Shown here piece by piece: positions 1-64,000 of a stretch of DNA of 64,000 bases. A program made the translations under genes and the position numbers. This stretch comes from Aureliella helgolandensis (lineage in GTDB: Bacteria; Planctomycetota; Planctomycetia; Pirellulales; Pirellulaceae): positions 3,472,001 to 3,536,000 of the forward strand of contig NZ_CP036298.1 of NCBI RefSeq assembly GCF_007752135.1. Direction: 5' to 3'. Below the pieces are notes generated by a model. That model ran no database searches, was not told the origin of the DNA, and was given only the letters and a program-made list of their open reading frames with translations. Within the stretch, counting starts at the first letter, position 1, and the number at the start of each line of letters is the position of its first letter.

Positions 1-252
1 TACTCACCAACCTACATTTGGCGAGCTTGGAAGGATGTCGTTCGGGCTGCAGGTATTGCTCCAAGTTCTGATCGAGCGTTTCATGCTTTCCGAAAAACCG
101 TAGCCTCTGTCCTGAATCAAGAGGGGATGGACGCGCAGAACGCGTTGGACCATTCCGACAGGAGGACCACGCTTAGGTATCTTGATCCGCGATTCATTGA
201 GACTCGCCAAACGTCGGACGCAATCAGGGACTGGACGCGCCGGCAAGCTTAG
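1..252 (+). CDS. Tyrosine recombinase/integrase, C-terminal part (5' end outside window)
   Basis: An open frame enters from the window edge in frame 1 and stops with TAG at 250-252, giving 83 residues without a start. The tail of the catalytic domain of a tyrosine recombinase is visible: FHAFRKT supplies the HxxR motif, and LDHSDRRTTLRYLDP corresponds to the usual second His box and the nucleophilic Tyr region (here LRYLDP). Such enzymes integrate or excise mobile elements. It lies on the + strand, opposite to the prophage, so it probably belongs to a separate element or to an island extending left. Integrity upstream cannot be judged. Family assignment rests on motif order only. Confidence 0.75.
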   Translation, partial: YSPTYIWRAWKDVVRAAGIAPSSDRAFHAFRKTVASVLNQEGMDAQNALDHSDRRTTLRYLDPRFIETRQTSDAIRDWTRRQA

Positions 253-742
253 TGCTTGCAGTATCGAACAATGCAATTGATCAGACTAACGGGATATTCC
301 AAGGAGCATCCCGCATTCGGGTTTTGTCGCAATTGCTTATAGGACTAAAATATGCAGCTTGTACCAACAGGCGATCCGTAAGGTGTTCGCACGTTCATTG
401 AAGAACAAATGTATGCGAATCGAGACGAACCGGCTATCGTTTCGTTGCTCCCGCGATTTCTAAACCGAATTGAGCGCGAAGTAGCGACGTGGGAATGGGC
501 TCCATGGCGAAGAACTGAACCAATTTCTAATTATTAGTCAGCCGATTGCGTTTTATCTCGAGCTTGTATTGGCCCACTAAGCTGCTTAGCAAATATAGCT
601 AGCAACTTGCACGCAACTATCGAAAGTAGTACGATTGGCTGCCTCTAGATTGTGTTGTCCGCGGTTCAACCTTGGGCATTCCTATCAAACCACTTTATCC
701 GCGGATGATCCCGGGATAATTATGAATTATCGCACACAATAA
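253..742. other. Gene-poor gap with a possible decayed reading frame
   Basis: No intact gene is evident. A 42-codon frame at 409-537 (+) begins MYANRDEPAIV and has codon-like composition. The same frame extends upstream across the TAA at about 388-390, so it may be the remnant of a longer gene. Base composition is lower in GC than in the prophage. The stretch just before 743 is AT-rich and may hold the promoter of the next gene, but no clear -35/-10 pair stands out. Confidence 0.35.
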
Positions 743-1381
743 ATGAACTTCATCCCGCCGACGCCATTTGCTAAATCCTTTACTTGCCCTCTTTGCGGTG
801 CGATTGCACAGCAATGCTGGAGTATGATGACTTTCTTCGGGGGAGAAGTGAACTCAAATGTTGATAATCACCCGATACGTGTTGGCCATTGCACTCATTG
901 CGAAAAACACACAATCTGGTTGGTGGACGAAATGCTATATCCATTCACCGGATTAGCACCACGCCCGAACACTGAGATGCCGCCATCAGTCCGCAAACTC
1001 TATGAAGAGGCCGCAGCTCTTTTCACGCGTTCCCCGCGCGCTTCTGCAGCATTGCTTCGCTTATCCATTCAGGTGCTCTGCGTTGAACTCGGTGAAAAAG
1101 GTAAGAACATAAATGCCGACATTGCAGCGCTTGTCAACAAGGGGTTGCCTTCCATTGTGCAGCAGTCATTGGACATTGTCCGCGTGACTGGCAATGAAGC
1201 TGTCCATCCCGGCCAAATTGACACTGACGATCCGAATGTCGTGGACTCGCTGTTTGAGCTCACAAATCTGATTGTTGAATACATGATCGCCATGCCCAAG
1301 AGAGTATCGGGGCTTTACACCAAGCTACCTGAGAAAGCTCGTGACGCGATAACTCGGCGGGATCAGACGAAGTCATTATAA
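743..1381 (+). CDS. DUF4145 domain protein
   Basis: This 212-residue protein starts with a short zinc ribbon (CPLCG near residues 16-20 and CTHCEKH near 51-57). It continues into the helical DUF4145 region, recognisable from SPRASAALLRLSIQVLC, GEKGKNIN and DIVRVTGNEAVHPGQID. DUF4145 is found alone and fused to restriction or other defence-type enzymes; its biochemical role is not established. The gene is + strand and 79 bp ahead of a DUF2971 gene. The two may be co-transcribed and sit next to a recombinase end, so an accessory or defence role is possible (inference). Confidence 0.8.
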   Translation: MNFIPPTPFAKSFTCPLCGAIAQQCWSMMTFFGGEVNSNVDNHPIRVGHCTHCEKHTIWLVDEMLYPFTGLAPRPNTEMPPSVRKLYEEAAALFTRSPRASAALLRLSIQVLCVELGEKGKNINADIAALVNKGLPSIVQQSLDIVRVTGNEAVHPGQIDTDDPNVVDSLFELTNLIVEYMIAMPKRVSGLYTKLPEKARDAITRRDQTKSL

Positions 1382-1460
1382 GTAAGCGATGCACGAAGGT
1401 TTTCCGCTAACACGTGTTCAAGATTGAAGATTAATCGCGGGCGAACGACAAAAGATAGCC

Positions 1461-2204
1461 ATGCTTGAATCGCATCCACACATTGAAAGTCCCGAATCCT
1501 TCACGTCGATTTGGCGATACATGACAATCGACAAGTTCCTGCATTTGCTAACGTCATCCTCACTTTGGTTTTCACGTTGCGATTACTTCGAGGATGGATG
1601 GGAGGGACGGTACTCCAAAGCAACATTCCAAACTTTTCTGAAGAGTTTCAAAGGGCCAGAAGAGAAAATCCATGATCTCTGGACTTCTTACCAGAATCGA
1701 ATTAATGAGCTTCGTAATTGCCTGTACATAAGCTGCTGGCACATTAGTGAAGAAGAATCTGCGGCACTTTGGCAAATCCATTCGGCCTACGGAAAATCGG
1801 TTGCAATTAAATCAACTCTACACCGCCTGCGGGACGCCGTAGCAGATGTTGATCCGCCCATTTATTACGGCCGCGTCAAATATTTGGACTACGATACTGA
1901 AACAATGCCAATGCAGAATTTGTTTACACCATTCATGCGAAAAAGGCGTTGTTTCGTATTCGAAAATGAATTGCGTATGTTGCACTGGAATCCTGAATTG
2001 ATGGATTTAGGCAACGATAGTTCTGAAACCGAGTTTCCTTCTGGTTCAAGTATTTCCGTAAAACTTGAGCCGCTTATTGAAACGCTTTACGTGTCGCCAC
2101 ACGCCGATAGCTACATGCGAGATACTATCGCACTTCTTATTGATAGATTTGGGCTCTCAAAATTAGAAGTCGTGCAATCGAACCTGTTTGCTGCGCCAAT
2201 GTGA
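1461..2204 (+). CDS. DUF2971 domain protein
   Basis: The protein has 247 residues. The N-terminal pattern (IWRYMTIDKFLHLL, then LWFSRCDYFEDGWEG) is the hallmark of DUF2971 proteins, followed by the conserved CLYISCWHISEEESAALWQIHS block and the YYGRVKYLDY region. Members occur in many bacteria, often in genomic islands and anti-phage loci; the function is unknown. No signal peptide or membrane segment is seen. It follows the DUF4145 gene on the same strand and ends about 90 bp before the degenerate TerS-like copy, so it marks the last rightward gene before the minus-strand phage-derived block. Confidence 0.8.
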   Translation: MLESHPHIESPESFTSIWRYMTIDKFLHLLTSSSLWFSRCDYFEDGWEGRYSKATFQTFLKSFKGPEEKIHDLWTSYQNRINELRNCLYISCWHISEEESAALWQIHSAYGKSVAIKSTLHRLRDAVADVDPPIYYGRVKYLDYDTETMPMQNLFTPFMRKRRCFVFENELRMLHWNPELMDLGNDSSETEFPSGSSISVKLEPLIETLYVSPHADSYMRDTIALLIDRFGLSKLEVVQSNLFAAPM

Positions 2205-2294
2205 AGATTCTGATTGTAAATGAGTGCGCCCGGGCCTCGGTGGCAGAAGGATTGACAATTGACAATCATTTCCCGCGGCTAAGTGAGTCCGCCA

Positions 2295-2702
2295 CTACCA
2301 AAGGCCTTCGGTCTTTGTCCGACGTCCCATTGCGAGCAATTTAGCTTCCGCTTTGTCGCGAACTTTTAGGCAAGGGGTATCCATCGGTGCGCCGGTGCGG
2401 GGGTTGGCTGCAACCGATCCATTCGCGGCGATGTGTACAATAGCGATCCGCTGGTTTGTCTCTCTGCTAACTCGGATCGAAGAGGAAGCGTTTGAAGGTG
2501 AATAGACTTCAAACTCGGATTCTACCTTCGATTGGTGTTTGTATTTCAATTTAAATGGCGCGGTTGGAATTCGATTCAGCATCACCTTATTTACGACAAA
2601 AGTAGAAGCTTGACCTTGAGTAGTAGTGGTAGTACTATTGGTTGGTGGTTGTCCTTTAAAGGTGCTGCCATGGCTGTTGGTTTGTTCGTAGGTGAATTGC
2701 AC
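2295..2702 (-). pseudogene. Chimeric frame ending in a duplicated TerS-like C-terminus
   Basis: The last 40 or so residues of this 135-codon frame (ANPRTGAPMDTP, LKVRDKAEAKLLAMGRR) nearly repeat the C-terminus of the P27 TerS-like protein at 3191-3556. The first ~95 residues are low in complexity, contain a poly-Thr run and match nothing I recognise. The simplest reading is that a copy of the 3' end of the TerS-like gene was joined to unrelated DNA by duplication or deletion. Whether it is expressed is unknown. Confidence 0.4.
2297..2415 (-). repeat. Diverged copy A of TerS-like 3' end
   Basis: About 115-120 bp here align with 3193-3311 at roughly 80-85 percent identity by eye, including the identical blocks cccattgcgagcaattt and atccatcggtgcgccggtgc. 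Both copies are in the same orientation and encode the same C-terminal peptide, so this is a diverged direct repeat spaced about 0.9 kb apart. Confidence 0.8.
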
Positions 2703-2760
2703 TATACGTCGATTGGTCCCGTCGTTTCTTCTATCATTTCAATCAGAATTGTTTGACAGC

Positions 2761-3057
2761 ATGACACAGCATGAGTTTTTGGGAGGACCGCTGTCCGGCC
2801 TCCGAATTGATTATGATTTCGCTCGACCGACAAAGGATGTCGAGACTCTGACCCGCTATCCGAATCGCATAGTCCTTGATTACGACACGGTCGCACACCC
2901 TGCCAACGCTTGCGCTGATCCGAGCGCACCGGTCGCAGTTGGACGTACTAAGATTTCCGCCGTTTACGAATTCGACGATGAAACTGGAAAGTATAGCTTC
3001 GACGGCTGGTCTCTCGCGCCTGGGCTTCCCTTGCAAACTGACGACGAGATAAATTAA
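2761..3057 (+). CDS. Small hypothetical protein
   Basis: A 98-residue frame on the + strand begins MTQHEFLGGPLSGLRIDYDF and ends LQTDDEIN. It has a plausible, acidic, soluble composition and reads as a real small protein: an extension to 2692 exists but looks non-coding. I recognise no domain and see no signal peptide or cysteines. It lies between the two TerS-like copies and is the only + strand gene in that segment, so it may be cargo inserted between a duplicated end. Function unknown. Confidence 0.45.
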   Translation: MTQHEFLGGPLSGLRIDYDFARPTKDVETLTRYPNRIVLDYDTVAHPANACADPSAPVAVGRTKISAVYEFDDETGKYSFDGWSLAPGLPLQTDDEIN

Positions 3058-3190
3058 GTTTTTCCGGCTTTTTACTACCTTCCGAGACGCAGGCTCCTCC
3101 ATGGTGTTGGTTCCTACGCCAGAATTGAGTACGGCGTTTTATGGTTCGCATTGTCTAAGGCAGGCTAAAACTCCGCCTCCTGACATTAGG

Positions 3191-3556
3191 CTACCATAGC
3201 CCCTCGGTCTTCATCCGGCGCCCCATTGCGAGCAATTTGGCCTCGGCTTTATCGCGAACCTTTAGGTAAGGGTTATCCATCGGTGCGCCGGTGCGCGGGT
3301 TGGCGGTCACTGCGCCGCACTTTCTGACGTTGGCTCGTGCCTCTTTGTACTCGCAATAATTCGCGGCGTATATGTTGGCCTCTTGCCGGCTGTTCCCCTG
3401 TTGTAGTAGCAGCGCGAACACGGCAGCGTGGTCTGGTACTTCAGGAAGTTCGGCCGCCTCCGCTTTGGTCGCTTTGGTCGCTTTGGTCGCTTTGGTCGCT
3501 TTGGTCGCTTTGGTCGGTTGCGTCTGCTTGGCTGTTGGCGTCTTTACTTTGCCCAC
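3191..3556 (-). CDS. P27-family small terminase-like protein
   Basis: The 121-residue protein has a Lys/Ala/Thr repeat tail at the N-terminus (six KAT units, residues ~15-33). A P27-type small terminase core follows: YCEYKEARANVRKCG, then NPRTGAPMDNPYLKVRDKAEAK. P27 TerS proteins recognise phage DNA and feed it to the large terminase. A second, separate P27 TerS (23625-24086) belongs to the complete prophage. The gene overlaps the upstream PLD-like gene by 13 bp and forms an operon with it and the HTH gene. No large terminase follows, so this is either a truncated packaging module or a satellite-type TerS (inference). Confidence 0.65.
   Translation of the reverse strand: MGKVKTPTAKQTQPTKATKATKATKATKATKAEAAELPEVPDHAAVFALLLQQGNSRQEANIYAANYCEYKEARANVRKCGAVTANPRTGAPMDNPYLKVRDKAEAKLLAMGRRMKTEGLW
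3193..3311 (-). repeat. Copy B of TerS-like 3' end
   Basis: This is the intact partner of the repeat at 2297-2415, forming the 3' third of the TerS-like gene. The two are in direct orientation. Confidence 0.8.
3462..3515 (-). repeat. Six perfect 9-bp tandem repeats (KAT codons)
   Basis: The unit gctttggtc is repeated six times without change and encodes the (Lys-Ala-Thr)n stretch of the TerS-like protein. Perfect identity at the DNA level suggests recent slippage expansion. The repeat number probably varies between strains. Confidence 0.9.
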
Positions 3557-4209
3557 GGTTTAATCCCTTCGAATGGCTTTAATTGATCGGCGGTGAATGA
3601 TTCGGTCAGCTTGGTAGCGTCGTTGGCTTCCTTGCGGGACGATAGCCGCGGAAGGACTGGGAGGTCCTCTTCGATCTCGCGGACCAGGTCGAACGCTCCG
3701 TCCCCCTCCGAGATGTCGAATTGCTCGAATCGGGGGTTATAGTTTAGGTTCATCGAACCGCGGGCCAACACTTTGAACGCTTGACATTCTATCGTGCTGA
3801 TCTTGGCGTGGTTCATGCAAACGCGGACGGCGTCGCGGCCGTAGCGGTCGCGCCATCGGGCGATCAATTCCGCGTTGCGCTGTTCGGCTGAGCGGTCAAT
3901 AACTAGCGTGGCTTGTTCGATGATCGACTCGCGGAAGAAATACTCGAACGCTTCCACCTCGTATTCTGCAATGCACCAAGTCCACACTGATGCGCGAACG
4001 GGGCCGGTTGCTTGGCTTATTACGTGGCGAACAACGTCGATCATGGAGATTTGGCCGCGGGTGATCGCGAATAGCGACATACCCGGCTCGATAGGTCCGA
4101 TGGTCTCGGCGGCGGTATGGAATCCTTCGACGGCTCGGGCGATTCGCTTTGATTGTCGGGCGGTTGGTTTGTCGTCGCTCGCAGCGAACAGGGACGGTTG
4201 GCGGCTCAT
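3544..4209 (-). CDS. Phospholipase D-like (HKD motif) phage protein
   Basis: The chosen ATG at 4209 overlaps the HTH gene's stop by 4 nt (ATGA), giving 221 residues starting MSRQPSLFAAS. The C-terminal half contains HAK followed by GSMNLNYNPR, matching the HxK...GSxN layout of PLD superfamily active sites. The segment VRASVWTWCIAEYEVEAF resembles the first strand and helix of a PLD half-domain. Only one HKD motif is seen, so activity would need dimerisation, as known for single-motif PLD nucleases. Proteins of this kind occur next to terminase genes in phages, which fits its coupling to the TerS-like gene. Substrate unknown. Confidence 0.6.
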   Translation of the reverse strand: MSRQPSLFAASDDKPTARQSKRIARAVEGFHTAAETIGPIEPGMSLFAITRGQISMIDVVRHVISQATGPVRASVWTWCIAEYEVEAFEYFFRESIIEQATLVIDRSAEQRNAELIARWRDRYGRDAVRVCMNHAKISTIECQAFKVLARGSMNLNYNPRFEQFDISEGDGAFDLVREIEEDLPVLPRLSSRKEANDATKLTESFTADQLKPFEGIKPWAK

Positions 4210-4424
4210 TGGTTGGCTTTTCGTTTTGGTGTTAGGGTTAGTTGGAGTACGTCGCACAATCTCGCGGCGTTGCTGCTGCTGGTAGTCCCGCCGGACAAAT
4301 AGCGGCGGATAGTATCCTCGCTAGGCTTTCCCTCGCAGAGCTTTGCAAGCGCGTACGGGGTTAGTCCCATTTGCTCGGCTCGCTTCGCAATCGCGGCTTG
4401 GAGCTGGTCGGCTGGTTGGTTCAT
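4206..4424 (-). CDS. Small HTH (XRE/Cro-like) protein
   Basis: The 72-residue protein carries one helix-turn-helix of the Cro/CI type: AEQMGLTPYALAKLCEGKPSEDTIRRYLSGG reads as scaffold helix, turn and recognition helix, with a short basic tail (PKRKANQ). It heads a three-gene overlapping operon (HTH, PLD-like, TerS-like). It is likely the local transcription regulator of that unit. No palindromic operator was identified upstream; there is only a short hairpin at 4490-4505. Confidence 0.65.
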   Translation of the reverse strand: MNQPADQLQAAIAKRAEQMGLTPYALAKLCEGKPSEDTIRRYLSGGTTSSSNAARLCDVLQLTLTPKRKANQ

Positions 4425-4763
4425 TGGTTGCGGCTTTCGTGAATGGACTGGGCCTGCTTTCGCTGGTCGATTTGTCTAGCTTCATTGTGCCCGCATTTGT
4501 GCGGGTAGGCAAGGAATCTATCGACATTCCGGCGCTAGGATCGCCATATTAGCGATCGAACACCTAGACGCACCTGTGAGGCCGCGCGGGCCTCCGGCAC
4601 CCCTCGGCGGCGGGGGGCGGTCAGATTGTGGCGCAGGGCCGGGACGTAGACCGCAGGTTAGGCGCGCACATTTTTGGCGCATTTTTTGGGGGGGGGTATA
4701 GGTTCGGGAAAAAAAAGCGGCCGCCAAATCGGCGGCCGGTCGCTGGTCGGTTTCGATTGGGCG
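4425..4763. other. Intergenic region between the remnant operon and the prophage late operon
   Basis: It holds no credible gene. Visible structure includes a CCCGCA-tttg-TGCGGG hairpin (4490-4505), a GAGGCC-gcgcg-GGCCTC hairpin (4578-4594) and the strong minus-strand terminator at 4709-4738. This is the natural boundary between the two phage-derived units. Confidence 0.6.
4709..4738 (-). terminator. Intrinsic terminator of the late operon
   Basis: On the minus strand an 8-bp perfect stem (CGGCCGCC / GGCGGCCG, 5-nt loop; plus positions 4718-4725 and 4731-4738) is followed by eight consecutive Ts (4716 down to 4709). It lies 25 bp after the last tail gene and ends transcription coming from the prophage. 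Confidence 0.9.
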
Positions 4764-5636
4764 TTACTCCAAATTCAGAGGCCCGAAGGCAACGCGTTTT
4801 TTTCGGCGGAAGTCGCCATAACTCGTAACTCCCACCGGCGCTTGGTCGCCGTCAGATTTTAGGTTGCCAATGTAGGGAACCTTATCCTTGATGAAAGCGT
4901 GGAGGACTTCGTCGCCGGGGGTTCGATAGTGGCTACTTTGGTTTAGGGGTTTGGCGTCGAATCCTTCGGTTGCAAATCGAATCCGGTAGGTCACCTTCCA
5001 AAGTTTTACCGCGTCCTCCACCACTTGGGTCGCGGCGATCTTAGCCACCAGCGCGTGGCCTGGGTCGGCTCCATAGAATTCATCCGAGTTCGAATGGTTC
5101 TCATAGGCTAGAATCGTCGCCGGGCTGAAGACCGCCTGGTAGCGTTCGACGGTTAGAACCGGATAGATTACCGGCTCCACAATTGGCGGATCGAATGGAA
5201 GGCCGGCCGAGTTCAAAACGTCCTTTGGTGGCGTGGAATAGTCTTTGTGTAGAATCTCTTCGCCATACTCCGAATCCCAACTGATGATCGGCGGCCGGGA
5301 GATTGCTTCGGGATAGTCGTCCTCATTTTCCTGGCTTTTGCTTCGTGGGTCGTTGTCGAATTCAACGCGCACAATCCAAACTAGGCTTTGCTTCGGGTCG
5401 CGTTTCGGCACCTTCCTTTTGCAGACGGCCGCGGAGTCGATTTCGCCGGCGTAGGAGTACGTCGATACTCCAACCCTTGGTAGGCCGACGGTCGACCATA
5501 TCTCGATAGGCCCCTGGGTTTTGTTGTCGGCAATTACCAGATACTCCAACGAATAGCGGCGCAATAGCTTTTCGTCGCCGAGTTCTATTGATCCCTCTTG
5601 GCCGGCGGCCTTTCGAATTCCTTTGATTGTTGGCAT
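4764..5636 (-). CDS. Phage distal tail protein (function unassigned)
   Basis: This 290-residue protein directly follows the tape measure gene (4-bp gap) and is the last gene before the terminator. It is predicted soluble and beta-rich (LVWIVRVEFDND, LWKVTYRIRFATEGFD), with no membrane segment or recognised domain. Position implies a distal tail/baseplate-hub or tail-tip component: in siphoviruses that slot holds the Dit/Tal proteins. Finding only one gene here is odd, since tail tips usually need several. The role is inferred from position alone. Confidence 0.55.
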   Translation of the reverse strand: MPTIKGIRKAAGQEGSIELGDEKLLRRYSLEYLVIADNKTQGPIEIWSTVGLPRVGVSTYSYAGEIDSAAVCKRKVPKRDPKQSLVWIVRVEFDNDPRSKSQENEDDYPEAISRPPIISWDSEYGEEILHKDYSTPPKDVLNSAGLPFDPPIVEPVIYPVLTVERYQAVFSPATILAYENHSNSDEFYGADPGHALVAKIAATQVVEDAVKLWKVTYRIRFATEGFDAKPLNQSSHYRTPGDEVLHAFIKDKVPYIGNLKSDGDQAPVGVTSYGDFRRKKRVAFGPLNLE

Positions 5637-5640
5637 TTAT

Positions 5641-7773
5641 TTACCCTGCGTTTCCGACTTGTTGGGGTGGGGCAACCTTCGTTGCGATTAGCGCTAGGTG
5701 TTCGTTTACCTGTGTTAGCAACGCGTTCGCTTGTACTTGGAGCGGTTCCTTCTGTCCGGCTCGTTCATTGGCTCGGGCTGCGGAATAGGCCGCAACCGAT
5801 CCTCGCTCTAGGGCTCCGAATGTCGGGGTATCGGCTTTGCGTTCGGGTTCCTTTTCTTCGCCTAGTCGGGTCGCGGCGTCGCGGCTCGCTCGCGCGAAGG
5901 TTTGGAAGTCGATCGCGCCGACGTTAAGTAGCTTTGAGAGGTCGGCAATTTCGGCGTTTAGCTGTTGTTGCGGTGTGGCAAACTGCTTTTGAAGTTCGGC
6001 GCCTTGGGCCATCAGTTCTTGGTTTTTCTCCAAGGCGGCTTTGGCGTCGGTCATTGCCTTAAACTCCCTTTGCTGCTCGGCCGTCGCTCCTTGTCGGGCT
6101 AGTCGCATCCGGTCGACGGCCGCGGCTCCATCTCGCAGCGTCTGGATTTCTTCGCGTAGTTGGTTTAGGCGTTCGGCCACTGCTTGCTTGTTCTGTTCGT
6201 CGGTGGCTGCCTTGGCGTCGGCGGCCGCTTTGGTTTTGTCTGCCGCTGCTTTCGCTGCTTCTTCTTGTGCTGCGATCGCGGATAGGTCCAGGCCTCCGCC
6301 TCCCTTGGCTGCTTGTGCCGCTTCTATCGCTGCGGCGCGTGCTTCGTTGATCTTCTCCAGGAACTTCTCCGCGCTTCCGAAGTCGAAACCTTGGTCTAGC
6401 GTTTCGAGGATTCCCGCAGCGTCTAGCGTCTTGGCTTGGTTCTGGAGCTTGCGAACCATGTCTAGCGCTTGGTAGATGTCGTAAGCGAACCCGGCGCCTA
6501 TGGCGAGGTTGTCGATTACCGGTCCAATGGCTTGGGCGGTGGTTCTGAATCCGCTAGCCATTTCAAGAATACTTTGGTTGATGACAGTCAGAACGGGCGC
6601 GGACTCCGCTGCGAGTTGGCGGAATACTCCGGTTGATAGTTGCTTGGTTCGTCCCCAGGCATCGTTCGCGGCTTCTACTGCCTTGGCTTGGGCTTCGCTG
6701 ATCGTGAGGCCCAGCGTTTCGGCTACTGCGATACTCGCGTTAATCGCGGCCGGGCCAGCTCGCAGCGTGTTCACATAGGCTGCGCCTTCCTCTTCGAATA
6801 GTCGGAAGGCTAGGACCAATTGATCCGACGGGTTTTTCATGTTGGCCGTAGCCGCTGCGAGTTGGCGCATTGCGTCGACCGGTCCAGCGCGCAGGAGGTC
6901 GCCGGAGTCTAGGCCGATGGCTTTTAGTTGGTCGTCGAGGGCGCCGCCGTTCCGCTCGGCCTCGGTCAATCTGATTTGAAGCTTTTGGACGGCCTTGTCT
7001 GCAATCTCCGCGCCTTTGCCGGTCGTCTCTTCGGTCAGGAGTCGGAAGCCAGCCAGCTCTCGGAATGTGACGTTAGCGATTGCCGCGCTCTTGGCTATCT
7101 TGTCGATTTCTCCCATCTGAACACCCACACCGCGAATCGTGACGGCCGCGGCTACTGCGGACGATGCGACCGCGACGAAAGCGCCGGCGATTGCTGCGCC
7201 TGTTGCTACTCCGGCGACCGACATTCCCCGTAGGGCGGTTGTGCCGGCGTCGGCCGCTGCGGGTACGCTGCTGATCTTCTTCGCGCTGCCTTCGATGGTG
7301 TTCCCGTCGTCGAAGTAGTTGTGCCGGCCGGCATAGGATGTTGCGGGGTTGTAGCGTGCAAGTCCGGTCGCCGCTCGGGAGGTGATGCGCAGTTGTCCGC
7401 TGTGCTTCGAAGCCGCGGCCATTCCGACGGCCGCGCGGAATGCGTCGTCCGCGAATGAGTCCATACTTGCGGCGGCGGCCTTCGTTTCCCTGGCTGTGTC
7501 GAAAGCGTCTTTAGCGACTTTTGCCGCTTTGGTGGTCGCGAATGCGGCGGCAATTGATGCGAAGGCAGTAGCGGCCGCGGTGGCACCTGGCACCGCTGCG
7601 AGAATGCTGGCACCCATGGCGCCCAGTGGTGCGAGCACTGCTTCGGCCGTTTTGCCAATGGCGCTAACGTCCTTGTCGAATTTCTTCACTCGGCCGGTGC
7701 TTCGGTCTAGCCCGCGGTCAAGCTTCTCTGTTCGGGCGCCAAGCGTGATGTCTAGGTTTTCGATTACGGACAT
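5641..7773 (-). CDS. Tail tape measure protein
   Basis: At 710 residues this is the longest tail gene. It has Ala-rich hydrophobic segments near the N-terminus (LAPLGAMGASILAAVPGATA and AGVATGAAIAGAFVAVASSA) and long charged helical regions (AAKAAADKTKAAADAKAA, QKQFATPQQQLNAEIADL), the classic composition of tape measure proteins. Such proteins set tail length and pass into the host membrane at injection. The common rule of about 1.5 angstrom per residue would give a tail near 100 nm (inference). It lies downstream of the tail tube and chaperone genes but is separated from them by a methyltransferase and a gp10-like gene, an unusual insertion. Confidence 0.85.
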   Translation of the reverse strand: MSVIENLDITLGARTEKLDRGLDRSTGRVKKFDKDVSAIGKTAEAVLAPLGAMGASILAAVPGATAAATAFASIAAAFATTKAAKVAKDAFDTARETKAAAASMDSFADDAFRAAVGMAAASKHSGQLRITSRAATGLARYNPATSYAGRHNYFDDGNTIEGSAKKISSVPAAADAGTTALRGMSVAGVATGAAIAGAFVAVASSAVAAAVTIRGVGVQMGEIDKIAKSAAIANVTFRELAGFRLLTEETTGKGAEIADKAVQKLQIRLTEAERNGGALDDQLKAIGLDSGDLLRAGPVDAMRQLAAATANMKNPSDQLVLAFRLFEEEGAAYVNTLRAGPAAINASIAVAETLGLTISEAQAKAVEAANDAWGRTKQLSTGVFRQLAAESAPVLTVINQSILEMASGFRTTAQAIGPVIDNLAIGAGFAYDIYQALDMVRKLQNQAKTLDAAGILETLDQGFDFGSAEKFLEKINEARAAAIEAAQAAKGGGGLDLSAIAAQEEAAKAAADKTKAAADAKAATDEQNKQAVAERLNQLREEIQTLRDGAAAVDRMRLARQGATAEQQREFKAMTDAKAALEKNQELMAQGAELQKQFATPQQQLNAEIADLSKLLNVGAIDFQTFARASRDAATRLGEEKEPERKADTPTFGALERGSVAAYSAARANERAGQKEPLQVQANALLTQVNEHLALIATKVAPPQQVGNAG

Positions 7774-7775
7774 TA

Positions 7776-8288
7776 TCAGCTCGCCCCTGTTAGTGTTCGG
7801 ATTCCGGCGACTAGTTCGCGCCGATAGATTCTCATTGCGGCCGTTCGCTTGGACTTGGCCGCGCGCTTCATAAACTTTTGTCCCTTAATCACTCGGCGGG
7901 CAGCGTTTCGGCGTTGGACTTCGAGCACTTGGTCGGAGGTCCTGTGCTTGCGTCGTGGAACTCCTAGGCTCTCGTTGGTTGCTCGCTTGCCTGCTTGCCA
8001 GCCGTATTCGATTTGGCCGGCATAGAAAAAACGGCCGTTGAACTGTCGGTCGTTTTTGTTGGTGGTTACTCTCGAGCCAATTTGGCGACGGGAGCGGGCC
8101 ATTGAGCGAACTTTGATTGAGCGGCGCAGCCGGCCGGAGCGAACGGGCGCCAGTCGCTTGGCTTCCTCTTGTACTGGTTTCAATGCAACTCGGCTCGCTC
8201 GCCGAATTAGCGTTTTGGCTTTGCCCGATTTGAGCGCGTTCAATTTCGCGTTTAGCGTTGCCGATCCGGTCACAAGGTAGGGGGCCAT
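7776..8288 (-). CDS. HK97 gp10-like minor tail/tail completion protein
   Basis: The 170-residue, very basic protein contains the gp10 family signature: RLAPVRSGRLRRSIKV near residue 65, then FFYAGQIEYGW, and a C-terminal FMKRAAKSK. Members act at the head-tail interface or in tail completion. In most HK97-like phages this gene sits between the head-tail adaptor and tail terminator genes. Here it is just upstream of the tape measure and adjoins the methyltransferase gene (3-bp gap), so it has been relocated or acquired as a unit. Confidence 0.75.
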   Translation of the reverse strand: MAPYLVTGSATLNAKLNALKSGKAKTLIRRASRVALKPVQEEAKRLAPVRSGRLRRSIKVRSMARSRRQIGSRVTTNKNDRQFNGRFFYAGQIEYGWQAGKRATNESLGVPRRKHRTSDQVLEVQRRNAARRVIKGQKFMKRAAKSKRTAAMRIYRRELVAGIRTLTGAS

Positions 8289-8291
8289 TGT

Positions 8292-9059
8292 CTAGCCTCG
8301 GTTTCGTAGTCGATCCGTGGCGATGGCGTGGTACTCCGCGGACGACTCGCAGCCGATGTAGCGGCGGCCGCTTTCGATTGCTGCTAGTCCGGTCGTCGCG
8401 GCCCCTTGGAATGGGTCTAAAATCGTCGCGCCTGGCGGGGCGATTTCGACAAGCTCGCGCATTAGCTCAAGTGGCTTTTGCGTCATGTGCAGCTTGCCGT
8501 TTTGGATGGTCCTGTGCTCAAATACGCCCGGTAGGTAGACATCACTCGGCCTATCTAATTTGCCTGGGGCTCGCGCGTGGAGAATCAGCTCGGTTTGGCT
8601 TCGGAATCCGTTGCGGTTTGGCCTGGCTGCGTTTCCCTTGTTCCAGGTCGCGGTCCCTCGCAGTCCGAAGCCAGCACCCCCTAGGACTTCGATTAGGCGG
8701 CTTAGGCTTCTCCAATCGCAGAACATTAGGACATCGGCGCCGGGCATCGCTACGCGTCGCATTTGGTGGGCAACGGCTAGCATCATTGCCGACCAGGCCT
8801 CCGGCAGCATTGAGTCGCCGTCTAGCTCTGGTAGCTTCTTGCTTTCGCTGTTCTGGTACTTGGTGGAACTCTTCGCTAGTGCTCCGATCATGGTCCCAGC
8901 GCCGGACGCATAGGGCGGGTCTGTGATGAATGCGGCAATTGTCGAATCGTCGATTCGCTGCAGCATCTGTTGGGCCGGTCCGTGGTGGATTGTCCAGCCT
9001 TTACCCTTCGCCGGTTTCGTCTGGAGGCGTCGGCAGCGCTCGCACAATTTGGGGGCCAT
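8292..9059 (-). CDS. Site-specific DNA adenine/cytosine-N4 methyltransferase
   Basis: The 255-residue enzyme starts with a Cys-rich CERCRR element. Motif IV is ITDPPYASG near residue 47 and motif I is DPFQGAATTG near residue 218. With DPPY preceding the SAM-binding motif this is beta-class order, typical of N6-adenine or N4-cytosine methyltransferases such as CcrM/DpnA relatives. No partner endonuclease is adjacent, so it is probably an orphan phage methyltransferase protecting DNA from host restriction (inference). Its start overlaps the end of the frameshifted tail chaperone by 59 bp. Confidence 0.85.
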   Translation of the reverse strand: MAPKLCERCRRLQTKPAKGKGWTIHHGPAQQMLQRIDDSTIAAFITDPPYASGAGTMIGALAKSSTKYQNSESKKLPELDGDSMLPEAWSAMMLAVAHQMRRVAMPGADVLMFCDWRSLSRLIEVLGGAGFGLRGTATWNKGNAARPNRNGFRSQTELILHARAPGKLDRPSDVYLPGVFEHRTIQNGKLHMTQKPLELMRELVEIAPPGATILDPFQGAATTGLAAIESGRRYIGCESSAEYHAIATDRLRNRG

Positions 9060-9791
9060 GTTTTCGGGTTTCCGTTTCGGCTTCGGAAGTCGTGACGATT
9101 GGCAAGAATGCCTCGAATAACTCCTCCGCGGTTTGCTCTGGTTGTGGTTCGTGGCAGAAAGCTTCGGGCGCGTTGCCGGACATTGCCGCGGCGTATAGGT
9201 CGGTTCGTTCGTAGCCGATCCGTTCTAGGTGGGAAAGCGCGACTAGCTCGGCGTAATCTATTGAGGAGATGCAACGCAGCCATGCGCGGCGGCTCGGGTA
9301 GCCCAGGGAGAGGGCTACCCGCCATTGCCACCGGCGTTCTCGGGCTGCGTCGCCGGCTAGTTTTTTTCTAGCTCGTCAATGTCGGCCTTGGTCAGTCCGT
9401 TAATTCGCGCGGCAGTGTTGAAAATGCGGCTCGCTGTTTTGCCGCGTTTCTTGCCGATCGTCTCCGCGGCTTCTACCTGGCGGCCGATAAAGGTTCGGTT
9501 GCGGCTCGCGTCGCAGATACAGTAAGCGGCGCACCATGCGCGGAAGCCGATACCATCCTCTTCGTCGCGTTCTCGCTTGTAGTCGCCCCAGCTCTGTTCT
9601 AGTTCGTCGCGTTCGTCGGCGGTCAGCTCAGCTACGTACACTTGCGAGCCTGCTTTCCATTCGTGGGTGACCACCGGCACTGCTCGCAGCTTGTCGGCGG
9701 TCAGGATGTCGGCGCCGCTTAGGATGTTGGTTTCGTCCAGCGTCTTGGGTTCGGCTAGTTTGGCTTCGGTCTTGGCTTTAAGGTTGCTCAT
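9001..9791 (-). CDS. Tail assembly chaperone, -1 frameshift fusion (gpG-T type)
   Basis: Ribosomes that slip -1 at the A_AAA_AAC site (9360-9366) leave the gpG-like frame just before its TAG and continue for 119 codons to TAA at 9001-9003, giving a fusion of about 263 residues. The extension reads RRWQWRVALSLGYPSRRAW, then SSIDYAELVALSHLERIGY, which resembles the gpT-type domain of siphovirus chaperones. In lambda, gpG and gpGT hold the tape measure protein before tube polymerisation. The extension lacks a convincing start codon near its 5' end, which supports frameshifting over independent initiation. Confidence 0.8.
9357..9791 (-). CDS. Tail assembly chaperone (gpG-like)
   Basis: The 144-residue protein between the tail tube and tape measure genes has the acidic, helical composition of gpG-like chaperones (VYVAELTADERDELEQSW, then FRAWCAAYCICD). 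It ends LEKN immediately at the slippery heptamer. The family binds the tape measure protein, and its ratio to the fused GT product is normally set by frameshift efficiency. A neighbouring potential pseudoknot upstream (9825-9900) lies between this gene and the tail tube gene. Confidence 0.8.
   Translation of the reverse strand: MSNLKAKTEAKLAEPKTLDETNILSGADILTADKLRAVPVVTHEWKAGSQVYVAELTADERDELEQSWGDYKRERDEEDGIGFRAWCAAYCICDASRNRTFIGRQVEAAETIGKKRGKTASRIFNTAARINGLTKADIDELEKN
9360..9366 (-). promoter_or_regulatory. Programmed -1 frameshift slippery site A_AAA_AAC
   Basis: The zero frame reads GAA AAA AAC TAG, so the heptamer A AAA AAC is in the X_XXY_YYZ register, one of the most efficient known -1 slippery sequences, and the stop codon follows at once. 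The -1 frame stays open for 119 codons with gpT-like content. No strong downstream hairpin was delimited. Confidence 0.85.
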
Positions 9792-9824
9792 GGGTTTGGA
9801 TCCGGTCTTGGGGTTGTTGGGGCA

Positions 9825-9900
9825 GTTGGGGCCGTGTCAAAATGTGCGCGCCGCGCGTCGCGGTCGGCCCCAACGGTTTCAGGCTCGGCGCGGCGCGCAC
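9825..9900 (-). repeat. Interlocking inverted repeats: possible H-type pseudoknot
   Basis: Two perfect inverted repeats overlap in the order A-B-A'-B'. The 10-bp pair is gttggggccg (9825-9834) with cggccccaac (9865-9874). The 13-bp pair is gtgcgcgccgcgc (9844-9856) with 9888-9900. This order permits an H-type pseudoknot in the minus-strand mRNA, beginning 10 nt after the tail tube stop codon and before the chaperone gene. Alternatively the two hairpins compete. It may limit read-through, protect the abundant tube mRNA or tune chaperone level (inference). Confidence 0.75.
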
Positions 9901-9910
9901 TGAATCGTGG

Positions 9911-10336
9911 TTAGCTGGCGATCGTGCGAGTTACTGGGGTAGTCAAACGCACTTCGACGGAACGCTTGATTAGCGTTTTTTTCTCGACTTGGTTGGGGGA
10001 TAGTTTGAGAATCCGGCCGCTAAATGCGTCGGTAACTATCGGCGTGAACATTGCCCAGACGATTTCGAAAGCGCCCTCGCGGTCCTCGGGGTCTGTTTCA
10101 TCGAAAAGCGCGTCGAGAAGTTCGCTATTGGTGTCGCCTGGTTCCCAGACGACTTCGAACTTTAGCATTCCTTCGTTGGGTGGGTCCGCGTCCAGAAAAT
10201 CTTCGGCGTCGTCCTCCATGCACGTAACGTCGACTTCCTCGCGCGATCGTTCGGGAGGCGTGAAGTTCAATAGACAACCGATCGTTGTCCCGTCCAGTTT
10301 CAAAAGGGGCTTGTTCCCTAGTCTCTTGCGTGGCAT
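9911..10336 (-). CDS. Major tail tube protein
   Basis: The 141-residue protein sits in the canonical place, after the tail terminator and before the chaperone. It has the beta-rich TTP layout: LLKLDGTTIGCLLNFTPPERSREEV, a helix (NSELLDALFDE) and RILKLSPNQVEKK near the end. The region SREEVDVTC corresponds to the ring-forming loop common in lambda gpV/TTP-1 proteins. It polymerises into the tail tube. Confidence 0.8.
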   Translation of the reverse strand: MPRKRLGNKPLLKLDGTTIGCLLNFTPPERSREEVDVTCMEDDAEDFLDADPPNEGMLKFEVVWEPGDTNSELLDALFDETDPEDREGAFEIVWAMFTPIVTDAFSGRILKLSPNQVEKKTLIKRSVEVRLTTPVTRTIAS

Positions 10337-10362
10337 TTGTGCCTCCGTGCGTTGGTGTTGGT

Positions 10363-10773
10363 TTAGAGTGGCAGAATGTAAACGGCGACTTGTAAGGCGT
10401 GGACGTAGTCGGGCAGTTCTTCGCCGATGCTTTGGAACGTGTAGTCGTCGTCGGCGTCTTCAACTTCGACTAGTTGCACTAGTTCGGCGCCTGCTTCACC
10501 TTCGAAGGCTTCGAGTGTTTCGATTATCTTCCCGACGATGGTTTCGGCGTCTTTATCGCTGACAATCTCGAACGTGTAGCGCTCAATTCTCAGCGTCTCG
10601 CTGTTGTCTATGTCGGTCTCTTTGTCGCGGCCGTTTCGGGTGTACCATACGTGAGGGAATTCCGACGGTTGCGGGATTTCCTGGTAATGCAGCCGGCCGG
10701 CTATTGCGGTCGCTAGTGTTGGGTTCGCCAGTAGTGCCTGGCGTAGTAGCTTGGGAATCGAAAAGTAACTCAC
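10363..10773 (-). CDS. Tail terminator/completion protein (DUF3168-like)
   Basis: I chose the GTG at 10773 because it overlaps the upstream stop in a GTGA junction and has GGAGAGGA upstream; an ATG at 10794 would add seven residues. The 136-residue product (VSYFSIPKLLRQALLAN, later FPHVWYTRNGRDKET and YTFEIVS) resembles tail terminator proteins that cap the tube and join it to the head. Position between the head-tail adaptor and the tail tube supports this. Confidence 0.65.
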   Translation of the reverse strand: MSYFSIPKLLRQALLANPTLATAIAGRLHYQEIPQPSEFPHVWYTRNGRDKETDIDNSETLRIERYTFEIVSDKDAETIVGKIIETLEAFEGEAGAELVQLVEVEDADDDYTFQSIGEELPDYVHALQVAVYILPL

Positions 10774-11114
10774 GGGCGCCGATCCTCTCCGCATAGAATC
10801 GTTAATTCGCGGCGGCTCGCGTCGGGGTCTATAATCGCTTTGATTTCGAAGATTCGGCCGCGGTAGGTCAGCCGGTCGGTAGACTTGGCATCAGGAAACC
10901 AGCGAACGGCGATCGCGATAGACGCGTCCGCTGCTACTTGCTTCGCTTTCTCGGCTTCGCGGCCGCTTAACTCCTTCACCTCTGCCCAGCGCGTGGCGTA
11001 TGTTTCCCAGTCGCCGGCGTCGCGTTTAGCGCGTCCTAGGTCGTCTAGTTGTTCGTCGCGGCGTTGGAAGCCTACGCGATGTCTAAAGCGTGATTGCTGG
11101 CGAACTGCGGTCAT
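10770..11114 (-). CDS. Head-tail adaptor/head closure protein
   Basis: The 114-residue protein matches the phage head-tail joining family (SPP1 gp16-like): an early FRHRVGFQRRDEQ, then WETYATRWAEVKELSGREAE, an RWFPDAKSTDRLTYRGRIFEI strand pair, and an ending in ELTILCGED. Members plug the portal channel after DNA packaging and provide the tail docking surface. It lies between the connector protein (7 bp upstream) and the tail terminator (4-nt overlap). Confidence 0.75.
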   Translation of the reverse strand: MTAVRQQSRFRHRVGFQRRDEQLDDLGRAKRDAGDWETYATRWAEVKELSGREAEKAKQVAADASIAIAVRWFPDAKSTDRLTYRGRIFEIKAIIDPDASRRELTILCGEDRRP

Positions 11115-11120
11115 GGGTGG

Positions 11121-11735
11121 TTACTCGCACAAGTCGAAGGAGTCGAATTCGCCGACGGCCGCGGCCGAATCAATTAGGGCATCAATGCCTAGGGGGACGG
11201 TGTTAGCGCCGCCTAGAATCGCGCCTTCGCGTTGTTCGAACCACCAACTAATGAGCATCAGTAGGGCGCGGTTCCACTTCCTCGGGACCGCCTGGGGATC
11301 GGCCCAGCCGGCTTTGAACGAAATGCGGACCGCGTCGGGCGTCGCTTTGGTCTCGGGCCATCCTGCCCAGTCTTTGAGGGCGATGCGTCCGCGGTCGTCG
11401 TCACCTTTGCGAATGGCGATTTCCTCGGCGGCGATCGTTGCTTCCGATCCATCGGCCGCGGTGTAGGTGATAGATTCGACCGATTGGAGGGGCCAGCGTG
11501 GCAGATTAAGCCACTTTGAGCGCGGGAAGGCGTCTATTGTCATTTCCCACGTTGTGGTCGTTAGGCTGCATCCTGTGCGGTCTTCGAAGTAGCTTCTCGC
11601 TTCTTCCAGCAAGTCGGCGAGCATGTCGTCGTGCTCGTCTCCGTCTACTGAGCAATTAGCGCGGGCCTTTTCCAGGGTGACCACGTCTTCGTCCGCGTAG
11701 GCGGTCTTCCTGATTCCGTATCGGTAGCGATCCAT
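11121..11735 (-). CDS. Head-tail connector (HK97 gp6-like)
   Basis: The 204-residue protein begins with the helical connector signature: VVTLEKARANCSVDGDEHD, then DMLADLLEEARSYFEDRTG. It continues with LNLPRWPLQSVESITY and the RISFKAGW motif common in phage_connect proteins. These form the dodecameric ring under the portal. It is part of a tight head-to-tail morphogenesis run downstream of the capsid gene. Confidence 0.8.
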   Translation of the reverse strand: MDRYRYGIRKTAYADEDVVTLEKARANCSVDGDEHDDMLADLLEEARSYFEDRTGCSLTTTTWEMTIDAFPRSKWLNLPRWPLQSVESITYTAADGSEATIAAEEIAIRKGDDDRGRIALKDWAGWPETKATPDAVRISFKAGWADPQAVPRKWNRALLMLISWWFEQREGAILGGANTVPLGIDALIDSAAAVGEFDSFDLCE

Positions 11736-11753
11736 CGCGGCGATTATCTCGGC

Positions 11754-12071
11754 TTAGGGTTTGGGCGTTGGTGGGAGCACTTTTAGCGTTGGGTTTCGCG
11801 GCGTGTGGTCGATCACGTATTGTGCCGCCTCGGCTCCGTTGATGCTTACGAAGTGGTCCTTCCACTTCGGCCGCGGCGGTCCCTCTTCGAGCGTCAAGCG
11901 GTAGCCGTGGACTTGTGCATCGTTCTTCCCGATGTCTTCTAGGTGCGTCGTAATCACGTCCTTTAGAAGGTTAATTTCGGTCTCTAGGGCTCGCGCGTCT
12001 GACTCAAGCGCGCTTTTCCTTTTCTTCAAATCGGAATAGCGGGCTAGCTGTTCTTTCTTTGGCTTTGCCAT
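11754..12071 (-). CDS. Coiled-coil phage protein of unknown function
   Basis: The 105-residue product is mostly one long charged helix (YSDLKKRKSALESDARALETE, then INLLKDVITTHLEDIGK), with a short C-terminal part rich in Pro. No known family is recognised. It lies between the connector gene and a Lys/Ala-rich protein in the head module, so a structural or assembly role is likely (inference). Confidence 0.55.
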   Translation of the reverse strand: MAKPKKEQLARYSDLKKRKSALESDARALETEINLLKDVITTHLEDIGKNDAQVHGYRLTLEEGPPRPKWKDHFVSINGAEAAQYVIDHTPRNPTLKVLPPTPKP

Positions 12072-12105
12072 CCTGGCCGGCCTTTACGTTCGGGGCTTAC
12101 TTGTT

Positions 12106-12131
12106 CCAACCGCGCGAGGTCGCGCGGTTGG
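12106..12131 (-). repeat. Perfect 11-bp intercistronic hairpin
   Basis: CCAACCGCGCG (12106-12116) and CGCGCGGTTGG (12121-12131) form a perfect stem with loop AGGT between two late genes. No U-run follows on the minus strand, so it is more likely an mRNA processing or stabilising element or a weak attenuator than a full terminator. Confidence 0.75.
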
Positions 12132-12161
12132 GTGTGATTTCTTGCGGCTTAAATTGACAAG

Positions 12162-12515
12162 CTAGGCGGCGGGCGACTTCGCGCGGCGCCGTTTCGTTTT
12201 GGTTGGTGCGGCCGGTTCGGTGGCTCCCGCCTGGCTTGTCTTGTTCGTTGGCGTTTTCGCGTCAGCTTTCGCGACCTTCGTCTCCGCTTTGGCGGCTTTC
12301 GGCTCACTCTTGGCCGGCTTCGTCTCGGGCTCGGGCTCGGCGGGGTAGTGCTTTTCGGTTCGTCCTTCGTCCTGTTTGGCGTTGAACGGTCGGGCGTACC
12401 TCGCATCTAGGAAGCTCTGGGCGTCCTCTTGTGAGCAAATGCAAATATTGCCGGGCTGAATGTCGATCCCTGCACCAGCTAGTGAGGTCAACATGACGAT
12501 TTTGGTTTTGGGCAT
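12162..12515 (-). CDS. Small phage head-module protein with Lys/Ala-rich tail
   Basis: The first ~45 residues form a compact domain (LTSLAGAGIDIQPGNICICS, then EDAQSFLDARYARPF), similar in pattern to small phage proteins found beside capsid genes. The remaining 70 residues are a disordered, repeated Lys/Ala/Glu/Pro tail ending KTKRRRAKSPAA. The basic tail could bind DNA or a partner. It lies just downstream of the capsid gene and is flanked by strong hairpins on both sides. Exact role unknown; a head accessory or decoration function is a guess. Confidence 0.55.
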   Translation of the reverse strand: MPKTKIVMLTSLAGAGIDIQPGNICICSQEDAQSFLDARYARPFNAKQDEGRTEKHYPAEPEPETKPAKSEPKAAKAETKVAKADAKTPTNKTSQAGATEPAAPTKTKRRRAKSPAA

Positions 12516-12551
12516 TGGGGCCTCCTTTGTTGGGGTCGTCTATTGCCGCAA

Positions 12552-12579
12552 GCCGGCCGCCGATTGCTCGACGGCCGGC
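12552..12579 (-). repeat. Hairpin after the capsid gene
   Basis: GCCGGCCG (12552-12559) and CGGCCGGC (12572-12579) form an 8-bp GC stem with a 12-nt loop, 36 bp after the capsid stop on the minus strand. There is no T-run. It may stabilise the 3' end of the capsid mRNA. Confidence 0.7.
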
Positions 12580-12614
12580 CGTTGGCCTGCGCTTCTAAGG
12601 GTTTGCGGGTTGGC

Positions 12615-14102
12615 TTAGGTCTTCTGCACCATCTTCTTGACGGCCGTTTGGGCGTCCGCGGTGGGTCGCATCAACTTGCCGTCAACTCGGATATATCCGA
12701 GGAAACCGATTTGCAGCTTTTCCACAAAGCGTTCGTTGGCGCGAACCACTCGAACATTCTTCACGCGTCGCAACTTGTAGTCGCTCAGGCGTCCGAAAAT
12801 CGCTGTAATTTCGGTCGCGGCTACCGTGTTGGCCATGTGCTGGTTGTACGCGTAGGGCTTGTTATTGAGCTTGTCGGGCTGTCCGTCCCGCATGCTCTGC
12901 TGCCAGAGTTGGCGGCCTTCCAAGTCCTTCAACAATCGCAGGTACTTTAGAATGTTATCGTGGAACATATACTGGGACTCGTCGCGGTAGGCGGGGTCCA
13001 CAGAGTGTTCCAATCCGATAATGTCGTCCAGGGCAATCGCGGTTTGTGCCGCGGTCGTGTGCCCGGTCGGTGCGTCCAGGGTGATACCCTTACACTGCTT
13101 GGTACCGTTTCCGGTCGTCGCCGATCGGTTGATGGAACGGCCGAGGCGTTCTCCCATCACCATGGCGAGAATCATTTCCATATTGAAAAGCGAATCTTCA
13201 TCCAGCGCCATAGGAACCTTGATCCACTTGCTGTGCAGCTCGTGGGCGTCCCATGAGAGTCGCGCGAATGTCGGGTTTGGCTCGCCGATAACTTGGGTGT
13301 CTTCGCTTTCGACCGCAACCCAGGCTCCTTCGTTGGCGGTGTCGTCGACGATCGGCCAATGGGTAGCTTCTCCGTTCTGAGTCGTCAGCGTGTCGACGTA
13401 GTTTAGGAAGTCGCCGTGCGCGAGCATTGCCATTTCTAGCATGGTGACGAAACTTTGCGGCACCAATTCAGCGCCGGCCGCGCTGGTGTACTTCGACAGG
13501 GCTCGCATTTCGCCGTTGTGGGCGAATGCTTGGCGCTGTGCTCGGGTCATCGAATAGGCCTCAAGCTGTACCGCGCGGTGTTGTTCGGTCGACAGGAGGG
13601 GAATTTCGATGTTCGCCTGCATCGGATCGAATTTGTTACGCTGGCAAGCCGCTCGCATTTCGTCGTTGAGAATCTTCGGGTTCTGCGAGATCATGCCGAC
13701 GGCTAGCCAACTGCGGAAGGCGAGGCGTTTGTCGTTCTGGCGTTTCGCGTACTCGCTGGCTCCGTCGCGGTCCAGGCCGGCGTCGCCGTAGCTTCTTTCT
13801 TCGCCTGGCAACTTGTCGTCAAGGCCTGGCCGGTTTCCGGTGCGTCGGCTCGTTTCTTCGTCCTCGCGCAGGGATTCCATGCGGGTCGCCATTTCGTCGT
13901 CGTTGCTGGCTTCGATTAGCGCCTTTTCGTTCTCGTCGTATTGCTGGCTGACCGCCTCATAGGCTCCGCGGGTTTCTTCCGGCCAGCCTTCTTTGCCGTC
14001 CTTTCGGCGCTCGTTGTAGTCGGTGATGTGCTTTCGAAGCTCGGCGCCTAGTTTCTTTTTGTTCGTGCGCAGTTCTTCAAGCGATAGCGTTTTTTTTGTC
14101 AT
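12615..14102 (-). CDS. Major capsid protein, HK97 fold with delta domain
   Basis: At 495 residues it has the size and plan of HK97-like capsid proteins. The N-terminal ~115 residues are a charged helical delta (scaffold) domain (LRTNKKKLGAELRKHITDY). The mature domain starts near SRRTGNRPGLDD or later and contains TSAAGAELVPQSFVTMLEM, then WPIVDDTANEGAWV and MGERLGRSINRSATTGNGT. The prophage protease upstream would cleave off the delta domain. The C-terminal GFLGYIRVDGKLMRP fits the last strand of the A-domain. Confidence 0.9.
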   Translation of the reverse strand: MTKKTLSLEELRTNKKKLGAELRKHITDYNERRKDGKEGWPEETRGAYEAVSQQYDENEKALIEASNDDEMATRMESLREDEETSRRTGNRPGLDDKLPGEERSYGDAGLDRDGASEYAKRQNDKRLAFRSWLAVGMISQNPKILNDEMRAACQRNKFDPMQANIEIPLLSTEQHRAVQLEAYSMTRAQRQAFAHNGEMRALSKYTSAAGAELVPQSFVTMLEMAMLAHGDFLNYVDTLTTQNGEATHWPIVDDTANEGAWVAVESEDTQVIGEPNPTFARLSWDAHELHSKWIKVPMALDEDSLFNMEMILAMVMGERLGRSINRSATTGNGTKQCKGITLDAPTGHTTAAQTAIALDDIIGLEHSVDPAYRDESQYMFHDNILKYLRLLKDLEGRQLWQQSMRDGQPDKLNNKPYAYNQHMANTVAATEITAIFGRLSDYKLRRVKNVRVVRANERFVEKLQIGFLGYIRVDGKLMRPTADAQTAVKKMVQKT

Positions 14103-14334
14103 GGTGTTTTACCTTCCTTGGTGATGGTATTAGGGGCCGCCTCGCAGAGAGGCGACGAGCTTGTTCTAGGGTTGGGCGTGAACCGTTCCTAACTCGTCGC
14201 GTATGGACGCCGACAAATGCGTTAGAGGCTGGCTCCCTGAGCCTTTCGGCTGTGTCGGCGTGTGGACGTCGAACCGGGGGAAGCCGGGTGCACTGGTCGG
14301 TAGTTTACCGGGTGGCGTTCCATTTCCCGCAAAT

Positions 14335-15552
14335 TTAGTTGATGCGCTGGAGGCGTTCGGCTTTGAGCATGCCTCCGAGTTCGGCCGCCTGGTTGATGGT
14401 CGGCCGCTTCTGCATCGTTTTGAGGTTGCGAATGCACAGCGCGTTCGCGGCTCGCCTGGCTGCGGTGTTGGGGCCGTATTCGGGGCCATTGGTCAGGCTT
14501 TGACTGTGCAGGCGGCGCATGCCTACAACGTCGCTTGCCCAGTGTGTTTTGAAGCCTGCCAACGCCAGGCGGTTGTCTAGGTCAAAATCCATCGAACACA
14601 ATTCATCGGCGAAACCGTTTAGGAGTTCGAATATCGCGCGTTTAATTGTTCGAACTGAGTTGACGCAACGGCCGCCGGGTACGTGGTGGAAACATACGCC
14701 CGGGAGGATGGTGTGTTCGGTTTGCCGGCGGTCCAGTAGGTAGGGGTTTTGCTCATCGGTAAAGTTCTGCATTGCTCCCGATGTTTGGGCGTAGTCGCTC
14801 CCGATTAGGGTTTGTAGTTGCTTGGCTAGTCGGTGCGGCGTGCTGATGTCGTCCGCGTCTTGGATCGCTAGAAAGTCGCTCGCGGCTTCGTGGCGGGCGA
14901 TGCTGTTGGCTATGCGATACGGTCCCATTCTCCGCGGCGTGGTGTAAAGTCTCACTTCGGGGTCGGTCTTGGCGATTCGTACCACCTCCGCGGGAATGTC
15001 GCATTGATCGGCGATTATGTGCAGGAAAGTGAATACCCTGCGTTGTTCGAGCATTGACTCGATCGACTCCGCAGCGAATCGGGCGTCGCCGCCGTGGAAT
15101 GGGATTACAACGTCGACGTTTGCGTTTAGTGCCGCGGCGGTGTCCTGGTCGTATGTTGGAAGATCGGGCGCGGCGTTTGGTGTTGAGCGGTATAGCCGGC
15201 GGGCTTCGGTATAGGTGAAGATTGCGCGGCCTAGCTTTTGATTGACCCAGTTGTGCGCGTCGACTCCCCACATAAATAGCGAATCTTTCGTTTTGGTGTT
15301 TGGTGGGTTCCGCTGCATATAGCGCCGAAAGTCGGCTTTGCAGGCGGGGCAACCGTTGTATTCGTCCAGCCATTTCCACACCCAGGCCGCGTCGCGTCCG
15401 GTGTACCGGTGCAACTTGCCCCAATAGCTCGAGCTAGCCGTGTTGGCGGTTCCGTCGGCTAGTTTGTGGGTTGTGGTTCCACAGTGGCAATGGAGCGGTA
15501 GAACACTGGAGCGGACTAGGCGGCCGCAACCGTCGCATTTAATCAAAACCAA
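14335..15552 (-). CDS. Zinc ribbon + Erv1-like + GT2 glycosyltransferase fusion
   Basis: The 405-residue protein combines three parts. Residues ~5-30 form a zinc ribbon (CDGCGR, then CHCG). Residues ~65-125 resemble the Erv1/ALR sulfhydryl oxidase core: GCPACKADFRRYM has a CxxC, and WGVDAHNWVNQKLGR matches the HNxxN FAD-contact motif. From ~150 there is a GT-A family 2 glycosyltransferase: VDVVIPFHGGD, DADDIS as the metal motif, and CSMDFDLDNRLALAGF. The Erv-like part has one visible CxxC and may be inactive or structural. Its location beside the capsid gene suggests it modifies virion or host glycans (inference). Confidence 0.7.
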   Translation of the reverse strand: MVLIKCDGCGRLVRSSVLPLHCHCGTTTHKLADGTANTASSSYWGKLHRYTGRDAAWVWKWLDEYNGCPACKADFRRYMQRNPPNTKTKDSLFMWGVDAHNWVNQKLGRAIFTYTEARRLYRSTPNAAPDLPTYDQDTAAALNANVDVVIPFHGGDARFAAESIESMLEQRRVFTFLHIIADQCDIPAEVVRIAKTDPEVRLYTTPRRMGPYRIANSIARHEAASDFLAIQDADDISTPHRLAKQLQTLIGSDYAQTSGAMQNFTDEQNPYLLDRRQTEHTILPGVCFHHVPGGRCVNSVRTIKRAIFELLNGFADELCSMDFDLDNRLALAGFKTHWASDVVGMRRLHSQSLTNGPEYGPNTAARRAANALCIRNLKTMQKRPTINQAAELGGMLKAERLQRIN

Positions 15553-16276
15553 CTCCTACCGTGAACAACGGGGCCGGATCGCGTAGACATTCCCACCAGT
15601 CGATCTCTCCCGATTCGCCGCCGATTTCCTCGGGCTCTGTGTAGATGGGGTCGGGCGGGTAGTGGAGTGATGCGCCCATTTCTCGGGAGATGTAGGGGGC
15701 GGGCGCGTCCGTGATGTCATTACATGGGAGGGTAGCGTCTAGGCGGTAGGTGTCGGTTCGATAGACCGCTTGTTCTGGTCCCTGTAGCGTTAGGGAAACT
15801 TTCACTTCGACGAATGGCCGGTCGGCTTGGTGTAGTTCTTTTGCGTTGGAGAGTCGCAGAACGATTTGCGCCGCGGTGATTCCCCACCATTGCCAGCCGG
15901 GAGGCGCGAAGAATTCGTGCTCTCCGCATATTGGGCCTATCGTTTTTGCGGTAAACGGTGCGCCCCAGCCTTCTGTGTACTCCTTCTCGGTTTGGGGCTC
16001 GAAATGCCAGCCGGCGTTGCAAGCGTTTTTAGCCGCTATGTATCCGTAGGTTCTTTCTATCCCGAATGTGTCGTGGATAATTTCGCGGGTCTCTGGTATC
16101 AGCACCCGGCCGGCTTCTATGGTGCTTCCCCATGGGGCTATTGTGTAGCTGCCTGCTATCGCGCTGCAGCACCCGTCGCCATAGCCATAACCTCGCAGCG
16201 ATTGTAGGGCGATGCTCGTGGGATGCTTTCCGCAGTGCCAGCATGGAAAGCAGTTACATTGGCAGGCCGTCGGCAT
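15539..16276 (-). CDS. Cys-rich phage protein of unknown function
   Basis: The chosen ATG at 16276 lies 5 bp after the preceding gene and gives 245 residues. The N-terminus is Cys-rich (CQCNCFPCWHCGKH, later GDGCCSAIAG), suggesting metal binding or disulfides. The middle is aromatic and beta-like (APPGWQWWGITAAQIVLRLS). No membrane segment or known family is seen. It overlaps the glycosyltransferase gene by 14 bp and lies in the portal-protease-capsid region, so a head-associated or translationally coupled role is possible. Confidence 0.55.
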   Translation of the reverse strand: MPTACQCNCFPCWHCGKHPTSIALQSLRGYGYGDGCCSAIAGSYTIAPWGSTIEAGRVLIPETREIIHDTFGIERTYGYIAAKNACNAGWHFEPQTEKEYTEGWGAPFTAKTIGPICGEHEFFAPPGWQWWGITAAQIVLRLSNAKELHQADRPFVEVKVSLTLQGPEQAVYRTDTYRLDATLPCNDITDAPAPYISREMGASLHYPPDPIYTEPEEIGGESGEIDWWECLRDPAPLFTVGVGFD

Positions 16277-16281
16277 TGGGT

Positions 16282-16668
16282 TTAATCCTCGACGTATTCG
16301 AAGGGCGGCGTGGCACACTCGGGGGTAACTACCATCCACCAGCCGTCCATCTGAACCGCTAGGCCTTTGCTTCCGATTACTTGGGCGTAAGCGGTATCGA
16401 CGTAAGCGCGGATTTCTTCGCCTGTTGTGATTGCGCCGCCCGGTATCTCGACAACGTCGCCGGCGGCTTCGTAGTAGTCCCCTTCGTTGGTCATTCCGGC
16501 CGTTAGGGTGTACGTTCCCCAGACCACTTCGCCGCCGTCGCCTCCGATTAGCTGGGGGCGCCTGAGCGGTTGCGTTCGCGCTCTCGAAACCGTCCCCGGT
16601 AGGTTGGCGATTTCTGTTAGGCGTTCGGCCGTTCCTTTGCTATGGCCGTATGTGGTCGGTTCCGTCAT
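16282..16668 (-). CDS. Small phage protein of unknown function
   Basis: The 128-residue protein has no signal peptide or recognisable fold family. The sequence MTNEGDYYEAAGDVVEIPGG and the C-terminal WWMVVTPECATPPFEYVED suggest a small beta barrel. It sits 3 bp after the prohead protease gene and 5 bp before the Cys-rich gene, in a tightly packed late operon, so it is a real gene, perhaps a head accessory protein. Confidence 0.5.
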   Translation of the reverse strand: MTEPTTYGHSKGTAERLTEIANLPGTVSRARTQPLRRPQLIGGDGGEVVWGTYTLTAGMTNEGDYYEAAGDVVEIPGGAITTGEEIRAYVDTAYAQVIGSKGLAVQMDGWWMVVTPECATPPFEYVED

Positions 16669-16671
16669 GTT

Positions 16672-17355
16672 TTAGCCTTCGAGTTCCAATAGTCGCAGGC
16701 GCATTTCTAGCGCTTCATCGTCGCCGGCTCGCAGTTGGGCGTCGCGTTCCTGCATCAGGGCTGCGCGCAGTGGGTCAACGTCTCCGGCCTTCGGTGCCTG
16801 GCCATCGGATCGCGTCGAACGGCCGGCCGCGGTCGCTTCGTAGGCTGGCCATGTTACCGGGCCAACGTCGAAAAGGTCTAGGTCGTGGACGTTGCGAATA
16901 TATAGCCATTGTCCGTTGTCTAGCTTTTCCTCTTCCCAGACTACCTTGCGTGTGATGAATGCGAAACTCGAACCGGTAACGTCTCCGCGGTCAAGCTTGG
17001 CGCTCACTCGCTGGTGGTCTGGGTCGCTCGCGTCGGCGTCGATCTCATACGCCAGGCCTTCTTCGGTCAACGATAGGCGACAGGTTCCAGCGCTCACGCG
17101 ACCTAGGATCGCGGCCGCGTCGTGGTTGTACAATGCGCGGGCGTCGTGGTTCTCGGCAATGGCTCGATCGAATGCGCCCGGGTGGATGCGTTCGACCATG
17201 TCATCCCACAGCCAGTATTCGGTCCCTGGGGCGTCGGCTCGATAGTAGACGGCCGCAATGCCTTTAATCGGCGAGGTCGCGTCCGCTCGCTTTACCGCGG
17301 CTAGGCTGTTCCTGAGTTGTCGCACTTCGGCGCGGGCGTTGCTTCTTTGGTGCAT
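16672..17355 (-). CDS. Prohead maturation protease (HK97 gp4/S78 type)
   Basis: I chose the ATG at 17355 (MHQRSNARAEV), preceded by AAGGACG; the longer frame overlaps the portal gene with Arg-rich non-coding-like sequence. The 227-residue enzyme shows the S78 catalytic plan: His in ALYNHDAAAILGRV and Ser in RGDVTGSSFAF, plus the SPIKGIAAVYY opening. It cleaves capsid delta domains and itself inside the prohead. It lies between portal and capsid, the standard order. Confidence 0.88.
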   Translation of the reverse strand: MHQRSNARAEVRQLRNSLAAVKRADATSPIKGIAAVYYRADAPGTEYWLWDDMVERIHPGAFDRAIAENHDARALYNHDAAAILGRVSAGTCRLSLTEEGLAYEIDADASDPDHQRVSAKLDRGDVTGSSFAFITRKVVWEEEKLDNGQWLYIRNVHDLDLFDVGPVTWPAYEATAAGRSTRSDGQAPKAGDVDPLRAALMQERDAQLRAGDDEALEMRLRLLELEG

Positions 17356-17405
17356 CGTTGTTCGTCCTTTTGGGTTTGGGATGTTCCGCGGGATAATCCG
17401 CGGCG

Positions 17406-18893
17406 CTATTCGGTCAGCTTTTGGAGGCGTCCGAGCTCCGATTGGATATCTAGCTCGAGTACGTCGCAGGCGGGGCCGATCATTTCGCGAATTGTTGGTT
17501 CCTCTTCGGTCCAGATTGCCGCGCGTGCGTCGGTTGTTTTGGCTCGTTGTAGTTTGATGCCTAGGCGATTGGTCGCGCGGTCGATCGCTCCGCGGGCTAG
17601 GCTTTCGGCGGCCGCCTGGCGCGTGTCTTCGTCGGTCGTTTGACCGTCGATAGGTTCCAGGTTTAGCGGTCGGTAGCGAACGTCTCCGCCTTCGTATGGG
17701 TTTAGGTTCTCCCAGTCTCGCGTCTCGTTGGGACTCCATCGGCCGTGGATAATTCCGGTGGTGGCTATCTCGCTGCGTGTCTTGGCGTCTGCCCAGTTTA
17801 GCGCGTTGATGTTGTAGTCCAGAAACACTTCGTCCGCGTCGATCTCTTCCGGCGTTCGAAGCTTCGCGTTGGCCTCGCAGCGAATACCGATTAGCCAGTG
17901 GCTTAGCGTTCCGTCGTGGTAGTCGCGAATTGCCATTTCGTCGGCGTTGTAGCTAGTGGCTCCTTCGACGGATAGCCGGCCGGCCTTGATGTTGAACATT
18001 CGCGCCACTTGGCGGGCGTCTTGTTCTTCCGATTCGGTCAACTGTGCCTTTTGTGGATCCACGTTCGTGGAGAACCATTTATAGCCGTCGCGCAAAACCA
18101 GCGTTTTGAATGCGTTATCTGATCCTGAGAACTTTTCTTTTAGCTTGGCTTCTACTCTCTCTTTGCTTGCTACGCTTTGGCCTGGTGGTACTGCTAGGAC
18201 TCCGCCGGCCATTAAACCGGATTTGAAGAACTTGCTCTTGTACTTCGTTTTCGCGAGTGCCTGGCCGAACACTTCGCGGAATAGTCCGACTAGGTCCATA
18301 CCGTGTAGGCCGTCGATTCCCAGGCCTTCGATATGGAACACTTCGTCGGCTTCGAGTGAGACAAGCCGGCCCGAAACTTCCGTCATGTATCGCAGCTTCC
18401 CCCGGTAGCGATAGGGCGTGGTTCGGTCGGGTAAGAGGTTGTAGATTCCCAGCACTTCGCCGCGGCCGTTCTTGTCAATCCATGCGTAGCCATTGTTCCA
18501 CAGCAAAGCGGAAACCATCAACCGGCGCCAAAACTTAAACGCGTTCACTTCCTCATTGGGCCGGCCGACTAGGTTTACATATTTGAAGGCGTGGTGCTTG
18601 CGGTCCAGTGTTCGGCCGCCGGCCTTTAGGCGTCGCCAGGTTCCCATGGGGAGCTTGGCAACGTCGCCCGATATCATCGAAACCGCTTGATAGACGGCCG
18701 GGATTGATAGGGCGGACCGTTTCGATACTTGCTCTCCGGCGATACTTTCGACACTCGAAAAGTCGAGGGCGTTTAGCGTTTCGGTGCTGATCGGGTTTGC
18801 CGGGTTGTTTAGCGAATTGTTGTCGCGTGTTTCGTTCGTCCTTGTGTCAGAGAGCACAAGTAGCGAATGGTTTTCAATGGTCGCGGTTGCCAT
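17406..18893 (-). CDS. Portal protein, HK97 family
   Basis: The 495-residue protein carries the portal signatures AVYQAVSMISGDVAKLPMG, then NGYAWIDKNGRGEVLGIYNLLPDRT and EVFHIEGLGIDG. It has a C-terminal region with PEEIDADEVFLDYNINALNWADAK and a helical tail. The dodecamer sits at the capsid vertex and is the channel for DNA. It follows TerL by 20 bp and is followed by the protease. Length fits the family. Confidence 0.9.
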   Translation of the reverse strand: MATATIENHSLLVLSDTRTNETRDNNSLNNPANPISTETLNALDFSSVESIAGEQVSKRSALSIPAVYQAVSMISGDVAKLPMGTWRRLKAGGRTLDRKHHAFKYVNLVGRPNEEVNAFKFWRRLMVSALLWNNGYAWIDKNGRGEVLGIYNLLPDRTTPYRYRGKLRYMTEVSGRLVSLEADEVFHIEGLGIDGLHGMDLVGLFREVFGQALAKTKYKSKFFKSGLMAGGVLAVPPGQSVASKERVEAKLKEKFSGSDNAFKTLVLRDGYKWFSTNVDPQKAQLTESEEQDARQVARMFNIKAGRLSVEGATSYNADEMAIRDYHDGTLSHWLIGIRCEANAKLRTPEEIDADEVFLDYNINALNWADAKTRSEIATTGIIHGRWSPNETRDWENLNPYEGGDVRYRPLNLEPIDGQTTDEDTRQAAAESLARGAIDRATNRLGIKLQRAKTTDARAAIWTEEEPTIREMIGPACDVLELDIQSELGRLQKLTE

Positions 18894-18912
18894 GTTTGGC
18901 CCTTGGTTTGCG

Positions 18913-20715
18913 TTAGATTACTTCGACTTCGTTGTTCTCGTAGTAGTCGCCTTCGTTCTCGATTCCGGCGACGATGTCGCTCAAGCTCATAATCATGGCT
19001 TGGGGGCCGTCCACCTTCCGGTAGTCGCCGTGCTTCTGTTTGATTAGTCGCTTGTCTTGGTTGGCGTTGGTCCTGGCTTGTGCGTTTCCGATCTGCCAAG
19101 TTAGGACCGGGTTTCCGTCGTGTCTTAGATCGTGTCCGATAATCTGCCGCTCTACTTCGCGGATAATCGGGCCATATTGCATAATGGTCTGGGGGAACTC
19201 CCAGCGAACGGCGCCCGTTTCGGTTTCGAGTCGTTGGGTCATCCACTCGGCCTGGAACAACGGGTCGTAGAAGAATTTGCAAATTCCCCAACGCTCCTGA
19301 ATTGCGACCAGGTCGTCGAAAATCACGTTGTAGTCAATCACGTCGCCGGGGGTCAGTTTGATGTGTCCAGCGTCCGCCCATTGGCGATAGGGGACGCGTT
19401 TAGCCTGGCGTTCGGCTTCTCGCTCCGGTAGCCAAAAGTGAGGAATTACCGCTATCGTCTGGTCGTCGCGCTTGATCGAAACAACGGCCGCGTTTGTGTC
19501 GCGAACACTCGCAAAGTCTAGCCCTAGGTATGCGGTAAGTCCGTCGCGTGCCTGTTCTGCTAGTTCGTCGCGGTTGAATGCTTCGAAGCAATCCACCCGT
19601 CGCGTTTTGCGGGCTGTTGCTCCTGAATCCCAGTCCTCGATTCCGCGCGGGCAAGCTTCATCCAGCCAGGCGTTCTCGGCAGTCAACCAAATATTTAGCC
19701 GGAGTCGCAACCAGGCCGGCCACTGGCTCGGCTCCTGTTTGGCCGCTTCGTAGTCTTGTCGGAAGGTCGAAAGCTTGAGCGGGTGTTCCTTGGTACTTCC
19801 TAGGCTCGGGTTCGCCTTGTGCCAGGTCTTCTCGTCGTGTGGGTCGTCGTCTTTATCTGCCGCCCATATTTGGCCTAGGTGGGCTTCGTCGACTTGTCGG
19901 CCGCTGTTTACCGCCTTCGTTTTTTCGTGGACGGTTCGGCATGCGCTCTGCATATCGCTTCCCGCGGTGGTGATTGCTGCGAACACTCCCTCGGGTTGGC
20001 TGGCGAGCATCCACTTCAACGCGTTGTAAAATTCAAACCCTTTCCACCGGTGGAATTCATCGGCTAGGCAATGGCCGTTTACTCCGTCCGCGCTGTCAGG
20101 GTCAGCCGCTACGACGCTCCACGAGTTGTCCCCGTACTCGATCGAATAAAAGCCTTCTAGCTTGCGAATGTTCGCTTCGCTTTTGAGGTTCGGGTGATTT
20201 CTTACCTGTCGTACTGCGTGCATCAGGCAGCGTTCCGCCTGTTTGCGGGTCGTCGCTGCTAGATACAGGTTGATTTGTCGGTCCCATGAGTCACCAAATA
20301 GTAAGTAATTGCCAATTAAGGAAAGGAGCGGAGTTTTGCCGGATTTCTTCGGAACTTCCAAATACAAGTATCTGAACCGGCGAACCGGATAGCCCCACTC
20401 GGGCGATTCTTTTAGCCATCCGAATAGCCGGCCGGTTGCGGTGGCTTGCCACTCCATCAGCCGGAATGGTTTGCCTTTCCAGGGGCCTTCGGTTAGCGTG
20501 CCGTATTCGTCCGCGAATTCCAGCCAGTGGTCCGCGCGGTATGGGTCGAAGTAGCAACCGGCGATAATGGCGCGTTCGTCGGCCTCTTCGCCTTCACCTT
20601 GGCGGAGGTACTTGTACCATCCGGCGCGTTTCGCTTTTCCGATCGCGTCGAGCAACCGGGTCGTTTTGCGTCGTGCTGGTTTGGGTCGTTTCTTGGCTGC
20701 TGGGCTTCTTGCCAC
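18913..20715 (-). CDS. Terminase large subunit (Terminase_1 family)
   Basis: The 600-residue packaging motor has an ATPase domain: Walker A-like EVPKKSGKTPL at residues 120-130 and a Walker B-like CLADEFHRWKG near 215 with the catalytic Glu. A C-terminal nuclease follows, with metal-binding acidic clusters in YLGLDFASVRDTNAAV and DYNVIFDDLVA. It cuts and translocates the concatemeric genome into proheads. TerS (23625-24086) is separated from it by a 2.5-kb receptor-binding-type gene and one small gene, an unusual split. Confidence 0.92.
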   Translation of the reverse strand: MARSPAAKKRPKPARRKTTRLLDAIGKAKRAGWYKYLRQGEGEEADERAIIAGCYFDPYRADHWLEFADEYGTLTEGPWKGKPFRLMEWQATATGRLFGWLKESPEWGYPVRRFRYLYLEVPKKSGKTPLLSLIGNYLLFGDSWDRQINLYLAATTRKQAERCLMHAVRQVRNHPNLKSEANIRKLEGFYSIEYGDNSWSVVAADPDSADGVNGHCLADEFHRWKGFEFYNALKWMLASQPEGVFAAITTAGSDMQSACRTVHEKTKAVNSGRQVDEAHLGQIWAADKDDDPHDEKTWHKANPSLGSTKEHPLKLSTFRQDYEAAKQEPSQWPAWLRLRLNIWLTAENAWLDEACPRGIEDWDSGATARKTRRVDCFEAFNRDELAEQARDGLTAYLGLDFASVRDTNAAVVSIKRDDQTIAVIPHFWLPEREAERQAKRVPYRQWADAGHIKLTPGDVIDYNVIFDDLVAIQERWGICKFFYDPLFQAEWMTQRLETETGAVRWEFPQTIMQYGPIIREVERQIIGHDLRHDGNPVLTWQIGNAQARTNANQDKRLIKQKHGDYRKVDGPQAMIMSLSDIVAGIENEGDYYENNEVEVI

Positions 20716-20736
20716 TGTCGGCCGTCCGTTCGTCCG

Positions 20737-21111
20737 TTAGTACACTGGGAAGTAGCCGGCGGCTACTTCGACTAGTCCGCCCCCTGTGATGTCGAATAGA
20801 TACCACCGGAGCGTTCGCCGCTTCGCTGTTGTGGTCCCGCTTAGGTTGACTGTAACGGTCGGCGATTCGCGGGCGATTGCTCCATTTTCTAGCGTTGCTA
20901 CGTTCGCCGCGCGGTAATCTTGGATGATTAGGCGCAATGTCGATTCGTCTAAGTCGATCGCGTCGCCGGCGGCGTCCTTTACCGGTATTTCCACCGCTCC
21001 CTCGTGGCCTATGCTCAGGTGGATAGATTGGTGGGGGCCGCGAATGACGACCGCGCCGCCGGTGTTGTTCTCGGTCTCGCGTCCGAAGTTTAACCCTATA
21101 AAGCTTGCCAT
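20737..21111 (-). CDS. Small beta-rich phage protein
   Basis: The 124-residue protein (FIGLNFGRETENNTGG, SIHLSIGHEGAVEIPVKDA, LRWYLFDITGGGLVEV) reads as a small beta sandwich. Its layout of an input phrase, acceptable values and an evaluation-like domain recalls the N-terminal module of siphovirus baseplate upper proteins, but similarity is weak. It ends 3 bp after the large receptor-binding-type gene, so it may be a chaperone or companion of that fibre (inference). Confidence 0.5.
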   Translation of the reverse strand: MASFIGLNFGRETENNTGGAVVIRGPHQSIHLSIGHEGAVEIPVKDAAGDAIDLDESTLRLIIQDYRAANVATLENGAIARESPTVTVNLSGTTTAKRRTLRWYLFDITGGGLVEVAAGYFPVY

Positions 21112-21114
21112 CGA

Positions 21115-23625
21115 TTATTCCTCTTTATATCCGCCTAGTTGTTCCGTGGCGGGGTTGGTCAAGTCGGCGCCGCTTGGTGTTAAGGCTGTCTTTTCGGGGA
21201 TGATCTCGGTAGTGGTTCCGCGTCGGTAGGTTTTGAGTTTGAGCACTCCCCCGTCGGTTTCGAGGACTTGGTCGGCGGCGGCAATGTCGGCGGCCGTCTC
21301 CGCGTCGGTGAAGGCTTTGGCGATAACTTCGTCCGCCTTCATCGCGGCGACGATATCGGCAATTAGCGGTTCGTTGTCGAGCTGCTCGGTTCCGATCGTG
21401 GCGAACGTCGCCGGGCTGGTGAAAGCGCGGCTTAGTGTGTCGGTGTAGGCCTTCGGGAGCGTTCTCTCGAAGATTCCAATTAGGCTGAGCGTGCCGGCTA
21501 GCGGGTAGGTTGTGCCGCTCGGTTTTTCTTGTCCTATGGTGTGGTAGGGAGCGACCGCGGTTGACATACTAGCGCTAACACTTGCCAGAACCTTTTGCGT
21601 CTCTCCTACTCTGTTTTTGAGTCGTTGCGCGGTGTCGAATCGGTCATATTCGCCATAGAGTAGAACGGGCTCATTCTGCGGGACCGCTATGTCTGAGGTC
21701 AGCGAAACCGCGCCCGAACTTAGAATTGCGTAGAACTGGAAAAGCCCGGTCGCCGTCGTGATTCGGCTGATAATGCCACCTTGGCCGGCGCTGTTGTTGC
21801 TTAGGATTGATTGTTGGAGTGGGGCGCTGGTGTGCGGCTTCCAATTGACAATGGCAAGCATCGCCACTCGAAAGGAATTTTCGACGGCCGGGCTTATCAG
21901 CATTTTGCTACTTACGTCTGATCCGACGGGTCCGAATTTGATCCCGCCGAACGTCGCCTCGGTGTCCTCCTGAGTGTTTAGGACTGTTAGCGCTTTACTG
22001 CCTCCGGCCGCGAAGTTTACGCGATTCGCTCGATTGTCTGCGAGTCTGAGCGATCCGATATAAAGGTTAAGCGCTCCCATTCCCGCGGCGACTTCCTGCG
22101 GTGATTGGAGTTTGTCCTCGTTTTTGTCGGTGTAGTAGACTCGAATAACTCGGTCGGTGGTTCCGTCCAGCTCTAAGCGCACTAGCAAACCCGCGGCCGG
22201 CCTGGCCGGGTGTTGCAACATGGCCAGGGTAAAGTCTTCGTAGCCTTCATACCGGCCGGCTCCCATCCAAAATAAATAGGGCTCTACTCCGGCCACTCGG
22301 CCGAATGCGAAGTTTGGCCGGAAGTTGTGGGCTAGGCTTCCTGATGTTATTTCCTGGAGCTTTGCCCATGTGGAGCCAGTACGCTGCCAAATCTCGATTT
22401 CGCGAATTCCGGCCACTTCGCGGGCGACCGCTATTTTGCTTGCGTCGAGCGGGTCGAACACTGCTACGCCTGGGTAGGAAACGGACGGCGAATAGTGCGA
22501 TACAAGTGGGCCGCCTTCGTCCATCACTTTGACACTCGACCAGGTTTCGGTGTCGGCGTCGTAGGTCGCGTGGTAGAGGTCGTGGTTTCGTTCGTCGTGG
22601 TTTGGGTAAACGTAATAAAGGGCGTGGACGACTCCTTCGGCGTCCTGTGTGATGTCTCCCACCCACCGCGAATCGTCGCCTACATCCGTTGCGATGATGC
22701 TAGACGCTCCGTAGTCCGTGTGGACGATCGGGAGCGTTAGCGCGTCGCCGTTCATTTCCGCCCACCCGCTCCCGCTGTTGTACTGAAGCGCGTAGATTGG
22801 CCGGTTGCCGGTCAAGTCGAGGGCAACACCCGCCGAGTCGTTGGCAATAAAGGAATTGACGTTGTTTTCTTTCTTCGTGCAAACAATTAAGAATTTATCA
22901 ACTCCATTCGTCCAGAATCGCGGGTAACACTGGAAGGTTCCATGGTCGATAAAGTCGACTTGCGCAGACCAGGTTGCGCCGTCGTCGGTCGACGTAACGT
23001 AGTACCAGGCGTCGGCACCATCGTGGCGGCCGAATAGATAGATTTTGTCCTCTCCGCTTAGCCTCCATAGCTGCGTGTAGGATAGGATTCCCTCCACCGT
23101 GGGCGTGATTGAATATTCCGCATCCCATGCGCTGCCGTCGTTGGGGTTGGTGGAAACTCGGAACTTTACCGTGTTCCTTTCGTTGTGCTCGCAGTAGGCC
23201 ACCAAATATCGGCCGTCGGATCGAATGCAAATTGACGGGTTGTTGTGGTCGTCGCCTTCTAGGTCGGTCGTACTTAGGAGGATATCCTGTTGCGTCTTGG
23301 TGTCGTGGTTGTTGATGGAAATGTGCCGCGCCCCTTGTTGGTTCACCCATCCGGTGAGCGTGTTGTTCCCAACGGGGTCGTAGACTGCAACGGGCTGAGT
23401 GAACCAGGTCCAGCCGCCGTTCGATCCGCAAATGTGGCCCTTCGGAATCAAGCAGGCAGGGACGGGGGTTTCTCCGTCGTCCTCGGTGACGTATACGTTT
23501 CGGCCGGTGGGGAAGACGGCCGCCTGCAGCTGGGCGTCGGTGCTTAGGTCGATTGGGAAGATACCATTCGCTTTGCCTGCTTGGATGCTTGCCGGAATCG
23601 TTACTCGCTTGAATCTTCGGCTCAT
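21115..23625 (-). CDS. Sialidase-like/LamG receptor-binding (tail fibre) protein
   Basis: I chose the ATG at 23625, which overlaps the TerS stop (TAATG); the 836-residue product starts MSRRFKRVTIPASIQ. The N-terminal ~110 residues form an attachment-like module. Next is a six-bladed propeller-like BNR region with Asp-boxes (STDDGATWS is clear) and repeated FxVSTNPNDGSAW elements. A concanavalin-A/LamG-like C-terminal half carries FGGIKFGPVGSD and VLLYGEYDRFD. These features point to carbohydrate binding, possibly cleavage, in host recognition. The gene sits inside the packaging module rather than with the tail genes. Confidence 0.65.
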   Translation of the reverse strand: MSRRFKRVTIPASIQAGKANGIFPIDLSTDAQLQAAVFPTGRNVYVTEDDGETPVPACLIPKGHICGSNGGWTWFTQPVAVYDPVGNNTLTGWVNQQGARHISINNHDTKTQQDILLSTTDLEGDDHNNPSICIRSDGRYLVAYCEHNERNTVKFRVSTNPNDGSAWDAEYSITPTVEGILSYTQLWRLSGEDKIYLFGRHDGADAWYYVTSTDDGATWSAQVDFIDHGTFQCYPRFWTNGVDKFLIVCTKKENNVNSFIANDSAGVALDLTGNRPIYALQYNSGSGWAEMNGDALTLPIVHTDYGASSIIATDVGDDSRWVGDITQDAEGVVHALYYVYPNHDERNHDLYHATYDADTETWSSVKVMDEGGPLVSHYSPSVSYPGVAVFDPLDASKIAVAREVAGIREIEIWQRTGSTWAKLQEITSGSLAHNFRPNFAFGRVAGVEPYLFWMGAGRYEGYEDFTLAMLQHPARPAAGLLVRLELDGTTDRVIRVYYTDKNEDKLQSPQEVAAGMGALNLYIGSLRLADNRANRVNFAAGGSKALTVLNTQEDTEATFGGIKFGPVGSDVSSKMLISPAVENSFRVAMLAIVNWKPHTSAPLQQSILSNNSAGQGGIISRITTATGLFQFYAILSSGAVSLTSDIAVPQNEPVLLYGEYDRFDTAQRLKNRVGETQKVLASVSASMSTAVAPYHTIGQEKPSGTTYPLAGTLSLIGIFERTLPKAYTDTLSRAFTSPATFATIGTEQLDNEPLIADIVAAMKADEVIAKAFTDAETAADIAAADQVLETDGGVLKLKTYRRGTTTEIIPEKTALTPSGADLTNPATEQLGGYKEE

Positions 23626-24086
23626 TATTCTTTGCCTTCTTCGTTTGCGTATTTCTTCTGCGCGAATTGAGTTAGTGGGGAGACTCCGCGGGCTTTTACT
23701 CCGCCGTGTTTTCCTAGTTGGGCTAGTGCGTTGGGTGTCAGCCCGAATTTTGCCCATAGCTTTTGAAGGTTTGCGTTTGCCTTGTCGCGCTGTGTGACTT
23801 GTGGCGTCACTTGTTCGTATCCGCTGTTCGTCGTGAAGGTCATGCGCGAGGGGTCCGCCTCCAACCATTGGCTGAGCGTGCGATACTCTTGCCAAGTCTC
23901 ACAGAGCACTCGGAACGTGTCGGTGTGTAGCGGTGTTAGAATTCCGAGTTCGACAAGCTGGGGCGCTAGGCGTTCCCAATAGTTTCGCGCGTAGGGGCCG
24001 AGATCTTCTGGTGGTTCGGGTACTTCTGCTAGGGGCTCGCTTTTGGCTTCGGTTTTCGGCTTACGGCCGCGGCGTGTCTTGGCCAT
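23625..24086 (-). CDS. Terminase small subunit, P27 family
   Basis: The 153-residue protein begins with a basic stretch (TRRGRKPKTEAK). It then has the P27 core: PYARNYWERLAPQLVELGIL, FRVLCETWQEYRTLSQWL, VTPQVTQRDKANANLQKLW and FGLTPNALAQL. This subunit recognises the packaging site and stimulates TerL. It lies 10 bp after the HNH gene and overlaps the fibre-like gene by one base. HNH next to TerS is a common arrangement in HK97-type phages using cos packaging (known), which suggests cos-type packaging here. Confidence 0.88.
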   Translation of the reverse strand: MAKTRRGRKPKTEAKSEPLAEVPEPPEDLGPYARNYWERLAPQLVELGILTPLHTDTFRVLCETWQEYRTLSQWLEADPSRMTFTTNSGYEQVTPQVTQRDKANANLQKLWAKFGLTPNALAQLGKHGGVKARGVSPLTQFAQKKYANEEGKE

Positions 24087-24095
24087 TGTTGGTGC

Positions 24096-24404
24096 CTATT
24101 GTCCGGCGGCGGTCTTCTGATCGTGGCAGCGCTTGCAGAGTGGTTGCCAATTGGATTGGCGCCAAAATAGCGCCTTGTCGCCTCGATGTGGGATGATGTG
24201 GTCGATGATGGTGGCGGCGATAATTCGGCCGCGTTTCTCGCATTGCCGGCAGGCCGGATTGTCAGAAAGGAAGCGGCGGCGGGCGACTCGCCAACGTCGA
24301 TCGTATCCGCGTTGCGTGGAGTTGGGCCGCCCGGCCGCTAGTCTGTTTGCGGGATTGCTCCCGCGTTGCTTCCTTCGGTCAAATCGCTTCGCTCGCTCGG
24401 CCAT
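24096..24404 (-). CDS. HNH endonuclease
   Basis: The 102-residue protein has a basic N-terminus (RAKRFDRRKQR) and a complete HNH site. It includes CRQC, the TIIDHIIPHRGD region with the first His, SNWQPLCKRCHDQKT with the Asn and final His, and a second CxxC for the structural zinc. In HK97-like phages such proteins act with the terminase in DNA cleavage at packaging. It overlaps the desaturase-like gene by one base. Confidence 0.88.
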   Translation of the reverse strand: MAERAKRFDRRKQRGSNPANRLAAGRPNSTQRGYDRRWRVARRRFLSDNPACRQCEKRGRIIAATIIDHIIPHRGDKALFWRQSNWQPLCKRCHDQKTAAGQ

Positions 24405-24922
24405 TACTCCGGCTTCGGCCTTATTCCGGTGGCTGTCTCGAGCAGGCCTTCAAGGGTTCGCCAAAATTGAAAATAATCCAAAATCGGGTTGAGTAGGTCG
24501 GACATCACGCAATAGCGAATCGCAAACGGGCTGCGATGGTGTTCGGCGTGGTGCTTGGGGCTTTGGAGGATCCCCGTTTCTTGGATGGCAGCAATTAGCG
24601 GCGATACCTTTCCCTTGTTGTGCGCCCAGGCGTGTATCTCGTTTGCCTGGCTCACGAACACGAACACCAGGCCGACGGGGTGCCAGAATGTAAAGGCAAG
24701 GCCAACGGCCGCGGGTACTATCGTCGTCCAGTTTCGCGACCAATAGCTTTGGAATAGAAAAGCGGTCGGTTGCTCATGGTGCAACGTGTTAGGCTTGGCG
24801 ATGTACTTGCCGACAATTGGCCAAGTCTCGTCGAAATAGCGGTCTTCTAGCCAGTGCCAGAAGCCCGCCAGTAGGTCGGCGGCTAGATAGCTGGCAACAA
24901 TCCAGCCGATTAGATAAAACAC
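24404..24922 (-). CDS. CarF/TMEM189-like lipid desaturase
   Basis: The 172-residue membrane protein shows the His-rich pattern of the Kua/TMEM189/CarF family (plasmanylethanolamine desaturases). LHHEQPT lies near residue 48, NEIHAWAHNKGK near 95, and SPKHHAEHHRSPF near 120. Hydrophobic segments (LIGWIVASYLAADLLAGF, AAVGLAFTFW, VGLVFVFVS) flank them. Family enzymes introduce the vinyl-ether bond of plasmalogens using a diiron centre, usually with longer chains (~200-270 residues), so this is a compact version. It sits in a moron position between late genes and a secreted protease. The effect on host membranes is unknown. Confidence 0.75.
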   Translation of the reverse strand: MFYLIGWIVASYLAADLLAGFWHWLEDRYFDETWPIVGKYIAKPNTLHHEQPTAFLFQSYWSRNWTTIVPAAVGLAFTFWHPVGLVFVFVSQANEIHAWAHNKGKVSPLIAAIQETGILQSPKHHAEHHRSPFAIRYCVMSDLLNPILDYFQFWRTLEGLLETATGIRPKPE

Positions 24923-24960
24923 TTTTCGAGCTCCGTCTCGTGGTGTGGTTTCGGGTGGGC

Positions 24961-26325
24961 TTAGATTTGGACTTTGTTTTGTAAGTTTTTCAAATACAGG
25001 TAAGCCAGTCCCGCCAGCACGGCTCCGAGGAATGCAAACGCGATAGCGGTTTTAATCCTGGAGAGTAGGCCGCCATTTGGTTTTATGGGGAGCAATTTCC
25101 CATCGTCGTTTGGCTTTCGATTCAACAGGCCGCAATCGTCGGAATCTTCGGGAGCGTCGGGGCCATCTTCCACAATCGAGTCGATAACGTCGCTGTCGGT
25201 CTGTCCGCTCGCGTCGTTGCTCGCTAGGTGGTTGGCCGGGTGCAAGGGGCTTGCCGGGTTTAGCGGGTTCAGCGGGCTGGCTGGGTTCGCTGCGTCGAGT
25301 AGGTCGAAGCTAGCCACTGCCAGCAACTCGCCATTGAGTCCGCAGGGTACTTGCTTGACTGTCGCCACTTCCTGGGCGTAGTCCGGTAGCATTTCGTAGC
25401 TCTTGGGCATTGCTCCTCGCATCGCGGACAATAGAAACGGGGTCGATTGGCCTAGGCCTTCGCCACCGCCTCCCCATGTGAGCAATCCAACAACGCGCGG
25501 GCCGTCGTCGGTGTGGTCGATCACACTGGAACCGCTCCGGCCTCCGATCGCTTCCGGCAGCCATTGAAGCACCTGGCCTTCCGATCGCGTCAAGCTGAGC
25601 ACTTGCATACTAGGCCACTCGCAGCGCGGGCAACCGTAGGTGGTGACGGGTGCGCCTTTCTGCGGGTATCGGTCAGCTAGTGGGATCGGATCGACTTTGG
25701 CCGCGAATTCGGCGTTGCATTTCAGGAGGGCAAAATCGACCGACAAGCCGCGGCCATAGCCGGCGGCGATAATCGCGCCGTTTCCCTTTTCGCTGGTTCC
25801 GTCTGGGTTCCACCGCTGGAGACTTACAACCCGGCCGCGCTGTGTGCCGGCTACGTGTGCATTGGTCAACACTAGGGCATTGCCGAGCGAGTCGCGGCCG
25901 ACCACGGTTCCTGATCCGCAAACACCCGATACAGTAACTCGGACCGTCGCGGAGATAAGGCGGTCCATTCGATTACCGGCGGCCGCTTCGTTTCGGCCGC
26001 TTGCTCCTGTGATGTCGACGGGCTCCCATAGCTTCTCAAGAATCAATTCGTGCTGTGAGCATGGGACGTCGACCAGGCTACGGCCGGGGCCGGCGGGCGT
26101 GCTGTAGGCGGGTTGCGCTCGAATGGTCGGTTGTGCCTGGCAGTCGGGACCGGTGCAAATGGTCGCGGTTTCGGCCTGGCAGTTGGGACCGGTGCAAACG
26201 CTCGGGGCATGTGCTGCTGCTTTGGCTTGTGCTTTGGCTGCAAGCCGGGGGAATAGTTGGGCCTCGGCCGGAGCGGGGCAACTGAGAAGCGCTAGCACTG
26301 CCAGCGCGGCGAACATCGGTCGCAT
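24961..26325 (-). CDS. Secreted, C-terminally anchored trypsin-like serine protease
   Basis: The 454-residue protein has a signal peptide (AALAVLALLSCPAPAEAQ) and two CTGPxCQA repeats. A chymotrypsin-fold domain carries His in LTNAHVAG, Asp in SVDFALLKC and Ser in GRSGSSVI. A proline/asparagine-rich linker (NPASPLNPLNPASPLHPAN) follows, then a single transmembrane helix (AIAFAFLGAVLAGLAYLYL). It would be exported and fixed to a membrane with the catalytic domain outside. In a prophage it could act in lysis, superinfection exclusion or modification of host surface proteins (inference). Confidence 0.8.
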   Translation of the reverse strand: MRPMFAALAVLALLSCPAPAEAQLFPRLAAKAQAKAAAHAPSVCTGPNCQAETATICTGPDCQAQPTIRAQPAYSTPAGPGRSLVDVPCSQHELILEKLWEPVDITGASGRNEAAAGNRMDRLISATVRVTVSGVCGSGTVVGRDSLGNALVLTNAHVAGTQRGRVVSLQRWNPDGTSEKGNGAIIAAGYGRGLSVDFALLKCNAEFAAKVDPIPLADRYPQKGAPVTTYGCPRCEWPSMQVLSLTRSEGQVLQWLPEAIGGRSGSSVIDHTDDGPRVVGLLTWGGGGEGLGQSTPFLLSAMRGAMPKSYEMLPDYAQEVATVKQVPCGLNGELLAVASFDLLDAANPASPLNPLNPASPLHPANHLASNDASGQTDSDVIDSIVEDGPDAPEDSDDCGLLNRKPNDDGKLLPIKPNGGLLSRIKTAIAFAFLGAVLAGLAYLYLKNLQNKVQI

Positions 26326-26357
26326 TGTGTGAATCCTTCACAGTGAGAAATAGAAAC

Positions 26358-26801
26358 TTAGGCCGTCGCGGCCGTCGATCTTTTGCGATAGGATCGCGCC
26401 TCGCACAATAGGCAACAATTGCCGTTGTACAGTTGCCGGCAGAGTGGGCAACGCTTGGTCGCTTTGCGTTTCGCGTGGCGGTATGCGCTCCCTCTCGACA
26501 CTCCGAGGGCGTCGACAATTTCTAGGAAGGTTTTCCCGTTGCGGCGTAGCTCTCTAATCCGCTCGCTCTGTTCGCTGCTCAGTCGGGGCTTTAATCTCCG
26601 CGTGGCGTCCGTGCCATGTTTAGCGATCCATCGCTGCGCGGTTGTTTTGGATATCCCGATTCGGGCGCCTGCCACTTCGAAGGTTGCGCCCGATTCAATT
26701 AGCGATTTGAGGAGGGGGAGGTAGCTTGGCAATTCTGCGGCTTTCGTGGCGTCCGATACTATCGACGTTAGAAGCTCGCAGTTTAGCCCGCCGCGTTCCA
26801 T
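26358..26801 (-). CDS. HTH and zinc-ribbon DNA-binding protein
   Basis: The 147-residue protein has two helix-turn-helix-like stretches: ESGATFEVAGARIGISKTTAQRW near residue 35 and EIVDALGVSRGSAYRHAKRK near 90. A C-terminal CPLC...CCLLC zinc ribbon follows. The second HTH resembles resolvase/Hin-type C-terminal domains. There is no recombinase catalytic part. It probably acts as a transcription factor between the replication and late modules; a late-gene activator is one possibility (inference). Confidence 0.6.
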   Translation of the reverse strand: MERGGLNCELLTSIVSDATKAAELPSYLPLLKSLIESGATFEVAGARIGISKTTAQRWIAKHGTDATRRLKPRLSSEQSERIRELRRNGKTFLEIVDALGVSRGSAYRHAKRKATKRCPLCRQLYNGNCCLLCEARSYRKRSTAATA

Positions 26802-26838
26802 TTCCCGCTATTTGTGCGCGTTTTCCGTTTTGGTTCGC

Positions 26839-27804
26839 TCAGTAAACTATTCCTACTGCCGCGCATTCGGCGCGTATTTCCTCCTCTGTTAGTCCGCGTT
26901 TCCTACCATTGAGAACGATTCGAGAACGGTCGAAAAGTTCGCGTTTTTGGCCGTCGGTCAATGCGTCGCCGCGCCCGGTTCTGATTGGTTTGGGGCTTTC
27001 CGCTGGGTCAGGCTCGGGCGTGCTTTGCCCGGTTAGCCAACGGTATAGCCAGCCCGCTGTTGGAGTTCTTCCGGTGTAGCCTGGTTGGTTTCGCCGGCGG
27101 TAAGTCTCCGTGAGTTCGTGGGCTTGATCGAGTGACAATCCGCGGCTTTGTGCTGTCTGTGCAGCTCGTCGCGCTCCGGCGTCACTCAATCCACAATCAA
27201 TCAAATCACTCACCACCACTTCCCAGGTTCTCGCGTCCGTTTGGGGTTCGGCTCGTTGGTCAGGCTCTGGAGTGGTGGTGGTTTTCTTTTGTGGTTTTCC
27301 TTTGTGGTGTTCATCGGTCACAGTGACCGATTGCCCGGTCAGGATGGCCGATTGCCCGGTCAGGATGGCCGATTGCTCGGCGGGAATGTCCGATTGGTGG
27401 CGGGCACTTTCGCGGGGCAATGTTTCGGGGTTGGCGTCGCGTAGGAATGCTTCCCAGGCAGCGCGGCGTGCTGGTTGCAATAGCTGAAGCTCGGTCCACA
27501 CAATGCGGTAGTGATTGGTTCCGCTCCGGCCTTTCTTAACGTCCACAATCAGCAGGCTTAGCGCCTGTAGGGCTTCGGTCGCTCGCTGGATGGTTTTCGG
27601 GCTTAACTTCGTTTTGGTTCCTATCTTTTGCTGTGAGGGCCAGGCGACCGCGTTTTTGCCCAGGTGGTCATTGATCGCGTTCAACACGGCCGCCATTGCG
27701 GCGGCCGATACCGCGGAACCGTCGCGGGCGCATGCTTTCGGCAGCTGTGCTTCTGTGATCCATTCGCGGCGTTCCGCCCACGTCCAGTCCATTTCGGTTT
27801 GCAT
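26839..27804 (-). CDS. Replication initiator/DnaD-like phage protein
   Basis: The 321-residue protein has an N-terminal winged-helix of the replication-initiator type: AVAWPSQQKIGTKTKLSPKTIQRATEAL matches the usual WPSxxxLAxxxGxSxxTVxRA pattern. A low-complexity linker with repeated SAILTGQ units follows, then a C-terminal helical part (DCGLSDAGARRAAQTAQ) and GWLYRWLTGQ. Phage O-like and DnaD-like proteins bind the phage origin and recruit helicase. A 21-bp repeat in the linker (27329-27370) could in principle bind the protein, as lambda O binds inside its own gene, but this is untested. Confidence 0.65.
   Translation of the reverse strand: MQTEMDWTWAERREWITEAQLPKACARDGSAVSAAAMAAVLNAINDHLGKNAVAWPSQQKIGTKTKLSPKTIQRATEALQALSLLIVDVKKGRSGTNHYRIVWTELQLLQPARRAAWEAFLRDANPETLPRESARHQSDIPAEQSAILTGQSAILTGQSVTVTDEHHKGKPQKKTTTTPEPDQRAEPQTDARTWEVVVSDLIDCGLSDAGARRAAQTAQSRGLSLDQAHELTETYRRRNQPGYTGRTPTAGWLYRWLTGQSTPEPDPAESPKPIRTGRGDALTDGQKRELFDRSRIVLNGRKRGLTEEEIRAECAAVGIVY
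27329..27370 (-). repeat. Two perfect 21-bp direct repeats plus a degenerate third
   Basis: The unit begins gattgcccggtcaggatgg and is 21 bp long. It occurs at 27329-27349 and 27350-27370, with a diverged copy to about 27391. It encodes the SAILTGQ repeats in the replication protein. Iterons within the initiator gene are known in lambdoid phages; here they may equally be simple protein repeats. Confidence 0.8.
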
Positions 27805-27819
27805 CCTTGCGGCTCCTTT

Positions 27820-28074
27820 CTAAAAGAGGGTCGGTTGTGCGTTGGTCTTGGCGTCGCGTCGTGGTGCCGGCTCGGGCGACAACTTTAGCCATCCTGAGCG
27901 GTCCCATACAACGACCGGCTTTCCAGTTGGCGACTTGTTCGGCATGACTGCTAGGCCCCAGGGGCTGTTCGGTCGCACTTCGTGCGGTGGTAGGAAACGG
28001 CCGACGGTTAACACTCGTGCGCGTCCTGAGCGTTCAACCTCGGCCACTAGGGCGGCGGCTTGTTCGAATGTCAT
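27820..28074 (-). CDS. Small phage protein of unknown function
   Basis: The 84-residue product (MTFEQAAALVAEVERSGR, then RFLPPHEVRPNSPWGLAV) has no domain I recognise and no signal peptide or cysteines. It begins in an ATGA overlap with the exonuclease gene stop and ends 15 bp before the replication gene, so it is a genuine member of the early replication operon. Confidence 0.6.
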   Translation of the reverse strand: MTFEQAAALVAEVERSGRARVLTVGRFLPPHEVRPNSPWGLAVMPNKSPTGKPVVVWDRSGWLKLSPEPAPRRDAKTNAQPTLF

Positions 28075-28835
28075 AGAACCGCCTCGTAGAACTTGGAGGA
28101 TAGAGGGACATTAACCACTAGCCGGAGTAGCCGGCGGGCTTTTGCCAATTGCTCCCGATAGGCCAGCAGTGTTCGCCGCTGCTTGTCTTGAATCTGTGCG
28201 GCGAATGGGGAGCGGTAGAAGTCGTCCAGCGAATCGAATTTTGCCAGCAGGATTTGCGCGGCCTTCGGTCCAATCCCATCGCAGCCGGCTATTCCGTCGG
28301 ATTTGTCACCGGTCAAGGCGCGATAGTCCACCCACTGATGCGGTTCAACTCCGAATTTGATTTTCAATTGCTTGGCGGTCAGTACGTCATAGCTTAGGGT
28401 TAGCGGCGTCGGTCGCTTTACCGCGGTGGCTTGGGATACTTGGCCGGCGACCAGGCATTGGTGCAAGTCTTTATCGTTGGAGTAGATTAGCGCCTGTTCG
28501 CCTTCATCGACGGCCGCGGCCGCGATGGTTGCGACGATATCGTCGGCCTCATAGCCTGGGCATTCGTACGACTCAAACCCGATAGCTTGGGCCTCGGCTT
28601 TCACTTGATCTAGTCCCGCGTTGAAGCCGGCCGGCTTTTCTACGCGGCCGGCTTTGTATCCGGCGAATAGCTCGTGCCTAAAGCTCGGCGCGTCCCAGCA
28701 GACGACCGCGCGTGTGGCTTGCATGTTCTTCCGCACATCTTCAAGCCGTCTGAGTGTTGCCAGCGCGGCGCCGTCGGGATTGACGAAAGCGTCTCGGGCG
28801 TAGCAGTTGTTTCCGTCGACAATTAGCCAGGTCAT
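28071..28835 (-). CDS. 5'-3' exonuclease (FEN/Pol I N-domain type)
   Basis: I chose the ATG at 28835 (MTWLIVDGNNCYARDAF); a longer upstream frame is unlikely. The 254 residues carry the FEN active site: the N-terminal DGNN with Asp, VCWDAPSFRHELFAGYKAGR, YEADDIVATIAAAA, YSNDKDLHQCL and the H3TH motif GIAGCDGIGPKAAQILL. Such enzymes remove RNA primers or flap structures during phage replication, like T5 D15 or T7 gp6 class proteins. It lies between the zinc-finger gene and the replication gene. Confidence 0.88.
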   Translation of the reverse strand: MTWLIVDGNNCYARDAFVNPDGAALATLRRLEDVRKNMQATRAVVCWDAPSFRHELFAGYKAGRVEKPAGFNAGLDQVKAEAQAIGFESYECPGYEADDIVATIAAAAVDEGEQALIYSNDKDLHQCLVAGQVSQATAVKRPTPLTLSYDVLTAKQLKIKFGVEPHQWVDYRALTGDKSDGIAGCDGIGPKAAQILLAKFDSLDDFYRSPFAAQIQDKQRRTLLAYREQLAKARRLLRLVVNVPLSSKFYEAVL

Positions 28836-28846
28836 TCGCACGACTC

Positions 28847-29053
28847 CTAGGGGTTTGTTTCTTCGGTCTCGATCCAGGTAAATTCGTCCGCTGGTTTCTC
28901 TTCGATTTCGGCTAGGCATTTCGCGCAGGAGGTCGCGCGGTGTCCGAAGTGTTTCCAATGGGCGACAAGCTGAACACCTTTCACTAGGTGGTCGGCTGGT
29001 TGCTCGTTGCATACTTCGCAAATGGCGTCGGTTTCGATTTCGAAGGTTCGCAT
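28847..29053 (-). CDS. Small Cys-rich (zinc finger) protein
   Basis: The 68-residue protein has two CxxC motifs (ICEVCNEQPADHL and CAKCLAEIEE) with a His between, giving a likely treble-clef or zinc ribbon. It starts the transcription unit downstream of the palindrome at 29103-29132 and is followed 11 bp later by the exonuclease gene. It is similar to small phage Zn proteins of unknown function. Confidence 0.6.
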   Translation of the reverse strand: MRTFEIETDAICEVCNEQPADHLVKGVQLVAHWKHFGHRATSCAKCLAEIEEKPADEFTWIETEETNP

Positions 29054-29102
29054 TGTGCGTACGTTCCACGGTCAACGGTCTAAACGACGTTTCAAACTTG
29101 GT

Positions 29103-29132
29103 AGGTATGAACTTTGTGTAAACTTCATACCT
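29103..29132. promoter_or_regulatory. Palindromic operator-like site
   Basis: AGGTATGAA (29103-29111) and TTCATACCT (29124-29132) form a perfect 9-bp inverted repeat with a 12-bp centre that is itself nearly symmetric. It lies in the 228-bp gap between the recombinase gene end and the exonuclease unit, about 50 bp upstream of the 29053 start codon. Two half sites about two helical turns apart fit a dimeric HTH repressor. The binding protein is unknown. Confidence 0.6.
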
Positions 29133-29281
29133 GCAAAATCGGATTTTCTAATCCCGCGGCTATGGTGGCTCGTCGCTTTGGTGTCTGGAGTCGCGGCGGT
29201 GAGAATGCGGCGCCCGTCCTCTCGATCCGATCCGCTGGCCGGCGGATAGGGTACGCGAGTAGGCGCGCCGCCCGGTGTCTA

Positions 29282-29983
29282 CTAGGTGTAGAGTGTTAGC
29301 GACAGTTGCGCGGCTTCTTGCTTGCGAATGTAGACTTCGGTGGTTCTGAGGCTCTTGTGACCTAGCAAAGTTTGAACTGCGCGAATATCTAGATTGGCGT
29401 CGGCTTTGACGGCTCGCATTGCTTCCTGGCAGGCGGTGTCCCTGAAGGAATGCGACGAACAACGAAAGCCATGCAGCTCGCCAAGTTTGTTGGCAACGTC
29501 CCGATTGAAGACATCGGTGGACATCGTCCGGCCTTCTTGGTTCGGGAGTAGGTATTGGCTGTCTTGCATTTTCTTGAACTGTCGGCGCCAGTGTGGCGAG
29601 TTCTTCGGGTGGATTGCGGCGGCGCCTAGCGCAGCGTGCCAGGACATCGTGCAAGCGACTAGATAGGGGTCGATTCGAACGGAGTGGACTGCGCCGCGTT
29701 TGGAGCGGTGAATGTCGATTGTGTCGCCATTCACATCCGTAAGCCTCGCGTTTGCAATCTCGTTGAACCGTCCGGCCATCGCGGTCAGCCATAGGATAGC
29801 CAGAGCGTTTCGCCGGGCGATAATTGAACCGCTGCCCCATTTGGGCAATACTTCGTTCGGCTTTGGTTTCGATTGGCAAAAGTAGCCGGCCCAGGCCATG
29901 TCCCAAACATCTAGAAAGAATCGTTGGCGTTTCGCTTCGGGTATCGGTAGCGATGCTTTGCGTACTCGCTTTGTTTCCGTCAT
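29282..29983 (-). CDS. Tyrosine recombinase (catalytic-domain-only form)
   Basis: The 233 residues carry the catalytic residues of the family: Arg in LTAMAGRFNEIANARL, HSFRDT (HxxR), LLGHKSLRTT (His box) and EVYIRKQE with the nucleophile Tyr. Only ~60 residues precede the catalytic domain, so the usual N-terminal arm and core-binding domains are missing or very short. It may be the prophage integrase, or a resolvase-like enzyme. It lies in the middle of the early region, not at an element end, which is unusual for an integrase. The ATG follows the methylase gene by 35 bp. Confidence 0.8.
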   Translation of the reverse strand: MTETKRVRKASLPIPEAKRQRFFLDVWDMAWAGYFCQSKPKPNEVLPKWGSGSIIARRNALAILWLTAMAGRFNEIANARLTDVNGDTIDIHRSKRGAVHSVRIDPYLVACTMSWHAALGAAAIHPKNSPHWRRQFKKMQDSQYLLPNQEGRTMSTDVFNRDVANKLGELHGFRCSSHSFRDTACQEAMRAVKADANLDIRAVQTLLGHKSLRTTEVYIRKQEAAQLSLTLYT

Positions 29984-30018
29984 GGTTCATCGTGCCCCCT
30001 TTAGTGTTTCGAGCATCG

Positions 30019-30852
30019 CTAGGCCTTCGTTATCCAAAGTTCCGCGGTTCGGCCGTTGCTTTGGTTGCGTGCGTCTCGGTTCGATATCCGCCAGCCGCGG
30101 TATAGGTCGCGAATTAGCGGGGCGTCTCCGTATCGGATTACAACGGCCGCTTTGCGAAAGCGTGCCAATTGTTCGGCTAGCTCGGCGTGGTCTTCGAGTC
30201 TGAAGGAATGGAGGTAATTGTCTCCGGCTCCAACCCAGGGAGCGTCGCAATAAATACCGCAGGTCGCCGAGTCTTTCACCTTTGGCAAGAGGTCGCGGAA
30301 ACATACGGATTCAAACTCGCAGCGTTTGAAATGCTGCGCCCATGTGTCAAGGTCGGCCGCAACGGAAACCAGGCGGCTCGCGTTGTTTCCTCCGGTGGCG
30401 TCGCGGCGGATTGATGGCATGGTTACCTTACCTTTCGTGCCGCCCTTCCCTTTTCGTGGAATCCAGCACTTCACCCAATAGGCCCAGGCGTGGAAAGCTT
30501 CGCTATATGGCTTTGTGGTCGATTCGTGGAAATGGTCGAGCATCCCCACTGCAAGGCGTATTTCGTCGGGGTGGCTGAGTGTCATTGCGCAGCGGTCGAA
30601 AAGTTCCGTCTGCGCTGCTTGTCCGTGTAGCCCCTTTACCACCCGATAGAAATTGATTGCGTGGTGGTTCAAATCGTTGGCGACAATTCCGCGGACGGTC
30701 AGGTGGGGTAGGATCGACAGGCCGCCGGCGAATGGGATGGTAACGTGTCTGCATCCGTTTAACTTCGCTGCCAGCTCGGCGGCGACTTCCGAGTCGCTTC
30801 CAAAATAGGAAAGGGCGGATTTAGTCGCTAACTTTTTGGAATCCGTTCGCAT
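30019..30852 (-). CDS. D12-class DNA adenine methylase (Dam-like), motif IV variant
   Basis: I chose the ATG at 30852 (MRTDSKKLATKSALSYFGSD); the upstream gene ends 5 bp earlier. The 277-residue protein follows the D12 layout: YFGSDSEVAAELAAKL near the N-terminus, VTIPFAGGLSILPHL for the SAM motif, a VANDLNHHAINFYRVV element, and motif IV as YCDAPWVG. D12 enzymes normally have DPPY, so DAPW is a clear deviation that may change specificity or activity. A second methyltransferase lies at 8292-9059. Confidence 0.75.
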   Translation of the reverse strand: MRTDSKKLATKSALSYFGSDSEVAAELAAKLNGCRHVTIPFAGGLSILPHLTVRGIVANDLNHHAINFYRVVKGLHGQAAQTELFDRCAMTLSHPDEIRLAVGMLDHFHESTTKPYSEAFHAWAYWVKCWIPRKGKGGTKGKVTMPSIRRDATGGNNASRLVSVAADLDTWAQHFKRCEFESVCFRDLLPKVKDSATCGIYCDAPWVGAGDNYLHSFRLEDHAELAEQLARFRKAAVVIRYGDAPLIRDLYRGWRISNRDARNQSNGRTAELWITKA

Positions 30853-30856
30853 TGTT

Positions 30857-31237
30857 TCACTCGTCGAAAAGTTCGGTTTGATTTCGGCCGGCCAGGGCAA
30901 TGTCTAGCGCGGTCGTTAGTGTTTTGATTTGTCGGCGCCGCTCCACTGCGGTAAGGTCCGCGACTTTCCGACGGTCCAACGCTCGGATTTTTTCGACGGT
31001 TTCAACAATGGCTTTGAGCGTCTTGGTTTCGTGGCTGGTGGCCTTGCCTTCGATGCGGCTTCCAAGCTCTCGGATTAGCGGAATTGCAAATTTTCGCGCC
31101 CACTCGGGCGTCCGGTCCATGTGGGCCGTCGCCTCGCACGACTCCGCTAGTTTGGTCAGCTCTTTGTCTGCTAGCCAGGCGGCGGACTCTCTTACAATCA
31201 CTTCCGCCTGGAGCGTCCAGAATGTTTTGGTGCTCAC
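30857..31237 (-). CDS. Helical phage protein of unknown function
   Basis: The GTG at 31237 (VSTKTFWTLQAEV) is preferred because the longer ATG form would extend through the hairpin at 31263-31288. The protein is about 126 residues, charged and helical (WLADKELTKLAESCEAT, then ETKTLKAIVETVEKIRAL, DIALAGRNQTELFDE). There is no known domain. It directly precedes the D12 methylase gene (4-bp gap), so it may be co-expressed with it. The start choice is uncertain. Confidence 0.5.
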   Translation of the reverse strand: MSTKTFWTLQAEVIVRESAAWLADKELTKLAESCEATAHMDRTPEWARKFAIPLIRELGSRIEGKATSHETKTLKAIVETVEKIRALDRRKVADLTAVERRRQIKTLTTALDIALAGRNQTELFDE

Positions 31238-31262
31238 TTTGTTTGCTCGCTGTATTTCACTA

Positions 31263-31319
31263 TCCCCGGCGCCACGATTGGCGCCGGGGTTCCTTCCCGG
31301 TGCCACAATTGGCGCCCGG
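31263..31319 (-). repeat. Tandem GC-rich hairpins
   Basis: CCCCGGCGCC / GGCGCCGGGG (31263-31272 and 31279-31288) is a perfect 10-bp stem with loop ACGATT. An imperfect sibling with core CCCGG / CCGGG lies at 31295-31319. They separate the tRNA-like gene from the helical-protein gene. They are related in sequence to the hairpins at 31812-31836 and 31885-31909, so four copies of one hairpin family occur within 0.65 kb. Confidence 0.8.
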
Positions 31320-31367
31320 GTGCTTCCGCTGTTCGCCGGTCCCTCGCTCGGCGTCCAGCGTCCACAA

Positions 31368-31494
31368 TAGGCCGGGCGGGAGTCGAACCCGCGCCACTGG
31401 TTGGGAGTCTAGGGGAGTACGTTTCTTCGAATTCTGCCTTTCGGCTAGGATCGCGCCTCCCCGCCCAGTGCTCTAACCTCTAAGCTACCGGCCC
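31368..31494 (-). tRNA. tRNA-like gene with ~57-nt insertion in the anticodon arm
   Basis: On the minus strand a cloverleaf can be drawn. The acceptor is GGGCCGG/CCGGCCT, the D-arm runs through TAGCTTAGAGGTTAGAGC, and the T-arm is GCGGG-TTCGACT-CCCGC with a canonical T-loop. Between the halves ACTGG and CCAGT of the anticodon stem lie 64 nt rather than 7. If CTCCCAA is the loop, the anticodon is CCC (Gly) and the extra 57 nt form their own stem (GGGGAG/CTCCCC) plus a GAAA-capped hairpin. There is no encoded CCA. Variable-loop and position-26 spacing are atypical, so the anticodon and function are uncertain. Confidence 0.6.
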
Positions 31495-31501
31495 CCAATT
31501 G

Positions 31502-31792
31502 CTAGGCCGGCACGGGCTTGTCTTCTGGTCCCTGCAATCCCTCGGCTACCGGTCCGTGTTCGAAGTTCGGCACCTCCATTACCGGTGCCTCTCCGATTAC
31601 CTTTAGCCGGGCTATGTCGATCCAATAGCAGTTGTTTAGCTTTCCGTCTTCATCGACTTTCGGCCGAATCAATACCTGGATACAGCCGTACAAGTCGAAG
31701 CAAACAGAGGTCGCCACTCCCTGGAGTTCGGTTACTTTGTCCTCGCATTTGAAGCCGAGAATTTTTAGGTGTTTTGCAATCATCCAATCCAT
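31502..31792 (-). CDS. Small conserved phage protein
   Basis: The 96-residue protein (GFKCEDKVTELQGVATSVCF, then DLYGCIQVLIRP, and YWIDIARLKVIGEAPVM) fits a small beta protein that recurs in phage genomes as an uncharacterised family; I have no function for it. The ATG follows the terminator-like hairpin and T-run at 31800-31836, so its expression would depend on read-through or on a promoter I cannot see. It lies 7 bp upstream of the tRNA-like gene on the same strand. Confidence 0.6.
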   Translation of the reverse strand: MDWMIAKHLKILGFKCEDKVTELQGVATSVCFDLYGCIQVLIRPKVDEDGKLNNCYWIDIARLKVIGEAPVMEVPNFEHGPVAEGLQGPEDKPVPA

Positions 31793-31799
31793 CCATTCG

Positions 31800-31836
31800 A
31801 AAAAAAAACAACCCGGCGCCCACGTTGGGCGCCGGG
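31800..31836 (-). terminator. Intrinsic terminator-like hairpin ahead of a gene
   Basis: On the minus strand a perfect 10-bp stem (CCCGGCGCCC/GGGCGCCGGG, plus 31812-31821 and 31827-31836) is followed by TTG and nine Ts ending at 31800, 8 nt before the next gene's ATG. It has the full form of a rho-independent terminator but lies inside an otherwise continuous operon, suggesting attenuation or antitermination. Confidence 0.85.
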
Positions 31837-31840
31837 CTCA

Positions 31841-31909
31841 CTGGGGGGCTCGTGCGAATCCCCCCAGGACCGCTTCGGAAACAACCCGGCGCCCGAAGTG
31901 GACGCCGGG
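31841..31909 (-). repeat. Two further hairpins upstream of the terminator
   Basis: An 8-bp stem CTGGGGGG/CCCCCCAG (31841-31848 and 31860-31867, 11-nt loop) is followed by a near-perfect copy of the terminator stem at 31885-31909 (one mismatch, loop GAAGT, followed on the minus strand by TTGTTT). These add to a dense structured zone with no reading frame. Confidence 0.8.
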
Positions 31910-31920
31910 TCTCGCATAGC

Positions 31921-32018
31921 GGGGCCAGTCCTACCGGGGCTTGCGCTTAGTCGGCGGTCTCCCCCGGCTCTACCGCTCAGCAAACCTAGGACGCGTGAAC
32001 ACATCACGCATAGGCCCC
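31921..32018 (-). ncRNA. Candidate structured RNA with a three-way junction
   Basis: Nested perfect stems define a compact fold. The outer stem is 31921-31926 with 32013-32018 (GGGGCC/GGCCCC). One arm is closed by 31929-31933 with 31987-31991, and the second arm is the hairpin 31993-31998/32004-32009 (GCGTGA/TCACGC). Inside the first arm, 31934-31939/31962-31967 and 31954-31958/31972-31976 interlock, which would form a pseudoknot. It starts 13 nt after the phage csrA stop. No reading frame is present. Strand is inferred from the operon. It is not a tRNA. Confidence 0.45.
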
Positions 32019-32030
32019 TAACAGGTGTTT

Positions 32031-32246
32031 CTAGGTCGCCACCGTCTCCCCGCGTTTCTTCGTGATGTCACCGCCGGCTCGTTTGATCGCGTCGAACACT
32101 TCGCGACGATGGACGGCCGTGTTCTTCGGGGCTCTGATCCCTAGGCGGACTTTGTCGCCGCGAATGTCAACAACGACAATTTCTATTTGCTCGTCGCCGA
32201 TTACGATTATTTGGTCGACGTGTCGGGATAAAACTAGCATCTTCAA
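32031..32246 (-). CDS. csrA: Phage-encoded CsrA/RsmA-like translational regulator
   Basis: The 71-residue protein has the complete CsrA fold signature: MLVLSRHVDQIIVIGDEQIE, then [34 protein letters not shown]. Conserved residues for GGA-hairpin binding (Leu4/Arg6 region and the VHRREV segment) are present. CsrA blocks or stabilises mRNAs by binding GGA loops. The host has its own csrA at 35308-35517, so this is a second, phage copy, diverged in the middle. It lies directly upstream of a structured RNA region, which might include targets or an antagonist (inference). Confidence 0.9.
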   Translation of the reverse strand: MKMLVLSRHVDQIIVIGDEQIEIVVVDIRGDKVRLGIRAPKNTAVHRREVFDAIKRAGGDITKKRGETVAT

Positions 32247-32277
32247 AACTCCGTTTCTGAGTGGGTACGGGGGACGG

Positions 32278-32541
32278 TTAGTCTTTCGCGGTCAGCTCGG
32301 CGACAATCTCCGGCGGTAACGCGTTGTAAAGATTCCAATAGGTTTGGCAGTCCAGACAGGTCTGGCACTGGGTAAGATTTGAGAAGTGCAGCAGAGACTC
32401 CCAACGCACGATAAACGGATTTATCAGAAAGTAGCCGCGGCTATCGCAGTCGGGGCAGCCTCGCAGCTTGACAATTTCCGCACCTTGCGCGAGTGGCTCG
32501 GGGTGCTCTGCGCGGCCTCGCCTGATTTTCGTCGCGTCCAT
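32278..32541 (-). CDS. Small zinc-ribbon protein
   Basis: The 87-residue protein contains CPDCDSRG and CQTCLDCQTYW, giving four to five cysteines consistent with a zinc ribbon, followed by a short helical end. The domain is common in small phage early proteins. It is separated from csrA by 31 bp and from the next upstream gene by 3 bp, so it is in the early operon. Function unknown. Confidence 0.6.
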   Translation of the reverse strand: MDATKIRRGRAEHPEPLAQGAEIVKLRGCPDCDSRGYFLINPFIVRWESLLHFSNLTQCQTCLDCQTYWNLYNALPPEIVAELTAKD

Positions 32542-32544
32542 GGC

Positions 32545-32928
32545 TCAGGCGTCCGACGGTCTCACGTTGGTATATTCGTAGGACTCGAAGACGGGGTCGT
32601 TCTTCGCGTGCATTTCGAGGTCGCTTTCCAAATGCTCTTTGTCGTCCCACCAACCTTCCACCCAATGGCTCATTCGCCGGCGGCGATGGATGCGAACCCA
32701 TGCGTGGTAGGGGGCCGCTTTCACATCTGCCAAGTCGACCGCGCCGGCGACTCCGGCTAGGCGCAGCATTGGCCGGCCATTGATCGCGAAGGCGCCGCCT
32801 ATGGTCGTCGTGCGAACGGGCGTTTTGCCGAATTGGTAGATTACGCGCGTTGCGTCGGGGTTCCCTTTGTTCCATTGCTCGATCGCGTCCAGGGCGGCCG
32901 CTTCGTTGTTCATGGTCGCGGTATTCAT
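32545..32928 (-). CDS. Early phage protein of unknown function
   Basis: The ATG at 32928 gives 127 residues (MNTATMNNEAAALDAIEQW) and overlaps the upstream gene stop in an ATGA junction. It is predicted soluble, with an aromatic stretch (HAWVRIHRRRRMSHWVEGWW). The much longer alternative frame in front has Arg-rich, non-coding-like sequence. No domain is recognised. It is likely an early phage accessory protein. Confidence 0.55.
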   Translation of the reverse strand: MNTATMNNEAAALDAIEQWNKGNPDATRVIYQFGKTPVRTTTIGGAFAINGRPMLRLAGVAGAVDLADVKAAPYHAWVRIHRRRRMSHWVEGWWDDKEHLESDLEMHAKNDPVFESYEYTNVRPSDA

Positions 32929-33167
32929 TGGCTCAACTCCCCGTCGGTGTCGATCCACGCGACGATCGACCACCATTGCGGGCAAGTCGCGCACCATGTT
33001 TCCCCGTTTTGGCGAACTTCGCCGCGGACGTTCGCGAGTTCGGCGATTTGCTCGGGGGTTAGCCATCGTCCTTTGGTTTCGCCTCGCTGGAGAGCATAGG
33101 CGCGGACGATTGGCAGCGAAGAAAGGGGAACGGTTCCCAATGGCTCGATTGTTTCGGCCGTTTGCAT
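32925..33167 (-). CDS. First early-operon protein, unknown function
   Basis: The 80-residue product (MQTAETIEPLGTVPLSSLP, then TPEQIAELANVRGEVRQNG, CATCPQWW) includes one CxxC-like pair and a helix that could bind DNA or partner proteins. It is the first gene of the minus-strand early run, about 280 bp downstream of the palindromic operator at 33449-33473, so it probably reports on repressor control. Confidence 0.55.
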   Translation of the reverse strand: MQTAETIEPLGTVPLSSLPIVRAYALQRGETKGRWLTPEQIAELANVRGEVRQNGETWCATCPQWWSIVAWIDTDGELSQ

Positions 33168-33491
33168 GGCTGGAATCCCTGCGATAGGCGTTGATTGAAT
33201 CGCGGGAACAACACGGCAGGGGCGCCAAGCTCAAACCAACTCGACGGCCCCCGCCGTGATTCCAGCGAAGTAAACACGCCCAACTATCCGCAGTACAGCG
33301 CAACAGATAGAGGGGCGCGAATTCGTCCAATCAATTGAAACACTCGCAAGATTGCCGCGATGGTATCCTACCGCGGCACGAGCACGACTCGCAAAAGTTA
33401 GAAGCTCGGCGGGCGTTCATTGACTGAACGGGGCCGAGTATGGGGTATACTCCATATCTGGTCAATATGGAGTGTGGAGAAAACTCCAGAA
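33168..33491. other. Early control region
   Basis: No gene fits here. The stretch holds the 9-bp palindrome at 33449-33473 near the HTH gene end and an AT-richer segment around 33430-33480. On either side it joins the repressor-like gene and the first early gene. It is the likely promoter-operator region of the prophage early operon. No other clear sites were located. Confidence 0.5.
33449..33473. promoter_or_regulatory. Operator-like palindrome next to the HTH gene
   Basis: ACTCCATAT (33449-33457) and ATATGGAGT (33465-33473) are perfect inverted repeats around 7 bp. Further ACTCC/GGAG half sites lie close by. The layout suits a dimeric repressor and sits between the HTH gene and the early operon, so it is the best candidate operator of the lysogeny switch (inference). 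Confidence 0.65.
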
Positions 33492-33887
33492 TTATTCAGC
33501 TGTAGTTGTAAGCCTTCTTCCGATGGCGCGCACTAGCCGCGAGATGTACTCGAAACTGGGGGCATATTTGTATTTGTCGTTGAGAAAGCGGTATAGAAAG
33601 TCACGAGGTACTCCACTACGTTCCGCCAGTGCGGTAATACTTTCGCCATTGCTTCGCAGAAACTCATTAATCTCGTCGCGAATGTCATTGATTTCGGTTT
33701 CGTTCGTAACGGTTGCCATGTCTATCATGCTCCCAATAGTATCAGGGCCCAAGGCGTTGTCGAGCTCTTTATCATTCGCTGCATTAAGATGAATTTGCTT
33801 TCCTAATTTCGCGACGTTTTTCCAATGGCTATGCTTGGTTCCTGGTGTTGCTCCAAACTGAAATAGGTCGCATCCCATAGTGTTCAA
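33492..33887 (-). CDS. HTH regulator, candidate prophage repressor
   Basis: The frame has 131 residues; a downstream ATG would give ~79 (MIDMATVTNETEIND). The C-terminal half is an HTH of the XRE type: FLRSNGESITALAERSGVPR, then DFLYRFLNDKYKYAPSFEYISRLVRAIG. The base composition is less GC-rich than the late genes. It is adjacent to the palindrome at 33449-33473 and to the early operon, as expected of a repressor. The N-terminal part has no known fold and no LexA-type peptidase domain is present. Confidence 0.6.
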   Translation of the reverse strand: MNTMGCDLFQFGATPGTKHSHWKNVAKLGKQIHLNAANDKELDNALGPDTIGSMIDMATVTNETEINDIRDEINEFLRSNGESITALAERSGVPRDFLYRFLNDKYKYAPSFEYISRLVRAIGRRLTTTAE

Positions 33888-33976
33888 ATCGCTTAGCTTT
33901 GATTCGAGCTACGGGGCGGTTAGCGAATGAATTGCGACCACTTCGAGAGGTTGGAAGCAGTTGGGCCTCATCCTTT

Positions 33977-34702
33977 TCACTTCTGTTGGCTGATCCACAT
34001 CTGGTCCTCTACTGAGAATTTTTCAATCTTCTCGTTGAATACTTTCCCGTCGAATCTCTTTATGGTGACCATGCCGCTGTCCACGCGAACCAACCTCCCC
34101 ATAATCCACAGCGCATTTTTTGCATCATGAAATTGTTGAGGTTCGTAAACACTTGGACGAATGACTTTCGACTTCTGTGGAGTGATTGGAAGTTCTTCTG
34201 CGCGGAGCCCCCGAACGATTGCGGTTCCAAGTTTGTTCAGCAGCTCTACTTCTTGAATCCCCAGAATGTGACCGAGAACCGACGTTACCAAGTAAAGAAT
34301 AATTCCCCATTTCAGTACTTCAGTTGGCTTTGATTTTTCCTCTAGCCCGTCGAAGCCTTCCTTCAACTTTTCCAATTCAGCCTTGATCGTCTTGCCCAAA
34401 CCGGGCGCTATCTCATCCGATTTAGCGCTTATTTCTTCGAAAGAAAAGCCTTCGGCGATTGCCATATCCGCAAGACGCCCAAGCCTTTGCTTTTGCATTA
34501 TCGAGAGAACGAAATTCCTAGCTTGCTCAATACCGTCTAGGAGCCCTGAATAGCCGAGGTCCATTAGATCTGCCACACCGTCGCAACCAGGCCGAGGGCA
34601 CGATTGCTTGTTGTGTTGGAAGTAGACGTGGTCGCCATTTAAAATTGGCAGGAATGACTCAAACAGGAGGCCGCATCGACTGCATAAGGCAGGAACTTGC
34701 AC
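33977..34702 (-). CDS. Zinc-ribbon membrane protein with SHD1-like C-terminus
   Basis: The 241-residue protein opens with a zinc ribbon: CSRCGLLFESF and then CPRPGCDG. Residues ~125-150 form a hydrophobic segment (LKWGIILYLVTSVLGHILGI). The C-terminus (GRLVRVDSGMVTIKRFDGKV, then FSVEDQMWISQQ) resembles the SHD1 domain that is abundant in planctomycete proteins. It may be a host or island gene rather than phage. It lies between the repressor-like gene and tRNA-Glu, near the likely right boundary of the element. Function unknown. Confidence 0.55.
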   Translation of the reverse strand: MQVPALCSRCGLLFESFLPILNGDHVYFQHNKQSCPRPGCDGVADLMDLGYSGLLDGIEQARNFVLSIMQKQRLGRLADMAIAEGFSFEEISAKSDEIAPGLGKTIKAELEKLKEGFDGLEEKSKPTEVLKWGIILYLVTSVLGHILGIQEVELLNKLGTAIVRGLRAEELPITPQKSKVIRPSVYEPQQFHDAKNALWIMGRLVRVDSGMVTIKRFDGKVFNEKIEKFSVEDQMWISQQK

Positions 34703-34859
34703 GAGAGGAAACCTCCTTCTAACCGTGGCGTCATCGACCTACGAAGGCCCAAATCGGCTTAATACCGAAAAGTTAGTTGCAAAAAGCCGTGCACAAACTA
34801 GGGTCGTAAGCGGAGCTAGCAGAACGGGCGTGAACGCAAAAGAAGTGCTCGAAAGCCTA

Positions 34860-34901
34860 CAGTAGAGTGCACCGGCACTTTAAGCCGTGTGCACTCTACT
34901 G
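34860..34901. repeat. Long palindrome next to tRNA-Glu
   Basis: CAGTAGAGTGCAC (34860-34872) and GTGCACTCTACTG (34889-34901) are perfect 13-bp arms, extended inside by CGGC/GCCG with a single bulge, giving about 17 bp of stem. It lies 8 bp beyond the 3' end of tRNA-Glu. It may be the tRNA terminator or part of a recombination site. No T-run is evident. Confidence 0.75.
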
Positions 34902-34908
34902 TGTGAAG

Positions 34909-34981
34909 TGACCCCTATGGGACTCGAACCCATGTTGCCGCCGTGAAAGGGCGGTGTCCTAGACCGCTAGACGAAGGGGCC
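34909..34981 (-). tRNA. tRNA-Glu (TTC)
   Basis: On the minus strand the gene reads GGCCCCT at the 5' acceptor end and AGGGGTC plus discriminator A at the 3' end. The anticodon loop is CTTTCAC with anticodon TTC, and the T-arm is ATGGG-TTCGAGT-CCCAT. No CCA is encoded. The sequence is close to bacterial tRNA-Glu. The 3' end faces the prophage, making it a plausible integration target. Confidence 0.95.
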
Positions 34982-35307
34982 ATGTGCGGTGCTGTGAGCG
35001 TTCCCGCTCGCGATTTGAATTTTTTATCAGCACGCGGCTGAATGGTCAAGTCGCGAAAGGGACTTCGACCAAGATTCTTTTTCGCGGAGCAGTTGAACAA
35101 TCTCGATAGACCACTTTTCGGCCATCGAACCGCTGTAGTTGAATCCAATTGCCTCAGACCGTAACAAAAAAAAATGTTACAATTACGGAGGTTGGTCAAC
35201 AACAAGAGCCCGAACCAACACTGCTTAGAAAAGCAGCTAAGGCACGGGCTCAAGTAGGCGTCAAAATATTGACGCGAACTTCGTTGCAAAAAGCAACTCA
35301 GTTCGCT
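34982..35307. other. Intergenic region between tRNA-Glu and host csrA
   Basis: No gene is seen. It includes several hairpins: CTGCTT/AAGCAG inside a GAGCCCG/CGGGCTC pair (35208-35250), GCGTCAA/TTGACGC at 35258-35275, and the compound stem at 35274-35306. A poly-A stretch with flanking GTAAC/GTTAC lies at about 35162-35180. These probably terminate csrA and set the start of the tRNA transcript. Confidence 0.6.
35258..35306 (-). terminator. Tandem hairpins after host csrA
   Basis: The compound stem GCGAAC..GTTGC-AAAAA-GCAAC..GTTCGC (35274-35306) begins 2 nt after the csrA stop on the minus strand. GCGTCAA/TTGACGC (35258-35275) overlaps it by two bases, so they may fold alternatively. It is likely a transcription end or mRNA stabilising element. 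Confidence 0.6.
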
Positions 35308-35517
35308 CTAATCATTAGTGTTGGTTGTCGCACCGTTTGGAGAATCGTCTTGCTGACTACGCAAAATCGCATCGTAGACCTCACGTCGATGCACGGGCAC
35401 TTCGCGAGGTGCTTCCACCCCCAGACGTACCTTGTCTCCGCGAATTTCCACAACGACAATGGTGATGTCGTTATTAATAACGATGCTCTCGTTTTTCTTT
35501 CGAGAAAGTACTAACAT
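35308..35517 (-). CDS. csrA: Carbon storage regulator CsrA (host copy)
   Basis: The ATG at 35517, preceded by AAGGAAGG, gives a 69-residue protein starting [38 protein letters not shown] follows, and the end is disordered ([13 protein letters not shown]). It dimerises and binds GGA in mRNA hairpins to control translation. A longer frame back to 35658 is rejected because the conserved MLVLSRK is the usual start. It is on the same strand as, and 327 bp upstream of, tRNA-Glu. Confidence 0.95.
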
Positions 35518-35782
35518 CGGACCCTTCCTTTGGTTAATTGGCCCTGGGCCGAATCCTATCTGGGATGCTCGGCGTGCACATTGCAGGTAACCTGCGGTTC
35601 TACAGCCAGAATACAATTCATGACTTACTACATTCACTCTACGCACAATGTAGGCCAAGTCAAGAAATGCAAGCCCATTGCCGTGCCTTTTTGTGCATTT
35701 TTATTCCCGCCGATCCAAAAGTGTGCCTAATAGACACCCTACCCTCTATAATTGGTTCAGTCCAACTTGCAGTCTTTGACCA

Positions 35783-37504
35783 TTGATTACCAATTCAAAC
35801 ACGAATTTTCGCGCTCTGCTAAGTTCTAAAAATGCTTCTGTGCAGTGGTTTGTACAGTTCTTTATTCACTTCGCGTTAATCGGGTGCTTGGCTTCGGAGA
35901 TGGCTCCTGCGGTCAATGAGTCGCACTATCTGACCAAGGCCAAACATGCTTGGGATGCCAATTATGCTCCCGGCGACCTGTTCCTCGAGTCGCACGACTC
36001 CCATCTGCTCGCAACCACATTGGCGGGCGTACCTGCCCAATTTCTTTCTCTCGATAGTGTTGCTTGGCTAGGGCGTGCGCTCAGTTGGTCCCTGTTTGCA
36101 GCCGCTTGGATCTCCTTTTCTGCGGCGCTGCGTATCCCAGCATTTTTTAGTCCGTTGGTGTTGGCTACCTGGTATCTGGGGATGCGGTACGGACATTGGG
36201 CGGGAGAGTGGGCCATTGGCGGCTTTGAAGCGAAGGCGATTGCCTACCCTTTCGTGCTGTTTGGGATCGCGGAAATGTTGCGCGAGCGTTGGGGACGCGT
36301 TTGGGTTTTGCTGGGTGCGGCGGTGGCTTGGCATCCGGTTGTAGGCGGGTGGGCAGGTTTAAGCGTCGGGATCTGGTGGTTGCTCCAGCCCAATCTGCTG
36401 CCGCGATTCGCGCGCCAGTGGCCTTGGTTGCTGGTCGGGGCAGGCGTGGGGTTGATCGGAGTTCTACCGGCAGCCAGCGGGCTGGGCGGGGCGAACCAAG
36501 AGGGAAATGTACTCGCGTCCCAAATTCACGTCTATTTTCGCCTGACGCATCATCTGTGTCCCCAGTTGTTCTCGAGTGAACGGCACTGGGCCGCTGCTGG
36601 CTCGTTGCTGATCCTTTGCATTGCTACTTGGGTGGGGCGCTGGCGGTTAAAGGAGATGCTGAGGGAGCAGCGGGAAGCCTCAGCAGGCCAGTGGCAACTG
36701 GTCGGTAAGATCTTGCAGATTGCCTGGATCGCGGTTGGTTTCTCCGTGTTAGGGCTGGTGATTGATCAGGTTTGCTTGCGATTGGGACGTCCCGATATCG
36801 CATCACGCCTGTTGCGGTTCTATTTTTTCCGCTGGTCCGACGTGGCGGTGCCTTTGGCCTACACCGTTGTGGGCTGGACTGCTGTCTCGCAAGCCGTTGC
36901 CGCGATCGGCGGCCCGCTGCAGACGCAGGGGCGATACCGGGCCAAGTACAGCGAGCGAATTGCCCAAGGTGCCATTTTGGGCAGTCTGTTGATCGTGGTG
37001 TTTTTTGCCTTCGAGGGGTGGCAGCAAACAATTCCGGCAGCGGACCGATTGGTCGTCGAATCGACCGGGGAGCAGCGGATTGATACCGATCGCTATATCG
37101 ACTGGCTGGCTGCCTGCGATTGGATCGAGCACAATACCCCCAGCGATTCTCTGTGGTTCACTCCTAAGTATCAGCAGTCTTTTAAATGGCACGCGGGACG
37201 GGCTGAAGTCGTGTGTTGGAAGGATGTTCCTCAAGACAACGCCTCGGTGCACGAATGGTATCGCCGCATCGAGCGATGCGAACCGCCGCGAAACGCAATG
37301 GGGCAGGTGCGAGAGTGGACGACGGAGGAGTTGCTTGACTTGGCTCGTGAATATGGATTCCGCTGGGTGCTTCTCGATCGCACGACACAGCAGACTCCAC
37401 CAGTCCTCGATTTTGTCTATCCTGCATTTTCCAATGGAAACTATGTGGAGAACCGCTCCTTCGCCGTGATGCGGGTGCCCGAGAGTTTCGTGGAGAGTGA
37501 TTGA
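35783..37504 (+). CDS. Large multi-pass membrane protein
   Basis: The 573-residue protein has about ten hydrophobic segments (for example FVQFFIHFALIGCLAS, VLLGAAVAWHPVVGGWAG, LLVGAGVGLIGVLPAA and ILGSLLIVVFFAFEG). A soluble C-terminal region (AACDWIEHNTPSDSLWFTP and WVLLDRT) looks like the periplasmic domain of GT-C-like or DUF6798-type proteins. The HWAGEWAIGGFEAKAIAY region is reminiscent of planctomycete integral membrane families. Role unknown; a glycosyl- or lipid-linked transfer function is possible but unproven. Confidence 0.6.
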   Translation: MITNSNTNFRALLSSKNASVQWFVQFFIHFALIGCLASEMAPAVNESHYLTKAKHAWDANYAPGDLFLESHDSHLLATTLAGVPAQFLSLDSVAWLGRALSWSLFAAAWISFSAALRIPAFFSPLVLATWYLGMRYGHWAGEWAIGGFEAKAIAYPFVLFGIAEMLRERWGRVWVLLGAAVAWHPVVGGWAGLSVGIWWLLQPNLLPRFARQWPWLLVGAGVGLIGVLPAASGLGGANQEGNVLASQIHVYFRLTHHLCPQLFSSERHWAAAGSLLILCIATWVGRWRLKEMLREQREASAGQWQLVGKILQIAWIAVGFSVLGLVIDQVCLRLGRPDIASRLLRFYFFRWSDVAVPLAYTVVGWTAVSQAVAAIGGPLQTQGRYRAKYSERIAQGAILGSLLIVVFFAFEGWQQTIPAADRLVVESTGEQRIDTDRYIDWLAACDWIEHNTPSDSLWFTPKYQQSFKWHAGRAEVVCWKDVPQDNASVHEWYRRIERCEPPRNAMGQVREWTTEELLDLAREYGFRWVLLDRTTQQTPPVLDFVYPAFSNGNYVENRSFAVMRVPESFVESD

Positions 37505-37609
37505 GCTCGGGGGGAGTCTTCTGAGGCTCGGTCACGTGTGGCTCGATCACGTGTGGTTCGAGCTGGTTGCTTGTTGGGCAAATGGTCCTTGATCGGCGGG
37601 AGGCTGAGA

Positions 37610-39517
37610 TCAACTGGAAAAGTTGTCGCTCATTCCAAGCTGGTTCATCTTGCGGTAAAGGTTGGAGCGGTGCATGCCCAGTTGTTTGGCGGATTGGGCT
37701 AGATTGCCGGCCGCCGCTTCAACATGTCTCTGGATATACTGGCGCTGGAAGACGGAGGTCGCGTCCGCCAATGTCATGTTGGTCGGGATGCTGGCGACAT
37801 CCCCGGATGATGCCGGGGAGAGTACGAAGGCTAGGTCGGTTTCCTCGACCACAGGTCCGCTGGTGAGGTAGGCCACCCGCTCCATGAGGTTCCGCAGTTC
37901 TCGAACATTTCCAGGCCAAGAGTGGAGTTTCAAGCGTCGTTGTGCCGCGCTGGACAGTGAGGGAGGTGGCCGTCCAATTTGATGTCCGAACTGCTGCAGG
38001 AAAAATTCGGCCAGGGTGATGACATCATCGCCTCGTTCACGCAGCGGAGGCATCTGCAGCGTGACGACGTTCAGGCGGAAGTACAGGTCTTCCCGGAATC
38101 GCTTTTCGCGAACTAGTTTGACAAGATCTTGGTTCGTGGCGGCTACCACGCGGACATCGGTCTGAATCGATTGGGAACCTCCGACGCGCACTACGACCTT
38201 GTCCTCCAGAACCCGCAGGAGTTTGGCTTGTCCCCCCTGGCTCATTTCACCAATTTCGTCGAGCAGGAGCGTGCCGCCGCTAGCTGCCTCAAACTTCCCC
38301 GCGCGCTCCGAAATTGCGTCGGTAAAGGCTCCCTTTTCATGCCCAAACAACTCGCTTTCCAGTAGAGTTTCGGCGATCGCGGCGCAATTCACGGCAATGA
38401 AAGGTTGATCCTGCCGACCGCTTTGCAAGTGCATGCTGCGGGCGACGACTTCTTTACCTGTTCCATTTTCTCCTAAAATCAAGACCGAGAGCTCTGTGGG
38501 GGCGACGCGAGCGATCGTATCACGCAAAGCTCCGATCTGAGGGCAATTTCCAACCAATTGGAGCGTGTCGGAAGCACTTTTGACCAAGCGATCCCGGGTT
38601 TGGATTAAGGATGCAATGTGTTGTGTGTTTTCCACGGCGGTAGCCGCATGCCTGGCCAATTCCACTAAGAAACGCTCGTCATCGGACGAAAATCTGCCCG
38701 AACGATGGTTGAGTACTTCAAATACGCCAAGTGGCCGCTGCTTGCGATCGAGCAAGGGCACCGCCACGAGTGAGCGGGTCGCATATCCGAGTTGTTTGCC
38801 AACTTGCGCATTGATGGTGTCGGGGGAGCCGGAGGAGTCATCCCAGCGCTGTGGCTGCAACGTCCGCAGGACTTCGCCCGCCACTCCCTGATCATCTTGG
38901 ATGCGCAGCGGCTGATCCTCTTCAACTCCCATGGCTGGATGACCAACCAGTTGCTTCTTGCCCTGATCCCACAGGAAGATGCTAGCGCGATCACCCCGCA
39001 GCACTCTGGCTGCAGCTTGAGCCATGCTATTGAGCAACTCGGTTAAGTCTTGCTTTTGCTGCCAGTCAGCGGAAAGCTGGAGCATGGTTTGCAATTGCTC
39101 TACGCGAGTAGCCAATTGCGAGTGTTCTGCGCAAATGAGCAATCCACTACGTAACATTTGAGCCAGCGATTCCGCAGTATCAGATTCGATCGCCCTGGCT
39201 GGGTGGATGAGCAGCACTTCAGGGAGGCCGCTACGATTCGAAATCGGTACTGCCAACCAGTTCTCGGCGCTCAGCACGCATGCTTGGTCGGCAGCGGTGG
39301 CCGCCAACTCCATGGGAAGCTGCGTAAGCGAGCTTGCCAAGCCGGCTACTCCCCAATGGTCGCCTTGCTGGTGTACCCAAGCGGCGCGGGCTTCGTTGAG
39401 CCACGCCGTAACGCTGGCCAGTGCACTGACACGGAATTCATCCGCCGATTGGCAGCGTGCAATCGCGGCTAGGATTTCACTGGCAATGGCACAGCCTGAG
39501 AACTCACCGTTACTCAT
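37610..39517 (-). CDS. GAF-domain sigma-54-dependent transcriptional activator
   Basis: The 635 residues contain an N-terminal variable region, a GAF sensor domain (~155-300), an AAA+ domain with Walker A at 349-356 (LGENGTGKE), Walker B around LLLDEIGE, and a C-terminal Fis-type HTH (LAQSAKQLGMHRSNLYRKM). It should activate sigma-54 promoters in response to a small ligand. The sigma-54 contact loop reads GAFTDA instead of GAFTGA, a noteworthy change. It lies 49 bp from the symporter gene on the same strand and may regulate it (inference). Confidence 0.88.
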   Translation of the reverse strand: MSNGEFSGCAIASEILAAIARCQSADEFRVSALASVTAWLNEARAAWVHQQGDHWGVAGLASSLTQLPMELAATAADQACVLSAENWLAVPISNRSGLPEVLLIHPARAIESDTAESLAQMLRSGLLICAEHSQLATRVEQLQTMLQLSADWQQKQDLTELLNSMAQAAARVLRGDRASIFLWDQGKKQLVGHPAMGVEEDQPLRIQDDQGVAGEVLRTLQPQRWDDSSGSPDTINAQVGKQLGYATRSLVAVPLLDRKQRPLGVFEVLNHRSGRFSSDDERFLVELARHAATAVENTQHIASLIQTRDRLVKSASDTLQLVGNCPQIGALRDTIARVAPTELSVLILGENGTGKEVVARSMHLQSGRQDQPFIAVNCAAIAETLLESELFGHEKGAFTDAISERAGKFEAASGGTLLLDEIGEMSQGGQAKLLRVLEDKVVVRVGGSQSIQTDVRVVAATNQDLVKLVREKRFREDLYFRLNVVTLQMPPLRERGDDVITLAEFFLQQFGHQIGRPPPSLSSAAQRRLKLHSWPGNVRELRNLMERVAYLTSGPVVEETDLAFVLSPASSGDVASIPTNMTLADATSVFQRQYIQRHVEAAAGNLAQSAKQLGMHRSNLYRKMNQLGMSDNFSS

Positions 39518-39565
39518 CGAAACACCAGGGATTGAATACGCGGTTGGATGCCAAGTGCGACGGGG

Positions 39566-41173
39566 TTACGTGTCGGAGGATCCCACCGACTTTAGAGCGG
39601 GAGGGGCTGCAAAAAACCGGTTGAGCGTCTCCTCCTTGGGGGGCTTGGTCAAAAGCGACACTACCACCATGGTTACCATGGAGCACAAGAAAATGGTCAC
39701 CACTGGCATTGTCTCGTAAGTATTCCCACCGAGATGGATATCGACGGTGTAGTTCTGGTTCTTTCCGAATCCCGACTGCCAGAACAGGTAGACCCAAGTC
39801 GTGATGGCGGCCAAGATTCCTGCGACAGCTCCCGTGGTCGTGAGGCGTCGCCAGTAGAGAGCGGCAAACACCAAGGGGAACAGCGCGGAGAACCCGCTGA
39901 AACACCAGACTCCCAGGGAAAATACACTGCGTGGGGCAGTCAGGCTCAGCAGGTAGGTCAGGGCGACAATAGCGATGATAAAGGCTCTTGTGATCAAGAT
40001 CTGTTGCCGGTCGGTGAAACGCTCTTCTCCGAAGTAGTGGGAGATGAGGTCGTTTTCGAACATGGTTCCCAGGCACAAAAACTGACTGTCGAGTGAGGAC
40101 ATGATGGCGGCAAGAATGCCGGCTGTCAGCAGGCCACCGAGTAGAGCTCCGGTTTGAGTCTTTACCAGGAACGGCAAGATGGCGTTGGGATTGACCACGT
40201 CGCTACCGGGGAATTTGGGGAGGGCTGGTACTGCGGGGACCAGCGAGGTTGTAGCCCAGACGCCAATCAGCACGCAGGGTGCCCAGACGATCATGATGAA
40301 GATTGGGTGAGCCACCACGGGCAATTTGAAACTAGCGGCACTCTTCGCGGTCAGCCAATGCTGGAATAAGTGAGGGAACATTCCCACCGAGAGCGGCACG
40401 AAGAGGTAGGTCAAAAATTTCGTCTTCGACATCTCCGTTCGCGTTAATTTCTCATAACTGACTGAAGAAGAGGCCGTTCGCAGGTTTTCCCAAAAGCTCT
40501 CTCCGCCTCCTAGCCGGTTGGCAATTACGACAAAGGTTACGAGGCCCAGAGCCATAAACACCACGGTTTGAAACGCGTTGGCCCAAGCTGTTCCTCGCAT
40601 TCCACCAAAAAACACGTAGACCAATACGACACAGCAGATGACAAGTGATCCTAGATAGGGAGGAATACCTCCGCTGGTCGCTTTACTGTTGGTCTGGAAG
40701 ATGTCAGAGAAGGCCCCGCTGGTCATATTCTGAATGACCGTTCCTGAGGAGATAACTCCAATCAGCAGGTAGGGAATGACGAGTCCGACCAAGATGGGGA
40801 ACAGTAGTAATCCGATGCGGTCGCTATCCAGTCGATCTCGAAAGAACTGAATCTGTGTGGAGTAGCCGTACTTGCGGCCAAACGTCCACAGTTTGACGCC
40901 AATTACGAAGAAGCACAGGGAATGTACGATTCCGCTGGAGGAGGCCAACAAACCATAGACACCGATGCCTTCGCTGAACGCTTCGCCCGTCGAGCCAACT
41001 AGGGCGAAGGCCGTCATCGTTGTTCCAAACATGGACATCAACAGCAGGAAGGGGCCGATCGAGTGGCTGGCAAGCAAGTAATCTTTCTTGGTGCCGGTAA
41101 ACATTTGGCTCGCGAACAACCCTAGGCTCAGTAAGAGCAGCAGGTAAATCACGATTACAATTAACTCAGTCAC
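39566..41173 (-). CDS. Sodium:solute symporter
   Basis: The 535-residue protein starts MTELIVIVIYLLLLLSLGLF and has about 13 hydrophobic segments, including the FGTTMTAFALVGSTGEAFSEG stretch typical of SSS/PanF-type carriers and GMRGTAWANAFQ. It likely imports a carboxylate, proline-like or sugar-like substrate with sodium. It overlaps its small DUF3311-like partner by 4 nt (41170-41173), the usual pairing for this transporter class, in one operon with the sigma-54 activator gene downstream. Confidence 0.9.
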   Translation of the reverse strand: MTELIVIVIYLLLLLSLGLFASQMFTGTKKDYLLASHSIGPFLLLMSMFGTTMTAFALVGSTGEAFSEGIGVYGLLASSSGIVHSLCFFVIGVKLWTFGRKYGYSTQIQFFRDRLDSDRIGLLLFPILVGLVIPYLLIGVISSGTVIQNMTSGAFSDIFQTNSKATSGGIPPYLGSLVICCVVLVYVFFGGMRGTAWANAFQTVVFMALGLVTFVVIANRLGGGESFWENLRTASSSVSYEKLTRTEMSKTKFLTYLFVPLSVGMFPHLFQHWLTAKSAASFKLPVVAHPIFIMIVWAPCVLIGVWATTSLVPAVPALPKFPGSDVVNPNAILPFLVKTQTGALLGGLLTAGILAAIMSSLDSQFLCLGTMFENDLISHYFGEERFTDRQQILITRAFIIAIVALTYLLSLTAPRSVFSLGVWCFSGFSALFPLVFAALYWRRLTTTGAVAGILAAITTWVYLFWQSGFGKNQNYTVDIHLGGNTYETMPVVTIFLCSMVTMVVVSLLTKPPKEETLNRFFAAPPALKSVGSSDT

Positions 41174-41475
41174 TGTGCGGCTCCTTGGTCGTGCTTGCTG
41201 TCTGCTGCAGTTTGCGATGCCTTAGGCGGGCTGGCGGTGCGAGGCGGGCTGACGTGGTAGTCTTCAGCGGCCAATTCTTCGGGCCAAGCAATCAGTGTGG
41301 CTAGAAACCAAGTCGCTGCTGCCGCCATCGAAAGACAGACGTGGTAGAACAAGCCAATTGGCATAAAACCAAAGACTAGCGAGTCGTCGTCCCAAAGCCA
41401 ATTGTCTTGATGAAGTACTAGCAGTAGCACGACTAAGCCACTGATTACCATCATCCCGGATGAATTTTTTCGCAT
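41170..41475 (-). CDS. Small membrane partner of the symporter (DUF3311-like)
   Basis: The ATG at 41475 (MRKNSSGMMVISGLVVLL) gives 101 residues with two hydrophobic helices (MVISGLVVLLLVLHQ and PIGLFYHVCLSMAAAATWFL) and a Ser/Ala-rich end. Such small proteins precede sodium:solute symporter genes in many bacteria. An upstream in-frame ATG at 41550 would add a non-conserved tail. It overlaps the symporter start. Confidence 0.7.
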   Translation of the reverse strand: MRKNSSGMMVISGLVVLLLVLHQDNWLWDDDSLVFGFMPIGLFYHVCLSMAAAATWFLATLIAWPEELAAEDYHVSPPRTASPPKASQTAADSKHDQGAAQ

Positions 41476-41673
41476 TGAGTTCGCCTTAACTAATTGCACT
41501 TGGCAAGCATGCGGCTCCAAGTCCCGAGCCCTTCCCGGCTGGGCGTTCACGTTACCGCGAGCCGCACAGCCAGGGCCAGTGTAGCGACTGGCGCACCGTT
41601 TTGACAGCAGGCGGTCGATTGCGGCGGGAGGTGTGTGAGTCGCGTTCTCCGATGTCCCTACTTCTGCGTCTGT

Positions 41674-42372
41674 CTAGACTCGCGAGGCCTGCGCTTGACG
41701 GTAGCACTCTTCCATTCGCGATTGGACCAGTTGCAACATAGCAGTGTCATCCAGCTCCGAAAATTCTGCAACGTGAATAGCGGGGCCAACAGCCACTCGG
41801 AGCGGGTAGCGCAGTGGACGGGAGCTGCCACGCGGCAATGCTTCGAAGGCACCCGTGATGGCCACTGGAATGAGTGGGACGCCGCTACGTCTAGCAACCG
41901 ACAGAAAGCCTGGCTTGAGCGGCGCGATATTCCCATCGGGAGTGCGCGTCCCTTCGGGAAAAATCAATACTTTCTTGCCGCGACGGAGACGAAGTAGAGT
42001 TTCTTTTAATCCCGCCAGCCCACTGCGATCACGATCCAATTCAATAGCGTCTAGCAAGCTAATGACAGTTCCAAAGATGCGGTTCTTGAAGAGGGAGCGG
42101 CGAGCCAGATAGTTTAAGCGTTCGTTGAAAGTAACCCCGATCAGAACGGGATCCAAATGACTTTGGTGCGTGCTGAGGATGAGGGCGCCCCCTTCCACTT
42201 CAGTGTTCGATCGGCCGACACACCTCAGGTCGAATACGAAGACACACACCAAGCGGGAGGTTAGCCGGACCGTATGATAGAAAGCTGTCTTAACATGGTC
42301 GTAGGCCGTGAGCCGCGCTGGTGGTTTTCCAGGCTTCGCAGATTTGGTCTTTTCCATTCCGGCTGTTTTCAT
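41674..42372 (-). CDS. plsC: 1-acylglycerol-3-phosphate acyltransferase (PlsC family)
   Basis: The 232-residue enzyme has the HXXXXD motif (THQSHLDPVLIG), the second block with FPEGTRTPDG, and a further LSVARRSGVPLIPVAITGAF strand region. It acylates lysophosphatidate in phospholipid synthesis and is membrane associated through one N-terminal hydrophobic stretch. It is 38 bp downstream of cmk and shares its strand, a common arrangement in bacteria. Confidence 0.85.
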   Translation of the reverse strand: MKTAGMEKTKSAKPGKPPARLTAYDHVKTAFYHTVRLTSRLVCVFVFDLRCVGRSNTEVEGGALILSTHQSHLDPVLIGVTFNERLNYLARRSLFKNRIFGTVISLLDAIELDRDRSGLAGLKETLLRLRRGKKVLIFPEGTRTPDGNIAPLKPGFLSVARRSGVPLIPVAITGAFEALPRGSSRPLRYPLRVAVGPAIHVAEFSELDDTAMLQLVQSRMEECYRQAQASRV

Positions 42373-42410
42373 AGATGGGGCTCGCTCGGGTCCAGTCGTT
42401 GGAAACCGAC

Positions 42411-43136
42411 TTAGGGCTTGGTACTGCTAAACTTCGCGGAAAGATTCTGTCCGAGGCGGGCCTGGACGAGCCGCTCAAGCTTGTCGACCACTTGGTGCAT
42501 GGAGATTCCGTCCGTGCTGATTTCAACGGCATCCGGGGCTTTGATCAAGGCTCCCACGGGGCGGGAGTAGTCGGCGAGGTCTCTTGCGTTTTGCTGATCC
42601 AGGACGGACTGCAAGTCGGCATCGATCCCGCGTTGGGCTAAATCTGCGACGCGCCGGCGGGCTCGCTCCTCGGGGCTAGCTACCAAGAACACTTTGCAGC
42701 GAGAATCCTGGAAGACCACGCTGCCTTGATCGCGTCCCTCGGTAACAACCCGCTTGCCGCTGGCCCAACGCCGCTGGAGATCGCTCAAGATTTCTCGTAC
42801 CAGGATATTGTCTGCCACACCGCCAATGGCTTGAGAGACTTCAGGGGTGCGGATTGCATCCGACACATCCTCGCCGTTCATTCGCACTACAGAACCGCTC
42901 AATTCGATCTGCAGATCTGACGCGAGCTGCTGAAGTGCGTTTGTTTCACTGGGGGTGATCGGGACGCGTAGCATCGCCAGCGTTACGCAGCGATACATGG
43001 CGCCGGTGTCGAGGAATTCAAATCCAAGCCGGTCCGCTAGCAGCTTGGCCACCGTGCTCTTGCCCGCTCCAGCAGGGCCGTCAATGGCAACAACAGTTGT
43101 TGGCCGAGTGGGTGGCAAGCTATGGTGGGTAGGCAT
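42411..43136 (-). CDS. cmk: Cytidylate kinase
   Basis: I chose the ATG at 43136 (MPTHHSLPPTRPTTVV); a start at 43178 would add 14 residues. The 241 residues carry Walker A IDGPAGAGKSTVAKLL and the CMP-binding region FEFLDTGAMYRCVTLAML, GKRVVTEGRDQGSVVF and DAVEISTDGIS. It phosphorylates CMP and dCMP for nucleic acid precursor synthesis. Length fits bacterial Cmk. It is followed by plsC in the same direction. Confidence 0.9.
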   Translation of the reverse strand: MPTHHSLPPTRPTTVVAIDGPAGAGKSTVAKLLADRLGFEFLDTGAMYRCVTLAMLRVPITPSETNALQQLASDLQIELSGSVVRMNGEDVSDAIRTPEVSQAIGGVADNILVREILSDLQRRWASGKRVVTEGRDQGSVVFQDSRCKVFLVASPEERARRRVADLAQRGIDADLQSVLDQQNARDLADYSRPVGALIKAPDAVEISTDGISMHQVVDKLERLVQARLGQNLSAKFSSTKP

Positions 43137-43544
43137 AGGGACGACTCTTCTACGGTAATAAGATCCAGGCAACAACAAGCTTTGTGGGGGCAGGGATTTA
43201 CTGGCCCTCAGCTTGGGGCGGCTCTACCAGGGTGGTGCACTACAATGGGGCAGTAATTCTACCTCGTGCAAGGTTCGTAAGGCTTCCTCGCAAATTGATT
43301 TTCGCGTTGGCGTGGCACTAGCCCGACTAGCTTCCTGCTGCATGCCCAGCTTGCACGTTCCTCAAAAAATGACGTTCCGGTGGCTTAAAGTCGGGTCGCG
43401 CACGGGGCTAAATGATCTCGTCGAACCGCAAGTTGTTCGGCACGCAAGCTGTTAGAGCTTGAGGGCCCCACGGGTACGGCCCGTGCCACACAAGCAGGTA
43501 TCCTGAAAATCCATGCATCCCGAAAATCGAAACTAGAAGAAGCT
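43137..43544. other. Intergenic spacer between rhomboid and cmk
   Basis: No gene is supported. It contains a CACGGG-tacgg-CCCGTG hairpin (about 43468-43484), close to rhomboid's 3' end on the minus strand, which may act as a weak terminator. A tRNA or operator is not visible. Confidence 0.45.
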
Positions 43545-44504
43545 CTAGCTACGTGAATTGGCCTGTTCCGACGCGTAGCCGAGACCACCGCCCACCAACA
43601 GCCCACCTAAGTGGCAAAGGTCGGCATAATGCCAATTGGGCACCGCACCTGAAAGCCCCACCAAGATCATCCCCACGGCGAGGATTACAAATGGGGTTGG
43701 AATGCGTATCGCAAACCTTGGGTTCAGCGTTGACCGAATCCAGACATATCCGAGAAAGCCATAGACGACACCTGAGATCCCCACGAAGTTAGGATTGCCA
43801 TGCCATGAAGGTGGGGCCAGTCCTTGGAGGAGATTGGGAATAATCGCCAGCAACAGGACGAAAATTGCGAATTTGGGAGTTCCCATTAACCTTTCGAGAA
43901 CTCGGCCAAACACGAATAGACCAAACAGGTTGAGTGCTAAGTGCATGGGGTCGCCATGCATGAAGATAGGGGTAATGATGCGCCAGATCTCACCCTTCTC
44001 AATGCTCGCTGCCGGATTGCCTTGGCTCTCGATAGCGTCTTGCGGATCCACGAAAGAGAGCTGGTTCTTAGTGGCAACTCCCCATTCGTTGCTTGGGGCG
44101 GGGTTGGAAAAAGAGCTGAGCACGCTGATGAAGATGCATAGTAAAATCAGTGTGAGTGTTAGTGGCGGAGTGCGGCCGCCTCGGCCCATCATCGGAGAGC
44201 GTGGGCTGGGATCGATCCGATGTACGTTCTTTGCCGCTTGCTGGCGTTTCTTCTGCTTCTCGGCCATCAACTGGCTTGCTTTGGCCACCGCCGAAGCGTA
44301 CTTCGCGTCAAGCGGGTTTTGTTGGAAGTGCGCCAGTTCGGCGCTGGCGAAATCGAGTCGATCCTCATCGCGGACCCAGATCTCCCAATGGTCATCAGCG
44401 GGCTGGCCAAGCGTTTCAATATGCGTGGCGACACCTTGAGTAAGCAGGTGCGCGACAAACCGCTCTGCTGGCTTACGACCCTGAATTTCACCTAAACAAC
44501 GCAT
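43545..44504 (-). CDS. Rhomboid family intramembrane serine protease
   Basis: The 319-residue protein has a cytoplasmic N-terminal domain (~1-95) similar to rhomboid N-terminal modules, then six or so membrane helices. The catalytic serine is in GISGVVYGFLGYV (GxSG), the histidine in HYADLCHLGGLLVGG, and HLALNLFGLFVFG matches the HxxxN loop. It cleaves transmembrane substrates; targets unknown. It is separated from cmk by 408 bp and shares its direction. Confidence 0.9.
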   Translation of the reverse strand: MRCLGEIQGRKPAERFVAHLLTQGVATHIETLGQPADDHWEIWVRDEDRLDFASAELAHFQQNPLDAKYASAVAKASQLMAEKQKKRQQAAKNVHRIDPSPRSPMMGRGGRTPPLTLTLILLCIFISVLSSFSNPAPSNEWGVATKNQLSFVDPQDAIESQGNPAASIEKGEIWRIITPIFMHGDPMHLALNLFGLFVFGRVLERLMGTPKFAIFVLLLAIIPNLLQGLAPPSWHGNPNFVGISGVVYGFLGYVWIRSTLNPRFAIRIPTPFVILAVGMILVGLSGAVPNWHYADLCHLGGLLVGGGLGYASEQANSRS

Positions 44505-44716
44505 ATTTCGCCAATCACCAAACTATCTGAAACTTGCTGCACGCCAAACATCATACCGCATGCATCTCGAAAGCGCGAGACCCCGTACGATTGATTGAGC
44601 CTCTGAGGCTGACATTGCGGCCCGCAAAAATCGATTGCATTCCAGTGGTGGAATTTGGAAGATCGAGCGTCTGTCGCTGGAGGCAATCCCTGGCAGGTTC
44701 CCGAACCGAGGCCGGG

Positions 44717-45430
44717 CTAGTTCTCGGAGAAGCGGGGAGGGAAGTCGTCCTCGGGAAAGGACGCTGAGCCGTCAGATGGGGCCTTGATCTTCTGTTCGAG
44801 GCAGCGAATCAGCAGGCGGCAGCGGACGTCTACATTCGCCTCCGATAGCAGTTGCTGTTTTATGGGCAGCGGTAAGTTGAGGGCGTAGGCGATGGTGTCG
44901 GTCAGGATTCCGAGGGGTAGCTGTTTGCCAATCAATTGTTTGAAACTCTCCTGTGCAGCTAGGCCTTCTGGGACGAAGTGCGCGAACAACTCTTGCACCC
45001 TGTCGACTAGGCCCGGCCGCTCAGCCTCTCCCTCGCTGGGGTAAAGATCCTCCAACAGGTCGACTTGGGCTTCCCGATAAGGGCGAGCCGGTGTGAGTTC
45101 ACGGATGATGGTGGCGCGTTTCATGCCGACCAGCAAGATGTTGTGGCGGCCATCCTCGGTGGGCGTGTGGGAGATAACCTTACCGATGCACACAATCTCC
45201 TCCAAGGTCGGGCTGTTGAGGTAGCTCGACTCCCATCCAGCTCGAAAAAGAGCCATGGCAATGAGACCGTCTTGCTCAAGTGCGGCGGTCAACATATCGC
45301 AGTATCGCGGCTCGAAAATGTGCAGCGGTTGTACGACGTGCGGGAAGAGGACTAAGTTCGGAAGCGGAAAAAGCTTTACCCTGCCGCTGAAGTCTTCCGG
45401 CCAGGCTGCTGCGTTGGGGAGACTGGTCAT
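44717..45430 (-). CDS. Lon N-terminal-domain (substrate-binding) protein
   Basis: The 237-residue protein consists of the Lon N-terminal domain alone: RVKLFPLPNLVLFPHVVQPL, then LHIFEPRYCDML, then IALFRAGWE-like and VCIGKVISHTPTEDGRHNI. Proteins of this type are standalone relatives of the Lon protease substrate-binding domain, lacking ATPase and protease. Function is uncertain, perhaps as a protein-quality or substrate-recognition adaptor. It has no adjacent partner. Confidence 0.85.
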   Translation of the reverse strand: MTSLPNAAAWPEDFSGRVKLFPLPNLVLFPHVVQPLHIFEPRYCDMLTAALEQDGLIAMALFRAGWESSYLNSPTLEEIVCIGKVISHTPTEDGRHNILLVGMKRATIIRELTPARPYREAQVDLLEDLYPSEGEAERPGLVDRVQELFAHFVPEGLAAQESFKQLIGKQLPLGILTDTIAYALNLPLPIKQQLLSEANVDVRCRLLIRCLEQKIKAPSDGSASFPEDDFPPRFSEN

Positions 45431-45861
45431 GCATTGCTCGTGAACTGAGGATCGTTTAAAGAACTACAGATCCATTCCGTAGTAGTATTAGTGTATCGGA
45501 TTGGCGAGGGCCAACTTAGCTGCGATTGCAGGCTTGCGTTGCATCAACCAGGTCCAGGCTGGCAAAGGGGTGGGCTGGTGTCGGTAATCCGCATGAAGCT
45601 GGGAAGGGGGCTGGAGGTGGAAGGCTGGGCTTGAACGCAAATCAGGCAGCGCGTCCAACTAGGCTTGCATCACTGAATGTCGTATAACAAAAGGTACGGT
45701 AGACGCCGGAATCTTAACGCCTTCTTCCTTGATCCACGCCTTGCAGGGCGGTTGGTCGCTGCAGGATCCAGACGCTAATTTTCAGGCCGCGTGCCTCTGG
45801 TTGCGACTCGCCCGCAATATTACCAATCTTAGTTTACCTCTCCTTGATCCGAGCCTGTCGC
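45431..45861. other. Intergenic region upstream of Lon-N protein and dcd
   Basis: Divergent promoters should lie here, since the two flanking genes point away from each other. The stretch around 45470-45500 (tagtagtattagtgtatcgg) is AT-rich. I found no convincing operators or terminators, and no further gene. Confidence 0.4.
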
Positions 45862-46428
45862 ATGATTCTTACTGGTGCAGAAATCCAGCAGCGTATTGGT
45901 ACCGACATTCATATCAGTCCTTTCGAGGAGTCACAGCTCAATCCCAATAGTTACAACCTACGCTTGCACAACGAGTTGTTGGTGTATGAGGAAGTTGTGC
46001 TAGATTTGAAGGTTCCCAACCGCTACCGGCGTTTAGAAATTCCTGCGTCCGGATTGGTCCTTAGTCCAAACCAGGTCTACCTAGCTCGGACTGTGGAGCA
46101 TACCGAAACCCACAACTTGGTACCGATGATTGAGGGACGCTCTTCCGTGGGACGCTTGGGGCTGTTTGTGCATGTGACAGCTGGTTTTGGGGATGTGGGG
46201 TTCAAGGGGTATTGGACGCTAGAGATGTTTGCTGTCCAGCCGATTCGGATCTACCCGGGCGTGGAAATCTGCCAGATTTTCTATCACACCCTGGAAGGGG
46301 CAGTCGCGGAGTACAGTTCGCGCAAGTATCAAAACAATACGGACATCCAACCCAGTTTTCTGTATCAGGAATTCGGACACAGCGATGAAGATTCGCAGTT
46401 GAAATTCGATTTCCCCCCTACGCCCTGA
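45862..46428 (+). CDS. dcd: dCTP deaminase
   Basis: I chose the ATG at 45862 (MILTGAEIQQRIGTDI), giving 188 residues. The trimeric fold signature is visible: SQLNPNSYNLRLHNELLVYE, then MIEGRSSVGRLGLFVHVTAG and GFKGYWTLEMFAVQP with the catalytic Glu. The enzyme makes dUTP from dCTP for dTTP synthesis; whether it is monofunctional or bifunctional with dUTPase is unclear from sequence alone. It is on the + strand, convergent with the response regulator gene (47-bp gap). Confidence 0.85.
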   Translation: MILTGAEIQQRIGTDIHISPFEESQLNPNSYNLRLHNELLVYEEVVLDLKVPNRYRRLEIPASGLVLSPNQVYLARTVEHTETHNLVPMIEGRSSVGRLGLFVHVTAGFGDVGFKGYWTLEMFAVQPIRIYPGVEICQIFYHTLEGAVAEYSSRKYQNNTDIQPSFLYQEFGHSDEDSQLKFDFPPTP

Positions 46429-46474
46429 GCGTTCCACGTTGAAGTGATTTCCGTTGGAGACTCTGGTCACTGAA

Positions 46475-47086
46475 TCAGAGTCGCTCTTCCGAGGTTGCTA
46501 ATAGGACTGCGAAATCAGCCACCGATTGCACCTTGAGCTTGGAGAAAGCGGAATGTCGCCTTCGGTCCAGCGTGCGAGCGCTGATCGCGAGTTCATAGCT
46601 GATTGACTTGTTGGGGGAGCCTCGCGCGGATAACTTCATGATGGCGAGCTCTTCTTCAGTCAGCGCCCCGATGGCTTTGCGGGCCGCATTGATGCGTTGC
46701 CGCTTGCTAAATATCTGCTGACTGCATTCGATTCCGCGTTCGACCTGCACGACGAGCTGCTGCGCCTTGAAAGGCTTCTCGAGTAGCATGATGGCTCCCT
46801 GCGACATGATGCGAATGGCGCGAGGCACGTCTGCATGACCAGAGATAACGATGATGGCCATGCTGCTTTCGCGATCGAGTAGGGCTTGCTGAAGCTCGAT
46901 GCCAGACATCCCTGGCATTTCCAGGTCGGTGACGACGCAGCCCACATCTTCCGGCTGGATGGTGCTCAGTAGATCTGTGGCCGACGTAAACGATTCTGCG
47001 TTCAGTCCGTGGGCCTCCAGTAACTTTGCCACCACAGGTAGGACATTCGGATCGTCATCAACCAGGAGGATTCGAGGTTTCTTCAT
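46475..47086 (-). CDS. FixJ/NarL-type response regulator
   Basis: The ATG at 47086 (MKKPRILLVDDDPNVLPVV) gives 203 residues. The receiver domain has acidic DDD at the start, the phosphorylation Asp in CVVTDLEMPGMSGIEL and the Lys in LLEKPFKAQQL. A LuxR-type HTH follows (ELAIMKLSARGSPNKSISYELAIS, then ARTLDRRR). No histidine kinase is adjacent. It regulates unknown genes. Confidence 0.85.
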   Translation of the reverse strand: MKKPRILLVDDDPNVLPVVAKLLEAHGLNAESFTSATDLLSTIQPEDVGCVVTDLEMPGMSGIELQQALLDRESSMAIIVISGHADVPRAIRIMSQGAIMLLEKPFKAQQLVVQVERGIECSQQIFSKRQRINAARKAIGALTEEELAIMKLSARGSPNKSISYELAISARTLDRRRHSAFSKLKVQSVADFAVLLATSEERL

Positions 47087-47652
47087 GTTCGCGATTAGCA
47101 GTCGTGGGGTGTTGATGTTGCGTTTGTGGGCCCCATGGGGCGAGTCCAGTGGCTGCAGAATTACCGCCATGGGCAGTTGTGTCTAGTACTGGTGGAGGGG
47201 GGCGGTGCGGACTGCCGCCTGGGCGCTGTTCCCGCCCCCTAACCTCGATTCTAGCTAGTAAAGTTCGGGGCTGCAGTGGCGGCAATTCTCGGCACGGCAG
47301 ATTCATCCTACTTTGGCGGATGTTCGCCAGTCGAAAATGAGAAATGTATGCGATAATCAGTGCCATGGCGGAAGCGCAACCGTCACTGAGAGTTCTTAGG
47401 GGCAAAACTAGAGCTCTCGTGGAGGTCATCTCACTGTGCACGGTGAGATGACCCCTTTTTTTGCGCTCCTATTGCGTATTCCGATGTTCAATGCACTCCA
47501 GTCTCAACCCGCAAGCTGGAGGGACGCCCCCTGCTGCCAGCCATCGCCAGCAGACTCTTAGCGTGCCTGTCGTCCTGCTGCTATTCCATCTAAACTATAG
47601 TACATGTACTTCGTGGAATAGGATTTGTGTACCGAGATTCGGATAGCTCCCA
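47087..47652. other. Intergenic region containing an isolated terminator
   Basis: There is no gene. The only strong element is the + strand terminator at 47424-47463. Because the flanking upstream gene is on the minus strand, that terminator must end an unannotated + transcript, either a small RNA from roughly 47340 or a leader for the gene at 47653. Confidence 0.5.
47424..47463 (+). terminator. Orphan rho-independent terminator
   Basis: GGTCATCTCAC (47424-47434) and GTGAGATGACC (47443-47453) form a perfect 11-bp stem with an 8-nt loop, followed by CC and eight Ts. No + strand gene lies directly upstream, so a small RNA or attenuated leader is implied. Confidence 0.85.
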
Positions 47653-48663
47653 ATGGCTAGTAGCGAACGACTTCAGCGACGTGGAATGCCTGAACTCCCG
47701 GAAACCAGGAGTGGTTTACGCAGTCTGCCGGCTTGGGCGATTTCGCTAATATTCCATTGCACGCTGGTCGTGACACTCGGGGCGCTGTGGACGGCCGGAC
47801 CACGCGGAACGGGGGAATCAAGAGATCGTCCCGTGGGGGTCGCCATGGTCTACGAGGCGGCCGGCGGCGAGGCGTACCGACTTACTGAGTCGAGTGGCAA
47901 TTCTAGCGCAGCCGCAAGTTCACCAGCTACTGCTGTCGTTGAAAGCAGTCTGCCCGATAGCGTTGGTGACGTCTTCAGTTCGGCCGAACAATCATTGCTC
48001 GCCGGGCTTCTCCCGGGTGACTCCTCCGCTGCTGGAAACGCCGCGGCGGCGGCCGGTGGAATCGGGCTTGCCGACGGCGGCGGTGCCATCGGCGGTAGTC
48101 GCAACGCTCCTAAAACTAAAACAACAGTCTTTGGAATTGAGGGAGAAGGCTCTCGGTTTGTCTATGTCTTCGATCGTTCCGCGAGTATGAATGGCGGCGG
48201 AGGCGCTCCATTGGCGGCAGCTAAAAGAGAGCTCTCTGCCAGTATCGAATCGTTGGGCGAGGCTCAGCAGTTTCAGATCATTTTCTACAATGAAACGCCG
48301 CTCCCCTTCGGTGGTTTAACCAGCCAAGGGCCGCAGATTTTGCGCGGCGTCGACGCTTCGAAACGAGAGGCTTTGCGTTTTGTCCGCAACATTGTTGCCG
48401 AGGGTAGCACGCAGCACATCGATGCATTGCGAATGGCGTTGGCGATGGGGCCCGATGTCGTGTTCTTTCTTACCGATGCCGACCTGCCAGCCCTTTCCGT
48501 AAGGCAGATTTCCGACTTGCAAACGAGAGCAAGTCGTTCAGGCGCTGCGATTCACACCATTCAATTCGGCTCCGGTGGGAAATCCTCTGCAGGCGGTTGG
48601 ATTGAGGTTTTGGCGCTGGGTACTGGCGGGCAGTACCGTTACGTCGATATCAGTAAGCTGTAG
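47653..48663 (+). CDS. Membrane-anchored VWA-domain protein
   Basis: The 336-residue protein has one transmembrane segment (LPAWAISLIFHCTLVVTLGA) near residue 30. A Ser/Ala/Gly-rich linker follows, then a VWA domain from ~155 with the MIDAS motif DRSASMNGGG, plus VVFFLTDADLPAL. It likely binds metal-dependent ligands at the cell surface or periplasm. Function unknown. The start follows the terminator by 190 bp. Confidence 0.75.
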   Translation: MASSERLQRRGMPELPETRSGLRSLPAWAISLIFHCTLVVTLGALWTAGPRGTGESRDRPVGVAMVYEAAGGEAYRLTESSGNSSAAASSPATAVVESSLPDSVGDVFSSAEQSLLAGLLPGDSSAAGNAAAAAGGIGLADGGGAIGGSRNAPKTKTTVFGIEGEGSRFVYVFDRSASMNGGGGAPLAAAKRELSASIESLGEAQQFQIIFYNETPLPFGGLTSQGPQILRGVDASKREALRFVRNIVAEGSTQHIDALRMALAMGPDVVFFLTDADLPALSVRQISDLQTRASRSGAAIHTIQFGSGGKSSAGGWIEVLALGTGGQYRYVDISKL

Positions 48664-49094
48664 GTACCTGGGGCAAAGTCGTGACGCGTCTCGTTTGAGG
48701 GGGGGCAGGGCACGCTGGGCTCGGTGGTGCGAGGGGGCCGCTGGGCCGCTGGGCCGCTGGATCGCGTCGCTGGAGTGGTTTCAGTACTGTTGTTCTTGCT
48801 CCGGGCCGAGTCTTGCGTGAGGCAGCGGGCGCGTGTTCGTCGAGGCTTCGCGCCAAAGCGGGATGGATGAAGCGGGATGGATGAAGCGGGATGGATGAGC
48901 CGGACGCTTGAGGCAAGCTAAGCGTCAGGTGTTGTCGTGCGCTTCGGTTCCAATTTTGCCGCCGATGAAGTGTGGGCTGGCGTGGATGTGGGCTTGGGGT
49001 GCCGACAGATTACCGCGTGCGTTGGTCCATAAAAAAACACCGCCCCAATTGCAGGGCGGTGTTTCTTAAATGTGAACAGTAGGACTAGCCGCGA
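48664..49094. other. Spacer with a short tandem repeat and the rpsA terminator
   Basis: A 14-bp unit close to aagcgggatggatg is repeated about three times near 48852-48897, and ctgggccg is repeated nearby. The rpsA terminator lies at 49030-49064. There is no gene. The repeats are low-complexity rather than CRISPR-like (no spacers). Confidence 0.6.
49030..49064 (-). terminator. Terminator of rpsA
   Basis: On the minus strand an 11-bp stem (AAACACCGCCC/GGGCGGTGTTT, plus 49035-49045 and 49054-49064) is followed by a T-run ending near 49030. It lies about 30 bp after the rpsA stop codon. Confidence 0.9.
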
Positions 49095-50981
<1,887 letters not shown>

Positions 50982-51442
50982 TCTTGACCTAAGAAATCCT
51001 CTCTCATCAATCACTTCCAACACTTCTAGGAATGCAGTGACGTTCGCCTTCAGAGTGCTGAGCAACGGAAGCGGATCGAGGAGGAACCCAAAAAAGAGAA
51101 AAAGTTTCTATTTCACCGCGAGCAGCTGGCACCATGCCTAACCTCTAATCTTCAGCGGTGACGTATTCCGCAAATCTAACACCAGTGGTGATTTGCGGCA
51201 ATATCACCCGGGGCGGGTAAGTCGCAAAATGGCCATTTTCATGATGGGGTGATTCCTCCAGACAGCATCTTCGCGATGTGATGCGTAAGCGTTACACTTT
51301 GAGGCCAGCAGAAAAGCGGCGGAGCGCCGCAGGCAGGATTGGCGGCTAGCAGCGGTTGGCATCCCCGCTACGAATGCGGCATCTTCAAAGGCCTCGCTTC
51401 ATTTGGGCCTTACGTTGGGAACTGATTTTGGGAACAGATTTC
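50982..51442. other. Divergent promoter region of rpsA and rpiB
   Basis: The rpsA gene (minus) and rpiB (plus) start on either side of this stretch. I see no gene, palindromic operator or clear -10/-35 pair that I would assert. The sequence near 51140-51200 is less GC-rich. Both genes probably start from here. Confidence 0.45.
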
Positions 51443-51970
51443 ATGAGTGCATTGCCAGCAAATGGCCTCGCCGTAAGCCGCGTTGCGATAGGTGGAGATC
51501 ACGCCGGTTTTTCGATGAAGAATCTCGTTGGTACCTACCTTAAGCAGCTTGGCATCGCGGAAGTGGTGGATTGCGGCCCCGAGGATGAATGCCCCTGTGA
51601 CTTTCCCGATTTTGCCGAAAAGGTTGCGCGGCTAGTGTTGGCGGGGAAGGTCGATCGAGGGATCCTAATTTGCGGAAGTGGCGTTGGTGTTAGCGTTGCG
51701 GCCAACAAAATACCGGGAATTCACGCTAGTATTTGCCATGACACCTACTCCGCCAGGCAGGGGGTTGAGCACGACGACATGAATGTCTTGTGCGTCGGCG
51801 CCCGGATCATCGGAGAGGAGCTGGTTAAGGAAATCGTACGATCGTTTTTAACGGCTAAGTACTCGCCGCAACCGAGGCACAAGAAGCGGGTCGATAAAAT
51901 CGATGATTTGGAGCGACGCGCGATGGCAGGCGAGTTCAACAACTTGCGTGCGGAACCGTCAGCGTCTTAG
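51443..51970 (+). CDS. rpiB: Ribose 5-phosphate isomerase B
   Basis: The ATG at 51443 (MSALPANGLAVSRVAIGG) gives 175 residues. Motifs include IGGDHAGFSMK, the GILICGSGVGVSVAANKIPG with the catalytic Cys, and IHASICHDTYSARQGVEHDD with substrate-binding residues. It interconverts ribose and ribulose 5-phosphates. A longer start at 51356 adds a non-conserved extension. It lies upstream of the arg genes on the opposite strand. Confidence 0.9.
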   Translation: MSALPANGLAVSRVAIGGDHAGFSMKNLVGTYLKQLGIAEVVDCGPEDECPCDFPDFAEKVARLVLAGKVDRGILICGSGVGVSVAANKIPGIHASICHDTYSARQGVEHDDMNVLCVGARIIGEELVKEIVRSFLTAKYSPQPRHKKRVDKIDDLERRAMAGEFNNLRAEPSAS

Positions 51971-52173
51971 CCCGCCTTTCTCGGCGCGCTAATTCAAGGG
52001 CGTGTTTCGTTTTAACGCGGCGGTCGTTCCCTACAGTTGCCGAGTAGCAGCAACCATCCCGGCGTGCGCACACTGCGATTTAACAGGCCGGTTCGATGGA
52101 GGGTTGGGACGAATGCGGTGCGGTGGCCGGAGAATTTGTAGAGGCCAATCTTCCTGCCCCTCTGGCGACTGGT

Positions 52174-53148
52174 TCAGGAAGTGCCGATGGGGAGCTCAAT
52201 GCCCTCCTGCTCGAGCTCGCTGGCAGACAAGTGTCCGTGTTGCAATGCCAGCCAGATGAGCAAGCCCTTCTGCGCGTGCATCCGATTGCCGGCTTGATCT
52301 ACGATAAGACTGTCCGGTCCATCGATGACTTCATCGGTAACTTCTTCCCCCCTCCGAGCTGGCAAACAGTGCAGTAGTTTGCAGCCTGCGGGTGCGTGGG
52401 ACATCAGTTTCCCGTTGACTTGGTAGGGTGCGAAGGCCTGCTGTCGAGCTTCGGCTTCCGCCTCTTGCCCCATGCTGGTCCATACATCAGTGTAGGCAAA
52501 GTCTGCTCCGTGCATGCCGGTTGCGATATCCTCCGTTTGCTCAATGTCCGCGTTCGGGTAACGGTCGCTAATCTCACTCAGGATCTGGGAATCCATGAAG
52601 TGAGATTGAGGGCCGAGCAATCGAAATCGCATGCCGACCATAGCGCATGCCAACGCCATGGAGTAAGCGACATTGTTGCCGTCGCCGACGAATGTGACCT
52701 GTCTGCCAACCATCGATCCGGTGGCTTGTCGAACCGTCAGCAAGTCCGCTAGCGCCTGGCAGGGGTGCGATTTGTCGGTGAGTCCGTTGATGATCGGAAC
52801 GCAGTTGAAGCTTGCGAGTTCCAGCAACGATTCGTGGGATTTGGCGCGGCACACCACGTAATCGGTGTACTGGGAAAGCACTTGGATGAAGTCGCTGGTC
52901 TTCTCCCGCTTTTGCCATCCAACTTCAGAACCTAAGAACATCGCTGTTCCGCCAAGCTGGCTAATGCCTGCTTCGAAGCTTACGCGCGTTCGTAGACTCG
53001 GCTTCTCGAATAGCAACGCCAGCACGCGGCGGGCGAGCCAAGCGGGACGGCGCCCGGACAGCAAGACTCCCTTGACCTGTTCGGAGATCGAAAGGATCGT
53101 TTGGAGTTCTTGTTGGCTAATATCAAATAGTGAAAGCAAGTGTCTCAC
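52174..53148 (-). CDS. argF: Ornithine carbamoyltransferase
   Basis: The 324-residue enzyme has the carbamoyl-phosphate site FEKPSLRTRVSFEAG (SxRT type), HPCQALADLLTV and HCLPARRGEEV. It makes citrulline from ornithine and carbamoyl phosphate. It is the last of three minus-strand arginine genes (argB, argD, argF) and starts 88 bp after argD. Length is usual for OTCase. Confidence 0.93.
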   Translation of the reverse strand: MRHLLSLFDISQQELQTILSISEQVKGVLLSGRRPAWLARRVLALLFEKPSLRTRVSFEAGISQLGGTAMFLGSEVGWQKREKTSDFIQVLSQYTDYVVCRAKSHESLLELASFNCVPIINGLTDKSHPCQALADLLTVRQATGSMVGRQVTFVGDGNNVAYSMALACAMVGMRFRLLGPQSHFMDSQILSEISDRYPNADIEQTEDIATGMHGADFAYTDVWTSMGQEAEAEARQQAFAPYQVNGKLMSHAPAGCKLLHCLPARRGEEVTDEVIDGPDSLIVDQAGNRMHAQKGLLIWLALQHGHLSASELEQEGIELPIGTS

Positions 53149-53236
53149 GATGGAATTTCCGTTCTACGACATAGGCTTGCACTCGACCGCCAATCTGTGC
53201 GGTGTGTGCAAGGCAATTGAGTACCTGATGATGGAT

Positions 53237-54469
53237 TTAACCGGCTGCAGTGGCTTGCGGATCGCCCGCACTGGCTGCATGCTCCAGAATTACTTGGGTG
53301 AGGATCTGCATTCCCTGATCAATTTGGTCAAGTTCAACGTTCATGGCTGGCAGCAACCGGATGACATTCGACTGGGTGCAGTTGACTAACAGTCCCTCCT
53401 CCAAGCACTTGGCGACAATCGGTGCGCCTTCGAATTCTAATTCGATACCAATCATCATCCCTGCTTGTCGAATCTCGCGTACATGGTCGCATTGCTCTGA
53501 CAATGTATTGAGATGTTCAGCAAAGCGTTGGGCACCCTGGTTTGCGCGCTCTAGCAGACCGTCTTGCTCGATCGTCTCTAACATGGCGATTCCGGCAACG
53601 GCTGCAATCGGGTTTCCACCAAAAGTGCTGGCATGCATCCCCGGCCGCAGGCTGGAAGCGATCTCACGGTTGGCCAGCATGGCTCCTCCGGCAATTCCGG
53701 CGCAGAGTGATTTTGCGAGGGTCATAATATCGGGTTCGACTCCGAAATACTGGTACCCGTACCATTGTCCGGTCCTGCCACAGCCGGTTTGAACCTCATC
53801 GAATATCAGCAGCAAATTATGCTTGTCGGCTAGTTCACGAAGACCTTGCAAGTAGTCGGCTCCTGGGATCCGCACGCCACCTTCGCCCTGGATGGGTTCC
53901 AGCATAATTGCACACGTTGCGGAGTCGATTCGTTTCTCGACTTCCGCCAAATCGCCGTAGGGAGCATAGGTGAAACCAGCTAGCATGGGCCCCAGTCCGG
54001 CGTGGTAGGCCGGTTGGGCTGTAGCCGCCAGGGATCCCATCGTTCGCCCGTGAAAGCCACCTTGAAAAGTAATGATTTTGTAGCGATCGGGGCCATGATG
54101 CAGCCTGGCTAGTTTGATGGCGGCTTCATTCGCTTCGGCTCCGCTATTGCAGAAAAACGCCTGTGCGTCGAAAGCGCGTTCAACCAGCATTTGGGCCCAC
54201 AGACCTTGTGATTCCATGTGCCACGTGTTGGGGACATGGATCAGCTCGGCCACTTGCTGCTGTACCGCCTGGACAACTCTTGGAGGGCAGTGCCCCAGCA
54301 GATTGCAGCCCCAACCGGGGAAAAAGTCGAGATATTCGCGGCCCTCGCTATCCCAGATTCGTGAGCCCTCACCACGCACTAAATTGACCGGATAGCGTCG
54401 GTAGTTGCCAATGACGTATTGTTCGAAGAGGCGTTGGGTGTCAGCTGAACTCAAGTGTTGTAGCGACAT
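53237..54469 (-). CDS. argD: Acetylornithine aminotransferase
   Basis: The 410-residue class-III aminotransferase carries the PLP-binding LIFDEVQTGCGRTG and the Lys in TLAKSLCAGIAGG. Substrate region blocks include FPGWGCNLLGHCPP and ITFQGGFHGRTMGSLA. It converts N-acetylglutamate semialdehyde to acetylornithine. It lies between argB and argF. A terminator-like hairpin lies ahead of it. Confidence 0.93.
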   Translation of the reverse strand: MSLQHLSSADTQRLFEQYVIGNYRRYPVNLVRGEGSRIWDSEGREYLDFFPGWGCNLLGHCPPRVVQAVQQQVAELIHVPNTWHMESQGLWAQMLVERAFDAQAFFCNSGAEANEAAIKLARLHHGPDRYKIITFQGGFHGRTMGSLAATAQPAYHAGLGPMLAGFTYAPYGDLAEVEKRIDSATCAIMLEPIQGEGGVRIPGADYLQGLRELADKHNLLLIFDEVQTGCGRTGQWYGYQYFGVEPDIMTLAKSLCAGIAGGAMLANREIASSLRPGMHASTFGGNPIAAVAGIAMLETIEQDGLLERANQGAQRFAEHLNTLSEQCDHVREIRQAGMMIGIELEFEGAPIVAKCLEEGLLVNCTQSNVIRLLPAMNVELDQIDQGMQILTQVILEHAASAGDPQATAAG

Positions 54470-54488
54470 GAAATTTTCACTTGCAATT

Positions 54489-54514
54489 AAAAAAGGCAGC
54501 GCTAAACGGCTGCC
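54489..54514 (-). terminator. Terminator-like hairpin between argB and argD
   Basis: On the minus strand GGCAGC (plus 54509-54514) and GCTGCC (plus 54495-54500) pair around an 8-nt loop and are followed by six Ts (54494-54489). It follows argB by ~55 bp and precedes argD by ~20 bp, so it could attenuate argD-argF expression or reduce it relative to argB. The stem is short (6 bp), so full termination is not certain. Confidence 0.75.
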
Positions 54515-54569
54515 AATATGAGGTTGTAGTTACTTGGATCCAACTCGTTTGACGTAATTTCTGGTCCGA

Positions 54570-55490
54570 TTAGTTTACTGGGCTATCGGCAATCACTGCG
54601 GGGGGGCTCGTGCGGTGTTGTACCAGCTCGGTTCCGACGCCGCTGGTTGTGTAAATTTCAAGCAACAACGAGTGTCGTAACTTGCCGTCGATGATATGCA
54701 CCTTCCGCACTCCTCGCTGGAGTGTGGAGATGCAAGCTTCGATCTTGGGGATCATGCCAGCATCAATAATGCCGTCTTTTATCAGCTGCTGCGCTTCGGC
54801 GGATGTCAAGGAGTTAATGCGGGTGGCTGGATCCTTCTTGTCACGTCGGACTCCGTTGACGTCGCTGAGGAAAATCAACTTCTCAGCTCCCAAGGCTTCC
54901 GCAACGGCCATGGCGGCAGTATCAGCGTTCACGTTGAACTTTTGGCCCGTGCCGTCAATACACATCGAAGGAATGACGGGGACCTGATTGGCGTAGCTTA
55001 TACTTTCAATAACGGCTCGATCGACGTGAGTCACTTTGCCGACGAACCCTAGGTCAATTTGCTGCCCTCCGTCCTCCAACAGTAGCTTCTCACCCGTCAG
55101 GACATTGGTATCCGCTGCAAAGTTCAGGTTGACAGCTCGCCCACCCAATCGCTCGATCTCATCGGTCAGGAACTGGGTGATTTCACCGGCCAAGACTCGC
55201 TCCACGATATCCAGCGTCGCTTCGTCTGTGACACGCCGACCGTTGATCCACTGCGATTCCAGCCGGGCCTCTTCCATGGCGCGATTGATGTTCGGACCCC
55301 CGCCATGGACAATCACCGGCTTCATACCGACTGTTTCCATGAAGATAACGTCGAGCAAAAGATGCCGGATCGCTTCCGTATCTTCTAGGAGACTACCTCC
55401 CAGCTTAATCACGGTCGTCTTGCCACGAAAACGACGGATCCAGCCCATCGCTTCAATTAGAGTATCTGCCTTAGCAATAGCATCTTGCAC
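54570..55490 (-). CDS. argB: Acetylglutamate kinase
   Basis: The 306-residue kinase shows [13 protein letters not shown] near the N-terminus, [18 protein letters not shown], and [20 protein letters not shown]. It phosphorylates N-acetylglutamate in arginine synthesis and is often feedback inhibited. It heads the minus-strand arginine group. Confidence 0.93.
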
Positions 55491-56038
55491 TTTGAATCAT
55501 TAACTTTCGCTGGACTGACTAGCGTGCGAATCGCGAACCTTCGCTACCTGATGCGAATTGGCTCGCGGCGGCAGTTTACTTCTGTCCATCAACGCAACGA
55601 GGGGCTCGTAGCCAGTTCCTGGCTCGATCCCCCGCGTTGGGTGGCTTAGTAGTTCGCAATTTAGTAAGGGCCCAATGCTAAACCAGAGTTAAGCTTGGCG
55701 TCAATCTACTAAGGGACGACAAGGCCGGTTCTTCCAGGAATTTCTCGCGGTCTACTACCTGTATTTCGGAGTGCGTTCACCCCCTGGTTTGCACCGATGA
55801 GTCGATTGTGCTGATTGTACCGCTTGGGGAATTCTCCAATAAACGGAATGCTTTACCCCCATAATTGGCCTATGGCCGGTTTTTGCCTAGTTAGACTAGG
55901 CTTGCCAGGTTGGCTGTTGTGCGGATTTCTTTCCAAACGCGAGCTCCGGGAGTGCCCTGATGTTTGGCCTCCTTTCAGACGCCAGTGCCTGGCTCAGCAC
56001 CTGCCCCTGCTTGCTAGAGTTTTACGAGATTTCCCACC
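55491..56038. other. Spacer between argB and the giant surface protein gene
   Basis: The two flanking genes start on opposite strands, so both promoters probably lie here. The region shows no gene and no obvious operators. Neither an ArgR-type palindrome nor a tRNA was found. Confidence 0.45.
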
Positions 56039-59000
56039 ATGCCGAGACTTTCTGCTTCCAGAATCTGTCAGCGTTTGACATCCCTTCGTAGGGAGGGGCT
56101 TTTCAAAAAAAAGACCCGTAGGGCCGCTTCCCGCGTCACTCGTTTCGAGCAGCTGGAGCATCGGCGAGTTCTGGCGGCAGCGATTTGGCATAACGTTTCC
56201 AATCGTTTGAACGTCAATGGAGACAGTGGCGGCTTCGTCAGCCCACTCGATGCGCTGCTGGTGATCAACGAACTCAACGGCCGCAATATCAGCGATCCAC
56301 TCTCTGGAGTATTGCCCAAACAGGTCGAGAGCACCGACGGCGTGGGCTACTTGGATGTTAGCTGCGACGGCTACGTGGCTCCCATCGATGCGCTGCTGGT
56401 GATTGACTACTTGAATGCCCAAGGTTCCGAGGAGCCGCGTGGTGCCCTGGAATTGGGGACGGGCCTCTACCCTGCCCTGGCTTGCTCGCCGCAATTGCAG
56501 GAACAGACTCAGTTCGCGACGGAGTTTGTCCGTGAATTCACTCTACCGAACGATTCGACGGCGCTCCGCATCAGCTTTCAAGCCCCCGAGTTTGACTTGG
56601 AGAGTCGTCGGAGCATTCGCGATGCGTTTGAAATCGAGGTGACCGACTTCCAAGGTAATCCACTCTCGTTCCCCTATTCCTCCGGTCGTGACGCGGTTTA
56701 CAACTGGAGCGAAGACTTAGAGCCTGTATTCGGCGCGGGCGTCTCCACGACGACTGAACCGAGTGGGGCAGATTCCACGGCCACGATCAACTTGTCGGGC
56801 TTAGCGGCAGGGACGCAAGTTCGCGTAACGACACGGCTGGTGAACAACGATGGTGATGACGATACCAGTACCCTCATTCGTGGTTTTGAATTTGTCGATG
56901 CTTTGCTGCCGGCCCCCGAAGGTGTCAGCGCTAGTTCGCAGAGCACCCGTGAGCTTGCTCCGTTAGATTTTTCGAAGTTGCAAGACTTGAGTGGTAGTTT
57001 CGCGGCCAGCTACGGCCGGACCAGCCTGGCTGGAGACAACACGGAATTGGTGACCGAGTTGATGGTGACCAACCTCAGCAGTCAGGCTGTCACGGGGCGT
57101 TTGTTGGTGGCCATCGATAACGTCTCGGAGCTGGACGTGCATGCCATGCATCCGGATGGCTTTTTGCAAGATGGTCGCCCCTACTTTGACTTGACCTCCG
57201 AGATGGATGGTCAGCCGCTGGCTCCTGGTGCCAGCATTCGTTCTCGTGAGATCCGATTTCTGAATGAGAGTGGCGACCGTTTCAGCTACAAGCTGAGTAC
57301 TCTGGGGACACTCAATGTGGCCCCGAGCGGATTTAGCTCCACCCCCGTCGATTCGATCGAAGCGGGCAACGAGTACCGCTACGCGGCGCACGCCACCGAT
57401 CCAGACGGTCAGACTCTGACCTATTCGATGCTAGTGGGGCCCGAGAGGGCTACGATCGATCCGGCAACCGGCGTATTGCAGTGGTCCACGGACCAAGCGG
57501 ACATTGGTTCACATCGTATTACGCTGCGCGCCACCGATCCATTTGGACTGTACGTCGAGCAGAGCTATACCATTACCGTTCATGCGACCTTGCAAAATCG
57601 TCCACCGAATTTTGTGAGTGATCCGGTCACCGAGGCGATCGCGTCGAGTGGATTTGAAATCACGACCGTCGCCACAGGAGCCGGACCTGCAGGCGTCTCA
57701 GTCATCAATGGCTTCCGCGGTCCAGGGTTGGTGACGCTCAACGCGGGTGATCAGTCACTTTCGCAAATTGATTCACTTGGCAACGATCTCTTTGACTTGC
57801 CGATCCGAGTGTCCGTTGGCGAGCCAGCTCCGACTGGTCAAGTGCTGCGTAGCGGCTATAGCGTCGACGTTGGGCTCCCTGCATTCGAGAGCACATTCGA
57901 TAGGAACGCAATTAGTGGCATGGACCAGGCGGATCTCAATGGCGATGGGACGCTTGATCTGGTGGTCTCAGGTTTAGTATTTGATTGGCTGCCGACGCAA
58001 ACCTATCAACAGCTGATCAACGTGACGTTGGGCAACCCCGATGGTACGTTCGGCGAAGCGATCACAGTGGGAGAGTTACCGGCAAAGGGTAACTCGAAAT
58101 ACAGCACGCTTCGGGTGGCGGATTTCGACAACGACGGTGACTTCGACATACTCACGACGGATGGTGAGACATCGACGATGCACTTTCTTCGTGGCAATGG
58201 GCAGGGGGATTTCGCAGATGCGGTTTCGACAACCTTGACGACGAACCTCTACAACTTTAAGTCAGTGGATCTCGATCAAGACGGCAACCTCGATCTGGTG
58301 GGTATGTCGAATACGCAAAAGGAACTCGGCTACATGCTTGGGCGTGGAGACGGCACGTTCGATGACTTTGTGACTGTCTATGGCGATCCTGCCGGTCCAC
58401 TGATTTCTTCTTATTTTGGGCCAGCACGCAATTACGCGGTCGCGGACATGGATGGCGACGGCGATCGAGATATCGTGTTGGGCGATTTCGGTGAATTAAG
58501 CATCACAGTGATGTCCAACGATGGAGCTTTGGGTTTTAGTGTTGCAGCAACGCTGGATGCGGTAAATCCATTCTATCCGTATGCTTCCCCGGGGCCGCCC
58601 AAGCAGATGTTTGCCGTTTTCCTTGGTGATTTCAATGGAGACAGCCATGAAGATATCGCCTACGGGTCGCTTTATGGTTCGTCAAGCCGCTCCGGCGGAC
58701 TAGGAGTCTATCTTGGCGATGGAAGCGGCACGAACTTTACCTATCAAGATGGTGCCGACGCGATCGTCAATTTCCCCGATAATGCGGCGGGCAATGGCGA
58801 TCCTGTTGATATCGACAACGACGGTGATTTGGACATCGTCGTCGCAAGTAGTCGTGGTGGAACCGGCTCAGCAGGGCAAATGCCGTCGGTGTTGATCAAT
58901 CGAGGTGACGGCACGTTCACTACCACCAATTTGACACTACCTGCCTTCGGCGAATCGTCGTATGCATTCACAAACAACGAATCAAACGCGAAGGGAGTGC

Positions 59001-62000
59001 TGGTTGGGGACTACAACCAAGACGGCCTACTGGATATCTCGACCTATCGCAGTCATATCGGCGGCAGTTTCGCAAGCGTCACGGTGATCTTGGCTGATCA
59101 GCCAGGTGTCTTCGCCTCGAGTTCTACCCTCCATTCTGACTTCTTAGTAAACAGCCCTAAGGCTTTCTATGAGGCGGGCGACTTCAACAACGACGGAATT
59201 GTTGACCTCTGGGCCCCTTCGTATCAGGGCATTTCCCGAACATGGCTAGGACGAGGCCATGGGACATTCGACGATCCTTTTCCTGCGACTCCCTCTATCG
59301 GAAACGAATTCCTTACCAGCGGCACTGTCGAGGACTTCAATCAAGACGGAATCCTCGACGTCTTTTGGAACGGACACAATGGAGTTCAGGGTGGTCCCGC
59401 TCCTCGTTATCTTGCGGCCCTTGGAAACGGAGATGGCACTTTTGAAATTACCTTCCAAGAGTCCTCCGGTGGTCGCCAGCCTGCTTGGAGCGATTTCAAC
59501 GGAGATGGCTACCTTGATTTTGCATCCTCGAACACAACGGCAGACGGAGTGCAGGTTTTTCTGTACGACGTGGACAACCCAGGAACATGGGTCTTCGACA
59601 ACGAGATTTTGTATAGCGACTTAGGCCCGGGAGCTACAGGGCACGGCTATACGATGTCGGTTGACGACTTCGATCAAGACGGCAAATCAGATATTGGAGT
59701 GGTTGCGAGACTAACCGACGAACCGTTTCGTCTGGTCGTTTATCCTGGATTGGGCGACGGTACTTTCACCACGCCCGTGAGCACTTTCATTGCCGAAGCT
59801 GCGACCGACTACACCAGCACGAGCTGGATGACGACGGGCGATTTCAACGAGGATGGCATCCCCGACGTCGCTGTTTACGAATACTATTCGATCTCGGTGC
59901 ATCTCGGTGTCGGCGATGGAACATTTGGCCGCACAGATATCTATCCCGCGTGGAGGACCGCGAATTTAGAAACTCAACTGTTTGTGCGTGACATCAACCA
60001 CGATGGTCACGACGACGTGTTGTTCACCGATGTGCAAGGTTCACAGTCGTTGGGGATCTTGCTCGGCAACGGTGACGGTAGTTTTCAAGATCGGATTGCC
60101 TATGACGTGCCTAACAGCTACGGTGCAATCTCGTTTGGCGATTTCGACAACGATGGTCGAGAGGACGTCGTGGCGAACGGTCAAACCCTTGGGAATTTCG
60201 CCACCATACTCAATGGTGCCCGTCAGAGGCTAACCGACATCGTTTCAGTCGATCTCAATGGCGATGGAAACGATGATGTCTTGGCGACGAACACCGATAA
60301 CTCGCGCGTCAAATGGTTTCTCGGTGACAACCTTGGGAATTTGAATCGACAGCCGGATTTGTTTACCGATTTTGGGCCCGTTGCACTGACCGTGTTTGAT
60401 CTCGACCAGAACGGGGTTACCGAAATCGTTACCGCCAATCGATCCGCTCGTTCGATTTCGATCTTTTCCGGAGGCGTGGATAACTGGACTCGAAATGACA
60501 TTGCCGTTGGGCGAGCTCCGGTCGATGTATTGAGCGGTTTCGTTAATGATGATGACTCATCCGATTTGTTGGTAATCGATGAAGTAAACAATGCACTTTG
60601 GGTTCTTATGGGCAATGGCGACATCACGTTTAATGAGCCAGTCGCGGTTCCACTGGGAGACCGGCCCAACGATTTCCTGCTGGCTGATGTTAGCGCCGAT
60701 GGAAACAACGATGTCGTGTTGTCGTTGCCCGATTCCAATCGCATCATGATTTTGCCAGGCGATGGTCTCGGAGGATTTGATGCTCCACAATACGTCGCTC
60801 TCTCAGGCTCCCCCTCAGCACTGGCCGCCGTTGACTTCAACGATGACGGCAACCTTGACTTGTCGGCAACGCTTGGGGATCTAAATCAGGTAGCGATCAT
60901 TTACGGACGAGGTGGAAATCAATTTGCTCGCCCTCAGTTGATTACTGTCGGCGACAATCCAGTTGCAATGAGTGCCGAAGATGCCGACGGCGACGGGCGA
61001 ATTGACTTGATCGTCAGCAATCAAGGCGACGACACCGTGAGTGTCATCTACAACCGGTTTGACCCGAACGAAGTCTATCGCTACGACGCCGATGCCGTCG
61101 ATCCAGACGGCGATCCGCTAACTTATGCGATCGTCGATGGTCCCGGGGGCTTGATCATCAACGGTGAAACGGGCGCATTGCTGTGGGCGGCTTCTCCCGA
61201 TCAAGTCGGCGAGCATTCAGTGACCATCTCGGCGGACGATGGGCGTGGAGGTGTTGCCACGCAGACCTACAAAATCGACGTTCAGCCAGCCCGCGAAAAT
61301 GCGACTCCATTGTTCGCTACTCAAGCTGAAACGACAATTGGAGCCAATGAAGTTTTCACGTATCAAGCAACGGCCCTTGATAGCGATAACGATGCCATAC
61401 GCTATCGATTGCTGGACGGACCGGCCGGAGCCACCATCGATCCAACAACGGGCTTGGTGACCTGGGACGGTCGCGGTGAAGCACGTAAGTTTACGGAATT
61501 CGGCGAAAACGGATCGATCAGAGTCGCTGCGGACGAATCGTACCAAACGCCGAGTGTCACGGTCGACGGTTGGTTCAATATTCACACTCTGACAGCCAGC
61601 AATGGCGCAGCCCTGTTATTCTCACAACAAAATGGACCTGGTTACGCGTACTACCTTCGCCTGCTGGGCAACGACCGCATCCAATTCACGTCAAGATTCG
61701 ACAGCGGCTCGATTGACTATCGCGCGCCGTTCGTTCAGGAAACGGATCGTTGGTATCACATCGCTTTGACGATCGACGACGCCAGCCACACAGCGACCAT
61801 TTACGTCGATGGTGAGGTAGTCGGCGAAACAGCCCTGCCTTCTTCGATACAGTACGCCAGTGACGATCCTCTCGTGCTCACTGGTGGCCAATCGACGGTG
61901 GACAATTTCCGTGTTTGGAGCGTCGCACGATCCCAGGCAGAAATCCAGCAAGGCATGGCCGAGCAATACGATGACAATCCCTTGGTAACGTTGGACTACC

Positions 62001-64000
62001 GATTCGACAATTCTACTTCCTACAGTGCGTACGACTCATCTCAATATGGAAACGCCGGCTATCTAACCGGAGCAGTTCCTCAGCAGACCGTCGGGCTAAC
62101 GGTTGCAGGAGAGCGGTCATTCACCATTTCCGTTGAGGATGGACGCGGTGGTTTCGATACGCAGACATTCGTATCGGAAGTCCTTCCTGAACTGCGCGGT
62201 AGCATCGTTGGTCACTTGTTCGAAGATCTCAACGGAGACGGTGATCAAGACGATGGGAGTGAGGATACAGTACCAGCCGAGCCATCGCTGGAAAATTGGC
62301 ATCTGTACATCGACACCAACGGCAATGCTTATCCCGATCCGGGCGAGCTACAAACGCTAACGGATGCGGACGGGAACTATCGCTTCGACGATCTATTGCC
62401 GGGCGAGTACCCGGTTCGTGTTTCTCCCGTTGCGGCTTACGAAGTGCCAATTGATGCAACCAATGTGACGGCATCGGCCAACACTGAAACGGCGTTTGAC
62501 TCGGCCATCGAGCAACTTACGCTCAGCCATGTTCGCGGTCGGCTCGAGACGGCTTCGGGCGACGCGATTGCCTATTGGAAAGCCTTCGCGGACATCGATG
62601 GCGATGGTACACGAGGCGAGAACGAACCGCTGGCAACATCGGACCGCAACGGCAACTACGCGCTGACGGGACTCGATGCGGGCAACTACACGATCCGTGC
62701 TGATGTGCCGCCGGGGTGGGCGGATGCTGCCGGACGCGATGGACTGACCGTTACGCTAGCCGCCGACGAAGTTCTCTCCGGCAACGATTTTGTACTTCAG
62801 CCCACAAACACTTCCGTTACCGGTGGTGTGCATTTCGTCACGACGCCCGGATCGAGCATTGAAGCGCGACAGACTTTCCGTTACGCGTCGGTCGCGATCG
62901 GAATCGCTGACGAAGCGATTGTTTATGACTTGTCGTTGGCGCCTGATGGCATGACCATCGATCCAAACAAAGGCCTTGTGGCGTGGCGTCCAACGATCGA
63001 TCAAGTCGGCGAGCACCTCGTGATCCTCCGCGCGACGAACGCATCGGGGTCTATTTCACTGCATGATTTCTATCTCGACGTTACCGCGCCCAATACGCCG
63101 CCCGCGATTGTTGCCCCGTCAAGTGGCATAGGCAGCCTGCCTGTGTTGACATCACTTGCCAATGTCGGTCTCAGCTACGTCTACGACATCATCGCCCAGG
63201 ATGCCGAATCCACTGAGTTGACCTATGCTTTGACGCAATCGCCCGCTGGGGCAACCATCGACCCTGTATCCGGGCGACTCAATTGGTTGCCCGCAGCTAG
63301 CGCCGTCGGTCCACACGATTTTATCGTCGAAGTAACCGACGAAGCCGGCGCAACGACAACTGCTACGTGGACCGTTGACGTACTCGACACGACGCCCACG
63401 GTTCTGCCGCTTCGAATCACGCTGCCGCGTTTGACTGCGACGGTCACGGCCGACTACTTCAGTCGCATTTCCGCGACCGACCAGCTTGGCCGCCCAGTGT
63501 CCTGGGCCATCATCTCCGGGCCGGAAAGTTTGACGTTGGCAGCCGATGGAACGCTCAATTGGAAGCCCGCAGCAAGTCAGCTGGGCGAGCAGACCGTCGA
63601 AGTCACAGCAACCACCGCCGACAACAACACCCAAACGGTTTCGTTGACCATCGAAGTCATTGGTTTTGCATTGAACGCAAGTCCGGACATCGCGTCCGAG
63701 CCGATAACATCCGTCGCGTTGGGGCAAGGCTTCGTTTACGACGTGATGGTTTCCGATGCCGACCACGATATCTTCGCCTTTACGCTGCTGGAAGCTCCCG
63801 TCGGGATGAGCGTTCATCCAACGCTTGGGACCATTCGCTGGACACCTGCCGCCGATCAGCTTGGCGAGTCGGACGTCCTGATTCAGGTGAGCGATCCGTC
63901 GGGAGCGACGGACGAACAAACATTCAAATTGAAAGTCAGTCGCTTCGGCGGACCGCCGCGACTTGTCAGCGTTCCTCTGACAGAAGCGGCTGTCGGAACT
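56039..64000 (+). CDS. Giant secreted surface protein (3' end outside window)
   Basis: The ATG at 56039 opens a frame of 2654 codons without a stop. The N-terminus is basic and contains RFEQLEHRRVLAAA (planctomycete LEPR-like export motif). Dockerin-like repeats follow: VNGDSGGFVSPLDALLVINE and CDGYVAPIDALLVIDY (residues ~55-125). Then come a beta-sandwich, Ig/cadherin-like repeats, many FG-GAP/VCBS-type calcium-binding repeats such as DFDNDGDFDILTTDG (about 57.9-61.0 kb), a LamG-like domain (61.4-62.0 kb), SdrD-type blocks with EDLNGDGDQDD, and further Ig/cadherin repeats. It is probably an adhesin or matrix protein at the cell surface. Confidence 0.85.
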   Translation, partial: MPRLSASRICQRLTSLRREGLFKKKTRRAASRVTRFEQLEHRRVLAAAIWHNVSNRLNVNGDSGGFVSPLDALLVINELNGRNISDPLSGVLPKQVESTDGVGYLDVSCDGYVAPIDALLVIDYLNAQGSEEPRGALELGTGLYPALACSPQLQEQTQFATEFVREFTLPNDSTALRISFQAPEFDLESRRSIRDAFEIEVTDFQGNPLSFPYSSGRDAVYNWSEDLEPVFGAGVSTTTEPSGADSTATINLSGLAAGTQVRVTTRLVNNDGDDDTSTLIRGFEFVDALLPAPEGVSASSQSTRELAPLDFSKLQDLSGSFAASYGRTSLAGDNTELVTELMVTNLSSQAVTGRLLVAIDNVSELDVHAMHPDGFLQDGRPYFDLTSEMDGQPLAPGASIRSREIRFLNESGDRFSYKLSTLGTLNVAPSGFSSTPVDSIEAGNEYRYAAHATDPDGQTLTYSMLVGPERATIDPATGVLQWSTDQADIGSHRITLRATDPFGLYVEQSYTITVHATLQNRPPNFVSDPVTEAIASSGFEITTVATGAGPAGVSVINGFRGPGLVTLNAGDQSLSQIDSLGNDLFDLPIRVSVGEPAPTGQVLRSGYSVDVGLPAFESTFDRNAISGMDQADLNGDGTLDLVVSGLVFDWLPTQTYQQLINVTLGNPDGTFGEAITVGELPAKGNSKYSTLRVADFDNDGDFDILTTDGETSTMHFLRGNGQGDFADAVSTTLTTNLYNFKSVDLDQDGNLDLVGMSNTQKELGYMLGRGDGTFDDFVTVYGDPAGPLISSYFGPARNYAVADMDGDGDRDIVLGDFGELSITVMSNDGALGFSVAATLDAVNPFYPYASPGPPKQMFAVFLGDFNGDSHEDIAYGSLYGSSSRSGGLGVYLGDGSGTNFTYQDGADAIVNFPDNAAGNGDPVDIDNDGDLDIVVASSRGGTGSAGQMPSVLINRGDGTFTTTNLTLPAFGESSYAFTNNESNAKGVLVGDYNQDGLLDISTYRSHIGGSFASVTVILADQPGVFASSSTLHSDFLVNSPKAFYEAGDFNNDGIVDLWAPSYQGISRTWLGRGHGTFDDPFPATPSIGNEFLTSGTVEDFNQDGILDVFWNGHNGVQGGPAPRYLAALGNGDGTFEITFQESSGGRQPAWSDFNGDGYLDFASSNTTADGVQVFLYDVDNPGTWVFDNEILYSDLGPGATGHGYTMSVDDFDQDGKSDIGVVARLTDEPFRLVVYPGLGDGTFTTPVSTFIAEAATDYTSTSWMTTGDFNEDGIPDVAVYEYYSISVHLGVGDGTFGRTDIYPAWRTANLETQLFVRDINHDGHDDVLFTDVQGSQSLGILLGNGDGSFQDRIAYDVPNSYGAISFGDFDNDGREDVVANGQTLGNFATILNGARQRLTDIVSVDLNGDGNDDVLATNTDNSRVKWFLGDNLGNLNRQPDLFTDFGPVALTVFDLDQNGVTEIVTANRSARSISIFSGGVDNWTRNDIAVGRAPVDVLSGFVNDDDSSDLLVIDEVNNALWVLMGNGDITFNEPVAVPLGDRPNDFLLADVSADGNNDVVLSLPDSNRIMILPGDGLGGFDAPQYVALSGSPSALAAVDFNDDGNLDLSATLGDLNQVAIIYGRGGNQFARPQLITVGDNPVAMSAEDADGDGRIDLIVSNQGDDTVSVIYNRFDPNEVYRYDADAVDPDGDPLTYAIVDGPGGLIINGETGALLWAASPDQVGEHSVTISADDGRGGVATQTYKIDVQPARENATPLFATQAETTIGANEVFTYQATALDSDNDAIRYRLLDGPAGATIDPTTGLVTWDGRGEARKFTEFGENGSIRVAADESYQTPSVTVDGWFNIHTLTASNGAALLFSQQNGPGYAYYLRLLGNDRIQFTSRFDSGSIDYRAPFVQETDRWYHIALTIDDASHTATIYVDGEVVGETALPSSIQYASDDPLVLTGGQSTVDNFRVWSVARSQAEIQQGMAEQYDDNPLVTLDYRFDNSTSYSAYDSSQYGNAGYLTGAVPQQTVGLTVAGERSFTISVEDGRGGFDTQTFVSEVLPELRGSIVGHLFEDLNGDGDQDDGSEDTVPAEPSLENWHLYIDTNGNAYPDPGELQTLTDADGNYRFDDLLPGEYPVRVSPVAAYEVPIDATNVTASANTETAFDSAIEQLTLSHVRGRLETASGDAIAYWKAFADIDGDGTRGENEPLATSDRNGNYALTGLDAGNYTIRADVPPGWADAAGRDGLTVTLAADEVLSGNDFVLQPTNTSVTGGVHFVTTPGSSIEARQTFRYASVAIGIADEAIVYDLSLAPDGMTIDPNKGLVAWRPTIDQVGEHLVILRATNASGSISLHDFYLDVTAPNTPPAIVAPSSGIGSLPVLTSLANVGLSYVYDIIAQDAESTELTYALTQSPAGATIDPVSGRLNWLPAASAVGPHDFIVEVTDEAGATTTATWTVDVLDTTPTVLPLRITLPRLTATVTADYFSRISATDQLGRPVSWAIISGPESLTLAADGTLNWKPAASQLGEQTVEVTATTADNNTQTVSLTIEVIGFALNASPDIASEPITSVALGQGFVYDVMVSDADHDIFAFTLLEAPVGMSVHPTLGTIRWTPAADQLGESDVLIQVSDPSGATDEQTFKLKVSRFGGPPRLVSVPLTEAAVGT

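What the first reader, a model, noticed from the sequence alone, without database searches (positions are those of the whole stretch)
31368..31494. tRNA-like gene with a ~57-nt insertion in the anticodon arm
Canonical acceptor, D and T arms flank an anticodon arm that holds 64 nt between stem halves. The extra sequence is structured (GGGGAG/CTCCCC stem plus GAAA tetraloop). Known bacterial tRNA introns are group I/II and far longer; an insertion this short is atypical. It may be a mini-intron, a decoy or a tRNA-derived regulatory RNA. It sits in a phage early region near csrA and GC hairpins.
Basis: partly seen in the sequence, partly recalled or inferred. Interest (0 to 1): 0.75.

Follow-up and report, generated by a model that had tools for sequence, protein, structure and literature searches.

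The report
Prophage tRNA-like RNA with extra arm
Related prophages in one bacterium each carry a tRNA-shaped RNA whose anticodon arm holds a folded insertion of about 57 bases; matching changes between copies show that evolution has kept both the tRNA shape and the insertion, but nobody yet knows whether it is spliced out or works as it stands.

Summary
On the minus strand at 31368-31494 lies a tRNA cloverleaf (Rfam tRNA 51.3 bits) with 64 nt between its anticodon-stem halves. Two more copies lie in related prophages of the same genome (77% and about half identical). Over the three, 95 of 96 base-pair cells pair and 13 of 32 pairs change on both sides, in all four cloverleaf stems and in three of four insert helices. 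A fourth related prophage has a tRNA-like RNA with another body and another enlarged arm at the matching place.

A tRNA-Gly(UCC) in the host's tRNA array carries a 75-nt insertion at nearly the same place, and 18 of 19 relatives' homologues lack it.

Against splicing: no shared bulge-helix-bulge, no EndA, no group I/II match, acceptor unlike glycine tRNA, lower GGG use in the prophage. My best reading stays a non-decoding phage tRNA mimic whose enlarged arm is the working part (0.43, lowered); a compact new intron is the main rival (0.30, raised). No transcript data; searches elsewhere were limited.

The parts
31368..31494 (-). whole tRNA-like RNA (127 nt), A at the discriminator position (31368), no CCA encoded
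   Evidence: Rfam tRNA 51.3 bits; family model R2 136.4 bits; two homologues in the genome
31488..31494 (-). acceptor stem 5' strand (pairs with 31369-31375)
   Evidence: 7 pairs, 3 with changes on both sides in 3 copies
31470..31485 (-). D arm
   Evidence: 4 pairs, 3 with changes on both sides; loop GG kept; 15-48 pair G-C in copy 1, A-U in copies 2 and 3 (read from the alignment)
31465..31468 (-). 5' half of the stem at the anticodon-stem position (CTGG; pairs with CCAG 31397-31400)
   Evidence: 4 pairs, one with a double change G-C to A-U
31401..31464 (-). 64 nt between the anticodon-stem halves, the extra arm
   Evidence: kept in three copies: 46 of 64, 34 of 64 and 37 of 63 columns identical for the three pairs of copies
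31457..31462 (-). insert helix A, 5' strand GGGGAG (pairs with CTCCCC 31412-31417)
   Evidence: first four pairs GGGG/CCCC in copies 1 and 2, GGTC/GACC in copy 3: two double changes
31436..31445 (-). inner hairpin GCC-GAAA-GGC (GCAA loop in copy 2, not a GNRA loop in copy 3)
   Evidence: 3 pairs, no double change; alignment
31401..31411 (-). 11-nt unpaired strand TAGACTCCCAA (consensus UNNACYYCCAA); its last 7 nt CTCCCAA is the anticodon loop if the insert is an intron
31376..31392 (-). T arm with TTCGACT loop
   Evidence: 5 pairs, 2 with double changes, one mismatch in copy 2
31502..31792 (-). upstream gene, 96 aa, unknown function; its stop codon lies 7 nt before the RNA, so a 5' end there would need processing
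   Evidence: phrog_37639 E 6.5e-31
30857..31252 (-). downstream gene (start uncertain), unknown; a 47%-identical homologue lies downstream of copy 3
32031..32246 (-). prophage csrA
   Evidence: CsrA E 1.9e-20; prophages of copies 2 and 3 have one too, the fourth prophage a csrA-like frame
31810..31838 (-). GC-rich hairpin followed by a run of nine T, likely terminator

Best explanation
A phage-encoded tRNA mimic. It is transcribed with the early genes, cut out at its ends by the host's tRNA-processing enzymes because it folds like a tRNA, and kept as a stable RNA of about 120-130 nt. It does not decode. The enlarged anticodon arm (four short helices plus an 11-nt pyrimidine-rich unpaired strand) is the working part and holds a protein or RNA partner; a host tRNA- or anticodon-binding factor, or a factor controlled alongside the phage CsrA, is the likeliest kind of partner. 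Shown: three prophage copies with selection on the cloverleaf and on the inserted helices, a fourth related prophage with a different enlarged-arm tRNA-like RNA in the matching place, and an early gene cluster with csrA. Inferred: transcription, end processing, absence of splicing, trans action. The partner is a guess.
For: Compensatory changes in acceptor, D, T and anticodon-position stems and in three of four insert helices (one search agrees). The core contacts of the L shape (U8-A14, the D-loop GG, the TTCGA T loop, 15-48 changing from G-C to A-U on both sides) are kept, read from the alignment. Arm and body have diverged together (copies 1-2: body 46 of 55, arm 46 of 64; 1-3: 27 of 55 and 34 of 64; 2-3: 27 of 55 and 37 of 63), which suits one functional unit. 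Copies 1-3 lie in related prophages of one genome, each with a csrA. A fourth related prophage (HD protein 79%, replication-type protein 69%, small gene 51% identical to copy 3's; csrA-like frame) carries at the corresponding place a 146-nt tRNA-like RNA with a Leu-type body and an enlarged arm, so the enlarged arm outlasts a change of body. The RNA begins 7 nt (copy 1) and 8 nt (copy 3) after a stop codon and about 15 nt after a terminator's T run (copy 2). Next to CTRG/CYAG all three copies have G on one side and A on the other, a mismatch where a decoding tRNA has its fifth stem pair.
Against: No expression data. Three sequences from one genome are a small sample. Copy 3 is not recognised by the Rfam tRNA model, so its tRNA nature rests on the alignment. 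The shared structure lies 7.7, 13.2 and 12.9 kcal/mol above the minimum-energy fold in copies 1, 2 and 3. Copies 1 and 2 carry a perfect 7-nt anticodon loop CTCCCAA inside the arm, which an unspliced mimic does not need, and in the same frame copies 1-3 all read glycine. The tRNA-Gly(UCC) of the host's tRNA array has a 75-nt insertion 5' of its anticodon loop where 18 of 19 homologous loci in relatives have none: insertions near this place do happen to real tRNA-Gly genes. Copy 4 scores only 24.7 bits with R2 (E 0.2 genome-wide) and no Rfam match; its arm shows no match to arm model R3. No partner was found: the 11-nt complement in copy 1 lies in a coding region, and copy 2's best complement is 9 nt, elsewhere.
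Confidence: 0.43

Rival explanations
1. A tRNA-Gly gene with a compact new type of intron. The 56-57 nt are removed by an unknown nuclease or by self-cleavage and the halves joined by host RtcB, giving a tRNA that reads GGG (copies 1, 2) or GGA/GGG (copy 3).
For: ARAGORN calls Gly(ccc) with introns of 57 and 56 nt at the same place in copies 1 and 2. CTCCCAA is a good loop with U33. The same frame in copy 3 gives UCC, also glycine (my reading; ARAGORN called a doubtful Sec(tca)). Copy 3's 17-nt T arm is identical to that of the array tRNA-Gly(UCC) (E 0.26). That gene itself has a 75-nt insertion, absent from 18 of 19 homologous loci; the 19th (G027) has a different, 29-nt longer hairpin insertion there. 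In copies 1-3 and the array gene 5 nt of the loop strand can pair with the insert, as anticodon and intron do in classical pre-tRNAs (recalled). RtcB present. No intact tRNA-Gly(CCC) among 80 tRNAs examined.
Against: No EndA homologue (one genome). No strict bulge-helix-bulge in copies 1 and 2; copy 3's one match is at chance level (29 of 200 shuffles). No ARAGORN hit with the intron at the standard place (copies 1 and 2). C33 in copy 3. A73 and, in copies 1 and 2, an acceptor stem identical to the host's tRNA-Met, while the host's tRNA-Gly(UCC) has U73. The prophage uses GGG less than neighbouring host genes (8.3 against 12.8 per thousand codons, crude ORFs). No insert-free homologue of copies 1-3 found. 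The loop-insert pairing is reached by 133-349 of 2000 shuffles per RNA, in windows chosen after the fact. The array gene may simply be broken: an intact tRNA-Gly(UCC) exists elsewhere.
Confidence: 0.3
2. A cis-acting punctuation signal: the tRNA shape draws RNase P and RNase E/Z, so that the early polycistronic message is cut here and the genes on either side get different stability. The released RNA has no further job.
For: Co-directional with both neighbours in copy 1; 7-8 nt from upstream stop codons in copies 1 and 3; GC hairpins and terminators around it.
Against: A plain tRNA body would do; it does not explain a co-varying extra arm kept in all three copies.
Confidence: 0.13
3. Counter-defence: a decoy or a cleavage-proof tRNA that occupies or evades host anticodon nucleases.
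For: Phage tRNAs have been proposed to be insensitive to anticodon nucleases (PMC10264068, abstract read); an arm in place of the anticodon loop would be an extreme form.
Against: I did not look for a nuclease or defence partner in the host; purely by analogy. It is a special case of the best explanation.
Confidence: 0.1

Closest known systems
Introns in Lak megaphage tRNAs (PMC6784885; abstract, passages and section 12 read)
   Same: phage tRNA genes with an insertion whose nature is unexplained ('enigmatic introns')
   Different: there tRNAs with assigned isotypes, at least one with insert-free counterparts, in megaphages of Prevotella; here prophage RNAs for which I found no insert-free counterpart, with helices kept by covariation. 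Lak intron lengths and structures not seen (supplement not available)
Archaeal and eukaryotic pre-tRNA introns (PMC4090602, passages read)
   Same: short insertion in the anticodon arm that leaves the rest of the cloverleaf intact; non-canonical positions such as 30/31 are known
   Different: no shared bulge-helix-bulge motif, no EndA
Bacterial and phage group I introns in tRNA genes (PMC3984707, search listing only)
   Same: insertion in tRNA genes of bacteria and phages
   Different: 57 nt cannot hold a group I core (recalled); no Rfam group I match
Phage tRNAs of tRNA-dependent lysogeny (PMC10865867, abstract read)
   Same: temperate phages integrating at tRNA genes and carrying a tRNA
   Different: there the phage tRNA replaces the disrupted host isotype; here the tRNA genes nearest the prophage ends are Glu, Leu(UAG) and Leu(CAG), not Gly, and at copy 3's prophage a 65-bp repeat keeps the tRNA end

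Membership tests
Decoding tRNA (RF00005) | cloverleaf with T loop, D loop GG, core tertiary contacts | tested here: met
   Rfam score met for copies 1 and 2, not for copy 3 or copy 4
Decoding tRNA (RF00005) | uninterrupted 5-bp anticodon stem with 7-nt loop and U33 | tested here: not met
   64 and 63 nt between 4-bp halves in copies 1 and 2, 60 nt in copy 3
Decoding tRNA (RF00005) | aminoacylation and use on the ribosome | not testable with these tools
   needs experiment
Archaeal/eukaryotic-type tRNA intron | bulge-helix-bulge at the splice sites | tested here: not met
   no strict motif in copies 1 and 2; one in copy 3, chance level; relaxed forms only single matches in copies 2 and 3
Archaeal/eukaryotic-type tRNA intron | splicing endonuclease (PF01974) in the genome | tested here: not met
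   0 matches at E<=1; the search rings in 5 of 14 controls including the four archaea
Archaeal/eukaryotic-type tRNA intron | RtcB-type ligase in the genome | tested here: met
   E 7.2e-102
Group I or II intron | Rfam intron model match | tested here: not met
Lak-type phage tRNA intron | the same tRNA exists without the insertion | tested here: inconclusive
   for copies 1-3 none found: 97 other relatives by DNA, and the part held of related phage L091; for the array tRNA-Gly yes, 18 of 19 loci
tRNA-dependent lysogeny tRNA | isotype matches the host tRNA at the attachment site | tested here: inconclusive
   adjacent tRNAs Glu, Leu, Leu versus predicted Gly; attachment repeat found only for copy 3's prophage
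CsrA-titrating RNA (CsrB kind) | many GGA motifs in hairpin loops | not tested
   only one or two GGA seen by eye in the arm, partly in paired strands

The most novel reading that the evidence does not exclude
A new class of compact bacterial/phage tRNA intron: about 55-75 nt, neither group I/II nor bulge-helix-bulge, placed 5' of the anticodon loop of tRNA-Gly-type genes in prophages and in a host tRNA array, removed by self-cleavage or an unknown nuclease with RtcB joining the halves.
Probability: 0.26. Interest if true: 0.88.

Novelty: new variant of a known kind. Interest (0 to 1): 0.62.

Why it matters
Phage tRNAs are common and mostly unexplained. Here is a family whose most distinctive part cannot serve decoding as it stands, yet is kept by selection in three prophages and mirrored in a fourth; and a real tRNA-Gly gene of the same genome has an insertion near the same place. 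It is either a new kind of short bacterial tRNA intron or a tRNA-shaped phage RNA with a non-decoding job. One northern blot in a cultured lysogen would separate the two.

Tried and rejected
Group I/II intron: no Rfam match. BHB intron. GGG codon supply: the prophage uses GGG less. Antisense to phage genes through the 11-nt strand: one 11-nt exact complement in copy 1, inside a coding region; best matches in copies 2 and 3 are 9 nt. Pairing of the loop strand with the insert: possible in copies 1-3 and the array gene, but in different columns and reached by 133-349 of 2000 shuffles; kept only as an idea.

Searches for more members. Viral contigs: one search gave only the same genome's own prophages (exact). 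One search was badly built (its gap was too long for its own copies) and means nothing. One search gave the 3 own copies and 2 others (L178, L179) that lie in long phage reading frames and do not match R2: taken as chance. Methylase: 2 loci in viral contigs, both own, none in named genomes. Exonuclease: 4 loci in viral contigs, 3 own and 1 related phage, L091, of which 12.8 of 38.7 kb is held and has no R2 match; 80 of 547 relatives kept in named genomes, none with the arm by R3. Integrase: 3 of 147 genomes including the own; the stretches held of the two others have no R2/R3 match. G001's 162-nt match is a run of N in an assembly. Model R1 had its inner hairpin misplaced by one column; R2 and R3 are corrected. 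The family, order and phylum searches score only some candidates per genome, and the list was cut, so absence is provisional. Attachment repeats of the prophages of copies 1 and 2 were not found. The weak 128-nt match L177 5094-5221 (19.4 bits) looks decayed and was not pursued. Copy 4 was not in the counts.

Full report
What is there. On the minus strand at 31368-31494 lies a complete tRNA cloverleaf with 64 nt between the halves of its anticodon stem. Rfam's tRNA model finds it at 51.3 bits, E 4.3e-8 for the whole window (alignment). ARAGORN finds it only when introns are allowed, as tRNA-Gly(ccc) with a 57-nt intron between ACTGG and CTCCC. Folding energy alone is not convincing for this copy (z -0.90).

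Copies. A DNA search of the own genome and 97 relatives found a second full-length copy in the own genome, 77% identical, at 6590638-6590762; the seven other matches were pieces of 22-29 nt, and five of the six that were fetched overlap ordinary tRNA genes (three Met, one Cys, one Thr). A covariance model of the two found a third copy at 2260311-2260433 (61.7 bits, E 3.9e-11). A model of all three (R2) scores them 136.9, 136.4 and 123.7 bits; the next best in the genome, an ordinary tRNA, reaches 43.8. The third copy is about half identical in sequence and is not found by the Rfam tRNA model.

Structure. On the three-way alignment, 95 of 96 base-pair cells are standard pairs and 13 of 32 pairs change on both sides; shuffles average 4.7 such pairs (0 of 500 reach 13) and slid structures give at most 2. 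I named the pairs partly from these sequences, and the alignment was fitted to a related model, so the percentage paired leans in favour; the count of double changes is the stronger measure. RNAalifold, which predicts its own structure on that alignment, gives 34 pairs with 12 doubly changed. Double changes lie in the acceptor (3), D (3), anticodon-position (1) and T (2) stems and in insert helices A (2), 5 (1) and 6 (1). The inner hairpin has none, and its GNRA loop is not kept in copy 3. By eye, U8-A14, the D-loop GG, the TTCGA T loop and the 15-48 pair (G-C, A-U, A-U) are kept, so the L-shaped fold itself looks selected. Against this, the shared structure lies 7.7, 13.2 and 12.9 kcal/mol above the minimum-energy fold of copies 1, 2 and 3.

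Setting. The window's copy lies in a prophage with terminase, portal, major head and tape-measure genes. Copies 2 and 3 lie in two further prophages of the same genome, held in IMG/VR as contigs of 2936182689, with exonucleases 85% and 48% identical to the window's. CsrA genes lie near all three: about 540 nt upstream of copy 1, about 170 nt upstream of copy 2, about 3 kb upstream of copy 3. The RNA follows the stop codon of the gene before it by 7 nt (copy 1) or 8 nt (copy 3), and a terminator's T run by about 15 nt (copy 2).

A fourth case. Among R2's weak matches in the genome were three of insert length: 25.9 bits (147 nt), 24.7 bits (146 nt) and 19.4 bits (128 nt). The 146-nt one (1510930-1511075) has a 7-pair acceptor stem, a T arm and a Leu-type D arm with a long arm between; ARAGORN with introns calls Leu(gag) with a 55-nt intron, Rfam finds nothing. 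It lies in a fourth prophage related to copy 3's: HD protein 79%, replication-type protein 69%, small gene 51%, integrase 29% identical, with a csrA-like frame. The RNA stands about 770 nt after the HD gene, the gene that precedes copy 3. I treat it as a matching but divergent case (copy 4); its arm does not match arm model R3.

A real tRNA gene with an insertion. The 147-nt match lies inside the host's tRNA array, between Gln and Asn. It is a tRNA-Gly(UCC): its flanks match the closest relatives' array tRNA-Gly at 93-100% identity, but 80 nt stand where they have 5. Of 19 homologous loci looked at in relatives, 18 have no insertion, including one of the same genus (G013); one, G027, has a different hairpin insertion, 29 nt longer than its neighbours. 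Its T arm is identical over 17 nt to copy 3's. An intact tRNA-Gly(UCC) exists elsewhere in the genome, so the array copy may be dispensable.

Distribution. With the arm-only model R3, 1 of 240 genomes of the family and 1 of 392 of the phylum have it, in both cases only the window's genome. Blast of copy 1 against 50,697 phage and 72,556 plasmid records gave only T-arm pieces; copy 3 against phages gave nothing.

Is it an intron? For: a good 7-nt loop CTCCCAA in copies 1 and 2; glycine anticodons in one reading frame of copies 1-3 (CCC, CCC, UCC) and in the array gene; the array gene's insert-free relatives; RtcB; no intact Gly(CCC) among 43 tRNAs outside and 37 inside the array (it covers the over-cut-off hits). 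Against: no EndA, no shared bulge-helix-bulge, C33 in copy 3, A73 where the host's tRNA-Gly(UCC) has U73, and in copies 1 and 2 an acceptor stem identical to the host's tRNA-Met (over the whole body the closest tRNAs compared were Met and Asp for copy 1, Trp for copy 2, none close for copy 3), lower GGG use in the prophage, no insert-free form of copies 1-3. In the register with a nucleotide 26, the fifth stem pair is a G-A mismatch in all three.

Mechanism. I favour a non-decoding tRNA mimic with a working arm (0.43, down from 0.5 because of the array gene), with the intron next (0.30, up from 0.22). Selection on the cloverleaf asks for something that reads tRNA shape: end processing at least. 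Selection on the arm asks for a second partner, or for a splicing signal. What the partner is, I cannot say; csrA nearby and the proposed contest between phage tRNAs and anticodon nucleases (PMC10264068, abstract) are leads only.

Literature. In searches of the held open-access library, none of the listed titles and abstract starts reports this RNA; I read no full text. The nearest is the Lak megaphage paper (PMC6784885). A review of non-canonical tRNAs (PMC7609411, passages) shows nothing like it in the passages seen. Subscription papers are mostly not held. No tool named the host; I take it for a planctomycete by general look, which is an inference.

Noticed in passing
window 31913-32021 (minus strand); L008 1342-1449: A second conserved non-coding element between csrA and the terminator in the prophages of copies 1 and 2 (nhmmer): paired GGGGCC/GGCCCC, GCGTGA/TCACGC, TCCTA/TAGGA, GCGGT/ACCGC and a possible pseudoknot CCGGGG/CCCCGG that becomes CCAGGG/CCCTGG in copy 2. 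No Rfam match at gathering score; no nhmmer hit in the stretches held of copy 3's prophage.
   Followed up: partly
L177 7443-7589 (genome 5553443-5553589, minus strand); L210 1503-1603: tRNA-Gly(UCC) of the host's tRNA array with a 75-nt insertion 5' of the anticodon loop, absent from 18 of 19 homologous loci in relatives; the 19th (G027) has a different hairpin insertion there.
   Followed up: partly
L222 8930-9075 (genome 1510930-1511075): 146-nt Leu-type tRNA-like RNA with an enlarged anticodon arm in a fourth related prophage.
   Followed up: partly
L177 (genome 5546001-5556500): An array of 37 tRNA genes called by ARAGORN in about 7.5 kb, 35 of them within about 3.6 kb, besides 43 other tRNA genes examined.
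   Followed up: partly
L003 682-1035 (genome G063): In another tRNA array ARAGORN calls Lys, Ile and Pro tRNAs of 93-95 nt, unusually long for these isotypes.
   Followed up: no
window 31262-31323, 31810-31838, 31880-31912; L008 1450-1486, 1672-1699: Repeated GC-rich palindromes (CCCGGCGCC...GGCGCCGGG, some with TTGTTTT tails) between genes of both prophages.
   Followed up: no
window 35308-35658 (minus strand): A second csrA-like reading frame just outside the prophage, next to tRNA-Glu 34908-34981: a prophage with its own csrA sits beside what looks like the host csrA (read from the translation).
   Followed up: no
L080 15672-15757 and L175 about 1831: 65-bp exact repeat of part of tRNA-Leu(cag) at both ends of copy 3's prophage, the likely attachment site.
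   Followed up: partly
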